Shown here piece after piece: positions 1 to 64,000 of a stretch of 64,000 nucleotides of DNA; the stretch's first letter is position 1; the number at the start of each line of letters is the position of its first letter. Source of the stretch: Dolichospermum flos-aquae CCAP 1403/13F (GTDB taxonomy: Bacteria > Cyanobacteriota > Cyanobacteriia > Cyanobacteriales > Nostocaceae); assembly GCF_012516395.1 (NCBI RefSeq), contig NZ_CP051206.1, forward strand, positions 4,531,334 through 4,595,333, given 5' to 3'. A program made the position numbers and the translations under genes. The notes beneath the pieces were generated by a model that saw only the letters and a program-made list of their open reading frames with translations, made no database searches and was not told the origin of the DNA.

Positions 1-204
1 TTGATTATGATTGTGTTTGGGTTGTTTTTTCCGTTCTACTAAACCCATTTCTATATAAATATCTGGCAAATTAAAAGTTACCCCCTCAGCGCAAGTAAGG
101 GGATTTGTGGTTAATTTTTGCCGTTCTTGCAACTTTTCGCGGCAGATTTCTGGACAGTTAATGGGGGGTGACTTTGTCTGACCTTCCCCTTCAGACGAGT
201 TTAG
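1..204 (-). pseudogene. Partial reading frame, likely N-terminal linker of a STAND/NACHT-type NTPase, cut by window edge
   Basis: On the minus strand 68 codons stay open from just after the TGA at 205-207 to the window edge, in the same frame as the upstream 153-codon gene. The conceptual product contains CREKLQERQKLTTNPLTC and, a little later, IEMGLVERKKQ. From memory of cyanobacterial proteins, this pattern (C-R-x(n)-L-T-T-N-P-L-T-x(n)-G-L-V-E-R-K) lies just before the NTPase core of large STAND/NACHT-like signalling ATPases. No ATG precedes the motif, so it either belongs to the upstream gene, now split by a stop, or starts at a rare codon. The P-loop would lie outside the window and cannot be checked here. 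Family recognition is from memory, not from a search. Confidence 0.45.
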
Positions 205-666
205 TCAGTAATTATAAGTTGGGCTATTAACTATATTTGTTTGACCAATGATTCCCCCCCTGTCTGCGGTCATTATTTCTGCCAATTTTGTATTATTATT
301 AATAACTGAAGGGTGATTTTTAATTTCTTCTGCTTTCTTTTTAATTTCTTCAGCAGTCTTTGAGGTATCAGTATTCACTGAACTTTCCAAATCTAAAACC
401 GCTTGTTTAATTTCCTCGTCCTGGATAGCTTCTGTTAATTCTATGACAGCTTGACCATAATCTAATAACTGGGTTGTATTTGCGTCCACAGCCGCAGTTA
501 ATTGTGGTGCTAACTTCTTCTGACGTAACTTATTGATTAATTGATTTACTTTTCCCCAGATCATATCACCAGTATTTTCACCTATCTTTTCCAGAGATTT
601 CATGCCTATTGTAGCAATAGCAGTTGCAATAGCAGTTGCAATAGCTGTAGTTATTATCAATCCCAT
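205..666 (-). CDS. Small hydrophobic-start protein, probable N-terminal module of a split STAND-like gene
   Basis: 153 aa with ATG at 664-666. Residues 4-20 are a small-residue hydrophobic stretch, AIATAIATAIATIG, encoded by a repeated GTTGCAATAGCA-like unit. It is followed by a charged helical region (about 25-125) with KKKAEE segments and ends in GQTNIVNSPTYNY, a tail resembling the linker found before the NTPase part of cyanobacterial STAND proteins. The next 68 codons after the TGA remain in frame and carry an NTPase-linker-like motif, so this may be the N-terminal effector or adaptor module of one larger gene interrupted by a stop. It could also be an independent small gene co-transcribed with the ATPase. 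No enzymatic motif is visible. Confidence 0.55.
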   Translation of the reverse strand: MGLIITTAIATAIATAIATIGMKSLEKIGENTGDMIWGKVNQLINKLRQKKLAPQLTAAVDANTTQLLDYGQAVIELTEAIQDEEIKQAVLDLESSVNTDTSKTAEEIKKKAEEIKNHPSVINNNTKLAEIMTADRGGIIGQTNIVNSPTYNY

Positions 667-822
667 AAATTTAATTTGAGGTAAGTTGGATACTAAAAAT
701 CAAGGTTATTTTGTCTGTGGAAAGGCTGTTTTTAGCTGCTATCCTCAGTTTCTCCCCAATACTAACACAATTCCCCTAAAAAATGCCAAGATATAAATTG
801 TGAACTTTTTTAAACTCAAATC

Positions 823-1104
823 ATGAAAGCAATTTGGAATGGCGCTATTTTAGCCGAAAGCAATAATACCGTAGTTGTCGAAAACAATCATTATTTCCCT
901 GCTGACGCTATTAACAAGCAATACTTTACAGACAGTAGCACTCATACCACTTGTCCCTGGAAAGGGGTTGCTAGTTACTACAGTGTCGAAGTTAATGGAC
1001 AAGTTAACAAAGATGCAGCTTGGTATTATCCTAGCACTAAGGAAAAAGCTAAAAATATAGAAGGTTATGTTGCTTTCTGGAAAGGTGTAAAAGTCGAGGC
1101 TTAG
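823..1104 (+). CDS. DUF427 domain-containing protein
   Basis: 93 aa, the usual length for this single-domain family. Diagnostic segments are MKAIWNGAILAES near the start, then FPADAIN, and the central CPWKGVASYYSV, which is the family hallmark (C-P-W-K-G-x-A-x-Y-Y). The C-terminus has YVAFWKGVKVE. DUF427 proteins are small cytosolic beta-rich proteins of unknown biochemical role. The gene stands alone and converges on the TOBE-domain gene, with a perfect hairpin between them. The start at 823 agrees with family N-termini. Confidence 0.88.
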   Translation: MKAIWNGAILAESNNTVVVENNHYFPADAINKQYFTDSSTHTTCPWKGVASYYSVEVNGQVNKDAAWYYPSTKEKAKNIEGYVAFWKGVKVEA

Positions 1105-1114
1105 TAAACAAAAA

Positions 1115-1145
1115 GATTCCCGACTTATTAAAGAAGTCGGGAATC
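1115..1145. terminator. Palindromic repeat acting as bidirectional terminator
   Basis: Arms GATTCCCGACTT (1115-1126) and AAGTCGGGAATC (1134-1145) pair perfectly over 12 bp around a 7-nt loop. It lies between two convergent genes. It is a variant of the GATCCCCGACTT palindrome found five more times in the window, so it is both a dispersed repeat and a plausible terminator. Confidence 0.7.
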
Positions 1146-1166
1146 TAAGTTCCAAAAACAGTATTT

Positions 1167-1601
1167 CTAATCTTTGGCAATCACAATATCATTAGATTTA
1201 ATCACAGCATAGGCTTCTGTACCTTCAGATAATTCTAATTCTTCAGCGGAAACTCTAGTAATCATGGAAGTTAACTCAACTTTGTGAACAATTTCTAGAG
1301 TTATTTCTGTATTTACACTTCCAGTTGTGACTCGTTTCACTACTCCTTTCAAAACATTACGCGAACTCACTTTTAATGCTTTTTTGGGACTAACAATTTC
1401 CCATTCAGGATGCTTAGTTTCTGCTTTTTCCTGTGAAGTTGATAATGATATGGACGGTGCTGAATATTTATTAAGTCCCCGCACTAATTCCCGCAAAATC
1501 TCAGTTTTAGTCCGCTGGGAGTTTTGACAAAATTCTTCTAATATCTTGCGTTCTTCTTCGGATGTTTGAAATGTCACCCAACCCTGGTCTTTTCTTGGCA
1601 T
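1167..1601 (-). CDS. TOBE (molybdate-binding Mop-like) domain protein with N-terminal RHH-like segment
   Basis: 144 aa. The first ~45 residues (GWVTFQTSEEERKILEEF, then RTKTEILRELVRGL) look like a ribbon-helix-helix or helix-turn-helix DNA-binding segment typical of small cyanobacterial regulators. Residues ~78-144 form a TOBE/Mop domain: SSRNVLKGVVKRVTTGSVN, EITLEIV, LTSMITRVSAEELELSEG and AYAVIKSNDIVIAKD, matching molybdopterin-binding (Mop) proteins such as ModE C-termini. By family knowledge TOBE domains bind oxyanions such as molybdate or tungstate. A DNA-binding N-terminus plus an oxyanion sensor suggests a molybdate-responsive regulator, but no mod transport genes are adjacent. Confidence 0.75.
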   Translation of the reverse strand: MPRKDQGWVTFQTSEEERKILEEFCQNSQRTKTEILRELVRGLNKYSAPSISLSTSQEKAETKHPEWEIVSPKKALKVSSRNVLKGVVKRVTTGSVNTEITLEIVHKVELTSMITRVSAEELELSEGTEAYAVIKSNDIVIAKD

Positions 1602-1715
1602 AAAATTACTAATTTATTGAGTAAATATAATCCTAATACAATACTAGCAATAATCAATACAATCAAGGGCGCAGACCCTGCGCCCCTACAGGTTTTTTTA
1701 TATTGCTAATTCATT

Positions 1716-2489
1716 TTAAGCAATGCTAGAAATACCGAAATCTGGTGGTATATCTTGCAGTCTTCCCGGACCAATAGCTTGTAATCCTTCTTTGAGGAGA
1801 ATATCACCAGTATACAAGGCTTTACCAACTATCACACCTGTTACACCTTGGGGTTCTAAAGCTAATAAACTTAATAAATCGGTGACGGAACTTACGCCAC
1901 CGGAAGCAATTACGGGTATGGAAATTGCCGCTGCGAGTTCTCGTAATGCGTCTAAGTTGGGTCCTTCTAGTGTGCCGTCACGGTTGATATCAGTGTAAAT
2001 GATGGCTGCTGCACCTAGTTCTTGCATCTGTACTGCTAGTTGGGTGGCTAATACTGTTGATGTTTCTAACCAACCGCGAGTTGCGACTAAGCCGTTACGG
2101 GCATCTATGCCAATAATAATTTGTTGGGGAAATTCTTGACAAAGTTCTTGGACTAATTGAGGTTGTTCGACGGCGACAGTGCCGAGAATTGCCCAATTTA
2201 CACCCAAGTTGAATAATTGTACAACACTGGAGCGATCGCGCAATCCGCCCCCAACTTCAATGGGTATATCAAGATTATTTCTAATGGCTTCAATGGCGGC
2301 TAAGTTGACGATTTTCCCAGCTTTTGCGCCGTCTAAATCAACTAAATGTAGTCTTGTCGCGCCTTGGTCTGCCCACATTTTCGCTACTTCAACGGGGTTT
2401 TCGCTGAATACTTGCGATCGCTCGTAGTCTCCTTTATATAGTCGCACACAGCGACCTTCTAGTAAATCAATTGCGGGGATTACTTCCAT
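1716..2489 (-). CDS. hisA: Phosphoribosylformimino-AICAR ribotide isomerase (HisA)
   Basis: 257 aa TIM-barrel enzyme catalysing the Amadori-type isomerisation of ProFAR to PRFAR in histidine biosynthesis. The N-terminal [20 protein letters not shown] carries catalytic Asp8, and [10 protein letters not shown] carries the second acid, Asp129. Phosphate-binding loops are EVGGGLR (about 78-84) and VIASGGVSS in the C-terminal half. Length is normal. Its ATG lies directly beside a heptanucleotide repeat block that separates it from the DUF3593 gene upstream. No other his genes are present, as usual in cyanobacteria where his genes are dispersed. Confidence 0.97.
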
Positions 2490-2490
2490 A

Positions 2491-2556
2491 ATTGGTAATT
2501 GGTAATTGGTAATTGGTAATTGGTAATTGGTAATTGGTAATTGGTAATTGGTAATT
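2491..2556. repeat. Tandem heptanucleotide repeat (ATTGGTA)n
   Basis: About nine head-to-tail copies of ATTGGTA fill the gap between hisA and the DUF3593 gene. It is followed by a CCCTGTT-type degenerate repeat (2566-2600) that runs into the 3' end of the neighbouring coding sequence. Confidence 0.9.
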
Positions 2557-2560
2557 CTTT

Positions 2561-2875
2561 CTATTCCCTGTTTCCTGTTCCCTGTTCCCTGTTCCCTAAT
2601 TCCTGTACTGCTTGGCGAAAACCTAAGACTAGTAAGATGTTAGCAAGGGTTAAAAAAACTTCGGCACTGCCATGTAACCAGTCTACATTGGCTAGTTGTT
2701 CTCCGTACTGGACTTTGGCGTAAATGGCGGCAGGGATGGTGATGGCGACAAATACCAATGTGCCGTAAAATCCATATAGTGCTAAACGTGGCATTTGGGG
2801 AACGCGGCTAATAAACCACAAGAAACCCAGATAGGGAAAGAGAGAGAGGGCAAAGAGGGTTTCTTTTGATATCAT
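2561..2875 (-). CDS. DUF3593 family membrane protein
   Basis: 104 aa with three predicted membrane segments: [14 protein letters not shown] (about 9-22), [20 protein letters not shown] (34-53) and [15 protein letters not shown] (72-86). The order and the phrase [21 protein letters not shown] fit the cyanobacterial/plastid DUF3593 family as I remember it. The start overlaps the stop of the upstream DUF2499 gene (ATGA at 2872-2875), which implies translational coupling. The last ~12 residues ([12 protein letters not shown]) are encoded by a CCCTGTT-type intergenic repeat, so the C-terminus has probably been extended by repeat DNA. Biochemical function is unknown. Confidence 0.8.
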
Positions 2876-3207
2876 TGTTCTGATTTGATAGATTGTGTCT
2901 CAATGGGGCTTGTAGACTTGGTAGAACGCCAAATTAGATAAGCTGCTGCCCAGAGAGTAAAGTTACCAACTAATGTCATGGTAGCTTGTAGGGTGACTAA
3001 CCATTCTAATGATTCGGAATTGTCGAAATAATGCCAAGTACAAGCACACATTGCGCTAATTAAAGCTGGTAACATGGCAAAGGACAATCCCCACCAACTC
3101 CGATTTTCTGTAAGTTCACCGTATATCCAAATTAGCCAAATTGCGGCTATCCACTCAATGACGCTAGAAATATGAATTATCCAGGTGGGAATCGAAAGGG
3201 CGTGCAT
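2872..3207 (-). CDS. DUF2499 (Ycf49-like) membrane protein
   Basis: 111 aa. It begins MHALSIPTWIIHISSVIEW, followed by hydrophobic helices (IAAIWLIWIYG, GLSFAMLPALISAMCACTWHY, and LQATMTLVGNFTLWAAAYLIW). The family is conserved in cyanobacteria and plastid genomes (Ycf49). It is the first gene of a two-gene operon with the DUF3593 gene, overlapping by 4 nt. The pair is usually considered thylakoid- or envelope-associated, but no reaction is known. It diverges from csaB across a 26-bp gap. Confidence 0.8.
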   Translation of the reverse strand: MHALSIPTWIIHISSVIEWIAAIWLIWIYGELTENRSWWGLSFAMLPALISAMCACTWHYFDNSESLEWLVTLQATMTLVGNFTLWAAAYLIWRSTKSTSPIETQSIKSEQ

Positions 3208-3233
3208 AATTAATCTAAAATCTAAAATTTAAA

Positions 3234-4280
3234 ATGGGGAAAATGCGGGTTTTATTGTCTGGGTATTACGGTAAGGGTAATGGTGGTGATGAAGCTTTGT
3301 TAGCCACACTTCTGCAAATGCTACCACTTGATGTTACTCCTGTGGTGCTTTCTGGAAATCCTGAAGAAACTCATCGGCGTTATGGTGTGGAATGTTACAA
3401 CCGCATGGCGATTTTCTCAGTCTTAAAGGCTTTGCGTTCTTGTGATGCTTTTGTTTGGGGTGGTGGTAGTTTAATTCAAGATGCTACCAGTCTGATTAGC
3501 CCTTTTTATTATGGCGGATTGATGGCTTTAGCTCAAGTTATGGGTTTGAAAACTGTGGCTTGGGGACAGGGTATAGGTCCTTTGTTGCATTTCCAAACTC
3601 GTTGGTTAGCAAAGGGAAATTTTACAGGTTGTACTCAAGTGAGTGTGCGCGATCGCTCTAGTTCTCGGTTATTATCAGATTGGAGTATACCGCATATCCT
3701 TGCCCCTGACCCGGTTTGGGCGTTAGATTCAAAGCCAGTCCCAGAATTAGTAGATTTACCAAAACCCAGAATTGCAGTTACTTTAAGAAATCATCCTCAA
3801 TTGACAGAAAAGCGGTTAACAAATTTAACTCAAGCTTTAGTTAATTTGCAGAAAGAAACCCAATCTTTTATTTTATTATTGCCATTTCAAAAAAGTGAAG
3901 ATCTAGGAATTGCGGAAAAAATTCATACTCAATTACCAGATGTGAGTAGAGTTATTTGTTCCGAAGATCCACAAATTTTAAAAGGTGTATTTCGCGGTGT
4001 GGAAATGTCCATAGGAATGCGTCTCCATAGTTTAATTATGGCAGCAAGTGAAGGTTCACGTTGTTTTGCATTGAGTTATGATCCCAAAGTTAACCGATTA
4101 ATGGAAGATTTAGAAATACCTGGTTGGGATTTAAAGGATTTACCAGATGATATACATTTAATTAGTAAAAGTTGGATTAATTATTATTATCATGGGGAAT
4201 CTTTGTCACCTCATAAAATTCAATCTTTAATAAATGGAGCTTTTTTACATCGGGATTTGTTGAAGGAAGCTTTAAAATGA
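3234..4280 (+). CDS. csaB: Polysaccharide pyruvyl transferase CsaB
   Basis: 348 aa. CsaB-type enzymes transfer pyruvyl from PEP to cell-wall or exopolysaccharide sugars. The N-terminus MRVLLSGYYGKGNGGDEALL (from Met4), FVWGGGSLIQD (about 75-85), GLKTVAWGQGIGPL, PRIAVTLRNH and the late MRLHSLIMAAS segment are family landmarks. The ATG at 3234 adds three residues to a second in-frame ATG at 3243, and either could be used. The gene is divergent from DUF2499 and monocistronic. A repeat-rich spacer follows the stop codon. Confidence 0.9.
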   Translation: MGKMRVLLSGYYGKGNGGDEALLATLLQMLPLDVTPVVLSGNPEETHRRYGVECYNRMAIFSVLKALRSCDAFVWGGGSLIQDATSLISPFYYGGLMALAQVMGLKTVAWGQGIGPLLHFQTRWLAKGNFTGCTQVSVRDRSSSRLLSDWSIPHILAPDPVWALDSKPVPELVDLPKPRIAVTLRNHPQLTEKRLTNLTQALVNLQKETQSFILLLPFQKSEDLGIAEKIHTQLPDVSRVICSEDPQILKGVFRGVEMSIGMRLHSLIMAASEGSRCFALSYDPKVNRLMEDLEIPGWDLKDLPDDIHLISKSWINYYYHGESLSPHKIQSLINGAFLHRDLLKEALK

Positions 4281-4324
4281 AATTTCCTCAATAGCACTTA
4301 AGTAGTGGATACAGCAGCTTTCAG

Positions 4325-4430
4325 CAGTCTAAACTGTGATTTGGATGATTTGGATGATTTGGATGATTTTGGGGATAAAAAACCCATTAATCATCTAAAT
4401 CAAATTAATCACATAAATCATAGTTCAGAC
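4325..4430 (+). repeat. 9-mer direct repeats with complementary downstream block
   Basis: GATTTGGAT-type units occur about three times in a row (4338-4366) and are followed ~20 nt later by ATCATCTAAATCA/AATCACATAAATCAT units that are partly complementary. The transcript could fold into a long imperfect hairpin downstream of csaB. The open frame across it encodes only Asp/Leu-Asp repeats and is not believed. Confidence 0.5.
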
Positions 4431-4571
4431 TTTTGTCTGATATTGTCACTGCAATCACAATTAAACTTCACACCCTTACTGTGTCTTTAGTAAGAAGAGA
4501 ATTGGTCGGACTAGACGTAGGGTTAATGGAACGACTGTTAAAGGCAGCGAAATACCATTAGGAGAATCATC

Positions 4572-5123
4572 ATGGTTTTAGTTAGCGAGCGTCCAGGGAC
4601 GAAAAAAATCACCAGCTTACAACAGCAGTTTATCTATGAAATGAACATCATGTACGATGCTGAAAATCGCTTCTTAGAAGCCCAGCAAATGATGTGGCAA
4701 TGTTGTCAAAATAGTAAATTGAAAGCTGTGATTGAGCCACATATTCCAGAAACTGAACAGCATATCGAAAACCTGAAACAGGTTTTATCTATTTTAGGAG
4801 AGCAACCACAACGAATTACCTGTGATCTTGCGGTTGGTTTAATTAGTGAAGGTCAAAGATTTGCCCTTTTAGCTGCCGATAATCCCAAAATTATCGACTT
4901 AGGATTGGCAGAATGGCATAGTAAGATTGAACAATTGGAAATAGTTTGTTATCGTGGTTTAATTAAGGTAGCGGAACAAATGGGACAAAACCAAGTTGTC
5001 CAGTTGTTAGAGCAAAACTTACACCAAGAAGAACAGACAGCACAAAAGCTGGAACAGTTGATGATGCAGTTAGTTCAAGAAGCGAAGCAAACTGAAGCTA
5101 AGGCTACTGCTAAAGCTCGTTAG
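4572..5123 (+). CDS. DUF892 (YciE/YciF-type) ferritin-like protein
   Basis: 183 aa, a helical bundle throughout. The family pattern is visible as LQQQFIYEMNIMYDAENRFLEAQQMM (about 17-42), a mid-protein HIPETEQHIENLKQV helix and a C-terminal EQNLHQEEQTAQKLEQL helix containing the Glu/His ligands typical of ferritin-like diiron bundles. Related YciE/YciF proteins are stress-induced and ferritin-like. The reaction in cyanobacteria is not established. The lysine/alanine tail (EAKQTEAKATAKAR) is low complexity. A clear Shine-Dalgarno (AGGAGA) lies about 7 nt before the ATG at 4572. Confidence 0.8.
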   Translation: MVLVSERPGTKKITSLQQQFIYEMNIMYDAENRFLEAQQMMWQCCQNSKLKAVIEPHIPETEQHIENLKQVLSILGEQPQRITCDLAVGLISEGQRFALLAADNPKIIDLGLAEWHSKIEQLEIVCYRGLIKVAEQMGQNQVVQLLEQNLHQEEQTAQKLEQLMMQLVQEAKQTEAKATAKAR

Positions 5124-5173
5124 TTTGATGGCTATTTCTTCAAAAAAGTCCAGTTTAAACTGAGTCTTTTCCC

Positions 5174-5213
5174 ATAGTAAAATCCCCAGTTTTTGATAAA
5201 TTCGGGGATTTTA
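5174..5213. terminator. Hairpin between convergent genes
   Basis: AAAATCCCC and GGGGATTTT arms flank an A/T-rich loop between the DUF892 gene and the convergent fasciclin gene. The A and T runs on either side suit bidirectional termination. Confidence 0.6.
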
Positions 5214-5247
5214 ACTTACGGATTTTGATCAATCAAATACTAAAAAT

Positions 5248-5925
5248 CTATAAATCAGGAGGCAGGATCACTTTATCAATTGCATGAATAACACCATTCT
5301 TACCTTGGATATCTGCCTGAGTTACCTTGGCATCATTGACACTTACACCTGCTTTTGGATCAACTTTAACATTAATAGCACCCCCTTCTACGCTTTTTAC
5401 TTCCCCAGATTTTAATTCAGTGGAGAGTACCTTACCTGGGACTACATGATAGGTTAAAATTTTCACCAATACTTCCTTATTTTCTGGCTTCAATAAATCC
5501 CTTAATGCGTCTGCTGGTAATTCTTTAAATCCTGCATCTGTGGGAGCAAAAATGGTAAAAGGACCATCTCCCTGTAAAGTATCTGTCAGTCCTGCTGCTG
5601 CTAAAGCTTTAATAAGGATTGTAAAAGATCCATTCTCATTGGCCAAAACTACTAAATTTTTAGTTGGTTTTGTTTCGGTTAGAGGTGCTGTTGGGGTGGG
5701 TTTAACAGTGGGAACTTCTGTTTCTGGCTGTGTGGGTGTGGTAACTGGTGCAGTTTCACTGGGCTTTTTACCACGATTGTAGAGCGGTTCGTTGAAAATA
5801 CTTGGTCTGGAATTGGGATTGCGGACTTCTTTCGCTGGAGATGGGATAGTAGTCAAAAGACCGATACTCATTAATCCCATGATTGCAGTAATTTTGGTCA
5901 ATAATTTGCTGTAATTAGCGTTCAT
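5248..5925 (-). CDS. Exported fasciclin (FAS1) domain protein
   Basis: 225 aa from the ATG at 5923-5925, preferred over an ATG 48 nt upstream because it places a signal peptide at the N-terminus (KLLTKITAIMGLMSIGLLTT, then a cleavable region around SPAKE). A proline/threonine-rich linker (about 45-90) precedes one FAS1 domain with the two conserved boxes: FTIFAPTDAGFKELP and YHVVPGKVLS, ending GVIHAIDKVILPP. FAS1 domains mediate adhesion at the cell surface or in the periplasm. Length is typical for a single-FAS1 cyanobacterial protein. Confidence 0.9.
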   Translation of the reverse strand: MNANYSKLLTKITAIMGLMSIGLLTTIPSPAKEVRNPNSRPSIFNEPLYNRGKKPSETAPVTTPTQPETEVPTVKPTPTAPLTETKPTKNLVVLANENGSFTILIKALAAAGLTDTLQGDGPFTIFAPTDAGFKELPADALRDLLKPENKEVLVKILTYHVVPGKVLSTELKSGEVKSVEGGAINVKVDPKAGVSVNDAKVTQADIQGKNGVIHAIDKVILPPDL

Positions 5926-6323
5926 AAATTTTGTTTGTATTGATTGCATATAAGTTATATCAAGATTTATCACATTCTGCCAACTAAAAAGGTTCTTGAC
6001 TGAGGAACAGGATTTTTTGTAAAAATTTAGGTAAAGTTATCAAAGAATTTAGAAGTCGGTAGTCAGAAGTAGGAATATTATAATATCCAACAATTTCAAC
6101 AATTTTATGCTGTGAACTATTTTGAAAATCTCAAGTGTCTGGAAAAATGCTCAATCAATTGACAGGCATAACAATCCGAGTGTAATTATCACACAAATTC
6201 GAGTAATTTTCAACTTGATGGGCAACAACTCAACCCAGAAAATGATAAATTCACAGGAAAAATGCTAAGAATTAAGGATACAATTATAAAATTAACAACT
6301 AAACAAGTTGCAGAATATACAAT
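5926..6323. other. Intergenic region without a recognisable gene
   Basis: About 400 bp between divergent genes for the fasciclin protein and the GST. It must hold both promoters. I see a short GTCGGTAGTCAGAAGT repeat-like patch at 6054-6070 and A/T-rich DNA, but no convincing ORF, RNA or operator. Confidence 0.5.
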
Positions 6324-7118
6324 ATGCTAGAACTATATCAGTGGGAACTATCTCAATTTTCCGAAAAAGTTCGTTTACTCTTAGATTATAAAGGACTGGA
6401 GTATCGCAAAATCGAAGTTGCACCAGGCATTGGCCAGTTAGAATTATTTCGCTTGACTGGACAAAAACAAGTTCCAGTGTTAAAAGATGGCAATAGATAT
6501 ATTGCTGATTCTACAGAAATCGCTAAATATTTAGATTCAGAATACCCAGATCGTCTGCTGATACCGATAGATCCCAAAAAACGCGCTTTGACTTTATTAT
6601 TGGAAGATTGGGCTGATGAGTCAATCGGTGCTAAAGGTAGAAAGGCTCTATTTGCAGCTATTAGTCAAGATCAGAGTTTTCGTAAGTCGTTGTTACCAGT
6701 TTCCACTCCAGATATTCTCAGAAGTGTTATCGAAGGTGTTCCTGGTGATTTTCTGTCAGCGCTGGGTTTTGGTGTCGGTTTTACACCAGATGTGGTAAAT
6801 GCGGCTGTTACTAGCTTAAAACAAGATTTGGATATTATTACCCAATTGTTGGTAGGTAGTCCTTATTTAACAGGTGATGAACCAACTTTAGCTGATTTAA
6901 CAGTTGCTAGTTTATCAATGCTTTTGAAGTTTCCCGATGGTGCTTATTTGGATTTACCAGTATCTCTGAGAGGGAAAGGATTGTCCAGCATAGCCAATAA
7001 TCCTGATTATGAAGCATTTTTTGCTTGGCGCGATCGCATCTATTCACAATTTAGAAAACCATTACCAGGAATCACACCACCCGGAGGAAATTCACCAACA
7101 AGTATTCAAATTGACTAA
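6324..7118 (+). CDS. Glutathione S-transferase family protein
   Basis: 264 aa. The N-terminal thioredoxin-like domain (about 1-78) has MLELYQWELSQFSEKVRLLL with a Ser pair in place of the thioredoxin CxxC, the cis-proline box KQVPVLKDG (Pro51) and the glutathione-contact motif ADSTEIAKYL (62-71). The C-terminal helical domain contains YLTGDEPTLADLTVASL, the N-capping/Asp motif of GSTs. It probably conjugates glutathione or protects against electrophiles, but the substrate is unknown. It is followed by repeat DNA and, in the same direction, the HerA-like gene. The 160-bp repeat spacer argues against tight co-transcription. Confidence 0.88.
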   Translation: MLELYQWELSQFSEKVRLLLDYKGLEYRKIEVAPGIGQLELFRLTGQKQVPVLKDGNRYIADSTEIAKYLDSEYPDRLLIPIDPKKRALTLLLEDWADESIGAKGRKALFAAISQDQSFRKSLLPVSTPDILRSVIEGVPGDFLSALGFGVGFTPDVVNAAVTSLKQDLDIITQLLVGSPYLTGDEPTLADLTVASLSMLLKFPDGAYLDLPVSLRGKGLSSIANNPDYEAFFAWRDRIYSQFRKPLPGITPPGGNSPTSIQID

Positions 7119-7120
7119 GG

Positions 7121-7277
7121 AATGGGTAATGGGTAATGGGTAATGGGTAATGGGTAATGGGTAATGGGTAATGGGTAATGGGTAAGAATTTCTTTCTCTG
7201 TCCTCCCTGTTCCCTAACAACTGACAATGAACAACTGACAACGAACAACTGACAACGAACAACGAACAACGAACAAA
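7121..7277. repeat. Two tandem repeat blocks: (GGGTAAT)n then (ACAACTG/ACAACGA)n
   Basis: 7121-7185 is about nine copies of the heptamer GGGTAAT, and 7214-7276 alternates ACAACTG, ACAATGA and ACAACGA heptamers up to the start codon of the HerA-like gene. No spacer-like unique sequences are present. Confidence 0.9.
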
Positions 7278-7278
7278 A

Positions 7279-9009
7279 ATGAGTTTGGGATTACCATTAG
7301 GTTCAGTTATTGAAGGTTCTCTGACTGGAGGTTTAGAAGTCAGATTACACCCAGATATCTCTGTAGAAGATATGCGGGTAGGTAAATTTCTCGTGGTACA
7401 GGGAATGCGATCGCGCTTTTTCTGTATGCTAACAGATGTATCCTTGGGTATGGCAAATGACCGCATTACAGCTAGTCCTCCCAATTGGGATGATAGTTTC
7501 TTGCGCGAAGTATTAGCCGGTAGCGGTACTTATGGGATGATCAACCTAGCACCCATGCTGATGTTTACCCCTGAATCTCCAGCATCTGGCTTTTCTAGTA
7601 ATGGTAAATCCCCTAATTCTTTCATACCATCGTCTACGGGTTTAGCATCCTTTCAACCCCAAACCAGTACGACGATGGAATTATTACCTGTTAAAACTAT
7701 TCCTAGTCACTTTAGCCAAGTTTACGAAGCTAAGGAAGAGGATTTTCGGAAAGTTTTTGGCTGGGAAGATGATCCTCAACGCAAAAACTTTTCTATCGGT
7801 AAACCCTTAGATATGGATGTGCCAGTTTGCATTGATTTAAACCGCTTTGTGGAACGGAGTAACGGGATTTTTGGGAAATCGGGAACTGGAAAATCTTTCC
7901 TGACGCGCTTGATTTTAGCTGGTGTAATTCGTAAGAATGCTGCTGTCAACTTGATTTTTGATATGCACTCAGAATATGGTTGGGAAGCAGTCGCAGAAGG
8001 AAAAAACGTCAACACTGTTAAAGGCTTAAAACAGTTATTTCCCGGACAAGTTGAGGTTTACACACTTGATCCAGATTCAACAAAGCGTCGAGGTGTTCGG
8101 GACGCACAAGAACTATATCTCAGCTATGAACAGGTTGAAGTTGAAGATATTAAATTGTGTAATCGTGATTTAGGACTTTCTGAAGCGGCTTTAGATAATG
8201 CCAATATCCTCTTTACAGAGTTGGGTAAATCTTGGATTATTAAGTTACTAAATATGAGTAACGAAGATATTGAGATGTTTTGTGACGAAAAACGCGGACA
8301 CAAAGGCTCAATTATGGCATTACAGCGGAAACTTTTTCGCTTAGATAGTTTAAAGTATATGCGTAGTGCTTGTCCGCAAAATTATATTAAAAACATCGTC
8401 CAATGTCTAGAAGCTGGAAAAAACGTAGTTATTGAATTTGGTTCCCAGTCAAATATGCTTTCATATATGTTGGTGACAAATATGATCACCAGACGGATAC
8501 ATGAGCATTATGTCAAAAAAGCTGATAAATTTCTCCAAAGTAAAAATCCTTTAGATCGGCCGACACCATTAATGATTACAATAGAGGAAGCGCACCGCTT
8601 TCTTGACCCAGGAGTTGTCCAAAGTACGATTTTTGGAACTATTGCTAGAGAACTGCGAAAATATTTTGTCACGCTTTTGGTAGTTGATCAACGTCCATCA
8701 GGCATAGATAATGAAGTCATGTCCCAGATCGGGACTCGGATCACCGCTTTGCTCAATGATGAAAAAGATATTGATGCTATTTTTACGGGTGTATCTGGTG
8801 CGGGTGGTTTACGCTCAGTCTTAGCTAAGTTAGACTCTAAACAACAGGCCTTAATTTTAGGTCATGCTGTTCCTATGCCAGTGGTTGTGCGGACTCGTCC
8901 CTATGATTCCACATTCTACGCCGAAATTGGCGCGATCGCTTGGGAAGAAAAAACAGACGAGGAAGTATTTACCGCTGCTGAACTAGCAAAAGCAGACTTA
9001 GGTTTCTAG
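7279..9009 (+). CDS. HerA-like / DUF87 ATPase
   Basis: 576 aa. The N-terminal ~130 residues resemble the beta-barrel (HAS-barrel) of HerA proteins. The ATPase core has Walker A GKSGTGKS at residues 199-206, a Walker B-like MITIEEAHRFL around 433-443, and LLVVDQRPSGIDNEVMSQIGTR, matching the arginine-finger region of the FtsK/HerA clan. HerA proteins are hexameric DNA translocases usually paired with a NurA nuclease in archaea. No NurA-like partner is adjacent, as seen in other cyanobacteria. Some HerA proteins act in antiphage pairs, but nothing adjacent supports that here. Confidence 0.85.
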   Translation: MSLGLPLGSVIEGSLTGGLEVRLHPDISVEDMRVGKFLVVQGMRSRFFCMLTDVSLGMANDRITASPPNWDDSFLREVLAGSGTYGMINLAPMLMFTPESPASGFSSNGKSPNSFIPSSTGLASFQPQTSTTMELLPVKTIPSHFSQVYEAKEEDFRKVFGWEDDPQRKNFSIGKPLDMDVPVCIDLNRFVERSNGIFGKSGTGKSFLTRLILAGVIRKNAAVNLIFDMHSEYGWEAVAEGKNVNTVKGLKQLFPGQVEVYTLDPDSTKRRGVRDAQELYLSYEQVEVEDIKLCNRDLGLSEAALDNANILFTELGKSWIIKLLNMSNEDIEMFCDEKRGHKGSIMALQRKLFRLDSLKYMRSACPQNYIKNIVQCLEAGKNVVIEFGSQSNMLSYMLVTNMITRRIHEHYVKKADKFLQSKNPLDRPTPLMITIEEAHRFLDPGVVQSTIFGTIARELRKYFVTLLVVDQRPSGIDNEVMSQIGTRITALLNDEKDIDAIFTGVSGAGGLRSVLAKLDSKQQALILGHAVPMPVVVRTRPYDSTFYAEIGAIAWEEKTDEEVFTAAELAKADLGF

Positions 9010-9544
9010 TTTTAAATCAATAACTAACAACTAACAACTAACAACTAACAACTAACAACTTCGTAACATTCCTCCATTTCCAAGTAACTCAAGTTCGGTT
9101 ATCCGGCTAGTTGAAAGCAACTTTAGAGGGAGTTTTCGCGTCACCATGAGTATATAAACACAGTTTTTGGAAGTTAAAGAAAAATAGTGATCAACTTTTT
9201 GCCTTGATTACTGAAATATTTATCATCTGGGAACTTTACTATTGACTCTGTTTGTCGTAACATAAAATCAAAGTAAACTCATACTGACTCCGGTTTTTAA
9301 ACCGACTACTAGATAACTTAAAAAAAGAATTCTAGCAACCAACCCAATGTATTTCTGCTAAAACTCCAAAATTAAGAGAGGGTAAAGAGATACATTTTTA
9401 GACTAGCAACATCTTAATAAAGGCTTAATTAGTGTAATTTTTGATGGTAGCTTTCCATGTTCATTGATGTATATTGTCAGCTTACGAATTGCCTTTGTTA
9501 AAAAAATATTGATTATGTTTAAAAAGTAGAGGATAAAAGCACCA
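9010..9544. other. Long leader/intergenic region before the sigma factor gene
   Basis: Starts with a heptamer repeat block of ACAACTA units (9021-9060). The remaining ~480 bp is A/T-rich and probably carries the promoter and a long 5' leader of the sigma-factor gene. No ORF or known RNA is recognised. A patch at 9090-9140 (AGTTCGGTTATCCGGCTAG...) is less A/T-rich and might be structured. Confidence 0.5.
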
Positions 9545-10528
9545 ATGGCTACAGTTAAAAATCATACAGAGAATGTCAATGCCAAATTTACCGCTGATAT
9601 GGTAAGAACTTATCTGCGAGAAATTGGCCGTGTACCTTTGTTAAGCCGTGAACAGGAAATCATCTACGGTAAACAAGTACAGCAAATGATGGCACTGCTA
9701 GAAGCTAAAGAAGCTTTACGCAAAGAAATTGACCATGAACCTAGTTTATCAGAATGGGCTGCCCGTGTTAATCAATCAGAAACAGAACTAAATCATCTGA
9801 TGGTACAAGGTAAGCGAGCCAAGCAAAAAATGATTGAAGCGAATTTGCGCTTGGTTGTAGCTATTGCGAAAAAATATCAAAAGCGGAATATGGAATTTCT
9901 GGATTTAATCCAGGAAGGAACTTTGGGATTAGAACGGGGTGTGGAGAAATTTGATCCCATGCGGGGTTACAAATTCTCAACCTATGCTTATTGGTGGATT
10001 CGTCAGGCAATTACCAGAGCGATCGCCCAACAAGGTCGGACAATCCGTCTACCAATCCATATTACCGAAAAACTGAACAAAATTAAAAAAGTTCAACGGG
10101 AATTAGCGCAAACATTAGGAAGATCACCCACACCTACAGAAATCGCCAAAGAACTAGAGTTAGAACCCGCTCAAATTCGTGAATATCTGAATATGGCGCG
10201 TCAACCAGTTTCTTTAGATGTGCGCGTCGGTGAAAACCAAGATACCGAATTGCAAGAAATGTTGGAAGATGACGGGCCATCACCAGAGTATTACACGACT
10301 CAGGAGTTTTTGCGTCACGACTTGAATAACCTGCTTGCAGAACTCACACCCCAACAGCGCCAAGTTGTAGCCTTACGCTTTGGTTTAGAAGATGGAAATG
10401 AACTCTCTTTAGCGAAAGTTGGTGAACGTTTGAACCTCAGTCGGGAACGAGTTCGTCAATTAGAGCATCAAGCTCTTGCACATTTACGTCGTCGCCGCGC
10501 TAATGTTAAAGAATATATTGCCAGCTAG
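9545..10528 (+). CDS. Group 2 sigma-70 family RNA polymerase sigma factor (SigB-like)
   Basis: 327 aa without region 1.1, as in cyanobacterial group 2 (non-essential) sigma factors. Region 1.2 is TADMVRTYLREIGRVPLLSR (about 16-35). Region 2 spans LRLVVAIAKKYQKRNMEFLD, GYKFSTYAYWWIRQAITRAI (2.3-2.4, melting and -10 contact). Region 3 has GRSPTPTEIAKELELEPAQI. Region 4.2 has GERLNLSRERVRQLEHQAL, the -35 recognition helix-turn-helix. The overall look is closest to the SigB subgroup, but I cannot separate SigB paralogues by eye. It redirects core polymerase under stress or nutrient limitation. It has its own long upstream region and a strong terminator. Confidence 0.93.
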   Translation: MATVKNHTENVNAKFTADMVRTYLREIGRVPLLSREQEIIYGKQVQQMMALLEAKEALRKEIDHEPSLSEWAARVNQSETELNHLMVQGKRAKQKMIEANLRLVVAIAKKYQKRNMEFLDLIQEGTLGLERGVEKFDPMRGYKFSTYAYWWIRQAITRAIAQQGRTIRLPIHITEKLNKIKKVQRELAQTLGRSPTPTEIAKELELEPAQIREYLNMARQPVSLDVRVGENQDTELQEMLEDDGPSPEYYTTQEFLRHDLNNLLAELTPQQRQVVALRFGLEDGNELSLAKVGERLNLSRERVRQLEHQALAHLRRRRANVKEYIAS

Positions 10529-10577
10529 GAATGTGAACACGCAAAAGTGTAATTCAAAACATCCCTCTTGGTGATGA

Positions 10578-10612
10578 GCCTCCTGATTTTAAAACAGGGG
10601 GCAATTTTTTTA
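10578..10612 (+). terminator. Rho-independent terminator of the sigma factor gene
   Basis: GCCTCCTG (10578-10585) pairs with CAGGGGGC (10595-10602), allowing one G-T pair, around a 9-nt loop, and is followed by AATTTTTTT. Confidence 0.8.
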
Positions 10613-10690
10613 TTTTAATTGATTTTGCGAAATCTGTGAATTAGAAGTTGTATGTATCTATGGGTCAACACCAAAATTCAATAGATTAGA

Positions 10691-10927
<237 letters not shown>

Positions 10928-11209
10928 GATATTTCCCAAAAGTACACAATGACAATGACAAAGTATAAAAATCGCCAATCTCAATTTTACATCCCCCAAC
11001 TGGATGATTTTTTGAAGTAAAGTATAAAGTTACTAAATAATTATAATCTCAGATTATTCCCCAAAATTATATAAATAGGGAGTTTTTGTTTAATTTTAAA
11101 TTAAATATATAGATAAAACTTTTGAGGGAATCTTAGGTAATTAGTATTTAGTTATTATTGCAGGAATCCAGGAAACAATAATAGTTAACTTTATTACAGG
11201 AAAAATCCG
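10928..11209. other. Intergenic region, no gene recognised
   Basis: A/T-rich stretch between the MITE and the next coding region, presumably holding the promoter of the anchored unknown protein. TTTATTACAGGAAAAATCCG just before the ATG at 11210 offers a weak AGGA ribosome site. Together with 10613-10690 nothing else is seen. Confidence 0.45.
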
Positions 11210-11926
11210 ATGCTTAACCACATTTCCAAATTAATGACTTCTAGCCAATTTAAATTTCCCATCGTTGGACTGATTGTTTCGGCTGGTGTTTTAGGTATTA
11301 GTTATTCTAGTCAACAACATTACAAACTCCTGTCATCAACAGCCTTAGCTACTAATTATGTAGTCCCTATTAATCAAAGTCAGATTAACTCCGATTCTTC
11401 TCTTTTATCACGACTCCAAGAAATAAAAGAGGAAAGCATTCAAAAATCACCAGTTAATATTTCTCGTCAAATCTCTACTGATAAATTGACAGAAAATATC
11501 ACAGCATTATCTACAAATACGAGAGAATTAGGAAAAAAAGGACAAGTCCAATTTCCAGAACAAGATGGAACTTATCTTTATGGACAATCATCTACACCAA
11601 ATCAATTAGGACAAGGTTACATTCTCTTTCAAAAACAACAAAGTAAAATTATTGGTGCTTTGTATGTTCCTCACTCTGAATTTAGTTGTTTTCAAGGAAC
11701 TTTAGCTAAGTCAGGAGAATTAGCAATGACAGTGAAAAGTTCTCCCGGTGAAGTTGGTGTAATGGAGGTTTCTACAGCAAGTACGATCCCTAAAGTTGAT
11801 GAAAATGAGTTCACAACTTATCCTTATTCAGTAACATTACAAGACTATCATCAGTTGAGTTCTGTAAGTTCTAATGATAGGGAAATTTTGCAGATATGCC
11901 AACAAGGAAGCGATGGTTTTAAATAA
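11210..11926 (+). CDS. Membrane-anchored protein of unknown function (cyanobacterial)
   Basis: 238 aa. Residues ~15-33 (FPIVGLIVSAGVLGISYSS) form an uncleaved anchor or signal sequence, then a Ser/Asn-rich linker (~50-105). The C-terminal half (GQVQFPEQDGTYLYGQSS, QGYILFQKQQSKIIGALYVP, SCFQGTL) looks like a compact beta-rich extracytoplasmic domain with two cysteines (FSCFQG and QICQQG) that may form a disulfide. I do not recognise a named family. The pattern is that of a conserved cyanobacterial periplasmic protein. It stands alone between two repeat regions. Confidence 0.75.
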   Translation: MLNHISKLMTSSQFKFPIVGLIVSAGVLGISYSSQQHYKLLSSTALATNYVVPINQSQINSDSSLLSRLQEIKEESIQKSPVNISRQISTDKLTENITALSTNTRELGKKGQVQFPEQDGTYLYGQSSTPNQLGQGYILFQKQQSKIIGALYVPHSEFSCFQGTLAKSGELAMTVKSSPGEVGVMEVSTASTIPKVDENEFTTYPYSVTLQDYHQLSSVSSNDREILQICQQGSDGFK

Positions 11927-11956
11927 GTAGGTGGACGTAAATAATTGTCCTTGGGA

Positions 11957-12052
11957 TATAGCATTTTTTAGTGAGGTACAAGAACCCCAACCCCCTCCCC
12001 GCAAGCGAGGAGGAGGCTATAAATATACTCGATATGATTAGGAAATGCTATA
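11957..12052. repeat. Small imperfect inverted-repeat element
   Basis: TATAGCATTTTTTAG on the left matches the reverse complement of the right end (TTAGGAAATGCTATA) with few mismatches. The 96-bp interior is CCCCAACCCCCTCCCC plus GCGAGGAGGAGG, capable of a strong hairpin. It could be a miniature element or a structured intergenic repeat. Confidence 0.4.
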
Positions 12053-12071
12053 AAGCAGGGAGAAATAAGTT

Positions 12072-12130
12072 AATGACCAATGACCAATGACCAATGACCA
12101 ATGACCAATAACTAATGACCAATGACTAAT
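12072..12130. repeat. Tandem heptanucleotide repeat (TGACCAA)n
   Basis: Roughly eight copies of TGACCAA with a few TAACTAA/TGACTAA variants, ending a few bases before the cobO stop codon. Confidence 0.85.
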
Positions 12131-12135
12131 TTGAA

Positions 12136-12822
12136 TTAATACTCAATTCCTGCTTGAGCTTTCACCCCTTGATCCTTAAAAGGATGCTTAACTAATGTCA
12201 TTTCAGTGACTAAATCGGCTTTTTCAATTAATGCCGGTGGTGCGCCTCTTCCCGTGAGAATTACGTGCTTGTCTGCTGGTTTTTGAGCTAAACCTGCTAA
12301 TACTTCTTCAACCTGTAAATAACCCAGTTTCAGAGCAATATTAATTTCATCGAGGAGAACTAATTTAAAGTCTGGGTTGTTGATAAATTCTAGGGATTTT
12401 TCCCAAGCAGCAGCAGCTTTATCAAGATCACGATCACGATCTTGGGTTTCCCATGTAAAGCCTTCACCCATTGCGTGAAATTCGAGTTGGTTTTCCCAAT
12501 GACTAAAAGCGCGTTTTTCTGCTGGTTCCCATGCGCCTTTAATAAATTGAACTATGGCTACTTTATGTCCATGTCCGAGCGATCGCAAAACCATTCCCAA
12601 AGCCGCAGTAGTTTTACCCTTACCATGACCAGTATTGACGATAATTAAGCCTTTTTCCGGTATGGCTTTAGCTATGCGTTGATCTTGGACTTCTTTCCGT
12701 CGCTGCATTTTTTGACGGTATTTTTCATCAGTTTGGGATGTTGATATTACCTCATCAATTAACCGGGAAATCTCTTGATCTGCTGGATCTGTATTTAGTT
12801 CTTCTGGTGTGTCGCTTTTCAT
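12136..12822 (-). CDS. cobO: Cob(I)yrinic acid a,c-diamide adenosyltransferase (CobO/BtuR type)
   Basis: 228 aa. Transfers the 5'-deoxyadenosyl group of ATP to cobalt of corrinoids in adenosylcobalamin synthesis or salvage. The P-loop is GHGKGKTT (residues 65-72), followed by GMVLRSLGHGHKVAIVQFIKG, the WE-x-PAEKRAF segment and LVLLDEINIALKLGYL, the Walker B region of the CobO family. CobO proteins are usually ~200 aa, and the extra residues are an N-terminal charged extension. No other cobalamin genes adjoin it. No B12 riboswitch is apparent in the ~100 bp upstream. Confidence 0.95.
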   Translation of the reverse strand: MKSDTPEELNTDPADQEISRLIDEVISTSQTDEKYRQKMQRRKEVQDQRIAKAIPEKGLIIVNTGHGKGKTTAALGMVLRSLGHGHKVAIVQFIKGAWEPAEKRAFSHWENQLEFHAMGEGFTWETQDRDRDLDKAAAAWEKSLEFINNPDFKLVLLDEINIALKLGYLQVEEVLAGLAQKPADKHVILTGRGAPPALIEKADLVTEMTLVKHPFKDQGVKAQAGIEY

Positions 12823-12926
12823 AAACCCTGTTGATAAATAACTGTTAACACTAAGAGAATGAAGTATAATTTTTCTGCTTCGACAAATTCATTAGTTATG
12901 ATAGACCAGAAATCACATAAATTCTG

Positions 12927-13226
12927 TTAGCTGTGATCTGAATAATTTGTTTTATATTCTGCTTCAAGTCGTTGACATTCTTCTTGATATCGAGCGAATT
13001 GAATATCTAGTGATTCCTTATTAGCATAATAATAAGCCAACGCAGTATAAATACCTGCAATGGTCAAAAAAGGCTTATCTTCAATAATTTCTTCTGGAGT
13101 TATCCCAGATTTAATCTCATTGACAATATACTGAACAGTAATGCGAGTGTTAGCAATTCGTGGACGACCACCACAAGTGCCTGGTGTGCTAACAATCAAA
13201 GTGGAAATATCTGTGAGGGTTGGCAT
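12927..13226 (-). CDS. DUF433 family protein (possible orphan antitoxin)
   Basis: 99 aa. The core GTCGGRPRIANTRITVQYIV, then EIKSGITPEEIIEDKPFLT and IYTALAYYYANKESLD, is the DUF433 helix-turn-helix fold. Family members are often antitoxins paired with a DUF5615 PIN-like toxin encoded immediately downstream. Here the next gene on this strand is cobO, 104 bp away, so the partner is missing. The extra C-terminal tail (RYQEECQRLEAEYKTN) is coiled-coil-like. Confidence 0.85.
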   Translation of the reverse strand: MPTLTDISTLIVSTPGTCGGRPRIANTRITVQYIVNEIKSGITPEEIIEDKPFLTIAGIYTALAYYYANKESLDIQFARYQEECQRLEAEYKTNYSDHS

Positions 13227-13450
13227 CGGTTTCTGAATTAATCCTCTGGGATGACTTTATTGTAAACCAAAAAGAGCGATCGCATTTCTTATTTTTGAAA
13301 GTGCGATCTCTAACTTGTCGACAATGAGGTTTCTCGCAAATATGCAAAGGTGCAAAGACGCAAAAAAAGAAATAGATTAATTTAGGATGTGGTCTAAATA
13401 AATAAAAACGGCTATATTTGATCAGGCTAACTATTTGTTACTTGAAAATA

Positions 13451-13765
13451 TCAAGAAAGTCCAAGGTGATTTTTTGTCCATTCTACAGCAGCTATTTTCT
13501 TCATTTCTTCCCAACTAGAGAAAGATGTACTTTTTTTAATAAAATGTTCCCATTCAAACTCTGAAATATCCATAAAATCTTCGGCACTGTCAATTTTAAA
13601 ATTGCTTGTTTCTAACATGGATTCAAAACTTAAAAAGTTTGTATGTTTTTGCATGAATTCCGAGTTAAATAATGCAAATATCGGTACTTTTTGACTATTA
13701 TTCAGTGATTCTGCCTGATTTAGAAAATTTTTACCTTCAGGTGTCCAAGAAAAATTAGCAGCCAT
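13451..13765 (-). CDS. Hypothetical protein, partner of upstream DUF6173-like gene
   Basis: 104 aa, no recognised family. It is rich in aromatic residues and in Ser/Glu and has no signal or membrane segment. A repeated theme F-L-S-F-E-S-M-L and F-S-S-W-E-E-M-K suggests two related helical units. It begins 33 bp after the stop of the DUF6173-like gene on the same strand, so the two probably form a small operon. A cytosolic binding partner or an effector/immunity role is possible, but nothing in the sequence decides this. Confidence 0.6.
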   Translation of the reverse strand: MAANFSWTPEGKNFLNQAESLNNSQKVPIFALFNSEFMQKHTNFLSFESMLETSNFKIDSAEDFMDISEFEWEHFIKKSTSFSSWEEMKKIAAVEWTKNHLGLS

Positions 13766-13798
13766 AAATTACCTCTTTACTTCATATTTAGTGTTTAG

Positions 13799-14197
13799 CT
13801 ATTCCTTCTCTGCCGAAATTGAGAAACCGAAACGTCTTGGTTTTCGATTTTCATCGGACTTAACCTTGCCAGGTACAAATAAGATGCTGGTTTGTGATAT
13901 GTGTTGTACAATTCTGGCTTTTTGTCCCTGGTCAGTAGTTCCTGAAAAAATTATGTAGTAAGGATCTCTATAGCTAATGCTTTCAATTTGAAGATAAATC
14001 TCTTTACCAAATGAAGCAAAGTAAGCAGCCATTTCTTCATCGGGGTTCAAATGAGATTCAAAGTCAGCAATCTCTTCAACAAGACGCTGATACATTACAT
14101 TTGCGTAGCCAAATCTTTCTTGCACACCTCTTTGGATGCTCTCATTGAGAGTATCCAAGTTTGGGCGGGATGGCTGATAAAATTCTTTACTGTACAT
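13799..14197 (-). CDS. DUF6173-like protein
   Basis: 132 aa. The middle (YQRLVEEIADFESHLNPDEE, MAAYFASFGKEIYLQIESIS, YRDPYYIIFSGTTDQGQK and ARIVQHISQTSILFVPGK) followed by KPRRFGF matches my memory of DUF6173, a small beta-rich family sporadic in bacteria. The family has no known activity. First gene of an apparent two-gene unit with the hypothetical gene at 13451-13765. Recognition is from memory and should be treated as moderate. Confidence 0.6.
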   Translation of the reverse strand: MYSKEFYQPSRPNLDTLNESIQRGVQERFGYANVMYQRLVEEIADFESHLNPDEEMAAYFASFGKEIYLQIESISYRDPYYIIFSGTTDQGQKARIVQHISQTSILFVPGKVKSDENRKPRRFGFSISAEKE

Positions 14198-14433
14198 AGC
14201 TAAATAAGTAGTTAATCCTTCGTGTATTCAATATCTTCGCCAATTTACCAAATATAAGTATGAAAGTCAATAAAATCGTTACGATGTGATACCTATAGCT
14301 GGCTCCCAAATTATTCCACTGAGTATTGCCGCTAACTTATATCGCTAAATAACATTAACATTTTAGCAACTTCCGTACATTTGAATACGATAACATTGTA
14401 TTCGGCATATTTACTATTCAGGATTTCCCAAAA

Positions 14434-15582
14434 ATGTCACAAAAGCCAGGTAAAAAAATTGCACCTATCCCCATGTCTAACAATGTTAGCGTGGTTGACT
14501 TGATTGATACCTATTTTACCGCTTACAATTCAGCCCGGTTGCGGGAAGCCTGTCAACTGCTGACAAAGGAAGTGTTTCAAGAGGGTGTAACTGTGGGCGT
14601 TAGCCTTTCCGGCGCAATGACACCAGCAGGTTTTGGCGTTTCCGCCCTCGCGCCCCTAATTCGTAATGGTTTTATTGACTGGATGATTAGCACTGGTGCG
14701 AATCTTTACCATGATATGCACTATGGTTTAGGGTTTGAACTATTTGCCGGTAGTCCTTTTTTAGATGATGTCAAATTGCGGGAAGAGGGGACAATCAGAA
14801 TTTATGACATTGTTTTTGGTTATGATGTACTGCTAGAAACGGACGCTTTTATTCGCAAAGTTCTCCAAGCTGAACCTTTCCAAAAACGCATGGGAACGGC
14901 TGAATTTCATCATTTGCTGGGTAAGTGCGTGTGGGAAATCGAAAAGCAATTGGGTGTCAAAAATTCCTGCTTATTGGCGACAGCCTATGAATGTGGCGTA
15001 CCTATTTATACTTCTTCTCCTGGAGATAGTTCCATCGGGATGAATGTGGCTGCTTTGGCTTTAGAAGGTTCAAAGCTGGTAATAGATCCTTCTATTGATG
15101 TCAACGAAACCGCAGCGATTGTCTATGGGGCGCGAGAAAACGACGGTACAAGTGCGGCGGTAATTATTGGTGGTGGTAGTCCTAAAAACTTTTTATTACA
15201 AACACAACCGCAACTTCACGAGGTTTTAGGATTGGAAGAACGGGGACATGATTTCTTTATTCAGTTTACTGATGCCCGTCCTGATACCGGTGGTTTGTCT
15301 GGGGCGACTCCTGCTGAAGCTGTGAGTTGGGGTAAAATTGACCCCGATGAGTTACCTAGCGCTATTGTTTGTTATACCGATAGTACAATTGCTTTGCCTT
15401 TGGTAACAGCATACACTCTCAATCAATGTCCACCACGCCCCCTGAAGCGGCTGTATGATGGACGTGAAGCTTTATTAGATACTTTGCAAAAAGATTATTT
15501 AGCAGCTAAAGATCAGCCTGTGAGTGAGGGTAGTCAGGAAAAAACAGCTACTTATCCTTGCGGTACACCTGTGAAAGGTTAG
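14434..15582 (+). CDS. Deoxyhypusine synthase-like enzyme (probable homospermidine synthesis)
   Basis: 382 aa. It resembles eukaryotic/archaeal deoxyhypusine synthase, with the NAD-binding fold and the catalytic-lysine segment [16 protein letters not shown]. Lys301 corresponds to the lysine that forms the enzyme-butylamine imine. Bacteria lack the eIF5A substrate, and related bacterial proteins make homospermidine from spermidine or putrescine. That is the likely role here and would matter for polyamine content in a cyanobacterium. [20 protein letters not shown] near the N-terminus is also family-typical. It is monocistronic with ~240 bp upstream. Confidence 0.88.
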
Positions 15583-15743
15583 GGTTTTACTATAATACTG
15601 TGGGCGATAGCTAATCAAGCTGAATCGCCCCTAGATTTATTCATCAAATGTCTATTTACTACTTTGCTGTTTGATTGCAAGTTTTCACTACTTCGATATC
15701 TAACTCAAATATCCGAGCAATTTGTTCTAGTTCAGAACAATAT

Positions 15744-16190
15744 TTATTTTTCCTCTTGATTCACTAAATAATCAGGATCAAGAATTTGAGAAATACTATA
15801 GGGATTTTCACTAGGAAAAGTTGTATCAGGTAAATTAGTTTCCTGAATGGCTAAATCTATACCATCTTGATAAGCAGAAATCATTGCTTCTGATAGATAG
15901 GATTTTAGACTGGGGTTTTCTTCAAGAAGTTCTTTAATACGACGACGTTGTTCTCTAATTGTAGCTTTCCAACTATTACTACGTTTATTACTTTGATACT
16001 CCCACTTTAGTAAATGTCCAATTAAAATCCCTAGTCGGTTTCTTAATTCTTGCTTTTCTCGCTTACCCAAAGATTCAATTTCCTCTATTAAATTTAAAAT
16101 ATCAAGTTGATTTAGTTGTCCTTGCTTTAATAGTTTTGCCTGTTCTAAAGTCCAAGCATAAAAATCTGTTTCATACAGTTGTGAGGTCAT
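15744..16190 (-). CDS. DUF29 family protein
   Basis: 148 aa, all helical. MTSQLYETDFYAWTLEQAKL, LNLIEEIESLGKREKQELRN and LLKWEYQSNKRSNSWKATI are the classic DUF29 signatures, and the size is normal. The family is expanded in cyanobacteria and has no known biochemical activity. A short out-of-frame coding-like tail follows the stop (see rejected items). Confidence 0.92.
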   Translation of the reverse strand: MTSQLYETDFYAWTLEQAKLLKQGQLNQLDILNLIEEIESLGKREKQELRNRLGILIGHLLKWEYQSNKRSNSWKATIREQRRRIKELLEENPSLKSYLSEAMISAYQDGIDLAIQETNLPDTTFPSENPYSISQILDPDYLVNQEEK

Positions 16191-16264
16191 AATTTATATA
16201 TCTCCTTCTATAAATTTGAGCTAATTTATATAGCTTCTCATCACTCCTACATCTAGTATAACAG

Positions 16265-17491
16265 TTAATTTATTTCATTGGTTTTAGCTTCATTAGCATA
16301 ATAAGGAATAATTGCATCATTCTTAGGAAAGTTCTTATATACAAAATAAATCAGGAAGGGAGCAGATATAGATATCAGAAAAACTAGTTGACCTAATAAT
16401 GGTTGAACCGAATTTTGATACTCTTGTAGTGAAATAAATGCAATTCTTTCGATTTCTGATTTACTAAAATAATTTATAGTTGTGAATATCATCCAGAAGG
16501 TATTATAAAAAAAGTGGCAAAATATTGGAGCTAGTAAGTTTCTTGTTTTCAAATACAAAATTGACAGAATAATACCCATCAAAGATAAGTTAATAATATC
16601 AAATCGAAAATGAATAACTGCAAATAGAAAAGAAGAAGTTAAAATTCCTGCTTTTACCCCCCATTTAATGGCCCATTTTTGTAATATTATTCCCCGGAAC
16701 AGAAATTCTTCAGTTACAGGCGCTAAAAGCATAACTGAAAAGCCTGTGAATATAAGTTCCCAAATATTCGTAATATTATTATTATTAATATAATATTCTA
16801 CATAATGTGGTAAAATGAAGGATAATACATATAAACTTAAAAAAACAAATCCTGTGGAAAAAGCGCACATAAGAACAGTAATTGAAATTATTTTCCAATT
16901 ATATTTATTTTTGTAACCAATAATTTTATTAAAAATAAACTCCGTTGTTGGGAATTGTGTCAATAAAATAAATAACCAACCAACATAAATAATTATACCT
17001 ATTACTGAACCAATACCAGTATTTTTAAGCAAAGTAGAAAGGCTTAAATTATTCAATAAGCTAAAAATCCCTACTATCAAAATACATAAAACTGGTAGTG
17101 AAATAAACAAAGTTAATAACAACTCTGGAATATTAATTTTTTTAAATGGGTCATATGGCAAACTTTCATCCTCTAAAGAGGCGACATTTTTATTGGCAGG
17201 AATAAGTAATAAAATTGATAAGCCAAATATACCTAATAAACCTAACCATCCCCAATTAGACACATACCCTTTACTTTTAATATAAAGCCCACAACCTTTA
17301 ACAAAAAATCCATATCCTACTAAAAAAAATCCTAAAATTAACAAAAATATTAATGGATTCAAAATCGGACTTAAACTCTTTAAATATTCCTCAAATATTG
17401 CCAAAAATATTGAAAGTATAATCAATGGAGCAAATTGTATAGTAAATCCTAGCAAAATTACATTGATAGCTTTTTCTTTGTTAATTGTCAT
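16265..17491 (-). CDS. CPBP (CAAX protease/Abi) family intramembrane metalloprotease
   Basis: 408 aa, about ten hydrophobic segments. The catalytic motifs of the family are present: PVTEEFLFRGIIL (about 258-270, the EExxxR motif), a His in LFAVIHFRFD (~293) and PIFCHFFYNTFW (~325-336, FxxxN/HxxxN-like). These enzymes are glutamate-dependent membrane proteases, some used for self-protection against bacteriocins or for peptide maturation. The N-terminal ~200 residues form an additional membrane module before the protease domain. No bacteriocin-like gene is adjacent, so the substrate is unknown. Confidence 0.85.
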   Translation of the reverse strand: MTINKEKAINVILLGFTIQFAPLIILSIFLAIFEEYLKSLSPILNPLIFLLILGFFLVGYGFFVKGCGLYIKSKGYVSNWGWLGLLGIFGLSILLLIPANKNVASLEDESLPYDPFKKINIPELLLTLFISLPVLCILIVGIFSLLNNLSLSTLLKNTGIGSVIGIIIYVGWLFILLTQFPTTEFIFNKIIGYKNKYNWKIISITVLMCAFSTGFVFLSLYVLSFILPHYVEYYINNNNITNIWELIFTGFSVMLLAPVTEEFLFRGIILQKWAIKWGVKAGILTSSFLFAVIHFRFDIINLSLMGIILSILYLKTRNLLAPIFCHFFYNTFWMIFTTINYFSKSEIERIAFISLQEYQNSVQPLLGQLVFLISISAPFLIYFVYKNFPKNDAIIPYYANEAKTNEIN

Positions 17492-17559
17492 AAGTTATTC
17501 TCTCTAATTGCTCAAATTTTATTGATGTTATCTTTACCTTTGTAAAATTTTCATCATCA

Positions 17560-17660
17560 CAATCAGGATTTACTAGATTTGAGGATTAACAGGATTGAGT
17601 GTGAATGAACTACTATTTAATCCTGTAAATCCTTAAATCCTGAGCATCCTGATTCAGACA
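17560..17660. repeat. Dispersed ATCCTGTAAATCC-type repeat
   Basis: AATCAGGATTTACTAG, GAGGATTAACAGGATT, AATCCTGTAAATCC and AATCCTGAGCATCC units in both orientations lie 3' of hpnH. Related units recur at 35899-35935 and 59640-59825, always in intergenic DNA. Confidence 0.6.
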
Positions 17661-17672
17661 ATTTTCAGATTA

Positions 17673-18689
17673 TTACTTCCCAAACACAGTAGTTAGAGAA
17701 CGGGCAATATTTTTCGGCTGCATTGCGTCCATTGCTGCTGTCGGTTCATAACCACAATGCACCATACAATCAGTACATTTAGGATTACCACTAGCACTGC
17801 CATATTGACTCCAATCAGTCTTATCCAACAACTCCTGAAAGGTTGCATAGTAACCTTCATTCAACAAATAACAAGGTTTTTGCCAACCGAGAACACTGTA
17901 ACTAGGGCTACCCCAAGGAGTACATTCATAATCCTTCTCACCAATGAGAAAATCTAAGAATAGAGGGTTGTGATTGAAGTTCCAATTCTTCTTTCCAGAT
18001 GTGTAAGGTGAGAGAATTTCTCTAAATAATGCGCGGGTTTGTTCTTTTTGCAGAAAATGATCTTGATCTGGAGCCCATTCGTAACTGTAACCAGGAGAAA
18101 TCATCATCCCGTCAGTACCCAATGTTTCCAGAAAATCGAAGAATCCCTGCATTTCTTGGATATCGCAACCTTCAAAAATGGTTGTGTTGGTAGCGACACG
18201 AAAACCCTTAGCTTTAGCCGCGCGAATCGCTTGGATAGCAGTATCAAAAACGCCTTTTCTGTCTACACATTTATCATGCCATTCCCGCATTCCATCTAAA
18301 TGGACACTAAAAGTTAGATAAGGAGAAGGCTTAAACTTATCAAGACTCTTTTCTAGTAATAAACCATTAGTACACAAGTAAATATATTTCTTGCGTTTAA
18401 TTAAACCCTCAACAATTTCACCTATTTGGGGATGTAGTAAAGGTTCTCCACCGGGAATAGAAACCACTGGTGCGCCACATTCTTCCGCTGCCGTAAAACA
18501 CTGTTCTGGGGTAAGATTTTGCTTGAGTATTTCTACAGGATGCTGGATTTTACCGCAACCAGTACAAGCTAAATTACACCGAAACAGCGGTTCTAACATC
18601 AAGACCAGGGGAAAGCGTTTCCGTCCTAATAACCGTTGTGTAACTAAATACTTACCAATATCTATTGCTTGTTGTAAATTAATTGCCAT
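17673..18689 (-). CDS. hpnH: Adenosyl-hopene transferase HpnH (radical SAM)
   Basis: 338 aa. Adds adenosyl radical to diploptene to give adenosylhopane, the first step toward C35 bacteriohopanepolyols. The radical-SAM cluster motif is C-N-L-A-C-T-G-C (Cys38, Cys42, Cys45). [12 protein letters not shown] follows as the SAM-binding GGE motif, and [12 protein letters not shown] lies near the C-terminus, with extra cysteines as in HpnH. Length matches the family. Ribosome site AGGAG lies 11 nt upstream. It lies next to hpnA on the same strand, separated by 116 bp, so they may be co-regulated. Confidence 0.95.
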
Positions 18690-18805
18690 TTAATCGTTCT
18701 CCTCTTTTAATTACACCACAGGTTGAATTGAAAAATCATTATTTGGGTTTAGCATTGCTAAACCCCTACAAAATCAGAGGTAAAATAATGAACTTTCACT
18801 TTCAC

Positions 18806-19789
18806 CTAATTTACATAACCTTGAGCTATAAACCAATCCACAGCATCCTTGAGGGCTACATTCAGAGGGGACTGAGGTAAACCTAATTCGCGGATAGCCT
18901 TAGAAGCATCATAATACATTGGTTGCTGTGCCATGCGGACTCCATCAATGGGAACTGTGGGAGTTTTCCCTAGAGGGGCAAGGATTTTTTCGTCTATCCA
19001 AGCTACAGTTAGGGGTATCCAAGCTGGTATAGATGTTTGCGGTGCGGGTAAATTAGTGATTTGGGAAAGTTGCTCTAGGAGTTGTTTGAGGGGAAGATTT
19101 TGATGACCAAGAATATAGCGATCGCCTGATTTTCCCTTTTCTAAAGCTAATAAATGCCCCTTAGCTACATCGCGCACATCTATAAAATTTAACCCTGTAT
19201 CTACATAAGCAGGCATTTGTCGCCGTAAAAACCGCAGAATAATATCACCTGTAGGAGTGGGTTTAATATCTAATGGACCAATAGGGCTACTAGGATTAAC
19301 GATCACAATATCTTGACCCTGATTAGCAGCGGATATTGCCACTTTTTCCGCCAGAAACTTTGATTTTTTGTAATCTCCTACTAATTTCTCTACCGGACTT
19401 TGATAGGTTTCATCCACAATTTCACCAAATTTACCGACACCAATAGCTGCAACGGAACTAGTATAAACGGTGCGTTCAATCCCGGCTTTTTCGGCTGCGG
19501 ACAAGATGTTGCTTGTACCTTCAACATTATGAATATAAAGCAATTCTCGGTCTTTTTGCCACAGGGAATAATGGGCTGCGACATGAAAAAGATATTGACA
19601 ACCCTGCATCTGTTCCCAGATATTTGGGTTATTTAAATCACCTTTGACAATATCTACAGCCAAACCCTGTAAATTACCCAGGTTACTACTAGGACGAACT
19701 AAAGCGGTAACTTGGTATTTTGACTCTAACAGCGATCGCACTATATGAGAACCAATAAAGCCTGTCCCCCCGGTTACAAATGCTCGCAT
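18806..19789 (-). CDS. hpnA: Hopanoid-associated sugar epimerase HpnA (NAD-dependent SDR)
   Basis: 327 aa extended short-chain dehydrogenase. NAD-binding GGTGFIG (residues 7-13), catalytic Tyr140-x-x-x-Lys144 (GDYKKSKFLAEK), and the family phrases LFHVAAHYSLWQKD, VIVNPSSPIGPLDIKPTPTG and FIDVRDVAKGHLLALEKGK. HpnA is linked to hopanoid side-chain sugar chemistry, although its exact reaction is not settled. It stands upstream of hpnH. Confidence 0.92.
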   Translation of the reverse strand: MRAFVTGGTGFIGSHIVRSLLESKYQVTALVRPSSNLGNLQGLAVDIVKGDLNNPNIWEQMQGCQYLFHVAAHYSLWQKDRELLYIHNVEGTSNILSAAEKAGIERTVYTSSVAAIGVGKFGEIVDETYQSPVEKLVGDYKKSKFLAEKVAISAANQGQDIVIVNPSSPIGPLDIKPTPTGDIILRFLRRQMPAYVDTGLNFIDVRDVAKGHLLALEKGKSGDRYILGHQNLPLKQLLEQLSQITNLPAPQTSIPAWIPLTVAWIDEKILAPLGKTPTVPIDGVRMAQQPMYYDASKAIRELGLPQSPLNVALKDAVDWFIAQGYVN

Positions 19790-19853
19790 TCAATCACCCT
19801 CTACTCCTCAAGGTTTCTAACCGCATTTAAATATCCGTGATTGAGAACTTTGA

Positions 19854-20621
19854 TTAAGATATTACAGTGTCAACTGGCTCTTTAAGGTCATTGCATTGGC
19901 TTTTCATTGTTGCTAAACCCAAATAACGGATACCTTCTGGAGATATATCAAAGCGACAAGGAAGAACTTCTAAACCTAGTTGAATTGCTTCCCGTAGCAA
20001 CCGACCATATACAGGGTCTTTACTATCCCCAGGTGCAAACTCTAAACAATCACCTCGGTTAATAAAATACAGCATTACGGATCGACTTTGGGGTAAAACT
20101 TCCATTAATTCCCGTAAATGCTTTTGTCCTCTGGTAGTTTCGGTGTCAGGAAATAACGCTAAACTCCCCTGTGACCAAGTTGTATTTTTTACCTCTAAAT
20201 AAATTGGGCGCTGTTGAGAACTTCCCGTTAAATAAAAATCCACCCGACTTTTCCGATCTTTTCCATAAACTACTTCACCCTTAACCTGGTCATATTCACT
20301 TAATTCTGGGAATAAATGCTGCTGTAGAGCCAATTTAATCACCCGATTAGGTAAAGCAGTGTTTACACCTACCCAAGTTGTTGCATGATCATTGACCTGG
20401 ATTAACTCTAAGGTATAAGCTAATTTGCGTTGAAGATTATCACTTTTGGAAACTTGTACAGCACTACCAATGGTAGAAACTCCCGTCATTGGACCTGTAT
20501 TCGGACAATGTGCTGTGATCACCTCTCCAGAATGTAATTGAATATCAGCAAAAAACCGCTTGTAGCGTTTGAGTAAAATACCAGGATATAGTTTTGGGTA
20601 TTTATATAACCAATCAATCAT
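19854..20621 (-). CDS. sfsA: DNA/RNA nuclease SfsA
   Basis: 255 aa. SfsA was first described as a sugar fermentation stimulation protein. The fold has an OB-like N-terminus (YPKLYPGILLKRYKRFFADI, then EVITAHCPNTGPMTG) and a PD-(D/E)XK-type nuclease core (SRVDFYLTG, then IYLEVKNTTW, with E-x-K). CPNTG and VDFYL...EVKN are diagnostic. The C-terminal ~20 residues (KSQCNDLKEPVDTVIS) extend past the typical end of the family. Confidence 0.93.
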   Translation of the reverse strand: MIDWLYKYPKLYPGILLKRYKRFFADIQLHSGEVITAHCPNTGPMTGVSTIGSAVQVSKSDNLQRKLAYTLELIQVNDHATTWVGVNTALPNRVIKLALQQHLFPELSEYDQVKGEVVYGKDRKSRVDFYLTGSSQQRPIYLEVKNTTWSQGSLALFPDTETTRGQKHLRELMEVLPQSRSVMLYFINRGDCLEFAPGDSKDPVYGRLLREAIQLGLEVLPCRFDISPEGIRYLGLATMKSQCNDLKEPVDTVIS

Positions 20622-20940
20622 TTTTATAAATAGCTGTGATGAAGTGTTGGCAATTTATCCTCTCAGAACAAGTTGCACACCACCTTAATGTACCTTGATT
20701 TTCATGAAAATTTAATCATACAAGTAGGTGAACAGAAAAAAACCGTAGCCGCGGAGCGGCTTCTCAGTAATATGTAACGAAAAGTAAAGCCGCCCAACAC
20801 CTCTTCTGGAGTTTCCTTTTTTTTTGTAATTTTTGTAGTCAAATTTACGATATTTTTATGCGACTTGAATATAATAGATATTACAAACCTACCACTTAGA
20901 TAAGTGTGGTAGTATTTACCAATGCAAGGAGAAACATCCT
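20622..20940. other. Intergenic region with two hairpins
   Basis: AGCCGC-GGA-GCGGCT (20746-20760) is a short GC-rich hairpin of the STRR type seen across Nostocales. A second hairpin (CTACCACTT / AAGTGTGGTAG, 20889-20911) sits 30 bp before the next start codon, in what would be the leader of the 2OG-oxygenase gene, and could affect its translation. No ORF is credible. Confidence 0.45.
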
Positions 20941-21612
20941 ATGCAAAAAGTCTCACTCTATACGGAATTAGAATATGCTTTTCTGTTCACTCTCAGAAAA
21001 GTAAACTCCATTAATACAGCAGGTTTTAAGCCATTTTTTGAAGATTTACCAATTGACCCTTATGTTAAAGGTGAATATCGCTCACGGAGATTATCCAGAT
21101 TTAAAGTTTGTGGAGATAAATTGGTGAAACTCCCTCACGGATATCTACTACAAAGCAAAGAATATAATCCTTTATTGGGAGGAATCAAAAGGGAATTTGC
21201 AGAATTAGATGATAGACTCATACAACTGGAGATTTTTAAGAACCTAATTTTCGCATTTTGTGATGCTTGTAAACTGCATCCAGAAGCAGAAATTGATATT
21301 CATCAAATTAGAACTACCTGTTCACCAACTAATTTAGGAAATCCTGCTCCTGAAGGTATTCACCGAGATGGTAGCGATTTTATTGGCATTTTTTCCGCAG
21401 GAAGAGATAATATTCAAGGTGGAGAAACCCATTTATACACTGCTAAAAAGGAAAAGCCAGTTTTTAACAAAGTTTTGCAACCTGGAGAAATAATTTTAGT
21501 AAATGAACATCAATTTTTTCATTTTACCACTCCCATAAAACCCCAAAATCCAGAATTGGGAAGCAGGGATGTATTTGTGATCAATTATCCTAGTTTAATT
21601 TCTGACTTTTAA
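20941..21612 (+). CDS. 2-oxoglutarate/Fe(II)-dependent dioxygenase family protein
   Basis: 223 aa. Metal-binding facial triad visible as His141-x-Asp143 (EGIHRDGSDF) and His194 (QFFHFTTP), with a likely 2OG-binding Arg in LGSRDVFVINYP. The order (HRDGSDF ... GGETHLYT ... PGEIILVNE ... HFTTPI) matches the family that includes bacterial free-amino-acid hydroxylases such as L-isoleucine dioxygenase. A free amino acid or peptide substrate is a reasonable inference, unproven here. A leader hairpin precedes it and a palindrome follows it. Confidence 0.82.
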   Translation: MQKVSLYTELEYAFLFTLRKVNSINTAGFKPFFEDLPIDPYVKGEYRSRRLSRFKVCGDKLVKLPHGYLLQSKEYNPLLGGIKREFAELDDRLIQLEIFKNLIFAFCDACKLHPEAEIDIHQIRTTCSPTNLGNPAPEGIHRDGSDFIGIFSAGRDNIQGGETHLYTAKKEKPVFNKVLQPGEIILVNEHQFFHFTTPIKPQNPELGSRDVFVINYPSLISDF

Positions 21613-21639
21613 GAAATATTTTGAAATAGGAATATGCAG

Positions 21640-21668
21640 ATCCCTGAGTTCTTGAAGAAGTCAGGGAT
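21640..21668. terminator. Palindromic repeat (degenerate copy)
   Basis: ATCCCTGAGTTCTT and AAGAAGTCAGGGAT, 14-nt arms with one mismatch, lie 28 bp after the 2OG-oxygenase stop. It is a variant of the six-copy palindrome family and a plausible terminator. Confidence 0.55.
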
Positions 21669-21728
21669 ATTGTGCGTTTTCTCTGATTTGTTCTATGGTT
21701 GATAGTTGACAATTTTCACCTATTCCCT

Positions 21729-22472
21729 ATGCTCAGGCTAGAAGCTGTTAATTTTTATAAACGTTTACAACATCAACACCAATACCCGATTTTACAGGAT
21801 ATTACCTTTGATGTATCACCAGGCGATCGCTTGGTAATTATTGGTGAATCTGGTGCTGGTAAAACTTCCTTATTACGCCTCATTAACCGCCTAAACGAAC
21901 CCAGCGGCGGGAAAATTTATCTCAAAAATCAGGAATATCGCCAAATTCCCGTTATCCAACTGCGTCAACAGGTAATGCTTGTCCAACAAGAATCTAAGCT
22001 GCTGGGGATGACAGTTGGGGAAGCCTTAGCTTATCCTTTAATTCTGCGCGGTGTACCTAAGCAAACTATTCAGGAAAAAGTCAGTTATTGGCAAGAAAAA
22101 CTGCAAATTCCTGAACAATGGTTAGGACGAACCGAGGTGCAACTTGCTGCTGGACAAAGACAGTTAATTGCGATCGCTCGCGCCCTAGTTACCGAACCCC
22201 AGATTTTACTCCTAGATGAGCCTACATCAGCCTTAGACACTCCCACATCCACTCATTTAATAAGTGTACTCACTCACCTAAATCAACCCCATTCCTCGGC
22301 AATTTTAATGGTAAATCGCCAAATTGATTTAGCTCAAGCATTTTGTACCCACCTGTTACATCTTCAGCAAGGTCAAATAGTTCTCAATCAACCTGCCGCT
22401 GATACAGACTGGGACAACTTAGCAGCCAGCCTCAAGCAAGCCGAAACTCAAGCACTAGCAGAATGGACTTAA
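21729..22472 (+). CDS. Orphan ABC-type ATPase
   Basis: 247 aa using the ATG at 21729, which aligns with the usual ABC N-terminus. An upstream TTG would add ten unmatched residues. Walker A GESGAGKT (39-46), Q-loop VMLVQQESKL, Walker B QILLLDEPTSALD. The signature is LAAGQ (LAAGQRQLIAIARAL) rather than LSGGQ. The final H-loop is replaced by MVNRQID, so the switch His is absent. It resembles YbbL/FetA-type ATPases. No permease gene is next to it. The non-canonical signature and H-loop suggest weak or regulated ATPase activity. Confidence 0.8.
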   Translation: MLRLEAVNFYKRLQHQHQYPILQDITFDVSPGDRLVIIGESGAGKTSLLRLINRLNEPSGGKIYLKNQEYRQIPVIQLRQQVMLVQQESKLLGMTVGEALAYPLILRGVPKQTIQEKVSYWQEKLQIPEQWLGRTEVQLAAGQRQLIAIARALVTEPQILLLDEPTSALDTPTSTHLISVLTHLNQPHSSAILMVNRQIDLAQAFCTHLLHLQQGQIVLNQPAADTDWDNLAASLKQAETQALAEWT

Positions 22473-22492
22473 TCAATTACCCATTAACCATT

Positions 22493-23263
22493 TCAAGAAC
22501 TTTGAGTAGTTAGTACAGGAAGTTGATTAGTAAATCTCTCTTTTGGTAATTTTGTGTGTGTTTGCGGAATGTTGACATTCAAAATTTCCATGTTAAACCG
22601 GTATCCAACATTGCGGATAGTTTGAATTAAACTGGGTTGACGGGGATCAAGTTCCACCTTCTTCCGCAACGATAAAACATGAGTATCAATAGTGCGGGGA
22701 TTATCAATAGCATCAGGCCAAGCACGACGTAATAATTCCGATCTACTTAAAGGGACTCCTCCAGCTTGTGCTAAAACGTACAATAAACTGAATTCCTGGG
22801 GCGTTAAATCAATAAACTCCCCTTGAAAACGCACCCGACGCTGGACTAAATCAATTTGCAAACTGCCATAATCTAAATAAGCTGGTGCAGTAGGTGTCCG
22901 GTTACGGCGGATAATTGCCTCAACCCTAGCCAAAAATTCTTGCATTCCAAAAGGTTTGCTTAAATAATCATCCGCCCCCGCTTTTAATCCTGCTACAATA
23001 TCGGCTTCATTAGTACGAGCAGATAACATGAGAATTAAAGGCTGTTGTTGACGATGTAACCAGCGGCAAAACTCCACCCCATCACCATCTGACAAATCCG
23101 CATCTAGAATGACTAGAGTGGGTTGATGGCTGATAAACACTTCTTTTGCTTGATAAATACTGGCAGCTTGATGAACTCGGTATTCTAGTTGTTGCAAGTG
23201 CCAACCCAACAACGACCTCAGATGGGGATTCCCCTCAACAATTTCTATACAAACCGAACCCAC
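22493..23263 (-). CDS. nrrA: OmpR-family response regulator, NrrA-like
   Basis: 256 aa from a GTG start. Receiver domain 1-120 with phospho-acceptor Asp54 (TLVILDADLSDGDG), LMLSARTNEADIVAGLKAGADD and the Lys in YLSKPFG. C-terminal winged helix (about 135-230): DLTPQEFSLLYVLAQ, SRSELLRRAW, TIDTHVLSLRKKVE, NVGYRFN. The N-terminus CIEIVEGNPHLRSLLGWHLQ and the whole body match my recollection of NrrA/Rre37, the nitrogen-responsive regulator of glycogen breakdown and the sigE gene. A candidate NtcA-like site lies upstream. Assignment to NrrA rather than a paralogue is by memory. Confidence 0.65.
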   Translation of the reverse strand: MGSVCIEIVEGNPHLRSLLGWHLQQLEYRVHQAASIYQAKEVFISHQPTLVILDADLSDGDGVEFCRWLHRQQQPLILMLSARTNEADIVAGLKAGADDYLSKPFGMQEFLARVEAIIRRNRTPTAPAYLDYGSLQIDLVQRRVRFQGEFIDLTPQEFSLLYVLAQAGGVPLSRSELLRRAWPDAIDNPRTIDTHVLSLRKKVELDPRQPSLIQTIRNVGYRFNMEILNVNIPQTHTKLPKERFTNQLPVLTTQSS

Positions 23264-24148
23264 AGTGGTAAGACCCCTTAGCGTTGATGAATCTCAAATT
23301 AACAATCTCATGGTTAAGGTTTTGTAGTTTTTGTTACTTCAATAGACATATTCTTCACATTTCCCTCAAAAAACCTTGCAGAAAATTTATTTTTTACTTT
23401 ATTTGCAGCCAAGCTAGTAGCTTTATTAAATTTTTATTACGTTTACATTATATCCATTTGACAACGGAAATAGGTAAATAAAATTACTTTCCCATTACTT
23501 GTAGCGGTATGCACTAGAATCAGCTACAAAATTTCCTTCAAAAAGCCATATAACCCTATTACTTTCTTCTCTTCTTTCCTTTCTTCTCTTCTCTTCTCTT
23601 CTTTTCTTCTTCTTTTTATTCCTCCTGACTCGGTGACTCCTATCATTAAAGTTTATTTTTGGCAATCTGTCCTACTCCTGAAGAGATATGGTAAACTCAA
23701 TAGAACAATCATTTACCAAAGGGAGTAGCACAAAAATCACACCTGATTACAACCAAAGGTAGAGACAGGTTGTTACTTATCCCGGAAACAGCTAACAAAT
23801 TCTCAAACTTGATTTTACAAATTTATGCACTAATAGCTAGATTTGTATTCCCGGTGAGAAACGTCTAAAAAGTTGGATAAAAATCAATTACCCTTTGTGG
23901 TTACAAATAGATAGCTAAGTCCAAGCTATCAGATCAAATTTTTGACAAAAAATCGTAAAAATACCTGACAAAATCACCATATTTCCAATTTTTTGGCGTT
24001 AGGATCTAATTAAGTTTTTAGCTGCTGGGGGGTCTCACCCAAGGTGAAAATATTAACTGATGAGTTAATACAGAAGAGGGAAGTGATACTTCATTAAGCG
24101 TGAATCATCATCTACAATTCTCATTGCAAAGAGATTAATAAAGCAGTT
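23264..24148. other. 885-bp intergenic region with polypyrimidine tract
   Basis: Divergent promoter region for the NrrA-like regulator (minus) and the DUF6761 gene (plus). 23560-23632 is almost pure C/T (TTCTTCTCTTC units). Two small hairpins occur late: ATTAAC-TGATGA-GTTAAT (24050-24067) and GAAGTGATACTTC (24079-24091). A small RNA or long leader is possible. No gene is recognised, and short frames here have no homologue-like content. Confidence 0.45.
23501..23514 (-). promoter_or_regulatory. Candidate NtcA-like site upstream of the NrrA-like gene
   Basis: On the minus strand GTGCATACCGCTAC has the form GTG-N8-TAC, one base from the NtcA consensus GTA-N8-TAC. It lies ~240 bp upstream of the GTG start. 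NrrA expression is NtcA-dependent in Anabaena, by established knowledge. A perfect TAN3T -10 box at the expected distance is not obvious, so this is weak. Confidence 0.35.
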
Positions 24149-24403
24149 ATGCTCCAAGACACACAAGCCATCCGCTACTACCAAAGACTTACCGACGCCT
24201 TCGTCGAATTATGGAATCGCGGTTATCGTATGGATGATATGCGGATGTATTTGGATGGATACCTTGCCGCACTTCGACATAGTAACATCATGGAACCATA
24301 TTGGATTCATCGCTTAGAAGAGGAAGCCAGCCGTTATTTGCATGATGTATCTAACTTCGCAATGGTTCAGCCTGAACCTGAAAAACAACATGGCTACTAC
24401 TAA
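24149..24403 (+). CDS. DUF6761-like small conserved cyanobacterial protein
   Basis: 84 aa, acidic and helical. YYQRLTDAFVELWNRGYRMDD, MRMYLDGYLAALRHSNIMEP and YWIHRLEEEASRYLHDVSNF form a dense conserved-looking core that I associate with a cyanobacteria-only family (DUF6761). It has no signal peptide or catalytic motif. Probably a small cytosolic binding protein. It sits behind a long leader region and before a MITE. Confidence 0.7.
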   Translation: MLQDTQAIRYYQRLTDAFVELWNRGYRMDDMRMYLDGYLAALRHSNIMEPYWIHRLEEEASRYLHDVSNFAMVQPEPEKQHGYY

Positions 24404-24578
24404 AGGTGCTATCTGATTTTGCTGATTAGCCTATTACCGCTGACGATTATAGCACGATTTTTGCATTCGTCAATGGGGTATAGGGGACGAAATTTGGGAA
24501 ATACTGCAATTGATATGAGATCAAACCCCTTAGTTTTACATCAACAAGGGGAATTTTTTTGTTTATTCGTCAACCTTA
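24404..24578. other. Spacer between DUF6761 gene and MITE
   Basis: A CCCCTTAGTTTTACATCAACAAGGGG hairpin (24527-24552) followed by AATTTTTTTG is a likely terminator for the DUF6761 gene. Nothing else is recognised. Confidence 0.55.
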
Positions 24579-24747
24579 GAGGATGTTTGAAAAGTGGTAT
24601 TCCGTAATTTTCATCACATTGCTACCCCCCTTTCCCCTTGTAAAGGGGGGAAACAATAAAAATCCAGTTCCCTCCCCTTTACAAGGGGAGGGTTAGGGTG
24701 GGGTAAAAAATATTTGATACATCAACCATAACTTTTCAAACACCCTC
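24579..24747. mobile_element. 169-bp MITE, copy 1, with TTA target duplication
   Basis: Ends GAGGATGTTTGAAAAGT and ACTTTTCAAACACCCTC are inverted repeats with one mismatch. The flanks are TTA on both sides (24576-24578 and 24748-24750), the footprint of transposition. The interior contains two related hairpin blocks (CCCCCTTTCCCCTTG...AAGGGGGG and CCCTCCCCTTTAC...GGGGAGGG). No transposase. Copy 2 at 42613-42781 is identical by eye. TNA-type 3-bp duplications fit the IS1031 group of the IS5 family, an inference. Confidence 0.88.
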
Positions 24748-24834
24748 TTAGAAAATAATTAAAACATCTTATGTTTAAAGACAGGTTAATAAAACATTAT
24801 TATTTACATAAATTTTGAATTTACATTTAACCTT

Positions 24835-25656
24835 TCAGTTCTGATTAATAATTTCTTGAGATAATTGACACAATTCCTCTAGAGATATCTTTTCTGAATT
24901 GTACAATTCTTCAATCTTCTGTGTAGCAACTTCTAAAATTTCCTGACCACTTCTGATTTGAATATTTAATTTATCTTGATTTCCATCATAAATCACAAAC
25001 AGAGAGATATTTTTATCCATAGTTTGTGTAATCCCTTTGACTTTAAAATCAGTCACAAATTTACCTTCTGCTGGAACATGAAGAGGTAAATTAGAAGATT
25101 GAATAATTTCCTGAATATCTGCAAGTTGTAAACTAGAAATTGCGGGAATTTTCGCTTCTATATTCACAAATTCGGCTAAATCTGGCTGCTTAATTACAAC
25201 ATCTTCCAATGATTCATATTGAAATGTAATTTTCCCTGCTAAATTATCAGTAATCGCATAAATTGACACAGAGTATGGAGGTTTAGGGACAGAACCCTGT
25301 GCATAAAATAAACTCCCCTCTGCTGTAACTGTAATTTGAGGTGTATCTGCTAGGGTTTGTAAAGATTGCAAATTAGCAATGGTACTTTTAACAAATACAG
25401 AATCCAGCCCTAAGATAGATGCTAAATCATTAGCTGTAGGAGGAGGATTAAACTCCATAGCAGCACGAATAATAAACTCTTCTAAGACATTAAATTTGCG
25501 GGGTTCTTTAATGGTTAATTCTAAAGAATTTTGAATTACAGTATAGCCAAATTGACGCGCTGCTAAAACTGTTAAACCAGCAGTTTCAGTTTCAATTTTC
25601 TCAACTATATATTTCAGATTTTCATCAATTGGTTTAATTACAGAAACAGGAAACAT
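24835..25656 (-). CDS. Winged-helix-like partner protein of the SF1 helicase
   Basis: 273 aa from the ATG at 25654-25656, chosen because GGAGG lies 8 nt upstream. Two earlier in-frame ATGs would only lengthen the overlap with the helicase. Residues ~55-110 (VLEEFIIRAAMEFNPPPTAND, LASILGLDSVFVKSTIANLQ) look like a winged helix-turn-helix preceded by LxEExIIRAA, a pattern seen in partners of helicases. The rest is beta-rich with no catalytic motif that I can identify. It overlaps the helicase 3' end by 23 bp, so the two are translationally coupled and probably work in one complex. Confidence 0.75.
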   Translation of the reverse strand: MFPVSVIKPIDENLKYIVEKIETETAGLTVLAARQFGYTVIQNSLELTIKEPRKFNVLEEFIIRAAMEFNPPPTANDLASILGLDSVFVKSTIANLQSLQTLADTPQITVTAEGSLFYAQGSVPKPPYSVSIYAITDNLAGKITFQYESLEDVVIKQPDLAEFVNIEAKIPAISSLQLADIQEIIQSSNLPLHVPAEGKFVTDFKVKGITQTMDKNISLFVIYDGNQDKLNIQIRSGQEILEVATQKIEELYNSEKISLEELCQLSQEIINQN

Positions 25657-28600
25657 CAATAAAACCTCCATGAGAATTAACAGTTTTGGCAACTTCAGAA
25701 TACATATTACCTACTGTACCGGGTTTAGTTGTAAATAAATCATGACAACCAACAATTACTAATAATTCTTGTGCGCGGGAAAAAGCCACATTCACCCGTT
25801 CTGGTTTATTGGCAAATCCCACATCTCCTTGCTGATTGTTCCTTACCATACTCACAATTACCACTGGTCTTTCCATACCTTGAAATCTATCCACTGTACC
25901 TGTTCTAATTTGCAAAGAAGGGAAAAGTTCAGATTGTAAGCGTTCATCAATTTTTCTTAATTGAGCGCCATAAAATGTAATTACAGCTATTTCTTTTTTT
26001 GGTTCTCCATTTGCTACTTTATGCACCCAAACCTGCTCAAATTGGTGACAGATACTTTCAATCACATCAACTTCTTTAATATTCAAAAATGAAGTTCCAT
26101 TGCGTTCTTCTTGAAATTCATTTTCTTTGGGCATTTTTACCCAGCAGAGATGATGGTAAGATTCCATGATTTCTCCTGCTAAATTATGAGCGCGTTTTGT
26201 GTCAGGTTCTAAAATCCCACATTCCAATTTACCATGATAAAATTGATTAATTGCGCCCATAATCATCGGGTGCATTCGATATTGAGTATTTAGCATTTTT
26301 TTAATGCTTTTATCAGCGGTTTCAAACTGACTTTTAAATAATGATTCTTCTAAAAATTGTAATTCTTCCCTCGTATTCCCCATTGTTTTCGCAACTTCTT
26401 CCACGGTGCTAGTATCAAGCATAGGTGGTAATTGTCGATGATCTCCTACCATGACTAATTTTTTACCTTTTAAAGCCGGAATTAGTAACTCTGGAGGAGT
26501 GCATTTACTAACTTCATCAATAATCACAACATCAAAAGATTGGAATTCTTCTGAGAAATTATAATTTGCAGCTTGAACACAAGTAATACCAACAACGTTA
26601 GCATTATCTAAATAAATCCCTCTGAGGTCTTTACTATCTTGTTCTGAGGGTTGACGAAGTTTTGCAACCCAATCTTGCACAAAATTTTGATATTTGTGCA
26701 AATAATTTTCTTCACTTTTTAGCTGTCGTTTCCATGACTTAAATTTATTTTGAATATTGCATAAAGATCCTAAATCTAATAAATCATTATTAGATAATTC
26801 TGGTTTTAATTTATCTGGGATTGTTTGCCAAATTGACTGCCACCAATGCCGTTCGCTAATTAAACTAGCTGATAACTGTAATTGTAATTTCTGTTCTAAG
26901 TCAGATATTTTTATTTGTAATTCTGCAAGTTCTTGTTGATAAATATCAGCTTCTGCTTGAAAATTTGTGAACTCTTGATTTAAAGAGTCTTTAATTGTTT
27001 CTAAAACAGTAAAAGGTGCTAATGATAAAATCAGAGTTTCCATTTCATTAATACGATTTTCCCAAAACTTGACTTGTTGGGAAAATTCCTGGGATTTTTC
27101 CCAAATATTTGCTTGTCTAGTCAGATATTTTTCTGCTAAAATCCGTAGTGGTAGGGGGATATTTTGCTGTTTATGAAGTGCTTGTAAGTTATTGATAACT
27201 TCTGCAAGTTTTAAATTAGCAGCTTCTTTAGTTTTCTTTACCTGAGATTTAGCTTCAGATATTTGTGCTGATGAAATTTCATTTTCTGGAAGTTCCTGGA
27301 ATTGCTGTTGTAAAATTTCTAATTGTTGTTCAGCTTCAGTTTTAACTCTTAAAACACATTGACGCGCATGAACTAAGATAATATCTAGTAATTCTTGGGT
27401 AATGCGGGTAAGAGTAGCTTCAATGTTATTCCATTCAAAGGACTTACCATAGGTTTTTTCCAATCTAATTAAAAAGACTTGAGTGTTTTCAACTAGCAAT
27501 TTTCGCTGTTTAGGATTGAGGAGTTGATAATTTTGGAATTTTTGATAGGTTGTTTGCCATTGAATTTGATCAATTTTTGATAAAACTATAGGAATTTGAC
27601 TAAAACTTTCTTGTAAAAAATAACTAAAATCATGTTTTTTACCTTTTTTATCGGTAAAGTTACCCGCTATTTCATAAGATATGGCTTTTGTTAATACTCC
27701 CCAATCTGGTAAACTGATTTGATAATTTTTAGGAACAATAGTTAATTTTAATGTTTTGGCAAACATCAATAAACCTAATGGTAAACCTACCATACTTTCT
27801 GTTAATTCAAAATCAGATTCTTGACATTCTTTCAATGCTTGATATAAGTTATTGTAAGCTGTAGATTTCCATTCAACAATGGCTTCAATAATATAATCAA
27901 TTTCCCGTTTGCGATTTTCCCAAATTTGAATTGTTGTCCGTAAATCGTTTTGGTTATGACAATTTTGATGATCTGTTTCTAATTTCTCCAAAGATACAGA
28001 ATGCTGCTGGAAAATATAAACTAATTTTGCTACTTCCGAAATAGCTAAACCGACATCATTAGCATCTTTTAATCCCGGTTTAAATGCAGAAATATGAGTT
28101 GTGATATTCTTCTGCAACCAAACTGCTAACCCAAATGCACCAAATCCCGGACGAGTAAAACCAAGTTCTTCAATACATTTAATAGCTTGACGCACATTTT
28201 CTCGAAAATTCTGTACTTCTTGATTATTTTCTGTATAAGGTTTAATTTGTGGTAAAAAACTGTTGATTTCTGAAGATTCCCAATCTATATTTGTGGCATT
28301 TTTGAGAATATTTTCTAACCCAGTAATTAATAATTCAATTTCTTTTTTAGTTACCAAAGTTTGATTATATTCAATTTCTTGATTTTGATAACTTGTTTCT
28401 AAATTATCTTTTTCATTTTTGAGTTCATTCTGTTGCTGATTTACTTCTTGTTCTGCCAGAAAATAGTCTGTAAATCGTGGTAATAATGGTAATAATTGAT
28501 TGATAATTCTAATATTTTCGTGACGTTGACTGAGATTATTTTCACAGTCAGTAGCGGTATTTTGTAGCCATGTACCAATTACTTGATCTTCTAAAAATGG

Positions 28601-29938
28601 CTGTCCTTCTTCCCCAACTTTTTCGGCTCGTCCCTTTCTAATAGCACGAATAACGGGATTGTGAACTAAGCGACTGAGGGCGTTATCAACGGCTAAATTA
28701 GCTTGTGAGGTAATTAATGTGCGTCCCCCGCGCAAAGCTACTTGATAGCAAATTTCCGCAATTACGGTAGTTTTTCCTGTACCTGGTGGTCCTTGAATCA
28801 GCACTAAATCTTCTGCGGACAGGACTTTTTCAACTGCGGCTTTTTGTCCAGCATTTGCAGAAGATAATAATAAGTCTTTTGAGTTAAGTTTAATCCTTTT
28901 GATAATCGGTCTGGCTTGGGAAGCGTCAAAGAGAAAGTTACCTAAATAGGGGTTTTGAGTGCGTCCTTGTTTTAATTGTTCTAAGGCTTTTTCTTTCCGT
29001 TCAATTTGTTTGATGTCTCCAGCAGCATCAAAAAATAAGTAACCATTCTTGGGAAGTTGATAATTACCTTTGGCTATATATTCGATGATTTCTCGTTCTA
29101 ATCGAACATGAATAAAATTATGTTTTTGATCAATTTTTTCAATAGTTCCTAATTGACGACTGTGACGACGATTTCTGTCTGTGGGTACGGAATCTAAAAA
29201 GTTAACTTCTTGATTTTTGGCTTTTCTTACCCGTTCCCAAAAGTTTTCTACACCTAAAATATTCTCTTCAGAACCGTTAAGGGTAGCTGAATTAACTTTA
29301 ACTTCTAAAGCGATTTGTCGAGAATTTGAGCCATGATGAGAAATTCGGAAAGATACACAAAATTGCCGGGATTTAGCAATGCGTTCTTCAACTTTTAAAA
29401 ATGCTTTCCAGGCTTTAAGTTGATCTTCTGTGGGGACATGATTTCCGCAAATTGGCATATTTTTAATTTTTGCCAATAATGGTTTGGGAATATCCAAAGG
29501 ATGTTGATGATTGGGACTTAGTCGCAACCAATAGGGTAAAGCATAGCCGTCAATATTTCCCCGCAATTCATGTAATAAATAAGCTGATAAAATTTTAAAT
29601 CCGCCATGTCCATCTTGACGAATAGCAGCTTTAAATGCTAAAGTTTTTCCTAGCTTTTTCAGTTTTTTTGGTAGTTGAAAGTTTTCTTGATCTGTGGCTA
29701 TAGTTAGTTCCCAAATCTCTTCTCCTGGTTCTTTTGCAGTTCCTTGACGACGAATATAAAACAAGCCAGGTTGTTTACCAACTAAATCAAATAATAATTC
29801 ATTGGCACGCTCTCGTCGTTCTCTAAATTCAGGATATAATTGTAGAGATGATTGACCTTCAAGATGGCGAACTAAATTATCAACGGCTGAACCTATAAAC
29901 GTATAACCACAATCTTCTATCTTTGTTTTATTATTCAT
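25634..29938 (-). CDS. Large SF1 (UPF1/DNA2-like) helicase with ~700-residue coiled-coil insert
   Basis: 1434 aa. N-terminal ~370 residues are of unknown fold. Helicase motifs: Walker A QGPPGTGKTT (~381-389), motif Ia TLITSQANLAVDNALSRL, motif II VVIIDEVSKCTPPE (~1136-1149), VMVGDHRQLPP, motif IV-like LNTQYRMHPMIMG (~1216-1228), motif V TGTVDRFQGMERPVVIV (~1345) and motif VI RVNVAFSRAQELLVIVG (~1382). Between motifs Ia and II lies a ~700-residue Glu/Gln/Lys-rich helical insert with SMC-like coiled coil, far longer than in ordinary UPF1-like enzymes. It could translocate on DNA or RNA with the insert bridging to a partner. It is co-transcribed with the winged-helix gene. A defence or repair role is an inference. 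Confidence 0.85.
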   Translation of the reverse strand: MNNKTKIEDCGYTFIGSAVDNLVRHLEGQSSLQLYPEFRERRERANELLFDLVGKQPGLFYIRRQGTAKEPGEEIWELTIATDQENFQLPKKLKKLGKTLAFKAAIRQDGHGGFKILSAYLLHELRGNIDGYALPYWLRLSPNHQHPLDIPKPLLAKIKNMPICGNHVPTEDQLKAWKAFLKVEERIAKSRQFCVSFRISHHGSNSRQIALEVKVNSATLNGSEENILGVENFWERVRKAKNQEVNFLDSVPTDRNRRHSRQLGTIEKIDQKHNFIHVRLEREIIEYIAKGNYQLPKNGYLFFDAAGDIKQIERKEKALEQLKQGRTQNPYLGNFLFDASQARPIIKRIKLNSKDLLLSSANAGQKAAVEKVLSAEDLVLIQGPPGTGKTTVIAEICYQVALRGGRTLITSQANLAVDNALSRLVHNPVIRAIRKGRAEKVGEEGQPFLEDQVIGTWLQNTATDCENNLSQRHENIRIINQLLPLLPRFTDYFLAEQEVNQQQNELKNEKDNLETSYQNQEIEYNQTLVTKKEIELLITGLENILKNATNIDWESSEINSFLPQIKPYTENNQEVQNFRENVRQAIKCIEELGFTRPGFGAFGLAVWLQKNITTHISAFKPGLKDANDVGLAISEVAKLVYIFQQHSVSLEKLETDHQNCHNQNDLRTTIQIWENRKREIDYIIEAIVEWKSTAYNNLYQALKECQESDFELTESMVGLPLGLLMFAKTLKLTIVPKNYQISLPDWGVLTKAISYEIAGNFTDKKGKKHDFSYFLQESFSQIPIVLSKIDQIQWQTTYQKFQNYQLLNPKQRKLLVENTQVFLIRLEKTYGKSFEWNNIEATLTRITQELLDIILVHARQCVLRVKTEAEQQLEILQQQFQELPENEISSAQISEAKSQVKKTKEAANLKLAEVINNLQALHKQQNIPLPLRILAEKYLTRQANIWEKSQEFSQQVKFWENRINEMETLILSLAPFTVLETIKDSLNQEFTNFQAEADIYQQELAELQIKISDLEQKLQLQLSASLISERHWWQSIWQTIPDKLKPELSNNDLLDLGSLCNIQNKFKSWKRQLKSEENYLHKYQNFVQDWVAKLRQPSEQDSKDLRGIYLDNANVVGITCVQAANYNFSEEFQSFDVVIIDEVSKCTPPELLIPALKGKKLVMVGDHRQLPPMLDTSTVEEVAKTMGNTREELQFLEESLFKSQFETADKSIKKMLNTQYRMHPMIMGAINQFYHGKLECGILEPDTKRAHNLAGEIMESYHHLCWVKMPKENEFQEERNGTSFLNIKEVDVIESICHQFEQVWVHKVANGEPKKEIAVITFYGAQLRKIDERLQSELFPSLQIRTGTVDRFQGMERPVVIVSMVRNNQQGDVGFANKPERVNVAFSRAQELLVIVGCHDLFTTKPGTVGNMYSEVAKTVNSHGGFIDVSCFCN

Positions 29939-29989
29939 AGTTTTGGTAAAAAATATTAGTAATCAATAATGTAATATTAATAAGGATCA

Positions 29990-30020
29990 GATCCCCGACT
30001 TCTTTAAGAAGTCGGGGATC
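29990..30020. terminator. Perfect palindrome GATCCCCGACTT type
   Basis: Arms GATCCCCGACTTCTT and AAGAAGTCGGGGATC around a short centre, between grxD and the helicase gene on the same strand. It probably terminates the Grx4 transcript and is a member of the dispersed palindrome family. Confidence 0.7.
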
Positions 30021-30032
30021 TTGTAGTTGATA

Positions 30033-30356
30033 TTAAGAAGCTAGTGCTACTTCTACCAATTCTTGTAATTCACCTTTGTTGTACATTTCAATCAAAATAT
30101 CAGAACCGCCAACGAATTGACCATTAATGTATACTTGGGGAATTGTTGGCCAGTTGGAATATTCTTTGATGCCTTGACGAATTTCTTGATCTGCAAGTAT
30201 GTCAAGGGTTTCAAAGGGAACTCCTAAGGTATTGAGAATTTGGACAACGTTATTAGAGAAACCACATTGGGGCATTAATTTATTGCCCTTCATGAAAACC
30301 ATAATTTTGTTTTCTTCTACCAAAGTATCAATTCTTTCTTTAAGTTCTGGGGTCAT
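30033..30356 (-). CDS. grxD: Monothiol glutaredoxin, Grx4/GrxD family
   Basis: 107 aa. Active-site motif CGFS at Cys31, with MVFMKGNKLMPQ before it and NWPTIPQVYINGQFVGGSDI after it (TVP-like loop and GG-S-D). CGFS monothiol glutaredoxins bind a bridging 2Fe-2S cluster with glutathione and pair with BolA proteins, one of which lies immediately upstream on the same strand. Role: iron-sulfur cluster transfer and iron/redox sensing. Length normal. Confidence 0.96.
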   Translation of the reverse strand: MTPELKERIDTLVEENKIMVFMKGNKLMPQCGFSNNVVQILNTLGVPFETLDILADQEIRQGIKEYSNWPTIPQVYINGQFVGGSDILIEMYNKGELQELVEVALAS

Positions 30357-30436
30357 GATTAGTTATTTCCTGCGTTGTTAAAAGTCAAAAGTCAAGACAA
30401 TTTCAGATTTTGTTTTCTCAAGGCAATCATCTTAAA

Positions 30437-30688
30437 TTAGTTTGTTGCTTGCCAAGCTTCGGGAGTGTAGGTTTTAAGTGCTAAAGCATGAATAGCTTCG
30501 CTGGATATAGCTTGTTGCAATGCGCCATAAACTAGTTGGTGTTGTTGCACCATTCCCTTATCTACAAACTGCGATGAAACTACTGTTACCTGATAGTGAT
30601 CACCACCACCTGTCAAGTCTTGTACTTGCACTTGGGCATCTGGCATTTGTGCCTTGATCATTCCCTCTACCTGTTGCGGACTTATCAT
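30437..30688 (-). CDS. bolA: BolA family protein
   Basis: 83 aa with the BolA core: [71 protein letters not shown]. It has the short form lacking the C-terminal extension. It lies 80 bp upstream of grxD, the conserved gene neighbourhood for the Grx4-BolA 2Fe-2S heterocomplex. Conserved His39-equivalent residues appear in GDHYQV and QQHQLVY. Confidence 0.94.
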
Positions 30689-30766
30689 CGCAATTCCTGA
30701 AAAAACTTACTTCTCTATTATTAACAGATATGTCGCGGTTGGCTGTTGCCTGTTAGCATTTGCCGA

Positions 30767-31378
30767 TTATTTTTTACCTTGACGCGGAAAGGGGGCATCT
30801 ACAAAACCTAATTCAAATAATTGTTGGTATGCTTTTGTGCCTAATTCTCTGGTGGGGTTTTGACTTTTAATGATTTGCACTAGCAAAGGGATGGCTAATT
30901 CTGGCTGATTTTGCGCTCTATGTACTAAGGCTAACTGATAGGTGGCTTCATCTCGCTTTTGGGCAGTTGCTAAAGCATTCTGGCGGTGGGAATCGGCGGT
31001 ACGAATGTCAATACCTGCAAAACTAGAATTTAGGTCTTGATAAAAGCTTGATAATTGATTATAAACTTGGCGGGCTTCTTGGAGTTTTTTGGCAGCCAGA
31101 GGGTAATCTTGACTAGCAACTGCTTGGGCTGATTCTTTGATCAAGCGATCGCCTCCCTCTATACTTAAAAGATTATTACTTATTCCTGTGGGGCTGAGGG
31201 TATTAGGCTGATCTGTATTAATAGGTTTTGGTTGTTCCGTAGGTTTGATTTGATTAGCGGGTTTGGCTTGATTAACAGGATTTGATAACTTTTTCCCCTG
31301 AGCATAAGCAGGTAACAGCAGACCCAAAACTGCTATGAGTGATAAAAATGTGAAGCGAATTAAGGGAGCAGCATTCAT
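30767..31378 (-). CDS. Exported TPR-like protein
   Basis: 203 aa. Signal peptide RFTFLSLIAVLGLLLPAYAQG (about 8-28), a Pro/Lys-rich linker (30-65), then a helical repeat region: SAQAVASQDYPLAAKKLQEARQV, followed by ATAQKRDEATYQLALVHRAQ and NQPELAIPLLVQIIKS, which resembles paired TPR helices. Likely a periplasmic protein involved in protein-protein contacts. No enzymatic motif. Cyanobacterial in appearance, exact family not recognised. Confidence 0.75.
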   Translation of the reverse strand: MNAAPLIRFTFLSLIAVLGLLLPAYAQGKKLSNPVNQAKPANQIKPTEQPKPINTDQPNTLSPTGISNNLLSIEGGDRLIKESAQAVASQDYPLAAKKLQEARQVYNQLSSFYQDLNSSFAGIDIRTADSHRQNALATAQKRDEATYQLALVHRAQNQPELAIPLLVQIIKSQNPTRELGTKAYQQLFELGFVDAPFPRQGKK

Positions 31379-31554
31379 GAGTTTAATTAGTGCAATAATT
31401 CTATAGAAAAAGTTGGGAAACCTTGTGTATCTTAACTCTCTTTGTCCTAGAGATAAAGTCAGTCACGCGATAACCATTCAAAAAGCAGAAGAAAAAATCC
31501 CCCAACTAACGCTAGAGGATATATTCTCCATACTTTGTGTTAGTCGTCAGTTAC

Positions 31555-33243
31555 CTATTTTAAAGTTCCCAAAACAGGAGTTAACTCAGTCGCTGGAATC
31601 TGCGGATTTAATAATCCACTAGCATAAACACGAGGATTGGTTTGGGAAATAATCGTATAAGATTGGCGAACATGAGCATTGACAGCTACAGTTTTCGCAT
31701 CATACATTTGCATGGCTACTTTAGGGTAGAAACCAATGCCAATAATCAGCACCAGAAAACAGGCAGCAATAAACACTTCACGGGGTCTGGCATCAGTATA
31801 TACCGTTTCCGTTGGTAAAAGGCAATCTGTACCAAAACAAGCCGTTCCTTCGTCTTCTTGATTTTCCAACCCAGCATTGTTAATATCGCAGATCAGTGCC
31901 GCACCAGAACCGTAAAATACTTGACGCAGCATAGAAAGGAGATAAATAGGTGTGAGAATAACTCCCACAGCCGCTAGGAAAACGGTAACGGTGCAGAATG
32001 TGGAAGTGTAAACATCGCTAGTAGTTATCCCGACAAACACCGAAAGTTCACCGACAAAGCCACTCATTCCCGGTAAAGCCAAAGATGCCATTGCCCCCAT
32101 TGTAAATAGAGCAAATACCTTTGGCATAGCTTGACCAATCCCACCCATTTCTGACATGACCATTGTGCGGGAACGGTCATAAGTTACACCAGCCAAAAAG
32201 AATAACACGGAAGCAATTAAACCATGGGAGATCATTTGCAACATTGCCCCGTTGATACCCAAATCGGTGAAAGAGGCAATTCCTATTAATACAAAACCCA
32301 TGTGGGAAATGGACGAATAAGCCAAACGCCGTTTCATATTCGTTTGGGCAAAGGAATTTAACGCACCATAGATAATATTGACAACACCGAGAATGACGAG
32401 AACGGGGGCAAAGTAAAAATGAGCATCGGCAAGTAGGTCAAGATTCAGGCGAATTAGTCCATATCCACCCATTTTCAACAACACACCCGCCAAAATCATG
32501 GATACGGGAGAAGATGCTTCACCGTGGGCATCAGGTAGCCAGGTATGCAAGGGGAAAATCGCCAATTTTACGCCAAAGGCAATTAACAACCCAGCATATA
32601 GTAGCAGTTGCAGAGTGAGGGGATATTCTTTTTGTGCGAGTTCTGCAATATCAAAAGTGACATTTCCGCCGCCATATAGCCCCATTGCTAGGGCTGCCAC
32701 CAAGATAAATATAGAAGCTGCTGCGGTATAAAGTAAGAATTTTGTAGCTGCGTAGCGTCGTCGTTGTCCACCCCAAATACAAACTAGTAAATATACGGGG
32801 ATTAACTCGACTTCCCACATAATGAAAAATAACAGCAAGTCTTGGGCAACAAATACCCCAACCTGTGCCGAATACAACACAAGCATGAGAAAATAGAACA
32901 GCTTTGGTCTGCGGTCAACTTGCCAAGCTGAAAACATCGCCAGTGTGGTCACAAATCCCGCCAAAAGTACCAAGGGGGCAGAAATACCATCCACAGAAAC
33001 TGCCCAGTTTAGTCCTATCTGAGGCATCCAGACATAATTTTCTACCAGTTGAAAACCCGCATTACTAGCATCGTAATGTTTCCAAAAGGCATAACACATC
33101 AAAATAAAGTCAGCAATACCTACGCCCAGTGCATACCATCTGACAAGTTTGCCGTCTTTATCAGGCAATACAGGGATGAAAAAGGATGCTAAAAGTGGAA
33201 ATAGGACAATTGCGGTAAGCCAGGGAAATTGAGCCGCTATCAT
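31555..33243 (-). CDS. ndhD: NAD(P)H-quinone oxidoreductase subunit 4 (NdhD)
   Basis: 562 aa, about 14 membrane segments, antiporter-like subunit of NDH-1. Landmarks: [40 protein letters not shown] (the conserved Glu of the antiporter family), [20 protein letters not shown] with the key Lys/His/Asp, and a Lys/His-containing [12 protein letters not shown]. It pumps protons during cyclic and respiratory electron flow in the thylakoid. Cyanobacteria carry several NdhD paralogues (NdhD1 and NdhD2 in standard NDH-1, NdhD3 in CO2-uptake NDH-1). This one looks like the respiratory/cyclic type, but I cannot assign the paralogue by eye. No ndhF is adjacent. Confidence 0.95.
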
Positions 33244-33517
33244 GTCAATAGGAAAAAATACTTATTGGTTGATTTTGCTATTGTACTAAACTTTTTAACA
33301 ATTTCTTTATAAGTTTTTACCCCAGGTTAGCATAAAGGAATATATACATAAATATATCTTATGCTCAGGATTGAGTAGATGAGAAAACGTCTTTATCTGT
33401 CTAATGATATAAATTCGCTCTGCTTTTAAGTGAAAAATTTTAGGCTTTTGCTGAGGAGAAATGTGATAAAATTGGTTAATAGTTGACAAATGACAGCCGA
33501 CTAATAACAACTAACAA

Positions 33518-34324
33518 ATGAACGATTTTTGGAATACGATTTTAGAGTTTGCAGAAACCACTACTATCAGAGTGGGAAAACAATTAATGCAGGATTTTGG
33601 TAAAGTCCAAGCTTCACAAAAAGCTGATGGTAGCTTGGTAACAAAATCAGATAAATGGGCAGATCAAGAAATTCGAGATGCTATTGTTTCTACTTTCTCC
33701 GGTTACGGCATTTTGAGCGAAGAAAGTAATCAAACTTTTCCGAATGCAGAATGGTGTTGGGTAATTGATCCTTTGGATGGTACAACCAACTTTACCAGAG
33801 GAATTCCGATTTGGTCTATTTCTCTGGGGTTACTTTATCGAGGAACGCCCATTTTTGGTTATGTTTACGCGCCACCATTAAATCAAGCCTTTCACGGATT
33901 TTGGGCGGGTTCGTCAGGCTTAACAACGCCAACGGGAGCATTTTTAAATAATCATCCCATTCATACCAGTAAAGATGCTCCCAGCAAAAACCACTTTTTT
34001 AACCTTTGTTCTCGTAGTACCGACATTATTCAACCGGGTTTCCCCTGTAAAATTCGGATGTTAGGAGTTGCTAGTTATAACTTTCTTTCCGTCGCAACTG
34101 GTGCGGTTTTGGGGGGAATTGAAGCCACACCCAAGGTATGGGATATTGCTGGCGCTTGGGTCATTGTCCAAGCTGCGGGTGGGACGTGGGTATCGCTCAA
34201 TTCTGAGTCTTTTCCATTATCGCCGGGAATGGATTATAGCGATCGCTCTTTTCCCACAATGGTTGTGAGTAATTCCGATATAGTTCCGATATTTACACCA
34301 TTTCTAGAAAGTGCAAAACTTTAA
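33518..34324 (+). CDS. Inositol monophosphatase family protein
   Basis: 268 aa. Metal-binding motifs: GILSEES (Glu68/69), IDPLDGTTNF (from residue 83) and the third site VWDIAGAWVIVQAAGG in the C-terminal half. The family includes inositol phosphatase, CysQ and histidinol-phosphatase HisN. Since cyanobacteria often use an IMP-type HisN, histidinol-phosphatase is possible, but the sequence does not decide it. Start codon ATG at 33518 follows repeat DNA. Confidence 0.88.
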   Translation: MNDFWNTILEFAETTTIRVGKQLMQDFGKVQASQKADGSLVTKSDKWADQEIRDAIVSTFSGYGILSEESNQTFPNAEWCWVIDPLDGTTNFTRGIPIWSISLGLLYRGTPIFGYVYAPPLNQAFHGFWAGSSGLTTPTGAFLNNHPIHTSKDAPSKNHFFNLCSRSTDIIQPGFPCKIRMLGVASYNFLSVATGAVLGGIEATPKVWDIAGAWVIVQAAGGTWVSLNSESFPLSPGMDYSDRSFPTMVVSNSDIVPIFTPFLESAKL

Positions 34325-34380
34325 CAACTAACAACTAACAACTGACAACTGACAACTGACAACTGACAACTGACAACTGA
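34325..34380. repeat. Tandem heptanucleotide repeat (ACAACTA then ACAACTG)n
   Basis: About three ACAACTA and six ACAACTG heptamers fill the short gap between the inositol-phosphatase and dehydrogenase genes. ACAACTG-type units also lie inside the cimA insertion. Confidence 0.9.
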
Positions 34381-34387
34381 AAAAATT

Positions 34388-35344
34388 ATGAAAGGACTTT
34401 GGTTAGAAAATAATCAATTACAATTACGTACCAATATTCCTATTCCTGAACCACTACCAGGAGAGGCTTTGGTGCGGGTTTTGCGGGCGGGAATTTGTAA
34501 TACTGACCTAGAATTAATTAAAGGTTATTATCCTTATACTGGCATTATCGGCCATGAATTTGTTGGTGTTGTTGAACAAGGTCCCAAACAGTTAATTAAT
34601 CAAAGAGTGGTTGGTGAAATTAACGCTGCTTGTGGTGATTGTCGTTTTTGTCGGCGGGGACAACCAACACATTGCGAAAATCGGACAGTTTTAGGAATTG
34701 TTAACCGTCATGGTGCATTTGCAGAATATCTATCTTTACCTGTTGAGAATTTGCATCTTGTTCCTGAAAATGTCTCTACAGCAGCCGCAACTTTTACTGA
34801 ACCCATAGCCGCAGCTTTGGAAATTCAACAACAAATACAAATATGTAAAGATGACCGAGTATTAGTAGTTGGAGATGGTAAACTGGGACAATTAATAGCC
34901 CAAACTTTAGCCTTAACAGGTTGTGAATTATTAGTAGTTGGAAGACATAAAGATAAATTAGTAAATTTAGCAGCGAAAGGAATTAAAACTGGTTTCGCTG
35001 ATAGCGTCACTGATAGATACTTTGATATCTCTGTTGATTGTACAGGAAATCCTGAAGGTTTTAATATTGCTCGTCGGGCTTTACGTCCTCGTGGTATATT
35101 AATCTTAAAAAGCACCTATGCGGGAAATCTCAGTTTAGATGCTTCTGCTTTAGTGGTAGATGAAATCACCCTCATTGGTTCTCGTTGTGGTCCCTTTGTT
35201 CCAGCATTGGAATTGTTAGCGACGGGAAAGGTAGATGTTCAATCTTTAATTGATAGTCATTATCCACTTTCTCAAGGTTTAGCAGCTTTTGAGAAAGCCA
35301 AAACTAAAGGAGTTTTAAAAGTGTTGTTAGAAATGAGTTTGTAA
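34388..35344 (+). CDS. Zinc-dependent alcohol/polyol dehydrogenase (MDR family)
   Basis: 318 aa. Catalytic zinc ligands Cys37 (AGICNTD), His56/Glu57 (IIGHEFVG). Structural zinc Cys82, Cys85, Cys88, Cys96 (CGDCRFCRRGQPTHC). Nucleotide-binding VLVVGDGKLGQLIAQ. The short end (about 318 residues versus ~340-350) is common in cyanobacterial members. The substrate alcohol or sugar is unknown. It is likely co-transcribed with the preceding phosphatase, 63 bp away. Confidence 0.9.
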   Translation: MKGLWLENNQLQLRTNIPIPEPLPGEALVRVLRAGICNTDLELIKGYYPYTGIIGHEFVGVVEQGPKQLINQRVVGEINAACGDCRFCRRGQPTHCENRTVLGIVNRHGAFAEYLSLPVENLHLVPENVSTAAATFTEPIAAALEIQQQIQICKDDRVLVVGDGKLGQLIAQTLALTGCELLVVGRHKDKLVNLAAKGIKTGFADSVTDRYFDISVDCTGNPEGFNIARRALRPRGILILKSTYAGNLSLDASALVVDEITLIGSRCGPFVPALELLATGKVDVQSLIDSHYPLSQGLAAFEKAKTKGVLKVLLEMSL

Positions 35345-35405
35345 TCAGAATTGATAGGATTAAGATATCAACAGATTTTAACGCCATACCTGGATCTGCA
35401 TAATA

Positions 35406-35687
35406 TCAAAATGATAGTCGTAGTGTATTTGGTGGTAATGATTGTGAATATATTTGTTCTGCGAGAATTTGATCATGATTTACCGATGTATCCAAAAATC
35501 CACTTCCTTTATTTACAGAAGTAAAGTTTATTGGTTTTTTTGGTGGTAAATAACCACGTTGACCCAGAAATTCCATGATGGCATTTTCAATAATATCATT
35601 AGCAGGTAACACATTTTCCTGATCGTTAATATAACTATTCAGTGCATTTGCTAATGTATCTGGTAATGTGATATTTAGGGCTTGCAT
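35406..35687 (-). CDS. Small protein with RHH-like N-terminus
   Basis: 93 aa. MQALNITLPDTLANALNSYI followed by NDIIENAIMEFLGQRGYLPP resembles ribbon-helix-helix antitoxins (a beta strand then two helices). The C-terminal ~45 residues are irregular and could bind a toxin. No toxin-like gene is adjacent, so it may be an orphan antitoxin or a small regulator. Modest confidence that it is expressed. Confidence 0.6.
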   Translation of the reverse strand: MQALNITLPDTLANALNSYINDQENVLPANDIIENAIMEFLGQRGYLPPKKPINFTSVNKGSGFLDTSVNHDQILAEQIYSQSLPPNTLRLSF

Positions 35688-36009
35688 AGGCTGTTATTGC
35701 AAATTATGTCTATATTATATTATTGTCTGCATCAGGATTTACAGGACTATTTATTGATAATTCATTCATGTTGACTATATACATTTTAATTTTGAATATT
35801 CTGAGTTGTCAGATACCTAACTTTTTTCTACATTTTCTCATTTATCAATATCAATTATATCAAAAGTCGGTTATCTTTTATCTTTAGATGCAAATTAACA
35901 TCCTGTAAATCCTTTAATCCTGTAAATCCTGATATGGCTACGCCACGCTACGCTATCAGACATTAATCAGGTAGAGACATTAAACATCTCTACCAAAATT
36001 TATCAACCT
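35688..36009. other. Intergenic region with two repeat families
   Basis: Contains ATCCTGTAAATCC-type units (35899-35932) and a palindromic ATGGCTACGCCACGCTACGC patch (35934-35953) of the GATATGGC...GCTATCA family that recurs in inverted form at 59618-59647. No ORF is believed. Confidence 0.55.
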
Positions 36010-37695
36010 CTAAACTTCCAACGCCTTTTCAGCTTGGAAATGCAGCAATAACCCATATTCCAAACCTTCAACCACAGCTTGATAAGAAGCCTCCAAAATA
36101 TTGCTAGAAACTCCTACAGTAGTCCAGCGTTGTTGACCATTACCTGATTCTACTAAAGCGCGAGTTTTAGCAGATGTTCCCGTATTTCCATTGAGAATTC
36201 TCACCTTATAATCAGTCAATTCAAAATCGGCAATTTGGGGATAAAAATTCACTAAAGCCTTCCGCAAAGCGGCATCCAAAGCGGCTACTGGTCCATTACC
36301 TTCTGCGGCTTCGAGAATATTTTTACCATTAACAGCAACTTTCACAGTTGCTAAAGAATTAGTAGATTCCTTCATTTCCACCAAATCACAATGGACTTGA
36401 AAACCTTGAACTTCAAAAAACTGCTGACGACAGGATAAAGCCTCATACATCAAAAGAATAAAACTAGCTTCTGCGGCTTCAAATTGATAGCCTTGACTTT
36501 CCAATTCCTTCATGCGGTGAAGAATTTGTCTAGCTTGGGGATGATCCTTATCTAATTCAATCCCACAACTGCGAGCTTTAGCTAAGACATTACTTAAACC
36601 AGACTGTTCAGAAATGACAATCCGGCGGTGATTTCCGACCAATTCCGGTTGAATATGTTCATAGGTTAAAGGATTCCGTGCCACCGCAGAGACATGAATT
36701 CCCCCTTTATGAGCAAAAGCCGAAAGTCCCACAAAAGGTGCGTGTTCGTCAGGTGCGAGATTAACAACTTCACTGACAAACCGACTAGCTTCTGTAAGCT
36801 GATTTAGCTGGTGTTCACCGATACAACTATAACCCAGCTTTAGCTGTAAATTGGGAATCACAGAACACAGATTTGCATTACCGCAACGTTCCCCATAACC
36901 GTTAATTGTTCCTTGTACCATTCTAGCTCCAGCCATAACTGCCACTAAGGCATTCGCCACCGCCATTTCTGAATCATTATGAGTATGTATTCCTATTTGG
37001 GGAATTTTTTCTTGACAACTAACCCCTTCGGGGTTCGTCAGTCGCTCATGGGGGAAACCCCCAAGACCGCGCTGACTCACAACTGACAACTGACCACTGA
37101 CAACTGACACAATTTGCGAAACTTCATGAGGTAAAGTCCCACCATTGGTATCACATAAAACTAACCATTCTGCACCTGCTGTGACTGCTGCTGTCAACGT
37201 CTGTAAAGCATAATCAGGATTTTGCTTATAACCATCAAACCAATGTTCAGCATCGTAAATTACTCGCCGTCCTTGAGAACGCAAATACTCGATTGTGTCG
37301 CCAATCATGGCTAGATTTTCCGCCAGACTGGTCTTGAGTCCGGCTGTAACGTGCAAATCCCAAGATTTACCGAAAATTGTCACCCAGCGCGTATCTGCCG
37401 CCAAAATCGCTTGGAGCATGGGTTCATCTACTGCTTTGGTGTGAGGACGACGGGTGGAACAAAAAGGGACAACTTCTGCTTGTTTGAGGGGATTTGTTTG
37501 AAGTTGCTCGAAGAATTGGACATCTTTGGGATTTGCTCCCGGCCAACCACCTTCAATAAAGGGTATACCCAATTCATCAAGTTTGTGAGCAATGCGTAAC
37601 TTATCTTCTATGGACACTGACAGTCCTTCTCGTTGAGTTCCGTCGCGGAGAGTAGTGTCATAGATCCAAAGTTGATTTGAGGGAGTTGTGGTCAT
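36010..37695 (-). CDS. cimA: Citramalate synthase (CimA) carrying an in-frame repeat insertion
   Basis: 561 aa from the ATG at 37693-37695. A longer upstream start reading LYIGTSPQICLSGVS is less likely. Condenses acetyl-CoA with pyruvate to give (R)-citramalate for threonine-independent isoleucine synthesis. HMGL-type TIM barrel: YDTTLRDGTQREGLS near the start, QIGIHTHNDSEMAVANAL with the metal His pair, NGYGERCGNANLCS, then a C-terminal LeuA-type dimer domain. Between EVSQIVSVV and PQIGIHTHND there are about 40 residues (GQLSVVSQRGLGGF, HERLTNPEGVSCQE) that read directly from repeat DNA at 37012-37112 (see findings). Confidence 0.92.
   Translation of the reverse strand: MTTTPSNQLWIYDTTLRDGTQREGLSVSIEDKLRIAHKLDELGIPFIEGGWPGANPKDVQFFEQLQTNPLKQAEVVPFCSTRRPHTKAVDEPMLQAILAADTRWVTIFGKSWDLHVTAGLKTSLAENLAMIGDTIEYLRSQGRRVIYDAEHWFDGYKQNPDYALQTLTAAVTAGAEWLVLCDTNGGTLPHEVSQIVSVVSGQLSVVSQRGLGGFPHERLTNPEGVSCQEKIPQIGIHTHNDSEMAVANALVAVMAGARMVQGTINGYGERCGNANLCSVIPNLQLKLGYSCIGEHQLNQLTEASRFVSEVVNLAPDEHAPFVGLSAFAHKGGIHVSAVARNPLTYEHIQPELVGNHRRIVISEQSGLSNVLAKARSCGIELDKDHPQARQILHRMKELESQGYQFEAAEASFILLMYEALSCRQQFFEVQGFQVHCDLVEMKESTNSLATVKVAVNGKNILEAAEGNGPVAALDAALRKALVNFYPQIADFELTDYKVRILNGNTGTSAKTRALVESGNGQQRWTTVGVSSNILEASYQAVVEGLEYGLLLHFQAEKALEV
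37012..37112. repeat. Heptamer repeat plus GGTTTCCCCC-type repeat inside cimA
   Basis: ACAACTGACAACTGACC and a neighbouring CCCCTTCGGGGTTCGTCAG / TGGGGGAAACCCCCAAG hairpin block lie within the cimA reading frame without a stop codon. Such units are otherwise intergenic in this window. Confidence 0.8.
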
Positions 37696-38155
37696 AAAAA
37701 TTGGGTGAACCGTTGGTTCAACACTGACACCTGAGAGACAAATTTGCGGCGATGTGCCAATATACAACAAAACGCTATTTCGGTAATTTCAATATCCCTC
37801 AGTTAGTAAGGCCAAGTAAATTAATTGAGTGTAAAGAAGAGGCTGGGGATAAGGTACACAGAGATGATCAACTGTCGAGGCATTGGCACTTATGGTACTT
37901 ATGCGGTTACAGTAGAAAGTGAGGTGTCCGCAGTGAGTTAGCCTAAGCAAACACAGCGATAGCGTTCGCAAAGCGTCCCGGAGGGAACTAGCACAATCTA
38001 GGAATCGCTTCCTTCCCATTCTCCTACAAACGGCCTGGGTTTAACTTGCCAAATTCAGGTTTTAGGTGATGTCAAAGTAACTAGATTTTATGGGTTTTGG
38101 GGTCAAGGTTCTCAATTAGTTTAGATACCAGAAGGTTAACAAGGAGAGAAACAAG
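37696..38155. other. Intergenic region upstream of cimA and the Ser/Asn-rich gene
   Basis: 460 bp. Contains a GCGATAGCGTTCGCAAAGCG/TCCCGGAGGGA patch (37956-37987), a repeat type widespread in Nostocales, and otherwise A/T-rich DNA with presumed divergent promoters. No gene is recognised, and the minus-strand frame at 37789-38019 is repeat-derived and rejected. Confidence 0.5.
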
Positions 38156-38617
38156 ATGGGTAGATGGACACCCTTGATTTTAATGGCTGGCGGCGTAGCA
38201 ATTTTACTAGGTACGTTACTGGGAATTAATTTTCCTATGGGCGGACAACAAACTGCTAATGTTCCCCAAGGACGCAAAGAATCTAGCGTTCTTCCCGCTA
38301 ATATTAATGTTAATAGTGCTGCGAATGGGAATGATTCGGAAAATACTAGTAGTAATGAGTCAGAAATTTCCAGCGGAAACAATTCTAATTCTGCCAGTGA
38401 AAACCCTCGGAATACCCGTGTAGCTCAAAGTAATGCTTCTACAGAGACTACCAACAATTCTGCTAATACTACACAAGAAACAAGTGATAGTAATAAAAGT
38501 TCCAGTTCTACAAATGACAGTTCCAGTTCTGACAATGAAACTTCTACTACAGAACGTAATTCAAATTCTGGTAGCAATACCAATCAAAACAAAGCACCAA
38601 TCCGGGCTTTGTGGTAA
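38156..38617 (+). CDS. Anchored Ser/Asn-rich low-complexity protein
   Basis: 153 aa. Residues 5-27 (TPLILMAGGVAILLGTLLGIN) are a membrane anchor or signal. Residues ~45-145 are almost entirely Ser, Asn, Thr, Glu (disordered), and the end reads KAPIRALW. A conserved hydrophobic start and tail around a variable disordered middle suggests a short anchored cell-surface or linker protein. A strong ribosome site AAGGAGAG lies upstream. No function assigned. Confidence 0.6.
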   Translation: MGRWTPLILMAGGVAILLGTLLGINFPMGGQQTANVPQGRKESSVLPANINVNSAANGNDSENTSSNESEISSGNNSNSASENPRNTRVAQSNASTETTNNSANTTQETSDSNKSSSSTNDSSSSDNETSTTERNSNSGSNTNQNKAPIRALW

Positions 38618-38746
38618 CTAGGGAAAAATTTAGTTAGAGGTCAAAGGTCAAAATTAAAAAACTCATGACCAATGACCAATTTCCACCCCCTCTGAGCCAT
38701 TTATGAGTTATTAGTTATTTACTAATAACTAATTGACTAATGACTA

Positions 38747-40705
38747 ATGACTAATGATGTTTTAATTATTGGTGGTGGTATTATCGGGTTGGCTTGCGGT
38801 ATTGAACTCAAATTACGGGGTGCAAATGTAACTGTAATTTGCCGTGATTTTACTGCCGCAGCCAGCCATGCAGCAGCGGGAATGTTAGCGCCTGATGCGG
38901 AAAATATTACTAATGAGGCGATGTTGTCTTTATGTCGGCGATCGCGTAATTTATATTTAGACTGGACGGAAAAATTAACAAAATTAACCGCCACAAAAGA
39001 TTTAAACAATACAGGTTATTGGCCTTGCGGTATCCTCGCACCATTGTATCAACAACCTGAAAACCAGGAACACAAAAACGCTAACTGGTTAGATAAAAAT
39101 ACGATTAACCAATATCAAACAGGTTTGGGTGCAGATGTGGTTGGTGGCTGGTGGTATCCTGAAGATGGGCAAGTTGATAACAGGGCTTTAATGAAAGTTC
39201 TGCGAACTGCGGCTACCTCTTTGGGTGTTGTTTTCCAAGATGGAATTACAGTAGAAGCGATTTCTCAACAACAGGGAAAAGTTATTGGTGTACAAACTAA
39301 TACTGGGTTACTTCTCGCTGATCATTATCTTTTAACTGCTGGTGCTTGGACGAATCAATTATTACCTTTACCAGTGCGTCCCCGCAAAGGACAAATGTTG
39401 AGCGTGCGAGTCCCGGACTTTGTGACTGAATTACCTTTAACCAGGGTGTTGTTTGGTGAAAATATTTATATTGTTCCCCGCCGCAATCGCTCTATCATTA
39501 TTGGTGCAACTAGCGAAGATGTAGGATTTACTGCCCATAATACCCCTGGGGGCATTCAAAGTTTATTACAATCAGCTATACGACTATATCCCCAACTAGA
39601 GAATTATCCTCTACAAGAACTTTGGTGGGGATTTCGTCCCGCTACTCCCGATGAGTTCCCTATTTTGGGTCATAGTTATTGTAGTAACTTAACCTTGGCT
39701 ACTGGTCATCACCGCAATGGTATTTTACTTGCACCAATTACAGCCACATTAATTGCTGATTTGATTTGTGAACAAAAAGCAGATCCTCTTTTAGCTAATT
39801 TTCATTATTCTCGCTTTTCTACTGTGTCATCTACTACTACACCAATGTTAATTCACGCGACTCCTGCCACTAACGGACACCGTAACCCAGAAATATCAGA
39901 TTTAATTGTTCCCGATTCACCATTAATTATTGCCGGCAAAAGCTTCAAATCTCGGTTAATGACGGGAACCGGTAAATATCGCAATATCCGAGAAATGCAG
40001 CAAAGTGTCGCTGCTAGTGGTTGTCAAATTGTCACGGTAGCTGTGCGACGGGTACAAACCAACGCCCCAGGACATGAAGGTTTAGCAGAGGCACTAGATT
40101 GGAGTAAAATCTGGATGTTACCCAATACCGCTGGCTGTCAAACCGCAGAAGAAGCGGTGCGAGTGGCACGGTTAGGACGGGAAATGGCGAAGTTATTGGG
40201 ACAGGAAGATAATAATTTTGTTAAGTTAGAAGTGATACCTGATGCCAAGTATTTATTACCTGATCCCATTGGCACTTTACAAGCTGCGGAACAGTTGGTA
40301 AAAGAAGGTTTTGCTGTATTGCCTTATATTAATGCTGATCCCATGTTAGCCAAGAGACTAGAAGAGGTGGGTTGTGCCACGGTTATGCCTTTGGCTGCCC
40401 CTATTGGTTCGGGACAAGGACTGCAAACAACTGCCAATATTCAGATTATTATTGAAAATGCCCATATTCCCGTAGTGGTAGATGCCGGCATTGGTGCGCC
40501 CTCTGAGGCTGCTGAGGCGATGGAATTGGGGGCGGATGCGTTATTAATTAATAGTGCGATCGCCCTGGCTGAGAATGCCCCAGCAATGGCTTATGCGATG
40601 AATTTAGCAACGGTAGCCGGTCGCATGGCTTATTTAGCCGGCAGAATGCCCACGAAGGATTACGCTAGTGCTAGTTCACCTTTGACGGGGACTATTACGG
40701 GCTAA
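38747..40705 (+). CDS. thiO/thiG: Bifunctional glycine oxidase ThiO / thiazole synthase ThiG
   Basis: 652 aa fusion for thiamine thiazole biosynthesis. Residues 1 to ~365 are ThiO, an FAD-dependent glycine oxidase: [46 protein letters not shown]. Residues ~385-652 are ThiG, with [16 protein letters not shown], the Schiff-base lysine in [18 protein letters not shown], and the late [19 protein letters not shown] and [13 protein letters not shown]. Glycine oxidation supplies dehydroglycine to ThiG. This fusion is typical of cyanobacteria. No TPP riboswitch is evident in the 130 bp upstream. The ATG at 38747 sits at the end of a CTAATGA repeat block. Confidence 0.95.
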
Positions 40706-40716
40706 TTTGTATTTAC

Positions 40717-41214
40717 TTAGATCCCCGACTTCTTGAAGAAGTCGGGGATCTGATTTTCTTCTAAAACCTGACTTTTATATTTGATCAGATCACCAGAATC
40801 TTTGCCATTTTGTTGTTTAAGACGTTTCTTGAGCTTAATTTCTATAGAACTATTAATATCAGGTGTGGGATTTCTATTTAATACAATACGTGCATATATT
40901 TTAAATTCTTGAAGTTCTGGTATTTCATCTTTTAGTTTATTTATAGATGAATCTATTTGGCTAAGTGCTTTTTGTAAATCATGTCCCTTTAATTCTACAA
41001 AAAACGCTGATTTATCTTCACAGGATAAAATTAGGTAATCACATCTTTCACCTTCTTTAATTAAGCAACCATCAACCTTAATCTTACAAATCTCTTTACC
41101 GTTTTTATTGGTGATTCTATACTCTTGTTTATTTCCTGAATCTCTGACAACTATGGTTTTTCTAGTATCACAAAATTCCTTACATTCACTTTCTCTAAAT
41201 AAATCGTTACACAT
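40717..41214 (-). CDS. PD-(D/E)XK nuclease-like protein, partner of the AAA ATPase
   Basis: 165 aa. The middle reads KVDGCLI, then CDYLIL, then FVELKGHDL. Asp59 followed by Glu74-x-Lys76 is the D-x(n)-E-x-K active-site pattern of PD-(D/E)XK nucleases, with the usual helix (QKALSQIDSSINKLKD) after it. The start lies 2 bp after the ATPase stop, so they form a tight operon. The C-terminal ten residues come from a palindromic repeat. No closer family is recognised. Likely the nuclease effector of a two-gene system driven by the ATPase. This is an inference. Confidence 0.7.
   Translation of the reverse strand: MCNDLFRESECKEFCDTRKTIVVRDSGNKQEYRITNKNGKEICKIKVDGCLIKEGERCDYLILSCEDKSAFFVELKGHDLQKALSQIDSSINKLKDEIPELQEFKIYARIVLNRNPTPDINSSIEIKLKKRLKQQNGKDSGDLIKYKSQVLEENQIPDFFKKSGI
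40720..40750. repeat. GATCCCCGACTT palindrome overlapping a gene 3' end
   Basis: Arms GATCCCCGACTTCTT and AAGAAGTCGGGGATC pair perfectly. It lies 15 bp after the thiO/thiG stop and also encodes the last ten residues of the minus-strand nuclease-like gene (IPDFFKKSGI), so the repeat has been incorporated into that coding sequence. Confidence 0.8.
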
Positions 41215-41216
41215 AG

Positions 41217-42512
41217 TTATTCATCCAGGTTGAACAAATCATTAAATTTGTTATTAATTATACTGGATGCGCTATCTATTTTTTCCGCTTGAATTAATTT
41301 TAGTTCTTCATCAATAATTGATTCATAGCCATTTTCAGAAATAAAGTAAGCTGAAATGCGATTTGGATCAATCCAACTTTTACTATTAACAATACTTTCT
41401 ACTGCTTCTCTTTCATCACCTATTTTATTTTTACCTACTTGATAAGCATATAAAAGATTATTGAAAGCAGATAAAATATAAGGACTATGAGTAGTTATAA
41501 TTATTTGATTATTATAAACATTTGCTAATAAACCAATCAGTTCTACAATATCACTTTGGGTTTCAGGATAAAGATGTGCTTCTGGTTCTTCAAATATTAC
41601 GGAAACACTCGTTTCATCTAAAATATATCGAAATATCAGCAATAAAATCCAGACAGATTCTTGTTGTCCTGAAGAAGCATATTGTAGTTTCACATATTGG
41701 TTATTTTTAAAATAAATTCTTTCTTTATCAATATCAGCATTAAATCTATATTCACCTTTGAGGATTTTTTTTAATAGTCTTGATAAATCATCAGCTAGAT
41801 TTAAAGCGACATCTTTATTCTGAATGAGAGTATTTAAGTCATTAGTAAAGTAAGTTTTTAATAAATTAATTCTCTCAACAAAAGATTTGGTAAAATAGTC
41901 TAATGTATCTGGATTTTTGATTTCTTGAAGTTGATCTGTTAATGTAGACATCAAACTTCTACCAGCAGGAATAAATACGGATGAGTGTGTTTCTTCAAAT
42001 ATTTTATCAATACGTGATTTGAAATTTTTAAACTGTAATCTTTTATCTGATTCTATTTCTCGTAATTCTTCTAATGATTTAAATTTATTTTGTTGTTCTT
42101 GAAAAATTATTTTGTAATTTAAAATTTCTGTAACTAGCAGCTTTAATTCTTTCTCAAGTATTAAACTTAATTTAATATTTAGATGATTGTCAGATTTATA
42201 AATTGTTATATGTTTGTCGTTTGAGTATTGATACTTAACACAAAATGATTCACAATTTTGTTTTAAACCGAAATATTTAAGAAAATTTATTTTTATATGA
42301 TTTAATAATACATACATAGAATCTTTAAACTGCTCTAAATTAGAATTATAAAGAGAATCAATTATTTCATCTTTAATAGATTTAAATATAAAAATAGATT
42401 TACTAATTGTACTTTTACCACTTGCTTGGGGTCCAATTAACAGCATTATATCCGTAACATCAGCCTCAAATTTTTTAACAGGACCAAAATTTTCTATAGA
42501 GATTCTTTGCAT
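41217..42512 (-). CDS. AAA15/OLD-like ABC-type ATPase
   Basis: 431 aa from the ATG at 42510-42512, which precedes MQRISIENFGPVKKF, the usual first strand of this class. The upstream TTG start is rejected. Walker A GPQASGKST (~24-32), ABC-like signature YASSGQQESVWILLL (~278-292), Walker B VIFEEPEAHLYPETQ (~304-318) and H-loop IITTHSPYILSAFNN (~338-352). A middle ~220-residue helical insert is Lys/Glu-rich. Such ATPases (PARIS AriA, Septu PtuA, RloC-like) sense invasion and activate a nuclease partner, which here is the PD-(D/E)XK-like gene 2 bp downstream. This is a comparison by layout, not a confirmed family assignment. Confidence 0.8.
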   Translation of the reverse strand: MQRISIENFGPVKKFEADVTDIMLLIGPQASGKSTISKSIFIFKSIKDEIIDSLYNSNLEQFKDSMYVLLNHIKINFLKYFGLKQNCESFCVKYQYSNDKHITIYKSDNHLNIKLSLILEKELKLLVTEILNYKIIFQEQQNKFKSLEELREIESDKRLQFKNFKSRIDKIFEETHSSVFIPAGRSLMSTLTDQLQEIKNPDTLDYFTKSFVERINLLKTYFTNDLNTLIQNKDVALNLADDLSRLLKKILKGEYRFNADIDKERIYFKNNQYVKLQYASSGQQESVWILLLIFRYILDETSVSVIFEEPEAHLYPETQSDIVELIGLLANVYNNQIIITTHSPYILSAFNNLLYAYQVGKNKIGDEREAVESIVNSKSWIDPNRISAYFISENGYESIIDEELKLIQAEKIDSASSIINNKFNDLFNLDE

Positions 42513-42612
42513 AATTATGATGTTTTGATTGAGATTCAAAAATATAAATCACTATGAACAGTGTAACAAAAATTTGATGGCAAATAGTCATGTAACTGAA
42601 CTTCGCGCTTAA

Positions 42613-42781
42613 GAGGATGTTTGAAAAGTGGTATTCCGTAATTTTCATCACATTGCTACCCCCCTTTCCCCTTGTAAAGGGGGGAAACAATAAAAATCCA
42701 GTTCCCTCCCCTTTACAAGGGGAGGGTTAGGGTGGGGTAAAAAATATTTGATACATCAACCATAACTTTTCAAACACCCTC
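42613..42781. mobile_element. 169-bp MITE, copy 2, with TAA target duplication
   Basis: Same sequence and orientation as the copy at 24579-24747, with no difference seen by eye over 169 bp. The flanks are TAA on both sides (42610-42612 and 42782-42784). It lies about 100 bp upstream of the ATPase start codon, so it may have changed the promoter of the ATPase/nuclease pair. Confidence 0.9.
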
Positions 42782-42973
42782 TAATTAGGAATGAATTCTC
42801 TTCCTGAATTGACAGTCAGGTGAAATAGAATAGCACAAAATTAAACATAAATTGTCTATTTTGTCAAGACAGCAGCCAAAATCCCAGAAACTTTGATTAA
42901 TGTAACTATTTTTATGAGAGTGCTGTAAAATTTATTTAACATTAAGTAAAGAAAGATAATAAGGAATCACTTC

Positions 42974-43153
42974 ATGCCTTACACAAACGAAGAGGGTGGT
43001 CTTCTCAATAACTTTGCTAAAGAACCCAAGCTTTATCAAGCTGAACCACCAACAAACTCCCAAAAGCGTAATTATATTATCTTAGGAATTGCAGCGATGC
43101 TTTTAATTGGAGGGGTAATTTTTGTCGCTTTCACTGTCTCTAATGTTAGCTAA
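42974..43153 (+). CDS. psb34: Psb34-like photosystem II assembly protein (Ssl1498 family)
   Basis: 59 aa, too short for many gene callers. ATG at 42974 after a modest AAGGAA ribosome site. The first half is MPYTNEEGGLLNNFAKEP-K-L-YQAEPPT, then one membrane helix, NYIILGIAAMLLIGGVIFVAF. This is the recognisable pattern of the cyanobacterial Ssl1498/Psb34 family, a single-helix protein that binds CP47-containing PSII assembly intermediates. A rho-independent terminator follows immediately. Monocistronic. Confidence 0.88.
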   Translation: MPYTNEEGGLLNNFAKEPKLYQAEPPTNSQKRNYIILGIAAMLLIGGVIFVAFTVSNVS

Positions 43154-43188
43154 TTGGAAAACTGCCCTTTAGTAGCCTTTCCTGATTT

Positions 43189-43222
43189 CAGGTTCTTATT
43201 TTGATCAAGAGCCTGATTTTTT
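43189..43222 (+). terminator. Terminator of psb34
   Basis: CAGGTTCTT (43189-43197) pairs with AAGAGCCTG (43207-43215) with one G-T pair, followed by ATTTTTTG. Confidence 0.8.
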
Positions 43223-43366
43223 GTTAGAATAAAAAAATGCAAGTATAATTATCGTCTTTTTTTAAGATTCTAGCCCACAAAACTTGATTCATCCTGAAAA
43301 AGAAAACATCTCTGTGAAAATCCAAATTATAAGATGTGACATTAATATTTAATTTATTCAGTCAGG

Positions 43367-45526
43367 ATGTATACAGAAAATAGGGCTAAAACTCAACTAA
43401 ATACAAGCGTGAATGAAACTGTACATACAGAAAACATTAGTTTGAATCGGCAAGTATATCAACGCCTAAAACTTGCTCTGAGTCTGGGTTTACGTAGACA
43501 AATCCTATTTGCTATATGTGATAATTTACATTTAAGAAATCGGATAGCAGCGCGGTTACACTCCACTCTAGCTTATCCAGTGGGTAAGGTCATATATCAG
43601 CGAGCTAATGTGGGAGATTTTAGCACGCCAGCTTATCCGCGATTAGTCACTCTGCGTCTAAATTTAAGTGATCCTAATCCTATAGCGCAAATCAATCAAT
43701 GGTTAGCTAATTATCCACCCCCTAAGGTGGGAGGATCAACAGATAATCCTGGCCGTCCCTTACCAATGCCGGGATTTCAGATTGTCGGGGTAGAAATGCT
43801 GACTAAAGAACCAGTAGCAGTACAACGTTTATTTTTAAATTATCTCCGTTTAGGTGAACAGCATTTATCAAGTCAGGAATCTAGTCACTTTGTAGAATCT
43901 AGTCTTTTATTTTGGGTTTCTCGTCCTTGGTTGTCTGCGATTCAGCAATCAGCAGCAAAATTTTGGCATTGTCGAACCGGCGTATTTGTATTTGCAGGAG
44001 AACCGACACCAACTATAGATAATAGAGGTTATCCAGAAAAATTTGCAGATTCCTATAATTTAGGTCAAGAAAATTTAGAGCATTTAGTTGTTAATGAAGA
44101 GGAAGTTTCTCAAGACATCAAACAAACAAATGAGTTTGATTTGCCTTTAACTTCAACCACAGATTTAACACAAATACCAGATAAATTTCCGGTTCAATCT
44201 CCTCAAATAACAACTAATCAGCATTTCCCTTCCTTATCTCATATTAACCAGGAGTTGCAAGGATTAATTAAGGCAACAATAAATGCTGATGATAGTGATC
44301 AAATTCAACAATTACTCTGGGAAATTGAACAGTTACATATTCAAACAGCTAAGGGAGAAGAGTTAGGGATAGCTTATCAGAATCTTGGTAATTTCTATCG
44401 GTTGCAGATTGAGCAAGGACAAGCAACTGTGGAAAATTTGATGATAGCAATTCTAGCTTATCAGGAAGCAGTTAATTATGATGAAAATTCTCCACAACTT
44501 CCAGATATTTTGAATGATTTGGGGACACTTTACTGGATGTTGCACCGCATCCCTGATAATTCTGAAGAAGCAAAAATTTATATTCAACAAGGGGTAGACT
44601 TTTATAAATTAGCACTCAAGATAATTACAGGTGATACTCAGCCAGAAACTTATACGCGGATTCAAAATAACCTGGGTACTGCCTATGGTGACTTAGCAAA
44701 ATTTGCTGAACCTGTAGAAAATTGGCAGTCCGCAGTTATTGCTTATGATGAAGCCATTCGTTACCGACAAGAAGAAATAGAACCTTTAAAATATGCTGCT
44801 TGTCAGAACAATTTAGGTACAGCTTATTGGCATCTAGGGCAGTACGATCAACCTGTAGAAAATCTCACCAAAGCGATTTCTGCTTATAAGTTAGCAGTCG
44901 TTCACTATCAACAAACAAATGATCCCCTAAAATATGCGATGATTCAAAATAATATGGGTACGGCTTATTGGAATCTTTCCCAATATGAACAACCAATAGA
45001 AAATCTCCAGTTAGCAATTCAGGTTTATAATGAAGCCCTAAAATATCGAACATCTGTGGATGTTCCTCAATCCTATGCTGCTACTCAAAATAATCTGGGT
45101 ATCGCTTACTGGCATCTAGCAAATCAGCCACAAACAATAAAAGAAGATCAACAAAAATTCGTAAAATTATGTATTAATGCTTATAAAGAAGCTGTGAATA
45201 CGGCTCACTCACTTAGTAGTCTACCTTTAAGTTTTGATTTATGGATGACACACAATAATTTAGGATTAGCTCATTATTATTTAGTGATAAATCTGTCTTT
45301 TAATGGGGATAAAAAAATGCTTTCTCAACAGTTAGAAGCCGCTTTAGAAAATCATTTACAAGCGTTAAGTGGATTTGATAGACAAACAGAAAATTATCAA
45401 ACAACAATCAGCTATATTATTAGCACAATTCGGGCTTTTCACAATGAGTTAGGAATTCAAGGACAAAATTTAGCTTTATCTAAGCTTCCAGGACATTTAT
45501 TGCCAAATGTCTTACCTAAGTTGTAA
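43367..45526 (+). CDS. Tetratricopeptide repeat protein
   Basis: 719 aa. The N-terminal ~210 residues (RQVYQRLKLALSLGLRRQIL, then LRNRIAARLH) are of unknown fold and cyanobacterial in look. A Ser/Thr/Gln linker follows (~230-290). From ~300 onward come TPR-like repeats with the recurring phrase NNLGTAYWHL, NNMGTAYWNL, NNLGIAYWHL and related units of ~40-50 residues. Such proteins scaffold complexes. No catalytic motif. It lies on its own transcript. Confidence 0.85.
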   Translation: MYTENRAKTQLNTSVNETVHTENISLNRQVYQRLKLALSLGLRRQILFAICDNLHLRNRIAARLHSTLAYPVGKVIYQRANVGDFSTPAYPRLVTLRLNLSDPNPIAQINQWLANYPPPKVGGSTDNPGRPLPMPGFQIVGVEMLTKEPVAVQRLFLNYLRLGEQHLSSQESSHFVESSLLFWVSRPWLSAIQQSAAKFWHCRTGVFVFAGEPTPTIDNRGYPEKFADSYNLGQENLEHLVVNEEEVSQDIKQTNEFDLPLTSTTDLTQIPDKFPVQSPQITTNQHFPSLSHINQELQGLIKATINADDSDQIQQLLWEIEQLHIQTAKGEELGIAYQNLGNFYRLQIEQGQATVENLMIAILAYQEAVNYDENSPQLPDILNDLGTLYWMLHRIPDNSEEAKIYIQQGVDFYKLALKIITGDTQPETYTRIQNNLGTAYGDLAKFAEPVENWQSAVIAYDEAIRYRQEEIEPLKYAACQNNLGTAYWHLGQYDQPVENLTKAISAYKLAVVHYQQTNDPLKYAMIQNNMGTAYWNLSQYEQPIENLQLAIQVYNEALKYRTSVDVPQSYAATQNNLGIAYWHLANQPQTIKEDQQKFVKLCINAYKEAVNTAHSLSSLPLSFDLWMTHNNLGLAHYYLVINLSFNGDKKMLSQQLEAALENHLQALSGFDRQTENYQTTISYIISTIRAFHNELGIQGQNLALSKLPGHLLPNVLPKL

Positions 45527-45556
45527 TTTGGTAATTGGTAATTGGTAATTGGTAAT
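45526..45556. repeat. Short TTGGTAA heptamer block
   Basis: About four TTGGTAA units run from the stop of the TPR gene into the start of the ABC gene. The TTG inside the block gives a false upstream start, and the true ATG is at 45557. Confidence 0.8.
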
Positions 45557-47413
45557 ATGAAAGAAACAGTTTTAGGGGTTCGCAATCTACAAGTTGAATT
45601 TATCAGTGACAGCAGTAAAGTAAAAGCTATTGATGATATTAGTTTTCAGCTACATCAGGGTGAGACTTTAGGAATAGTGGGAGAGTCGGGAAGTGGAAAG
45701 TCGGTTACGGCTTTAGCAATCATGGGTTTGTTGCAATATCCAGGAAAAGTGAGTGGAGGGAAAATTTTCTTTTCTCGGACAAGTGGACAACCGCTGGATT
45801 TATTAGCATTATCACCTCAAGAAATGCAGCTTTATCGAGGTGGTGATATTGCGATGATTTTTCAAGAACCAATGAGTTCTTTAAATCCGGTTTATACTAT
45901 CGGGTTTCAGTTGCAAGAAGCTATTATGCGACATCAGAATGTAAATGCAATTGAAGCGAAAAGAATTGCGATCGCGGGTTTACAAGAAGTTAAACTTTTA
46001 GCTAGTGATGAACAAATTGAGGAACAGTATCTTGATCATAATTTATCTGCATCAGGTAGTTTTAAATTAGCACAGTTGGTGAAAGAACACAAAGAAGCTA
46101 TGTTGGAAAGATATCCCCATGAGCTATCTGGAGGACAATTGCAACGAGTTATGATTGCCATGGCTATCTCTTGCAATCCATCTGTATTAATTGCTGATGA
46201 ACCAACTACAGCCTTAGATGTGACTGTGCAAGCGACAATTCTAGCATTGTTATATGAACTGCAACAAAGTCGCAATATGGCAATGATTTTTATTAGCCAT
46301 GATTTGGGGTTAATTGCGGAAATTACTGACCAAGTAGCAGTGATGTATAAAGGTAAAATTGTCGAATATGGTGCAGCAGCACAAATTTTCAATAACCCCC
46401 AACATCCTTATACGAAAGGACTTGTAGCTTGTCGTCCTAGTTTGAATCGTCGTCCCCACAAACTGCTGACTGTTTCTGACTACATGAGGGTGACAGAAGA
46501 TGAATTTGGAAAAGTGACAATTCAGAGTAAAGAACCTGCACAACCAGCAGAAACTACTAGGGACGAGACTAACGCAAGATTAGCAAATATTAGTTCACAA
46601 ACACCTCTGTTGACTGTTAGTAACTTAGAAGTGGGTTTTCCAGTCCGGGGGGTATTTGGCAGCACAAAACGTTACCATAAGGCTGTAAATGGGGTTTCCT
46701 TTGATGTTTTTCCGGGAGAAACCTTGGGATTGGTGGGAGAATCTGGTTGCGGTAAAACTACTTTAGGTAGAACATTGCTGCGATTAATCGAACCGATGAG
46801 CGGTAAAATATTATTTAATGGACAGGATATTACTCACTTGACTGGGAAAACTTTGCAGCACTTACGACGGGAAATGCAAATTATTTTCCAAAATCCTTTT
46901 AGTTCCCTCAACCCCCGGATTAAGATTGGGGAAGCGATTGTAGAACCGCTGTTAATTCATGGTGTCGGTAAGTCGAAACAACAGCGACAAGCTAGGGTAG
47001 TGGAACTGTTGGAACGGGTGGGTTTAAGTGCAGATGATATGAAAAAATATCCTCATCAGTTTTCCGGTGGTCAGCGTCAACGGGTTTGTATTGCTCGCGC
47101 TTTGGCTTTAAATCCTAAGTTTATTATTTGTGATGAGTCAGTTTCAGCTTTAGACGTATCTGTGCAAGCGCAAGTTCTCAATTTATTGAAAGAATTACAA
47201 GAGGATTTTCAACTAACTTACATTTTTATTTCCCATGATTTAAGTGTAGTCAAATTTTTGAGCGATCGCATTTTAGTGATGAATCAAGGGAAAATAGTGG
47301 AATCAGGGACATCTGACAGTATTTACTTAGAACCAAAAGAAGAATATACACAAAAACTAATCGCTGCAATTCCTACAGGTAGTCCAGAAAGGATCAGAAA
47401 TAGAATCGGATAA
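45557..47413 (+). CDS. Duplicated ABC ATPase of oligopeptide/nickel-type transporters
   Basis: 618 aa, two ABC modules in one chain. First: Walker [10 protein letters not shown]-loop [16 protein letters not shown], signature [14 protein letters not shown], Walker [14 protein letters not shown]. Second: [54 protein letters not shown]. The family powers dipeptide, oligopeptide or glutathione importers (DppDF-like). Permeases and the binding protein are not adjacent, so the substrate is open. The start at 45557 avoids five residues read from repeat DNA. Confidence 0.92.
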
Positions 47414-47424
47414 TGTCAGATTTA

Positions 47425-47455
47425 GATCCCCGACTTCTCCAAGAAGTCGGGGATC
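47425..47455. terminator. GATCCCCGACTT palindrome
   Basis: Arms GATCCCCGACTT (47425-47436) and AAGTCGGGGATC (47444-47455), perfect, 12 bp after the ABC stop codon and touching the end of a truncated gene on the other strand. Confidence 0.75.
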
Positions 47456-47698
47456 TTATTGATGATGATCATTTAAATCAATGGGTAAAGTCCGATTTCC
47501 TAACATCGCATTTAGTAAAGTTGACTTACCATGATTAAATAGTCCAAATACAGCAATCTGAAAATTAGGATTAACTAAATAATCACAAATATAATTTACA
47601 TCTTGATGTAGTTGAGAATTTCTATCTAAATTCAATACTTTACAGGTAGATTTTAAAATATCTATTAATTCCCTATAACCTTGATATTTTTGCTGCAT
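47456..47698 (-). pseudogene. Truncated dynamin-like GTPase fragment
   Basis: 80 aa. ELIDILKSTCKVLNLDRNSQ then NFQIAVFGLFNHGKSTLLNA and MLGNRTLPIDLN: the N-terminal helices and G1 P-loop (GLFNHGKST) of a cyanobacterial dynamin-superfamily GTPase, then an abrupt end right at a palindromic repeat. Full-length relatives continue for several hundred residues with G2-G4, which are absent. It is best read as a remnant. The two neighbours upstream on the same strand (47831-47929 and 47942-48247) look like parts of the same broken cluster. Confidence 0.7.
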
Positions 47699-47830
47699 GA
47701 TTATTATTTGTCAATTATATTTTATTAATACTCTTGTTTCTCCAGTTCCTTCTGCTTTGGCGCCTCTGCGTCTGGAGCGTGAGAAAAAATCTGTATTGGG
47801 TTTCCTTGCGTCAACCCAACCTACTTATAA

Positions 47831-47929
47831 TTAGCTGTAATAAGCTAAACAAATAGCAATTTCTAAACGAACCTGAGAAACCCGTTCTAAATCATTTATA
47901 AATTGCTCAGTTCCCACTTGATAATTCAT
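47831..47929 (-). pseudogene. Short gene fragment (32 codons)
   Basis: Starts ATG at 47927-47929 and reads MNYQVGTEQFINDLERVSQV, then RLEIAICLAYYS before a stop. The content looks like the beginning of a real helical protein rather than random DNA, and it lies between the dynamin-like remnant and the small membrane protein on the same strand. Family unknown. Probably truncated. Confidence 0.4.
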
Positions 47930-47941
47930 GATGATTATACT

Positions 47942-48247
47942 TTATTTAGAGTTTTTAATTTGCGATTCTAAGAAAAGTTTGTAAAAAAGAAAAGCCAAAG
48001 CCCCAAAAATAATAATTCCGGCTAAAACTGAGGCTACTCGAACTGCAACTATAGTTGCAACAGCCAAACCAAAAAATTTTCCACCAAGAATGATTTTTCT
48101 TAGCCAAGGTTTTTGAGATTGTTCTGGTTGATGTTTCTGAGTTTTATAAATAGGTTGATCAATAGCATTGATTTGATCATCCATTTCTCGGAGTCGCTTT
48201 TCTAGCTGACGTTGAATGTCTTGATTGTGTTCATGGGGAGATTTCAT
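47942..48247 (-). CDS. Small coiled/membrane protein associated with the dynamin remnant
   Basis: 101 aa. A charged N-terminal helix (IQRQLEKRLREMDDQINAID), a Gln/Lys linker, then two adjacent hydrophobic segments (GGKFFGLAVATIVAVRVASV and LAGIIIFGALAFLFYKLFL). It is the first of three consecutive minus-strand frames of which the other two are truncated. No named family. The arrangement suggests a former operon for membrane remodelling, an inference. Confidence 0.6.
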   Translation of the reverse strand: MKSPHEHNQDIQRQLEKRLREMDDQINAIDQPIYKTQKHQPEQSQKPWLRKIILGGKFFGLAVATIVAVRVASVLAGIIIFGALAFLFYKLFLESQIKNSK

Positions 48248-48524
48248 TAATGTCCACCTTGTTTATGAAATCATTTAGTATATTGTATGATAAATTACGC
48301 ACAGAAACAACCAAAGCAATATTAACATTGCTAGATTGAGTTTAAATTCAATCTTTTGTACTTGCTTTTCAGAAATTTTCGGGAAGAAGATCCCATTAGA
48401 ATTGAGATTATAGCAACTTTAATGTATTTCTTCCTTAGCGTCTTTGCTCCTTAGCGTCTTTGCGCGAAACGAAATTACATAAAAATGTCAAAATTTGATT
48501 GGGAAAAACTCAGGTAGATGCAAA

Positions 48525-49499
48525 ATGGATATCAAAAATGGATTTGTTGGTACAATTGGTAACACCCCATTAATTCGTTTAAACAGTTTTAGCGAAGAAA
48601 CAGGTTGTGAAATCTTAGCCAAAGCCGAATATCTGAACCCTGGTGGTTCTGTCAAAGATCGGGCTGCGCTGTATATTATCGAAGATGCAGAAAAAAAAGG
48701 ACTTCTCAAACCCGGTGGTACAGTAGTCGAAGGAACAGCGGGAAATACGGGAATTGGACTGGCACATATTTGCAACGTCAAAGGTTATAAATGCTTGATT
48801 ATTATTCCCAATACCCAATCCCAAGAAAAAATAGATGCTTTAACTACCTTGGGGGCGGAAGTTCGTCCTATTCCTGCGGTCCCTTACAAAGATCCGAATA
48901 ATTACGTTAAACTATCTGGTAGAATTGCGGCGGAAATGGAAAACGCCATTTGGGCTAATCAGTTTGATAATTTAGCCAATCGTATAGCCCATTATGAGAC
49001 CACAGGTAGAGAGATTTGGCAACAGACAAATGGTAGAATTGACGGCTGGGTGGCATCAACTGGTACTGGTGGTACTTATGCTGGTGTGGCAATGTACCTA
49101 AAAGAACAAAATCCGGGCGTTAAATGTGTTGTTGCTGACCCTTTAGGTAGTGGACTATATAGCTATATCAAAACTGGTGAAATCAAAATAGCAGGTAATT
49201 CGATTACTGAAGGTATTGGTAATAGTCGCATTACCGCCAATATGGAAGGCGCACCTATTGATGATGCTATCCAAATTGATGATTCTGAAGCCTTGCGTGT
49301 TGTTTATCAACTATTAAGAAAAGATGGTTTATTAATGGGTGGTTCAACGGGAATTAATGTCGGTGCGGCTGTGGCTTTAGCTAAACAGTTGGGTCCAGGA
49401 CATACTATTGTAACTATTTTGTGTGACAGTGGTTCTCGCTATCAATCACGAATATTTAATAGTGCATGGTTAGCCAGTAAAGGATTAGTGATCAATTAG
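48525..49499 (+). CDS. cysK: Cysteine synthase A (O-acetylserine sulfhydrylase)
   Basis: 324 aa from the ATG at 48525. The upstream TTG frame is not used in family members. Beta-family PLP enzyme: MDIKNGFVGTIGNTPLIRLN, PLP-lysine Lys44 in NPGGSVKDRAA, phosphate cup STGTGGTYAG, and a C-terminal GGSTGINVGAA. The substrate Asn loop is VEGTAGNTGIG. It makes cysteine from O-acetylserine and sulfide. Cyanobacteria keep several paralogues, so this may be one of two or more. A hairpin (ATCGCCAC/GTGGCGAT, 49512-49549) follows the stop. Confidence 0.93.
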   Translation: MDIKNGFVGTIGNTPLIRLNSFSEETGCEILAKAEYLNPGGSVKDRAALYIIEDAEKKGLLKPGGTVVEGTAGNTGIGLAHICNVKGYKCLIIIPNTQSQEKIDALTTLGAEVRPIPAVPYKDPNNYVKLSGRIAAEMENAIWANQFDNLANRIAHYETTGREIWQQTNGRIDGWVASTGTGGTYAGVAMYLKEQNPGVKCVVADPLGSGLYSYIKTGEIKIAGNSITEGIGNSRITANMEGAPIDDAIQIDDSEALRVVYQLLRKDGLLMGGSTGINVGAAVALAKQLGPGHTIVTILCDSGSRYQSRIFNSAWLASKGLVIN

Positions 49500-49549
49500 C
49501 ATTTCTTAGCGATCGCCACATATACCAAATATAGTATCATAGTGGCGAT

Positions 49550-49642
49550 TTAGATGAAGCCCAGTGCTTGGGTGTTACTTCTGATTCTATTATTAAATTA
49601 TGGCTGGCTGAACGTCTTGATAAAAAAGTTACTAGGAAGTAA
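49550..49642 (+). pseudogene. Fragment of a BrnA/CopG-type antitoxin
   Basis: The frame reads LDEAQCLGVTSDSIIKLWLA, then ERLDKKVTRK to a stop. DEAxxLGVTxxSxIKxWLAERLE is the C-terminal half of common RHH antitoxins (BrnA-like). No start codon and no N-terminal half is present, and no toxin gene is near, so this is a relic. Confidence 0.5.
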
Positions 49643-49687
49643 AAACAGTAAATATTTGGATATTTTCAGTGAATTAACTGTAAACAA

Positions 49688-49999
49688 ATGTCAAACGTCC
49701 CAACTCAGGAACAACCCCTGCCTATTTCTGTAAAAGTATGTCAACATCGTACTTGTAGAAAACAAGGTGCAGAAGAAGTATTAGCAGCTTTACAAGCTTT
49801 ACCTGCTCCTAATGTGACAATTGCAGCTAGTGGCTGTTTAGGTCAATGTGGTAATGGTCCAATGGTGCTAGTTTTACCCGAAATGGTTTGGTATTGTCGG
49901 GTTTTACCTCAAGAAATACCCAGATTAGTGGAACAACATTTATTAGCTGGTAAAATAGTTAAAGAAATGCTTTATTATCGGTTTCATCCCCAGGGATAA
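49688..49999 (+). CDS. Thioredoxin-like 2Fe-2S ferredoxin protein
   Basis: 103 aa. Cysteines at 18 and 23 (KVCQHRTCRKQGAEE) and at 50 and 54 (ASGCLGQCGNGP) form the CX4C...CX3C pattern of thioredoxin-like 2Fe-2S proteins (as in NuoE C-terminal domains and Azotobacter Fd). GMV-like PMVLVLPE follows. It is a soluble electron carrier or sensor of unknown partner. Short C-terminal tail (KIVKEMLYYRFHPQG) is typical of cyanobacterial members. Confidence 0.88.
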   Translation: MSNVPTQEQPLPISVKVCQHRTCRKQGAEEVLAALQALPAPNVTIAASGCLGQCGNGPMVLVLPEMVWYCRVLPQEIPRLVEQHLLAGKIVKEMLYYRFHPQG

Positions 50000-50056
50000 A
50001 GATCACTGAAAATATATAAATGCTGTAATTTAGTACAGTAAGAAGTGAGGGAATGA

Positions 50057-50647
50057 ATGGATATTCAGCATCTACGTCAAGCATTAAAAATGAAGTGGCT
50101 AATTTATTATGAACAAAATCGTTCTTGGCTAGTTAAAATGCGAATCTGGAAAGATTATGCTGGCATCCGCAGACCTTCTTCTGGTTACATTTTAGCAACT
50201 TTATCCACTTTAGAACCAGAGTTAAAAAAAATCCTCCCTTTCATTTTGGATTTAAATAATGATCCTGATAGGATAATTGCAGCTTTGTGTTTGCACTTCA
50301 ATCCTGAACAGGAATTAAACTTATTAAAATCCCAGCATTCTACCGCAAAAAATGAGATTGTGAGTACCTCTCCTGCTCATATAGCCTTGACAGATTCACC
50401 TGTACCCAAAGAACGCAAACAGGTGTTATTGAAAATGACTACAGGCATTTCTGTGATTGCAGTGGCTACACCGATTCATCATCATTCTTCAGTTAAGCTA
50501 CCTGTCGGATTGGCCAGGGAACAAATAGATAAACGATTGATAACTACGGGAATTCCCAGCCCAAATATTACCGGGATTTCATCTACTTATAGCAATATTT
50601 TTCCGTCTTGGCTAGATGAATTGTGTCCAGGTAGAGGAAATGGGTAA
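50057..50647 (+). CDS. DUF5331 family protein
   Basis: 196 aa. First ~90 residues, MDIQHLRQALKMKWLIYYEQ, NRSWLVKMRIWKDYAGIRRP and SSGYILATLSTLEPELKKIL, are the cyanobacteria-only DUF5331 pattern. The C-terminal half (about 95-196) is low-conservation and Ser/Thr/Pro-rich. No known activity. It follows the ferredoxin-like gene by 57 bp on the same strand, so they may be co-transcribed. Confidence 0.8.
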   Translation: MDIQHLRQALKMKWLIYYEQNRSWLVKMRIWKDYAGIRRPSSGYILATLSTLEPELKKILPFILDLNNDPDRIIAALCLHFNPEQELNLLKSQHSTAKNEIVSTSPAHIALTDSPVPKERKQVLLKMTTGISVIAVATPIHHHSSVKLPVGLAREQIDKRLITTGIPSPNITGISSTYSNIFPSWLDELCPGRGNG

Positions 50648-50666
50648 TGGACAATTAGGCATTACT

Positions 50667-51647
50667 TCATGGATATTCGTGGGAAACAAAGGGAATAGCA
50701 ATTATTTCTCCTTCTGTTTCTCCAACTTGTACTTTTAAGCCAACTCCACCAGCTTTACTTCTGATGTAACCTAGTCCAAAATGACCATCAGGAGTGGTTG
50801 TATAGCTGGTGAGTTTACCTACTTTTTCTTCCCCAATGGTGATGACTGTTCCTGGTTCAGCCGCAGCACTGAGACGAATTCCCCAAAGGTATTGCTTTAC
50901 ACCTTTGTATGTATTAAGTCTGGCAATGGTTTCCTGACCGATATAACAACCTTTGCTAAAGGAAACTGTCTGCCATAAACCCACTTCCAAGGGGTTATAA
51001 TCATCCGTGAGTTCTGAATCGGTCGCGGGACGACCTTGTAATATTCGTAACATTTCCCAAGCGCGATCGCTCAATTCCACAGCCCCCAATCCTAGTATTT
51101 TCTCCCACCATATTTGTTTTTCGGCAATCGGTAAAATCAATGTATATCCAGGTGCAGCCAGGCCACTACCCACTGCAACTATCACCCGATCAACTAAAAT
51201 ATGATTACCATCTGGTTGACCAATTAAATCACCAGCTCCTAAATTTTCGACGATAGCATGGCTTTGAGGTCCAATCAGGCTTAATGTTGCCGTTTCCTCA
51301 GTCGCATCAGTTAATTTAACCTTATCTGCAAAGAAGATATAGCGATCTAACCATGCCATAAGTTCCTGACGACGGTGAGGGGAAACTAACAATAAAACAG
51401 CATCATCTAATACATAAGCAGTCACTAAATCTATCGTCCGAGCGGTAGATGTCACCATGACAGTATCGCAGCCCTGACCAGGTTTGCGAGATTGAAAATC
51501 ATTAGTGCTTTGATTATGTAAAAAGCGGAGACGATCATCATCAGAAATCCGAATACGCCCCCAATCAGAGCGATCTCTGACCACGACCCCTTCCCTTACC
51601 GCTTGAATAGTATTTATATCGTTAGTATCAATTGCAGATGTTAACAT
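50667..51647 (-). CDS. ygfZ: Folate-binding protein YgfZ
   Basis: 326 aa. GcvT-like fold with the YgfZ signature K-G-C-x-x-G-Q-E (SFSKGCYIGQETIARLNTY, about 230-248) and FLHNQSTNDF near the N-terminus, LRILQGRPA in the middle. By family knowledge YgfZ/IBA57 proteins help assemble or repair [4Fe-4S] clusters in a folate-dependent way. The length is normal. It stands convergent to the DUF5331 gene with a 19-bp gap. Confidence 0.93.
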   Translation of the reverse strand: MLTSAIDTNDINTIQAVREGVVVRDRSDWGRIRISDDDRLRFLHNQSTNDFQSRKPGQGCDTVMVTSTARTIDLVTAYVLDDAVLLLVSPHRRQELMAWLDRYIFFADKVKLTDATEETATLSLIGPQSHAIVENLGAGDLIGQPDGNHILVDRVIVAVGSGLAAPGYTLILPIAEKQIWWEKILGLGAVELSDRAWEMLRILQGRPATDSELTDDYNPLEVGLWQTVSFSKGCYIGQETIARLNTYKGVKQYLWGIRLSAAAEPGTVITIGEEKVGKLTSYTTTPDGHFGLGYIRSKAGGVGLKVQVGETEGEIIAIPFVSHEYP

Positions 51648-51755
51648 AGTGGTACAGAGTTGATAAAATTATCACCATAAGCGGATAGAGGATGTAGGTT
51701 AACATCAAGCTCTTTCAAAACTATAGTTTCCAACTTGGATCTAGTTTATACTCAG

Positions 51756-51784
51756 ATACCGGACTTCTTTAAGAAATCCGGTAT
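51756..51784. terminator. Palindromic repeat (degenerate copy)
   Basis: ATACCGGACTTCTT and AAGAAATCCGGTAT, 14-nt arms with one non-Watson-Crick position, downstream of the tRNA-Ser gene on its strand. Plausible tRNA terminator and part of the six-copy palindrome family. Confidence 0.6.
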
Positions 51785-51801
51785 GTAGCTTCTGTAAAAA
51801 T

Positions 51802-51888
51802 GGAGAGGGGGGGATTCGAACCCCCGAAGGGATATAATCCCTTAACAGATTAGCAATCTGCCGCTTTCGACCACTCAGCCACCTCTCC
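51802..51888 (-). tRNA. tRNA-Ser(GCU)
   Basis: 87 nt on the minus strand. Acceptor GGAGAGG pairs with CCTCTCC. Anticodon loop CAGATT-GCT-AATCTG gives anticodon GCU. A long variable arm (AAGGGATTATATCCCTT) is typical of serine tRNAs, and the T-loop GGTTCGAATCC is intact. CCA is not encoded. Confidence 0.97.
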
Positions 51889-52342
51889 AGGTCATGAGTA
51901 ATAATCGTAGCAGAAGTTTTTGAGCTTGTCAATAGTTATTTTGTAAATAGATTCATTGACCATTGACCAATGACCAAGTTTTGACACTCTCCGGTCTAAA
52001 GACGCGGAGATTCTATAGAGAGTTTCAGTCTATATCCCTCAGTTATCCCAGTTTCAGGCAGGGTTCCTTAAATATTTGGGTTCTTGCCCTGATTTCGTTT
52101 GCCCTGGCGGGTGAAATCATATCTGACAAGCGTAACTTTCCGAGAGTCCCTCGGTAGCTTTTTATGTCTTTAGTGACAATTTAGTTGTATCACGAATATG
52201 GATTAAAATTTGAAATAATTTCAAATTTTCAAATTAACGTCAATGCAGGATAAAGGAAAGCCTCTAGCCTTCATCTCTTGTCTAAAGCCCAAATGTGGCT
52301 GACTCAGTCAGCCACATTTTCAAGGGTTTTCGACGTTCTTCC
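51889..52342. other. Intergenic region with an IS200/IS605-like end and a crtB terminator
   Basis: GACACTCTCCGGTCTAAAG then ACGCGGAGATTCT (51980-52015) is the kind of hairpin found at the right end of IS200/IS605-family (TnpB) insertion sequences. No TnpA or TnpB frame remains. A hairpin CCGAG-AGTCC-CTCGG (52140-52154) followed by a T-run ends the block. The crtB terminator lies further on. The whole may be a relic element plus its 3' RNA end. Confidence 0.4.
52291..52319. terminator. Strong hairpin after crtB
   Basis: AAATGTGGCTGAC (52291-52303) and GTCAGCCACATTT (52307-52319) pair perfectly over 13 bp with a 3-nt loop, 24 bp beyond the crtB stop. Confidence 0.8.
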
Positions 52343-54698
<2,356 letters not shown>

Positions 54699-55252
54699 TT
54701 AAACCTACTATTATTTAATATTTCTTAACTGTTTTGTCGTTCTAATTATACGTTGCAATCCGTTACATTTGGCGATTCTAGTTTGATTGCTTCCCAAAAA
54801 ATTCCCAAAATCTTCCGCCAACTATCTAATTTACCCTAATCATCAGTCCAGGGATTAACACAAATTTTTTTGAAGTCAAAAATATTTAGTGTAGTTTATG
54901 ACTCATCATCAATCCGTGTATATTTTTGGGTAACTGCTTGTCACAAATACAAAACCTGATTTTTTTATTAAGTATTAATATGCAAGATGCCTATGTGACT
55001 TAGTAAAGTAAATGGCAGGATAAATCGCTATTCATAAGCAAAAGTAATGGAAATATTAGTAATACCTGAAAACTAGATTTAAAACTTTTATTTATTTCAA
55101 TCTCTATTACGGTATATGATGATCCCAGAGGGTTTAATCATAATTAAGTCTGAAATCACATAGAAATTATGTAATTAAAAAAACTCTCTTTTTATTCAAC
55201 CTGGGAATTATTTCTCTAGGAATTGTGCATCTATCTGGAGAATAAATAAACT
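54699..55252. other. Divergent promoter region between crtP and the RlpA gene
   Basis: 554 bp of A/T-rich DNA. No ORF, RNA or operator is recognised. It should contain the crtP promoter (light- or redox-regulated by family knowledge) and that of the RlpA gene. Confidence 0.5.
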
Positions 55253-56482
55253 ATGATATCAACGGGAATAATATGGGCGACATCCTTCACAGGTGGTACT
55301 TTGGTGTTGACAGCAAATTTACCGCTGGGTTTAATAGCTGCATTTTCTCCAATACAACTTCCAGTCAACTTAGTCAAGCCCCAGGCTCAATTTCTGATCA
55401 TTTCTCAAGAATATAAAACTGCTTGGCAGAAAACCTTAATATCAAAAACCTCTTTGACATTTGATTGGATAAATAGGCGATTATCATCATATAGAGATAG
55501 GTCTATGACTCTACCTTCAACAACCTTGAAGGCAAAAGAAACAAAATTTTGTGCCTCTGTGCCAGAAAATATACCCGCACAACTTCACTGGCAAAATTCT
55601 ACTAACTTTCGACAGATAATATTTACTCAAGTTAGTGTTCCTAAACTAGATTTGTCACCAGCTACTGTTGTGCGATCGCTCGAAAGCTTCTTTAATATCA
55701 TCAACAATCCAATTGAGCCAAATGGAAGTTATGATTACTCACCAGTATTGATTGTCAAGCGGAATTCATCCAGTTATGAAGTCTGGGTTAATAACAGCTT
55801 TGTTGCCCGACTACCTGATCAAATTACAGCTAATGCTTTACAAAACCGCTTACAGCAATTAGTAATATCACCTACTGAAAAACCTACGCAATTACAACCA
55901 GGTTTAGTTGATAAGACTCCTTCGCTGATGATAGGTAATAGGTTACTATTTGCAATAGATCGAAAAGTCTCTGATGAACTTGGTCGCAGCGGTGATATTT
56001 TAGCAATGGAATGGACGAATAATTTGCGAATAGCCCTCCATACTAAACCGCTGACACTGATACAAGGGCAAATGGAAATGTATGGATTACAGTCCTCAAA
56101 TACAAAACTTTCTGGAATAGCCTCTTGGTATGGTGGCTATTTTCATGGTCGCTTAACCGCAAATGGTGAGATATATAATCAAGATGATTTCACTGTTGCC
56201 CATCGTAGCCTACCTTTTAATACCTTCTTAAAAGTAACAAATTTACAAAACAATAAATCCGTGATTGTGCGTGTAAATGATCGCGGTCCGTATATTGCAC
56301 CAAGAAGCCTAGATTTGTCTCGAACAGCGGCTCGTTGTCTCGATAGTGAACATACTGGAGTCGTAGCTTATCAGGCTGTGGTTTTAAAACAAAATGCGCC
56401 ACAAATGACTTTGAAACCATCTCCACCAAAAACTGAAAATATGGCTAATGCTAAAAGTGAGTTATTAGTTTTTAACTTTTAG
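55253..56482 (+). CDS. rlpA: Septal-ring RlpA-family double-psi beta-barrel protein
   Basis: 409 aa. N-terminal hydrophobic region (TGGTLVLTANLPLGLIAAF) may be an export signal. A ~260-residue middle is cyanobacterial and unrecognised. The C-terminal ~100 residues are the RlpA domain: SGIASWYGGYFHGRLTANGE, VAHRSLPFNTFLKVTNLQ, VIVRVNDRGPYIAPRSLDLS. RlpA proteins are lytic transglycosylases acting on denuded septal glycan. SPOR is not visible. Confidence 0.85.
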   Translation: MISTGIIWATSFTGGTLVLTANLPLGLIAAFSPIQLPVNLVKPQAQFLIISQEYKTAWQKTLISKTSLTFDWINRRLSSYRDRSMTLPSTTLKAKETKFCASVPENIPAQLHWQNSTNFRQIIFTQVSVPKLDLSPATVVRSLESFFNIINNPIEPNGSYDYSPVLIVKRNSSSYEVWVNNSFVARLPDQITANALQNRLQQLVISPTEKPTQLQPGLVDKTPSLMIGNRLLFAIDRKVSDELGRSGDILAMEWTNNLRIALHTKPLTLIQGQMEMYGLQSSNTKLSGIASWYGGYFHGRLTANGEIYNQDDFTVAHRSLPFNTFLKVTNLQNNKSVIVRVNDRGPYIAPRSLDLSRTAARCLDSEHTGVVAYQAVVLKQNAPQMTLKPSPPKTENMANAKSELLVFNF

Positions 56483-56683
56483 TAACCTGGAAGGATAAAG
56501 TAGAGAAAATGCGTTGCATAATGGCAGTATGAATTCTGTTTCACGCAAAGAGGCAAAGGAGCAAAGACGCAAAGGTAAGAGTTTTAATTGTGTAGCGTAA
56601 GCTATAAGTTCAATCAAGAGAATTTCATACCTGAATTTAGCAACACCAGAAAATACTTTATCCTTTACTTAAATCACCAAATT

Positions 56684-57769
56684 ATGTCAATATCTCAATT
56701 ATCACAAAGCTTTGGTAATCACCTAATTCTGGGTATTTCTGGGACAAGTTTAAATGATGATGATAAACGGGCGTTAAATGAATTAAAACCGATTGGTGTT
56801 ATCTTTTTTGCTAAAAACTTTCTTGACGGTGTACCATATCCAGTCTGGTTAGAAAAGTTTAAAACCCTCATTGACGAAGTTCACCAATATTCTGAACGCG
56901 ACTCCATTTTTACTACTTTAGATCATGAAGGTGGGCGAGTTGTGCGGACACCTTTACCAATTACTCGCTTTCCTTACGCTTATTTATTGCAATCTCATGC
57001 TTATGAAGTTGCCAAAGCCACAGCTTTAGAATTAAAATCTCTGGGAATTAATCTTTCTTGGTCTCCGGTTGCGGATATTTTCTCTAATCCCCAAAACCCA
57101 ATTATTGGAAGTCGTGCATTTGGAAATACACCGCAAACCGCTAGTGAAGGTGCGCGGGAATATTACCGAGGATTGCGGGAAGAGGGCATTTTAGGTTCTG
57201 CTAAACACTTTCCTGGCCATGGAGATACTAGCACTGATTCCCATTTGGAGTTACCAATATTAAATTTGAGTCGGGAAGATTTGCGAAACCGGGAATTGAT
57301 TCCTTTTCAAACATTAATTCAGGACAAAATTCCGTTAATTATGACGGCGCATATTTTGTTTCCGCAAATTGATCCAGAAGTGCCAGCAACCTTATCTAAA
57401 ATCATTTTAAATGATATTTTGCGGAAAGAGTTAGGTTTTGAAGGTGTGATAGTTTCCGATGATTTAGACATGAAAGCTGTCTCGGAAATTTTTATGCAAT
57501 CGGGAACAGTTGCGCGGGCTTTTCATGCTGGTTGTGATTTGTTTATAGTTTCTCGTAATATCAATTCTTCTTCTTTAGAACGAACATATAAAATAGCTGA
57601 AGATTTTTCTGCTAGTTTGAATAATGGTAGTTTAGATGCAGGAGTTGTGGAAGCTGCACGGGAGAGGGTGGAAAAGTTATTGCGGATAACTCCTCAATAT
57701 CCGGTTTCGACTCTTGATAAGGAGACCTTGGTGAAGAATGCGGAATTAGCTATTAGTTGTTGTTTGTAA
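56684..57769 (+). CDS. nagZ: Beta-N-acetylhexosaminidase (GH3, NagZ-like)
   Basis: 361 aa from the ATG at 56684. The 32 codons before it are not conserved-looking. GH3 N-terminal TIM barrel: GVIFFAKNFLDG, TLDHEGGRVVRTPLP, the His/Asp loop SAKHFPGHGDTSTDSHLE carrying the catalytic His pair of NagZ, and VIVSDDLDMKAVSE with the nucleophile Asp. It cleaves N-acetylglucosamine from cell-wall muropeptides. Length fits NagZ (about 340-370). Confidence 0.93.
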   Translation: MSISQLSQSFGNHLILGISGTSLNDDDKRALNELKPIGVIFFAKNFLDGVPYPVWLEKFKTLIDEVHQYSERDSIFTTLDHEGGRVVRTPLPITRFPYAYLLQSHAYEVAKATALELKSLGINLSWSPVADIFSNPQNPIIGSRAFGNTPQTASEGAREYYRGLREEGILGSAKHFPGHGDTSTDSHLELPILNLSREDLRNRELIPFQTLIQDKIPLIMTAHILFPQIDPEVPATLSKIILNDILRKELGFEGVIVSDDLDMKAVSEIFMQSGTVARAFHAGCDLFIVSRNINSSSLERTYKIAEDFSASLNNGSLDAGVVEAARERVEKLLRITPQYPVSTLDKETLVKNAELAISCCL

Positions 57770-57805
57770 GGGAATTGAATAAAAATCAGGAGTGTGGGTG
57801 ATAGC

Positions 57806-58390
57806 CTACTTACTCATTGGATTCATCCAAATTTCCAACCTGCTAAAAAGTTGGGAACAAATCAAAGTTAAACACAAATAAATTACAGCCACAGCCGCAT
57901 AAACTTCAAAAGCGCGATAATTTTCCGAAACAATTAATTGTCCTTTTCTAAATAATTCCTCAAACCCAATTACAGCAACTAAACTAGTATCTTTCAATAA
58001 ACTAATAAACTCATTACCTAAAGGTGGTATCATGCGGCGTAATGCTTGAGGAAAAATCACATAAGTCATAGTTTGCACAGAATTTAAACCGAGTGATTTG
58101 GCTGCTTCTGATTGTCCAATTTCAATAGATTGAATTCCTCCACGCACAATTTCCGCAATATAAGCGAACTCAAAAGGATTATCTGCCCAACAGGGTTCGG
58201 GTACTAACCAAACCAATTTGCTTTTAATCTCGTCTTCAATTTCATCGCTATCGTCTCTATCAAATAGCGAAGTTAAAGCTTCCCAATCGCGTTCTCTTAA
58301 GGAGTTCAAAGAGGAAACATTTACCTGTAGATTATTAGAGTAATTCACAAGCAGGTTTTTTAGTTGACTTTTACAAAAAGTAAGCATCAT
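57806..58390 (-). pseudogene. Truncated/chimeric amino-acid ABC permease
   Basis: 194 aa. The C-terminal ~115 residues are a normal HisM/GlnP-type permease end: AYIAEIVRGGIQSIEIGQSE, AAKSLGLNSVQTMTYVIFPQ (EAA loop), then ISLLKDTSLVAVIGFEELF. The first ~75 residues (LRERDWEALTSLFDRDDSD, then EIEDEIKSKLVWLVPEP) are charged, soluble and unlike any permease N-terminus. The membrane segments of the missing N-terminal half are absent. Either a rearrangement fused unrelated DNA upstream or the true N-terminus was lost. No ATPase or binding protein is adjacent. Confidence 0.65.
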
Positions 58391-58636
58391 TGCTTAAAGA
58401 CTAATATTTACTTGATTTTACTAAATATTACAGCAATATTGATAATTATTCTAACATTCATCATTCTAGAGACAGGAAGATTTTTAGTTCAAAGAGACCA
58501 CTTAAACAGAACTAGAAAAGCTGTTAGAGAGTTAGGTTTTTACACAAGTTGATTACCTTTTCTGGTTAAAAATAGTATAACACCACCAGTCCCCAGGTGA
58601 TAAATCCTTTATAGAGTTTTCCCTTCGAGTACATCT

Positions 58637-59128
58637 TCAAGAAGGAAGTCTTGTCAAAGAATGAGGTTCTGCTAGTTCTCCTACTAAAATACCACGAGGT
58701 GCTTCTATATGATAATTTATTTGATTAATAACACTTTCTTCTAACAGATCATAGATAAAATGATGAGGGTTTTTACGATTTATTAATTCTAAACCGTGAC
58801 GATAAACTCCGCACGCTGATACATCATTTAAAATCCGGTTGTGAATAATTCTCGTCCATTCTGGTGCTGTTATCATTAATTGAGGCACAACATGAATAAA
58901 TGCTGTAATTTGTTTTTCCATATCAAAAGATTCCAGAAAATGAATTAAGCTAAACATCACTTCTGGCTGTTGACATTGATCATCTAAAATTAGATGATAG
59001 GCAGATAATTTATTTTCATCAGGACTTTCAGCTATTTCAGTTAAAGCATTTTCAAAATTTGTAACTTGTTCTTCTGTTTGCATTAAGCGATTTTCTTGCA
59101 AGGTTGCCAATAAATTATTTTGATTCAT
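58637..59128 (-). CDS. Imm30-like immunity protein
   Basis: 163 aa, all-helical. ENALTEIAESPDENKLSAYH, LILDDQCQQPEVMFSLIHFL, ESFDMEKQITAFIHVVPQLM and APEWTRIIHNRILND match the Imm30 family of immunity proteins by memory. Imm30 genes sit directly downstream of polymorphic-toxin tips, and the gene 11 bp upstream here is such a tip. It would neutralise the HNH-like toxin domain. Codon use and length are normal. Confidence 0.72.
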   Translation of the reverse strand: MNQNNLLATLQENRLMQTEEQVTNFENALTEIAESPDENKLSAYHLILDDQCQQPEVMFSLIHFLESFDMEKQITAFIHVVPQLMITAPEWTRIIHNRILNDVSACGVYRHGLELINRKNPHHFIYDLLEESVINQINYHIEAPRGILVGELAEPHSLTRLPS

Positions 59129-59139
59129 TGTTTTGTCCC

Positions 59140-59541
59140 TTATTTCTCAAAAATCCATGGCCAAGTATATTTATTCTGTCTGATTAATGTTTGCAAACTT
59201 TCCCTGATTTCTCTATTATACAAACCTTGACGAAGATAAATACAACGTACATCCCAAATTTCTTGTGCTAATGCTTCTCTGGACGATAGGTTTAAATTAG
59301 GGCGTTTACCGTAAGACATTGTTTGCCGATGACGACCTCCTTTTCCTGGTGATAAATGTTCCATCATAATGGCATATCCTTGATCTGTTGTATAATTAAG
59401 CGAAACTCTGGCTTTCATAAAAGCATCCGCAGGTATATGATGAGGTGTGAGGTTATCACCTCTACGTCCCTGTTTGATTAAGTCTCCATAAGTGCCTACA
59501 ATTCCTTCTCCTGGAAGTAGTTGAGGTTGATTATTAATAAT
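59140..59541 (-). pseudogene. 5'-truncated HNH-like polymorphic toxin tip
   Basis: The reading frame is open from a TAG at 59542-59544 to a stop at 59140 (133 codons). The first ATG (59418) would begin after the likely catalytic residues. Codons upstream of that ATG encode GRRGDNLTPHHIPADAF, where the paired His residues look like an HNH/endonuclease VII-type active site. Downstream come YAIMMEHLSPGKGGRHRQTM, then the C-terminal tail. These motifs are those of C-terminal toxin domains of polymorphic (RHS/CDI-like) proteins. The delivery portion is absent, so this is an orphan tip, followed 11 bp later by its Imm30-like partner. Confidence 0.6.
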
Positions 59542-59544
59542 CTA

Positions 59545-59994
59545 TTTACTCCTGTTTGGCTATTTCTATTGTTTAGTATTTTGATTATAAAGGAAATCGA
59601 ATAATAAGTAAATTGTCTGATAGCGTAGCGTGGCGCAAGCCATATCAGGATATCCACCGATTAGAGGATTAACAGGATGTTTTTAGGAAATATAGGTTTT
59701 TGTGAATGATAGAAAATATATTTTCCTCTGAATCATAATTTATAATCATTAAATATTCACAGAAAATCTACAAACTACAATCCTGTACATCCTTAAGTCC
59801 TGGATTAGAGGATTAACAGGATGAAGAAATAGATAATTTAGCTTGATATCATCCATGAATATAAATATTTTGTTGCAAAAGTTTATCCTATATATTACAA
59901 ATATTTACAATCTAAATGATTTTCATGGGTGTATCATTTCAATATCTATGCTAAAATGAACAATGATTAAATAATAAAAATAAAGTAAATACTT
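59545..59994. other. Repeat-rich intergenic region before the type IIG gene
   Basis: Contains the palindrome TGATAGCGTAGCGTGG/CGCAAGCCATATCA (59618-59647) and AGGATTAACAGGAT units (59640-59682 and 59783-59822) of the dispersed repeat families. The last ~130 bp are A/T-rich and likely carry the promoter of the restriction-modification gene. No gene is recognised. Confidence 0.55.
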
Positions 59995-62900
59995 ATGTCT
60001 AGTTTTGAGCAGTTTCAAAATGATTTCTTCAATATTTTCAATAATCAGAACTTCTATGAAGGCAAAACTTATTTAGAATATATTGCCGAACCACAAACTA
60101 ATGATGAAGATAACATTGTTGATACTAAAATAGTTTTGCCATTGCTGCTTGCTTTAGGTTTTGATTCAGGAGATATAGCTAAAAATACGACAGGTAATGC
60201 TAAAGATAGTAGCCGTCCAGATTTTGAAGTAAAATTAGCAAGTGGAAATATTCGATGTTTTCTAGTTGAGGATAAAAATACTGCATATAATCTTAAAAGA
60301 TCTGATCCATTACAACAATTACGTGGTTATGCAACGAGTCGAGGTTATGAACTGGGATTAATTTGTAATGGTAAGTTGCTATTAGGTTATGATTTTTCTA
60401 ACCCAAGTTATCCGAATCCTGTTTTACATCTTGATATTCAGAAAATTATAGAAACTTATCATTCAACTGGAATTGAAAATTTAACAATTGAACAAAATCA
60501 AGACTTAAAAAGTTTATATCGTAGATTTAATCAGCAAAGTTTTGAAAATATTGAGAATTTCATTCAAGACTTGAGTAAACCTGAAAATGAATGGTTGAAT
60601 TGTGCAAAATCTCAAGATAATACTCCTAACTTTGATGAATTATTAATTGCAGACCTCAAACAAGCTATTAATCTTTTAGAAGAAGATGTTTTATATCAAT
60701 TGCAATTATCACTGGAAGAATATGATCAATATTGTCAAGCTAAATATTTACCCAATAGTATTGATAAAATAAATATATCAGAAAATGAAACAATAACTAA
60801 AACTTTAGAAGGTTTACGGAATAAAATTAAAAATCATCTAAGAGTGTATGGAGTTCTAGAAGTTGGAGAATTTTCTGATGCTGGTGAAAAATTAATTGAA
60901 TTTGCCGAAAAACCACAAGGTTCGATTCACGATTTTGAACAAATATTTTTAGATAAATTAAGAAATGCTCAAGCCAGAAAACAAGCTCAAAAAGATAAAA
61001 AACCTAGTAAAAATCAAAAGGTAGTGCAATTAGATTTAATTCCTAATATTTCCGAATCAAAACAAGAAGAACTAGGAATTAAAATTGCTGATGAAAATAA
61101 AATTAAAAAACTTGACCACACTAAGCTAAGTGAAATTTTAAAAGAATATTATAGAATTGTTTTGGATTGGAAAGCATGGGAAGCCAATCAAAATTTAACT
61201 CATGCAAATGCAATTAAAATACATCAATATTTTATATCTTGGCGTAATTTAGTTAGTAAAACCATTTTACAAGGTGCGGATGAAGATAAATTAAAAACAG
61301 AATTTGCTCGACAAACTGCTTATGTTTATGTCACTCGTCTTTTAATTGTCAGAATTTGTGAAGACAAGAAATTAATTAATCGTAAATTCTCTAATGGAGG
61401 GTTTAAATATTGGAAAGAAGAAGTTGAACCGCGATATTTAGATTTAGCGCAAGGAATGTCAATGGATTATCTTTTAGAAATGTCCTATCGTTCTGCTCAA
61501 AATATCTATACTCACTTCTTTAATAATGCTGATTTATTTAATTGGTATCGGATAAATTCCAATACTTTAATTAAAGTTTTGCACATCCTGAATGGGTTTA
61601 ACTTACAACAAATTGATAGTGATATTATTGGGATGGTTTATGGTAGATATGTTGAAGAAGGAAAACATGAACAGGGTAGATATTTTACACCAAAACCAGT
61701 AGTTGAATATATTCTAGACTGCATAGGATATAAATCTGATAATCCTGATATTCGTGACAAAAAGTTATTAGACCCCGCAGGAGGTTCTGGGAGCTTTTTA
61801 GTTCATGCTGCGCGTCGTTTGATTGATTCCTATCGTTCACGGAGAACAAACACAATTCCCGTTGAAAATGTTCCTGCTATTATTCAACAGGTGAAAAATT
61901 GCCTATTTTGTTTAGATATTAATCCGTTTGCTTGTTATTTAGCCGAAACAAATTTATTAATTCAAGTGATTGATTTACTAAAACAAGCGAAAGAAGCAGA
62001 TAAATTAAAAGACTGTACTATTGATAGATTTAATGTTTATAATACAGATTCTCTTTTATTAGCAAAATCGCAAGAAATTAGAACTACATTACTCAACCCT
62101 ATTCTTGATTTAGAACTTTCTACGGTTGCTCAAATCAAAACACAAACAGGAATGTTTGCAGATGGTTTTGATTTTGTAGTTGCTAATCCTCCTTATGTTA
62201 AAGCTGATGAACCTGGAGCAGATATTTATCGTCGAGAAATCGAAAGTTCTGGACAATTTGAAACACTTCATGAAAAGTGGGATCTTTTTGTTCCATTTAT
62301 TGAACTTTCTTGTAAAGCTACTAAGGATTTAGGTAAAGTTGGTTTGATTGTTTCTAGGGGTATTCAAACTAATAATTATGGAGAGTTACTCCGAGAATAT
62401 ATTGCTAAAAATCTCACTATTAATCAAGTAGATTTTTTTAATAATGTGCGAATTTTCTCTGATGCTGTTGTTAATAATACGGTTCTTTTTTTAGAAAAGA
62501 TTTCACCAGGAGATGATCATCAGGTAAAAAGAGTTTTACACACTGGTTCATTTACACAAATTCAAGAAATTAATCCTTTGAATCAATCTGAATATCAAGG
62601 AAAAGTATTTAGACAGTTTGTAGTTAATGATAATTTTGAAGATGTTACATATTTAGAAGATATTTGTTATTGTACTGTAGGAATGGTTTTGAATGCTGAT
62701 GAAACCAAAGCTAAAGGAGCATTTAAAAAAGATATTCTTTTAAGTTCACAAGTAGATAAAATTCATTCTAAGAAATATATTGATGGAGAAAATATTATTA
62801 GAGAACTAGCAATTGATAATATTCGTTATCTGGAATGGGATACTGAAAGAGTTCCTGGACAAATTCGTAGAGCAACAATTCCTGAATTATATAATTATCC

Positions 62901-63888
62901 TAAAATTTTATTTGGAATGACTTCATTTCCCACCTATGATCGAGGAATAGCAGAAGGAGATGGATTTTACGTTCCTGATAGCGTGAGAATTTGTGTAAGA
63001 TGGGATGATGTTTATAAAGTTAAGCGTTTAGAGAAAGAAAAAAGACAGATGTATGAGCTTTCTAAAAAGCGTCAAAAACTTATTGGTGATGGAAAAGGTA
63101 AGAAATTACAAATTTATCAATATGCAGAAGAGAAAATAAAAATAGCAGAAAAATTTGATTTAAGATATATTGCTGCTATTCTTGCATCTAGTTTTGGTAA
63201 ACGCTTTTTACTATTAAACAATCGTGATGAAAATATTATGAGTGTCAATAGTGAAACTCAAATAGCTAAAAGTCGTATATATCCTGATGATTTGAAAGAA
63301 TTTCCCATTAAAAATATTTCTTTAGAAGAACAACAGCCATTTATTGATTATGTTAATCATTTAATAGAATCGAATTGGAATTTATATACATTGACACAAT
63401 TAGGACATAAAATTAAGTTCGATTATAGTGATAGTGATCCAACAATCGAAGTTAATTTTTGCCAAGTTTTTGAAAGTCTAAATTTACCTTGTTGGAATTT
63501 TTTAAACGCCGAACCGCACAGATTTGAAATTATCGGTGAGCGTGGTCAAACTATCACAAAAATAAAAATTAAAGATAATAAACTTCTAAATGTTCGTCAA
63601 GAAAAAATTAAAGATAACAAACTTCTAACTGTTCGTCAAGAATTAATATTCTCAGAAAGTACAATTGTTTTAGAATTTCTGAAAATTTATCTTCAACAAT
63701 ATGAAAAACGGGACTTAACTTGGACAGATTTAATCCAGGAAGGTAAAATACCTAAAACAGATGAATATATCCAGCAAATATTCGATCAATGTACTCGTTT
63801 ACAAACAGCAATAACTGATACCATTTCTGATATTCGTTCAACATACAAAGAATTGGATGAGATGGTAAGTCAGTTATATAAACATTAG
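59995..63888 (+). CDS. Single-chain type IIG-like restriction-modification enzyme
   Basis: 1297 aa. N-terminal PD-(D/E)XK-like nuclease: SSRPDFEVKL (~71-80), then CFLVEDKNTAYNLKRSDPLQ (~86-105, E-D-K) and QLRGYATSRGYELGLICNGK. Central N6-adenine methylase: GRYFTPKPVVEYILDCIGY, motif I LLDPAGGSGSFLVHAARRL (~588-606), motif IV FDFVVANPPYVKAD (~722-735). The C-terminal ~450 residues form the target-recognition region, including a 13-residue tandem duplication (KIKDNKLLNVRQE / KIKDNKLLTVRQE, about 1190-1217). Restriction, methylation and specificity are thus in one protein. No separate S or R gene is adjacent. A PglX/BREX role is unlikely because no other BREX genes are present. Confidence 0.88.
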   Translation: MSSFEQFQNDFFNIFNNQNFYEGKTYLEYIAEPQTNDEDNIVDTKIVLPLLLALGFDSGDIAKNTTGNAKDSSRPDFEVKLASGNIRCFLVEDKNTAYNLKRSDPLQQLRGYATSRGYELGLICNGKLLLGYDFSNPSYPNPVLHLDIQKIIETYHSTGIENLTIEQNQDLKSLYRRFNQQSFENIENFIQDLSKPENEWLNCAKSQDNTPNFDELLIADLKQAINLLEEDVLYQLQLSLEEYDQYCQAKYLPNSIDKINISENETITKTLEGLRNKIKNHLRVYGVLEVGEFSDAGEKLIEFAEKPQGSIHDFEQIFLDKLRNAQARKQAQKDKKPSKNQKVVQLDLIPNISESKQEELGIKIADENKIKKLDHTKLSEILKEYYRIVLDWKAWEANQNLTHANAIKIHQYFISWRNLVSKTILQGADEDKLKTEFARQTAYVYVTRLLIVRICEDKKLINRKFSNGGFKYWKEEVEPRYLDLAQGMSMDYLLEMSYRSAQNIYTHFFNNADLFNWYRINSNTLIKVLHILNGFNLQQIDSDIIGMVYGRYVEEGKHEQGRYFTPKPVVEYILDCIGYKSDNPDIRDKKLLDPAGGSGSFLVHAARRLIDSYRSRRTNTIPVENVPAIIQQVKNCLFCLDINPFACYLAETNLLIQVIDLLKQAKEADKLKDCTIDRFNVYNTDSLLLAKSQEIRTTLLNPILDLELSTVAQIKTQTGMFADGFDFVVANPPYVKADEPGADIYRREIESSGQFETLHEKWDLFVPFIELSCKATKDLGKVGLIVSRGIQTNNYGELLREYIAKNLTINQVDFFNNVRIFSDAVVNNTVLFLEKISPGDDHQVKRVLHTGSFTQIQEINPLNQSEYQGKVFRQFVVNDNFEDVTYLEDICYCTVGMVLNADETKAKGAFKKDILLSSQVDKIHSKKYIDGENIIRELAIDNIRYLEWDTERVPGQIRRATIPELYNYPKILFGMTSFPTYDRGIAEGDGFYVPDSVRICVRWDDVYKVKRLEKEKRQMYELSKKRQKLIGDGKGKKLQIYQYAEEKIKIAEKFDLRYIAAILASSFGKRFLLLNNRDENIMSVNSETQIAKSRIYPDDLKEFPIKNISLEEQQPFIDYVNHLIESNWNLYTLTQLGHKIKFDYSDSDPTIEVNFCQVFESLNLPCWNFLNAEPHRFEIIGERGQTITKIKIKDNKLLNVRQEKIKDNKLLTVRQELIFSESTIVLEFLKIYLQQYEKRDLTWTDLIQEGKIPKTDEYIQQIFDQCTRLQTAITDTISDIRSTYKELDEMVSQLYKH
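63567..63643 (+). repeat. 39-bp tandem duplication in the type IIG gene
   Basis: AAAATTAAAGATAATAAACT then TCTAAATGTTCGTCAAGAA is followed by a near-identical copy with a few substitutions. The frame is kept, adding 13 residues to the specificity region. Confidence 0.85.
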
Positions 63889-64000
63889 TGTTATTACGGA
63901 ATCAATCCCCATATCTATCAACAACAAGGGTTTAGCATTGCTAAATCCCTCTGAATAGACAGAATTTATTTTTTGCCCAAAATCCCCCCTATCCGGTAAA
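63889..64000. other. Window edge, no gene
   Basis: Contains the intergenic repeat AAGGGTTTAGCATTGCTAAA (63927-63946), also seen near 18751, and nothing else that can be supported. Confidence 0.4.

Follow-up and report, generated by a model that had tools for sequence, protein, structure and literature searches.

A cyanobacterial pair of an OLD-type ATPase gene and a small PD-(D/E)XK-like gene is most likely a WonAB-like member of an already recognised type of anti-phage system

The window, that is, the whole stretch of 64,000 nucleotides analysed here from the genome of Dolichospermum flos-aquae CCAP 1403/13F (5.2 Mb, 2 contigs), contains two adjacent genes on the reverse strand, called A and B in the following (Table 1). 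Gene A encodes an AAA_15 ATPase (Pfam, 1.6e-30) and has an alternative in-frame TTG at 42539. Its stop codon is separated from the ATG of B by bases 41215-41216, the same 2-bp spacing that an earlier note on this DNA had given. The pair is located between the gene at 38747-40705, a single 652-aa ORF which we take to be a thiO-thiG fusion, and a small conserved gene at 42976.

Table 1 Features of the two-gene locus and its surroundings, in window coordinates
Feature	Positions	Strand	Remarks
Gene A: AAA15/OLD-type ABC ATPase, 431 aa	41217..42512	-	ATG at 42512
Walker A GPQASGKS, A residues 27-34	42411..42434	-	K33 is K in 55/56 homologues
ABC signature SSGQQE, A residues 280-285	41658..41675	-	G282 invariant; S280, S281, Q284 and E285 at least 90% (56 homologues)
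Walker B / D-loop VIFEEPEAH, A residues 305-313	41574..41600	-	E309 in 56/56 homologues
H-loop TTHSPY, A residues 340-345	41478..41495	-	H342 in 56/56 homologues
Gene B: small PD-(D/E)XK-like protein, 165 aa	40717..41214	-	PADLOC PDC-M29B, 5.1e-5
B motif D48-G-C50	41065..41073	-	D 64/64, C 57/64; partly built into search pattern
B motif C58-D59, D of the D...E-x-K site	41038..41043	-	each 64/64; in neither search pattern
B motif E74-L-K76	40987..40995	-	E 64/64, K 63/64; partly built into search pattern
B Q86, helix after the E-x-K strand	40957..40959	-	64/64; helix 80-97 in the model
Promoter-like site TTGTTA-17-TATATT upstream of A	42541..42569	-	hexamers same in L021
169-bp MITE	42613..42781	.	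TAA on both sides
Palindromic repeat / terminator-like hairpin	40717..40753	.	between the convergent 38747-40705 gene and B

The Walker A, ABC-like signature, Walker B and H-loop of the AAA15/OLD class that had been read in A were all located in its sequence. In the structural comparison, the best match and nearest solved relative of A is PtuA.

A and B form a real two-gene unit. B is present in 18 of 100 genomes, the host genome counted among them, and in all 18 it is adjoined by A or by pieces of A. A scan with two peptide patterns, covering one genome per species for 84,980 species, returned 145 candidate stretches, 77 of which encode a relative of B; they come from cyanobacteria, Bacteroidota, Pseudomonadota, Lachnospiraceae, Campylobacter and others. 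At 76 of these 77 loci the ORF directly upstream of B is A-like, and at the exception (L040) B begins at base 121 of the contig, hence at a contig edge. Sixty-seven of the upstream ORFs reach at least 380 aa, and nine are shorter owing to contig edges, damage or the choice of start; of the 67 loci with the longer ORF, 37 have the two genes overlapping or abutting. The pair recurs widely, in many phyla, and is more than a chance arrangement. The distances among A and among B sequences are correlated (0.854 for 56 pairs, a value reached by 0 of 2000 permutations), which shows shared inheritance and is no proof of contact. Both genes are under purifying selection, with dN/dS values of 0.12-0.31 among four near orthologues.

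The B family comprises proteins of 116-184 aa, most of which are 21-38% identical to the window B. Residues D48, C58, D59, E74, L75, G77 and Q86 are invariant in the 64 homologues, and K76 is a lysine in 63. Since the loci were found with one pattern that includes ELKG and another that includes D-[GN]-C, the search itself accounts for part of the conservation of E74, L75, K76, G77 and D48, and C58, D59 and Q86 lie outside both patterns. In 12 cyanobacterial homologues retrieved by a plain similarity search, D48, C58, D59, E74, L75, K76, G77 and Q86 are present in 12/12. The D59...E74-x-K76 site attributed to B in the earlier note is thus located in the sequence, and its residues are kept in the homologues instead of being lost. 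Assignment to a described family was negative for B both at E 1 in Pfam and NCBIfam and in sequence searches against the PDB, where nothing significant was found. Below the cut-off, at E 0.1, some of the 64 homologues match HSDR_N (7), NucS_C (4), HSDR_N_2 (3), SfsA (2) or DUF2726 (1), which we take to be nuclease-like families, and unrelated families score equally. The structure model of B (pLDDT 89.2) has weak fold matches that include many DNA nucleases and faintly suggests a PD-(D/E)XK fold.

The local history of the pair was studied in related genomes. Near orthologues adjoin the same flanking gene in G012, G004 and G055; this flanking gene is also found in G008, where A is without about residues 251-376 and B is shortened. 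Among 16 genomes of the same genus, the interval was judged in seven, the loci of the other nine stopping short of the next gene: the pair is present in G000 (the host), G004 and G012, broken in G008 and absent in G005, G009 and G014. The G029 copy has A spread over different frames, and an insert of ~1.29 kb (L019, about 1600-2893) interrupts B. In our reading, this insert starts like the end of a group II intron and has one short ORF that presumably resembles a maturase N-terminus; Rfam, at the gathering threshold, found no family in L019 and L006. Presence is patchy and accompanied by decay, a gain-and-loss pattern that fits defence genes.

Repetitive elements border the pair on both sides. 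A distance of 100 bp separates A from the MITE upstream of it, in agreement with the value previously reported, and the element occurs a second time in the window at 24578-24748. Counting the copy next to A, the genome holds at least 34 with a length of 170 bp or more, as established from the 40 of 128 first-look candidates that were scored. At least ten other copies are identical to the one upstream of A over at least 171 positions, and the element has probably been active recently. Because it is missing at the same spot in G012, G004 and G008 (L020, L021 and L005), the copy represents a local insertion. In G005, MITE-like DNA is found in the matching interval without the pair (L172). The site at 42541-42569 is the sole promoter-like site found on that strand from the ATG of A to the MITE, and the block is common to the four aligned sequences (the window and three relatives); promoter-like sites in the region number 18 versus 14.5 in shuffles (sd 4.1), which is no excess. 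As this conserved site is intact, disruption of the A promoter by the MITE is unsupported, and the suggestion that the MITE could alter expression is weakened, although some effect on expression may still occur. At the other end, at 40719-40751, a 29-bp palindromic repeat that is found at 127 genomic places with at most one mismatch supplies the last ~10 codons and the stop of B. In the orthologues L003 and L004, B ends just ahead of the repeat, and in L002 it continues in different sequence. The repeat looks like a terminator common to both convergent genes.

Both genes match PDC-M29, a candidate system of PADLOC-DB 2.0 (models PDLC04562-04564), with the same order and adjacency (76/77 loci, the remaining one at a contig edge). 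The best PADLOC model of the window A is AriA (1.1e-37), followed by PDC-M29A (2.2e-22); at 1e-5 all 56 A homologues match PDC-M29A, and likewise AriA, PD-T4-4_A, PDC-M56A and NsnB. The match of the window B to PDC-M29B is weak and its only one, and at 0.01 PDLC04563 is matched by 47 and PDLC04564 by 25 of the 64 homologues. The name PDC-M29 is absent from the main texts covered by the literature search.

A profile search with A at 1e-30 in 291 genomes of the cyanobacterial phylum gave matches in 22. Thirty of the resulting loci were read, several of them from the same genomes. The downstream ORF matches the B profile in 22 and is a different small ORF in four (L207, L208, L218 and L219). The remaining four consist of a contig-edge copy (L217, with B seen by tblastn in L016), a locus with a B remnant (L194) and two without a partner (L196 and L210). 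The partner of L218 is PD-T4-4_B (3.6e-91) and that of L211 is PDC-M47B (7.6e-72), which also matches PD-T4-4_B at 1.2e-7; a longer partner type of 196 aa (L216) matches PDC-M29B at 2.2e-9. Profile comparisons relate B to this long type (95%, 104 columns) and to PDC-M47B (92%, 37 columns), and PDC-M47B in turn to PD-T4-4_B (96%). The host genome itself has two further pairs, one at 3.15 Mb (L247, G000:C1:3151000-3155500; 504 + 196 aa, partner with VEFK) and one at 4.38 Mb (L248, G000:C1:4382800-4387000; 497 + 307 aa, partner with IEMK). At L207 and L208 the partners, 211 and 213 aa long, carry CDY...IELR instead of ELK and do not match the B profile, and the L207 partner has no PADLOC match at 1e-5; they may represent a further nuclease-like subfamily, or one that is inactive.

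The association with defence islands was evaluated at 20 of the 77 loci, picked on long contigs, over ~5 kb on each side. The 144 flank proteins (47,634 residues) match 105 PADLOC families at 1e-20, a count of families and not of genes in which many matches are redundant models of one protein. Among the 25 of these 105 families listed are Cas3, Cas5, Cas6, Cas8b, a type IV restriction enzyme, AbiLi, PD-Lambda-5_B, a type I specificity subunit and methyltransferases. The control, smaller than the flank set, was made up of 127 proteins (39,729 residues) from 20 regions of the same contigs and matched three families (DndA, SspA and mad3), the first two of which presumably correspond to one cysteine desulfurase. 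Assigned by eye, defence genes occur at about 5 of the 20 loci (L029, L057, L074, L086 and L094), and the rest have mostly ordinary genes. The pair is enriched near defence genes, yet it usually stands alone. Regarding mobile carriage, tblastn against plasmids retrieved one record with the window B (33.7% identity) and none with the B of L037 or L068 (1e-4 each), the L218 partner (1e-3) or the A of L071 (1e-20). In the search against phages, the B proteins of L037 and L071 led to one and the same unannotated 4.7-kb record. Three of the 35 pattern matches in viral contigs encode a relative, and seed searches of viral contigs with the L218 and L211 partners confirmed none.

Comparison with characterized systems narrows the placement of the pair. 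WonAB, carried by the WASA-1 prophage of V. cholerae, pairs an OLD-type ABC ATPase with a 16.1-kDa PD-(D/E)xK protein (PMC12137116). Both genes are needed, as are K34, R182, E300 and H333 of WonA and K71 of WonB, and lysis-independent abortive infection is experimentally shown, with translation apparently blocked (PMC12137116). Its authors point to kinship with 'OLD-ABC ATPase + Novel REase' operons and with PD-T4-4, and suggest a larger uncharacterised family (PMC12137116); the account of WonAB given in PMC12409358 repeats theirs. The window pair resembles this system as a two-gene operon with an OLD-type ABC ATPase followed by a ~16-kDa PD-(D/E)xK protein, and the catalytic positions and their spacing agree, judged from the positions given in PMC12137116. 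Whereas WonAB is described as prophage-borne, the window pair is found on a cyanobacterial chromosome, between ordinary genes and outside any recognised prophage.

PD-T4-4, reported to combine AAA and PD(D/E)XK domains (PMC10952713) and to have been recovered in E. coli by functional selection, from an ICE-like element (PMC9519451), is similar in having an AAA_15 ATPase and a PD(D/E)XK partner. The window A matches PD-T4-4_A over residues 3-427 (6.7e-18), more weakly than PDC-M29A. A direct link between B and PD-T4-4_B was rejected, as there is no match at E 1 and hhalign gives a non-significant 47% over 36 columns; the link runs via PDC-M47B. PARIS, for which the detection rule in PMC9122126 is AAA_15/21 plus DUF4435, is echoed in the AriA match of A, but the DUF4435 partner is lacking: the window B has no Pfam match at E 1, and DUF4435 is absent among the 25 of 52 families listed for the 64 homologues. 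Septu and the retron PtuA-PtuB pairs share the PtuA-like structure of the ATPase, but B has no match to HNH or to PtuB. Gabija combines a TOPRIM domain in the ATPase with a UvrD-like helicase partner; here, A (431 aa) has no TOPRIM match at E 1, no helicase-sized ORF lies within 40706-43366, and the partner is B. The view that a defence-type ATPase is paired here with a PD-(D/E)XK-like protein, and that this partner is not of the TOPRIM, HNH or UvrD type, is therefore supported. The idea that the defence pair might be undescribed is not, because A and B match PDC-M29 and their layout fits WonAB. On the basis of profiles, gene order and motif positions, the assignment to PDC-M29 and its WonAB-like character appear well supported, and the pair is most likely a member of an already recognised, WonAB-like type of anti-phage system.

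Several scenarios may explain how such a pair works. We regard it as highly probable that A is an ATPase sensor that licenses the small nuclease B, so that the infected cell is arrested before phage is made. As an ABC-type ATPase, A would be expected to dimerise to form its ATP sites and would act as both sensor and scaffold; B, a small nuclease of the PD-(D/E)XK type, would be the effector, which A holds and licenses. Infection would change the state of A, B would then cut a nucleic acid and the cell would arrest ahead of phage production. A defence function is suggested by the relatives of the pair, and the mechanism and target by WonAB; nuclease activity, complex formation, the trigger, the target and the abortive outcome are what we infer for A and B. 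By the same analogy, tRNA or rRNA is a more likely target than the chromosome.

Alternatively, the A-B complex could itself cut phage DNA, the cell not being arrested. Septu and Gabija presumably cut phage DNA directly, and this direct restriction would be congruent with PtuA as the nearest solved relative of A and with the DNA nucleases among the weak fold matches of B. Nevertheless, PMC12137116 reports that WonB overproduction leaves genomic DNA intact and that phage DNA replication falls only 2.7-fold with WonAB, which makes direct restriction unlikely, if worth keeping in mind. Another option concerns the cysteines of the B family, in which C58 precedes D59 in all 64 homologues, C50, two positions past D48, is present in 57 (partly owing to the search pattern) and C11 in at least 90%. 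In the PDC-M47B and PD-T4-4_B sequences compared, the residue before the corresponding D is A, C or N, whereas in the B family it is always C58. Through these cysteines, the nuclease could be an effector gated by metal or redox state, switched by an infection-driven change and not by ATPase action alone, a proposal that we consider a long shot. In a classical toxin-antitoxin system, B would be a free toxic nuclease that A simply neutralises. The tight operon and the small, nuclease-like B would suit such a system, yet the role of antitoxin would then fall to a large ABC ATPase whose catalytic residues are conserved, and WonB toxicity is reported to require active WonA, by which the authors exclude simple sequestration (PMC12137116); this explanation seems very improbable. 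That A and B form a DNA-repair module like Rad50-Mre11 (SbcCD), in which B would be the nuclease, is hardly credible, given the patchy presence of the pair (18/100 genomes, 22/291 in the phylum) and its decay in close relatives, both unlike a housekeeping repair complex, and the better matches of A to PtuA defence ATPases.

The licensing of B by A remains the favored explanation. The pair adds a clear cyanobacterial branch to the recently recognised immune class of ATPase sensors with small nucleases, and the three related pairs of this genome, whose partners belong to different nuclease-like subfamilies, illustrate the modularity of this class. Since its residues line up with those of WonAB, this pair, which comes from a harmless source, would be suitable for testing what the nucleases of the class cut.
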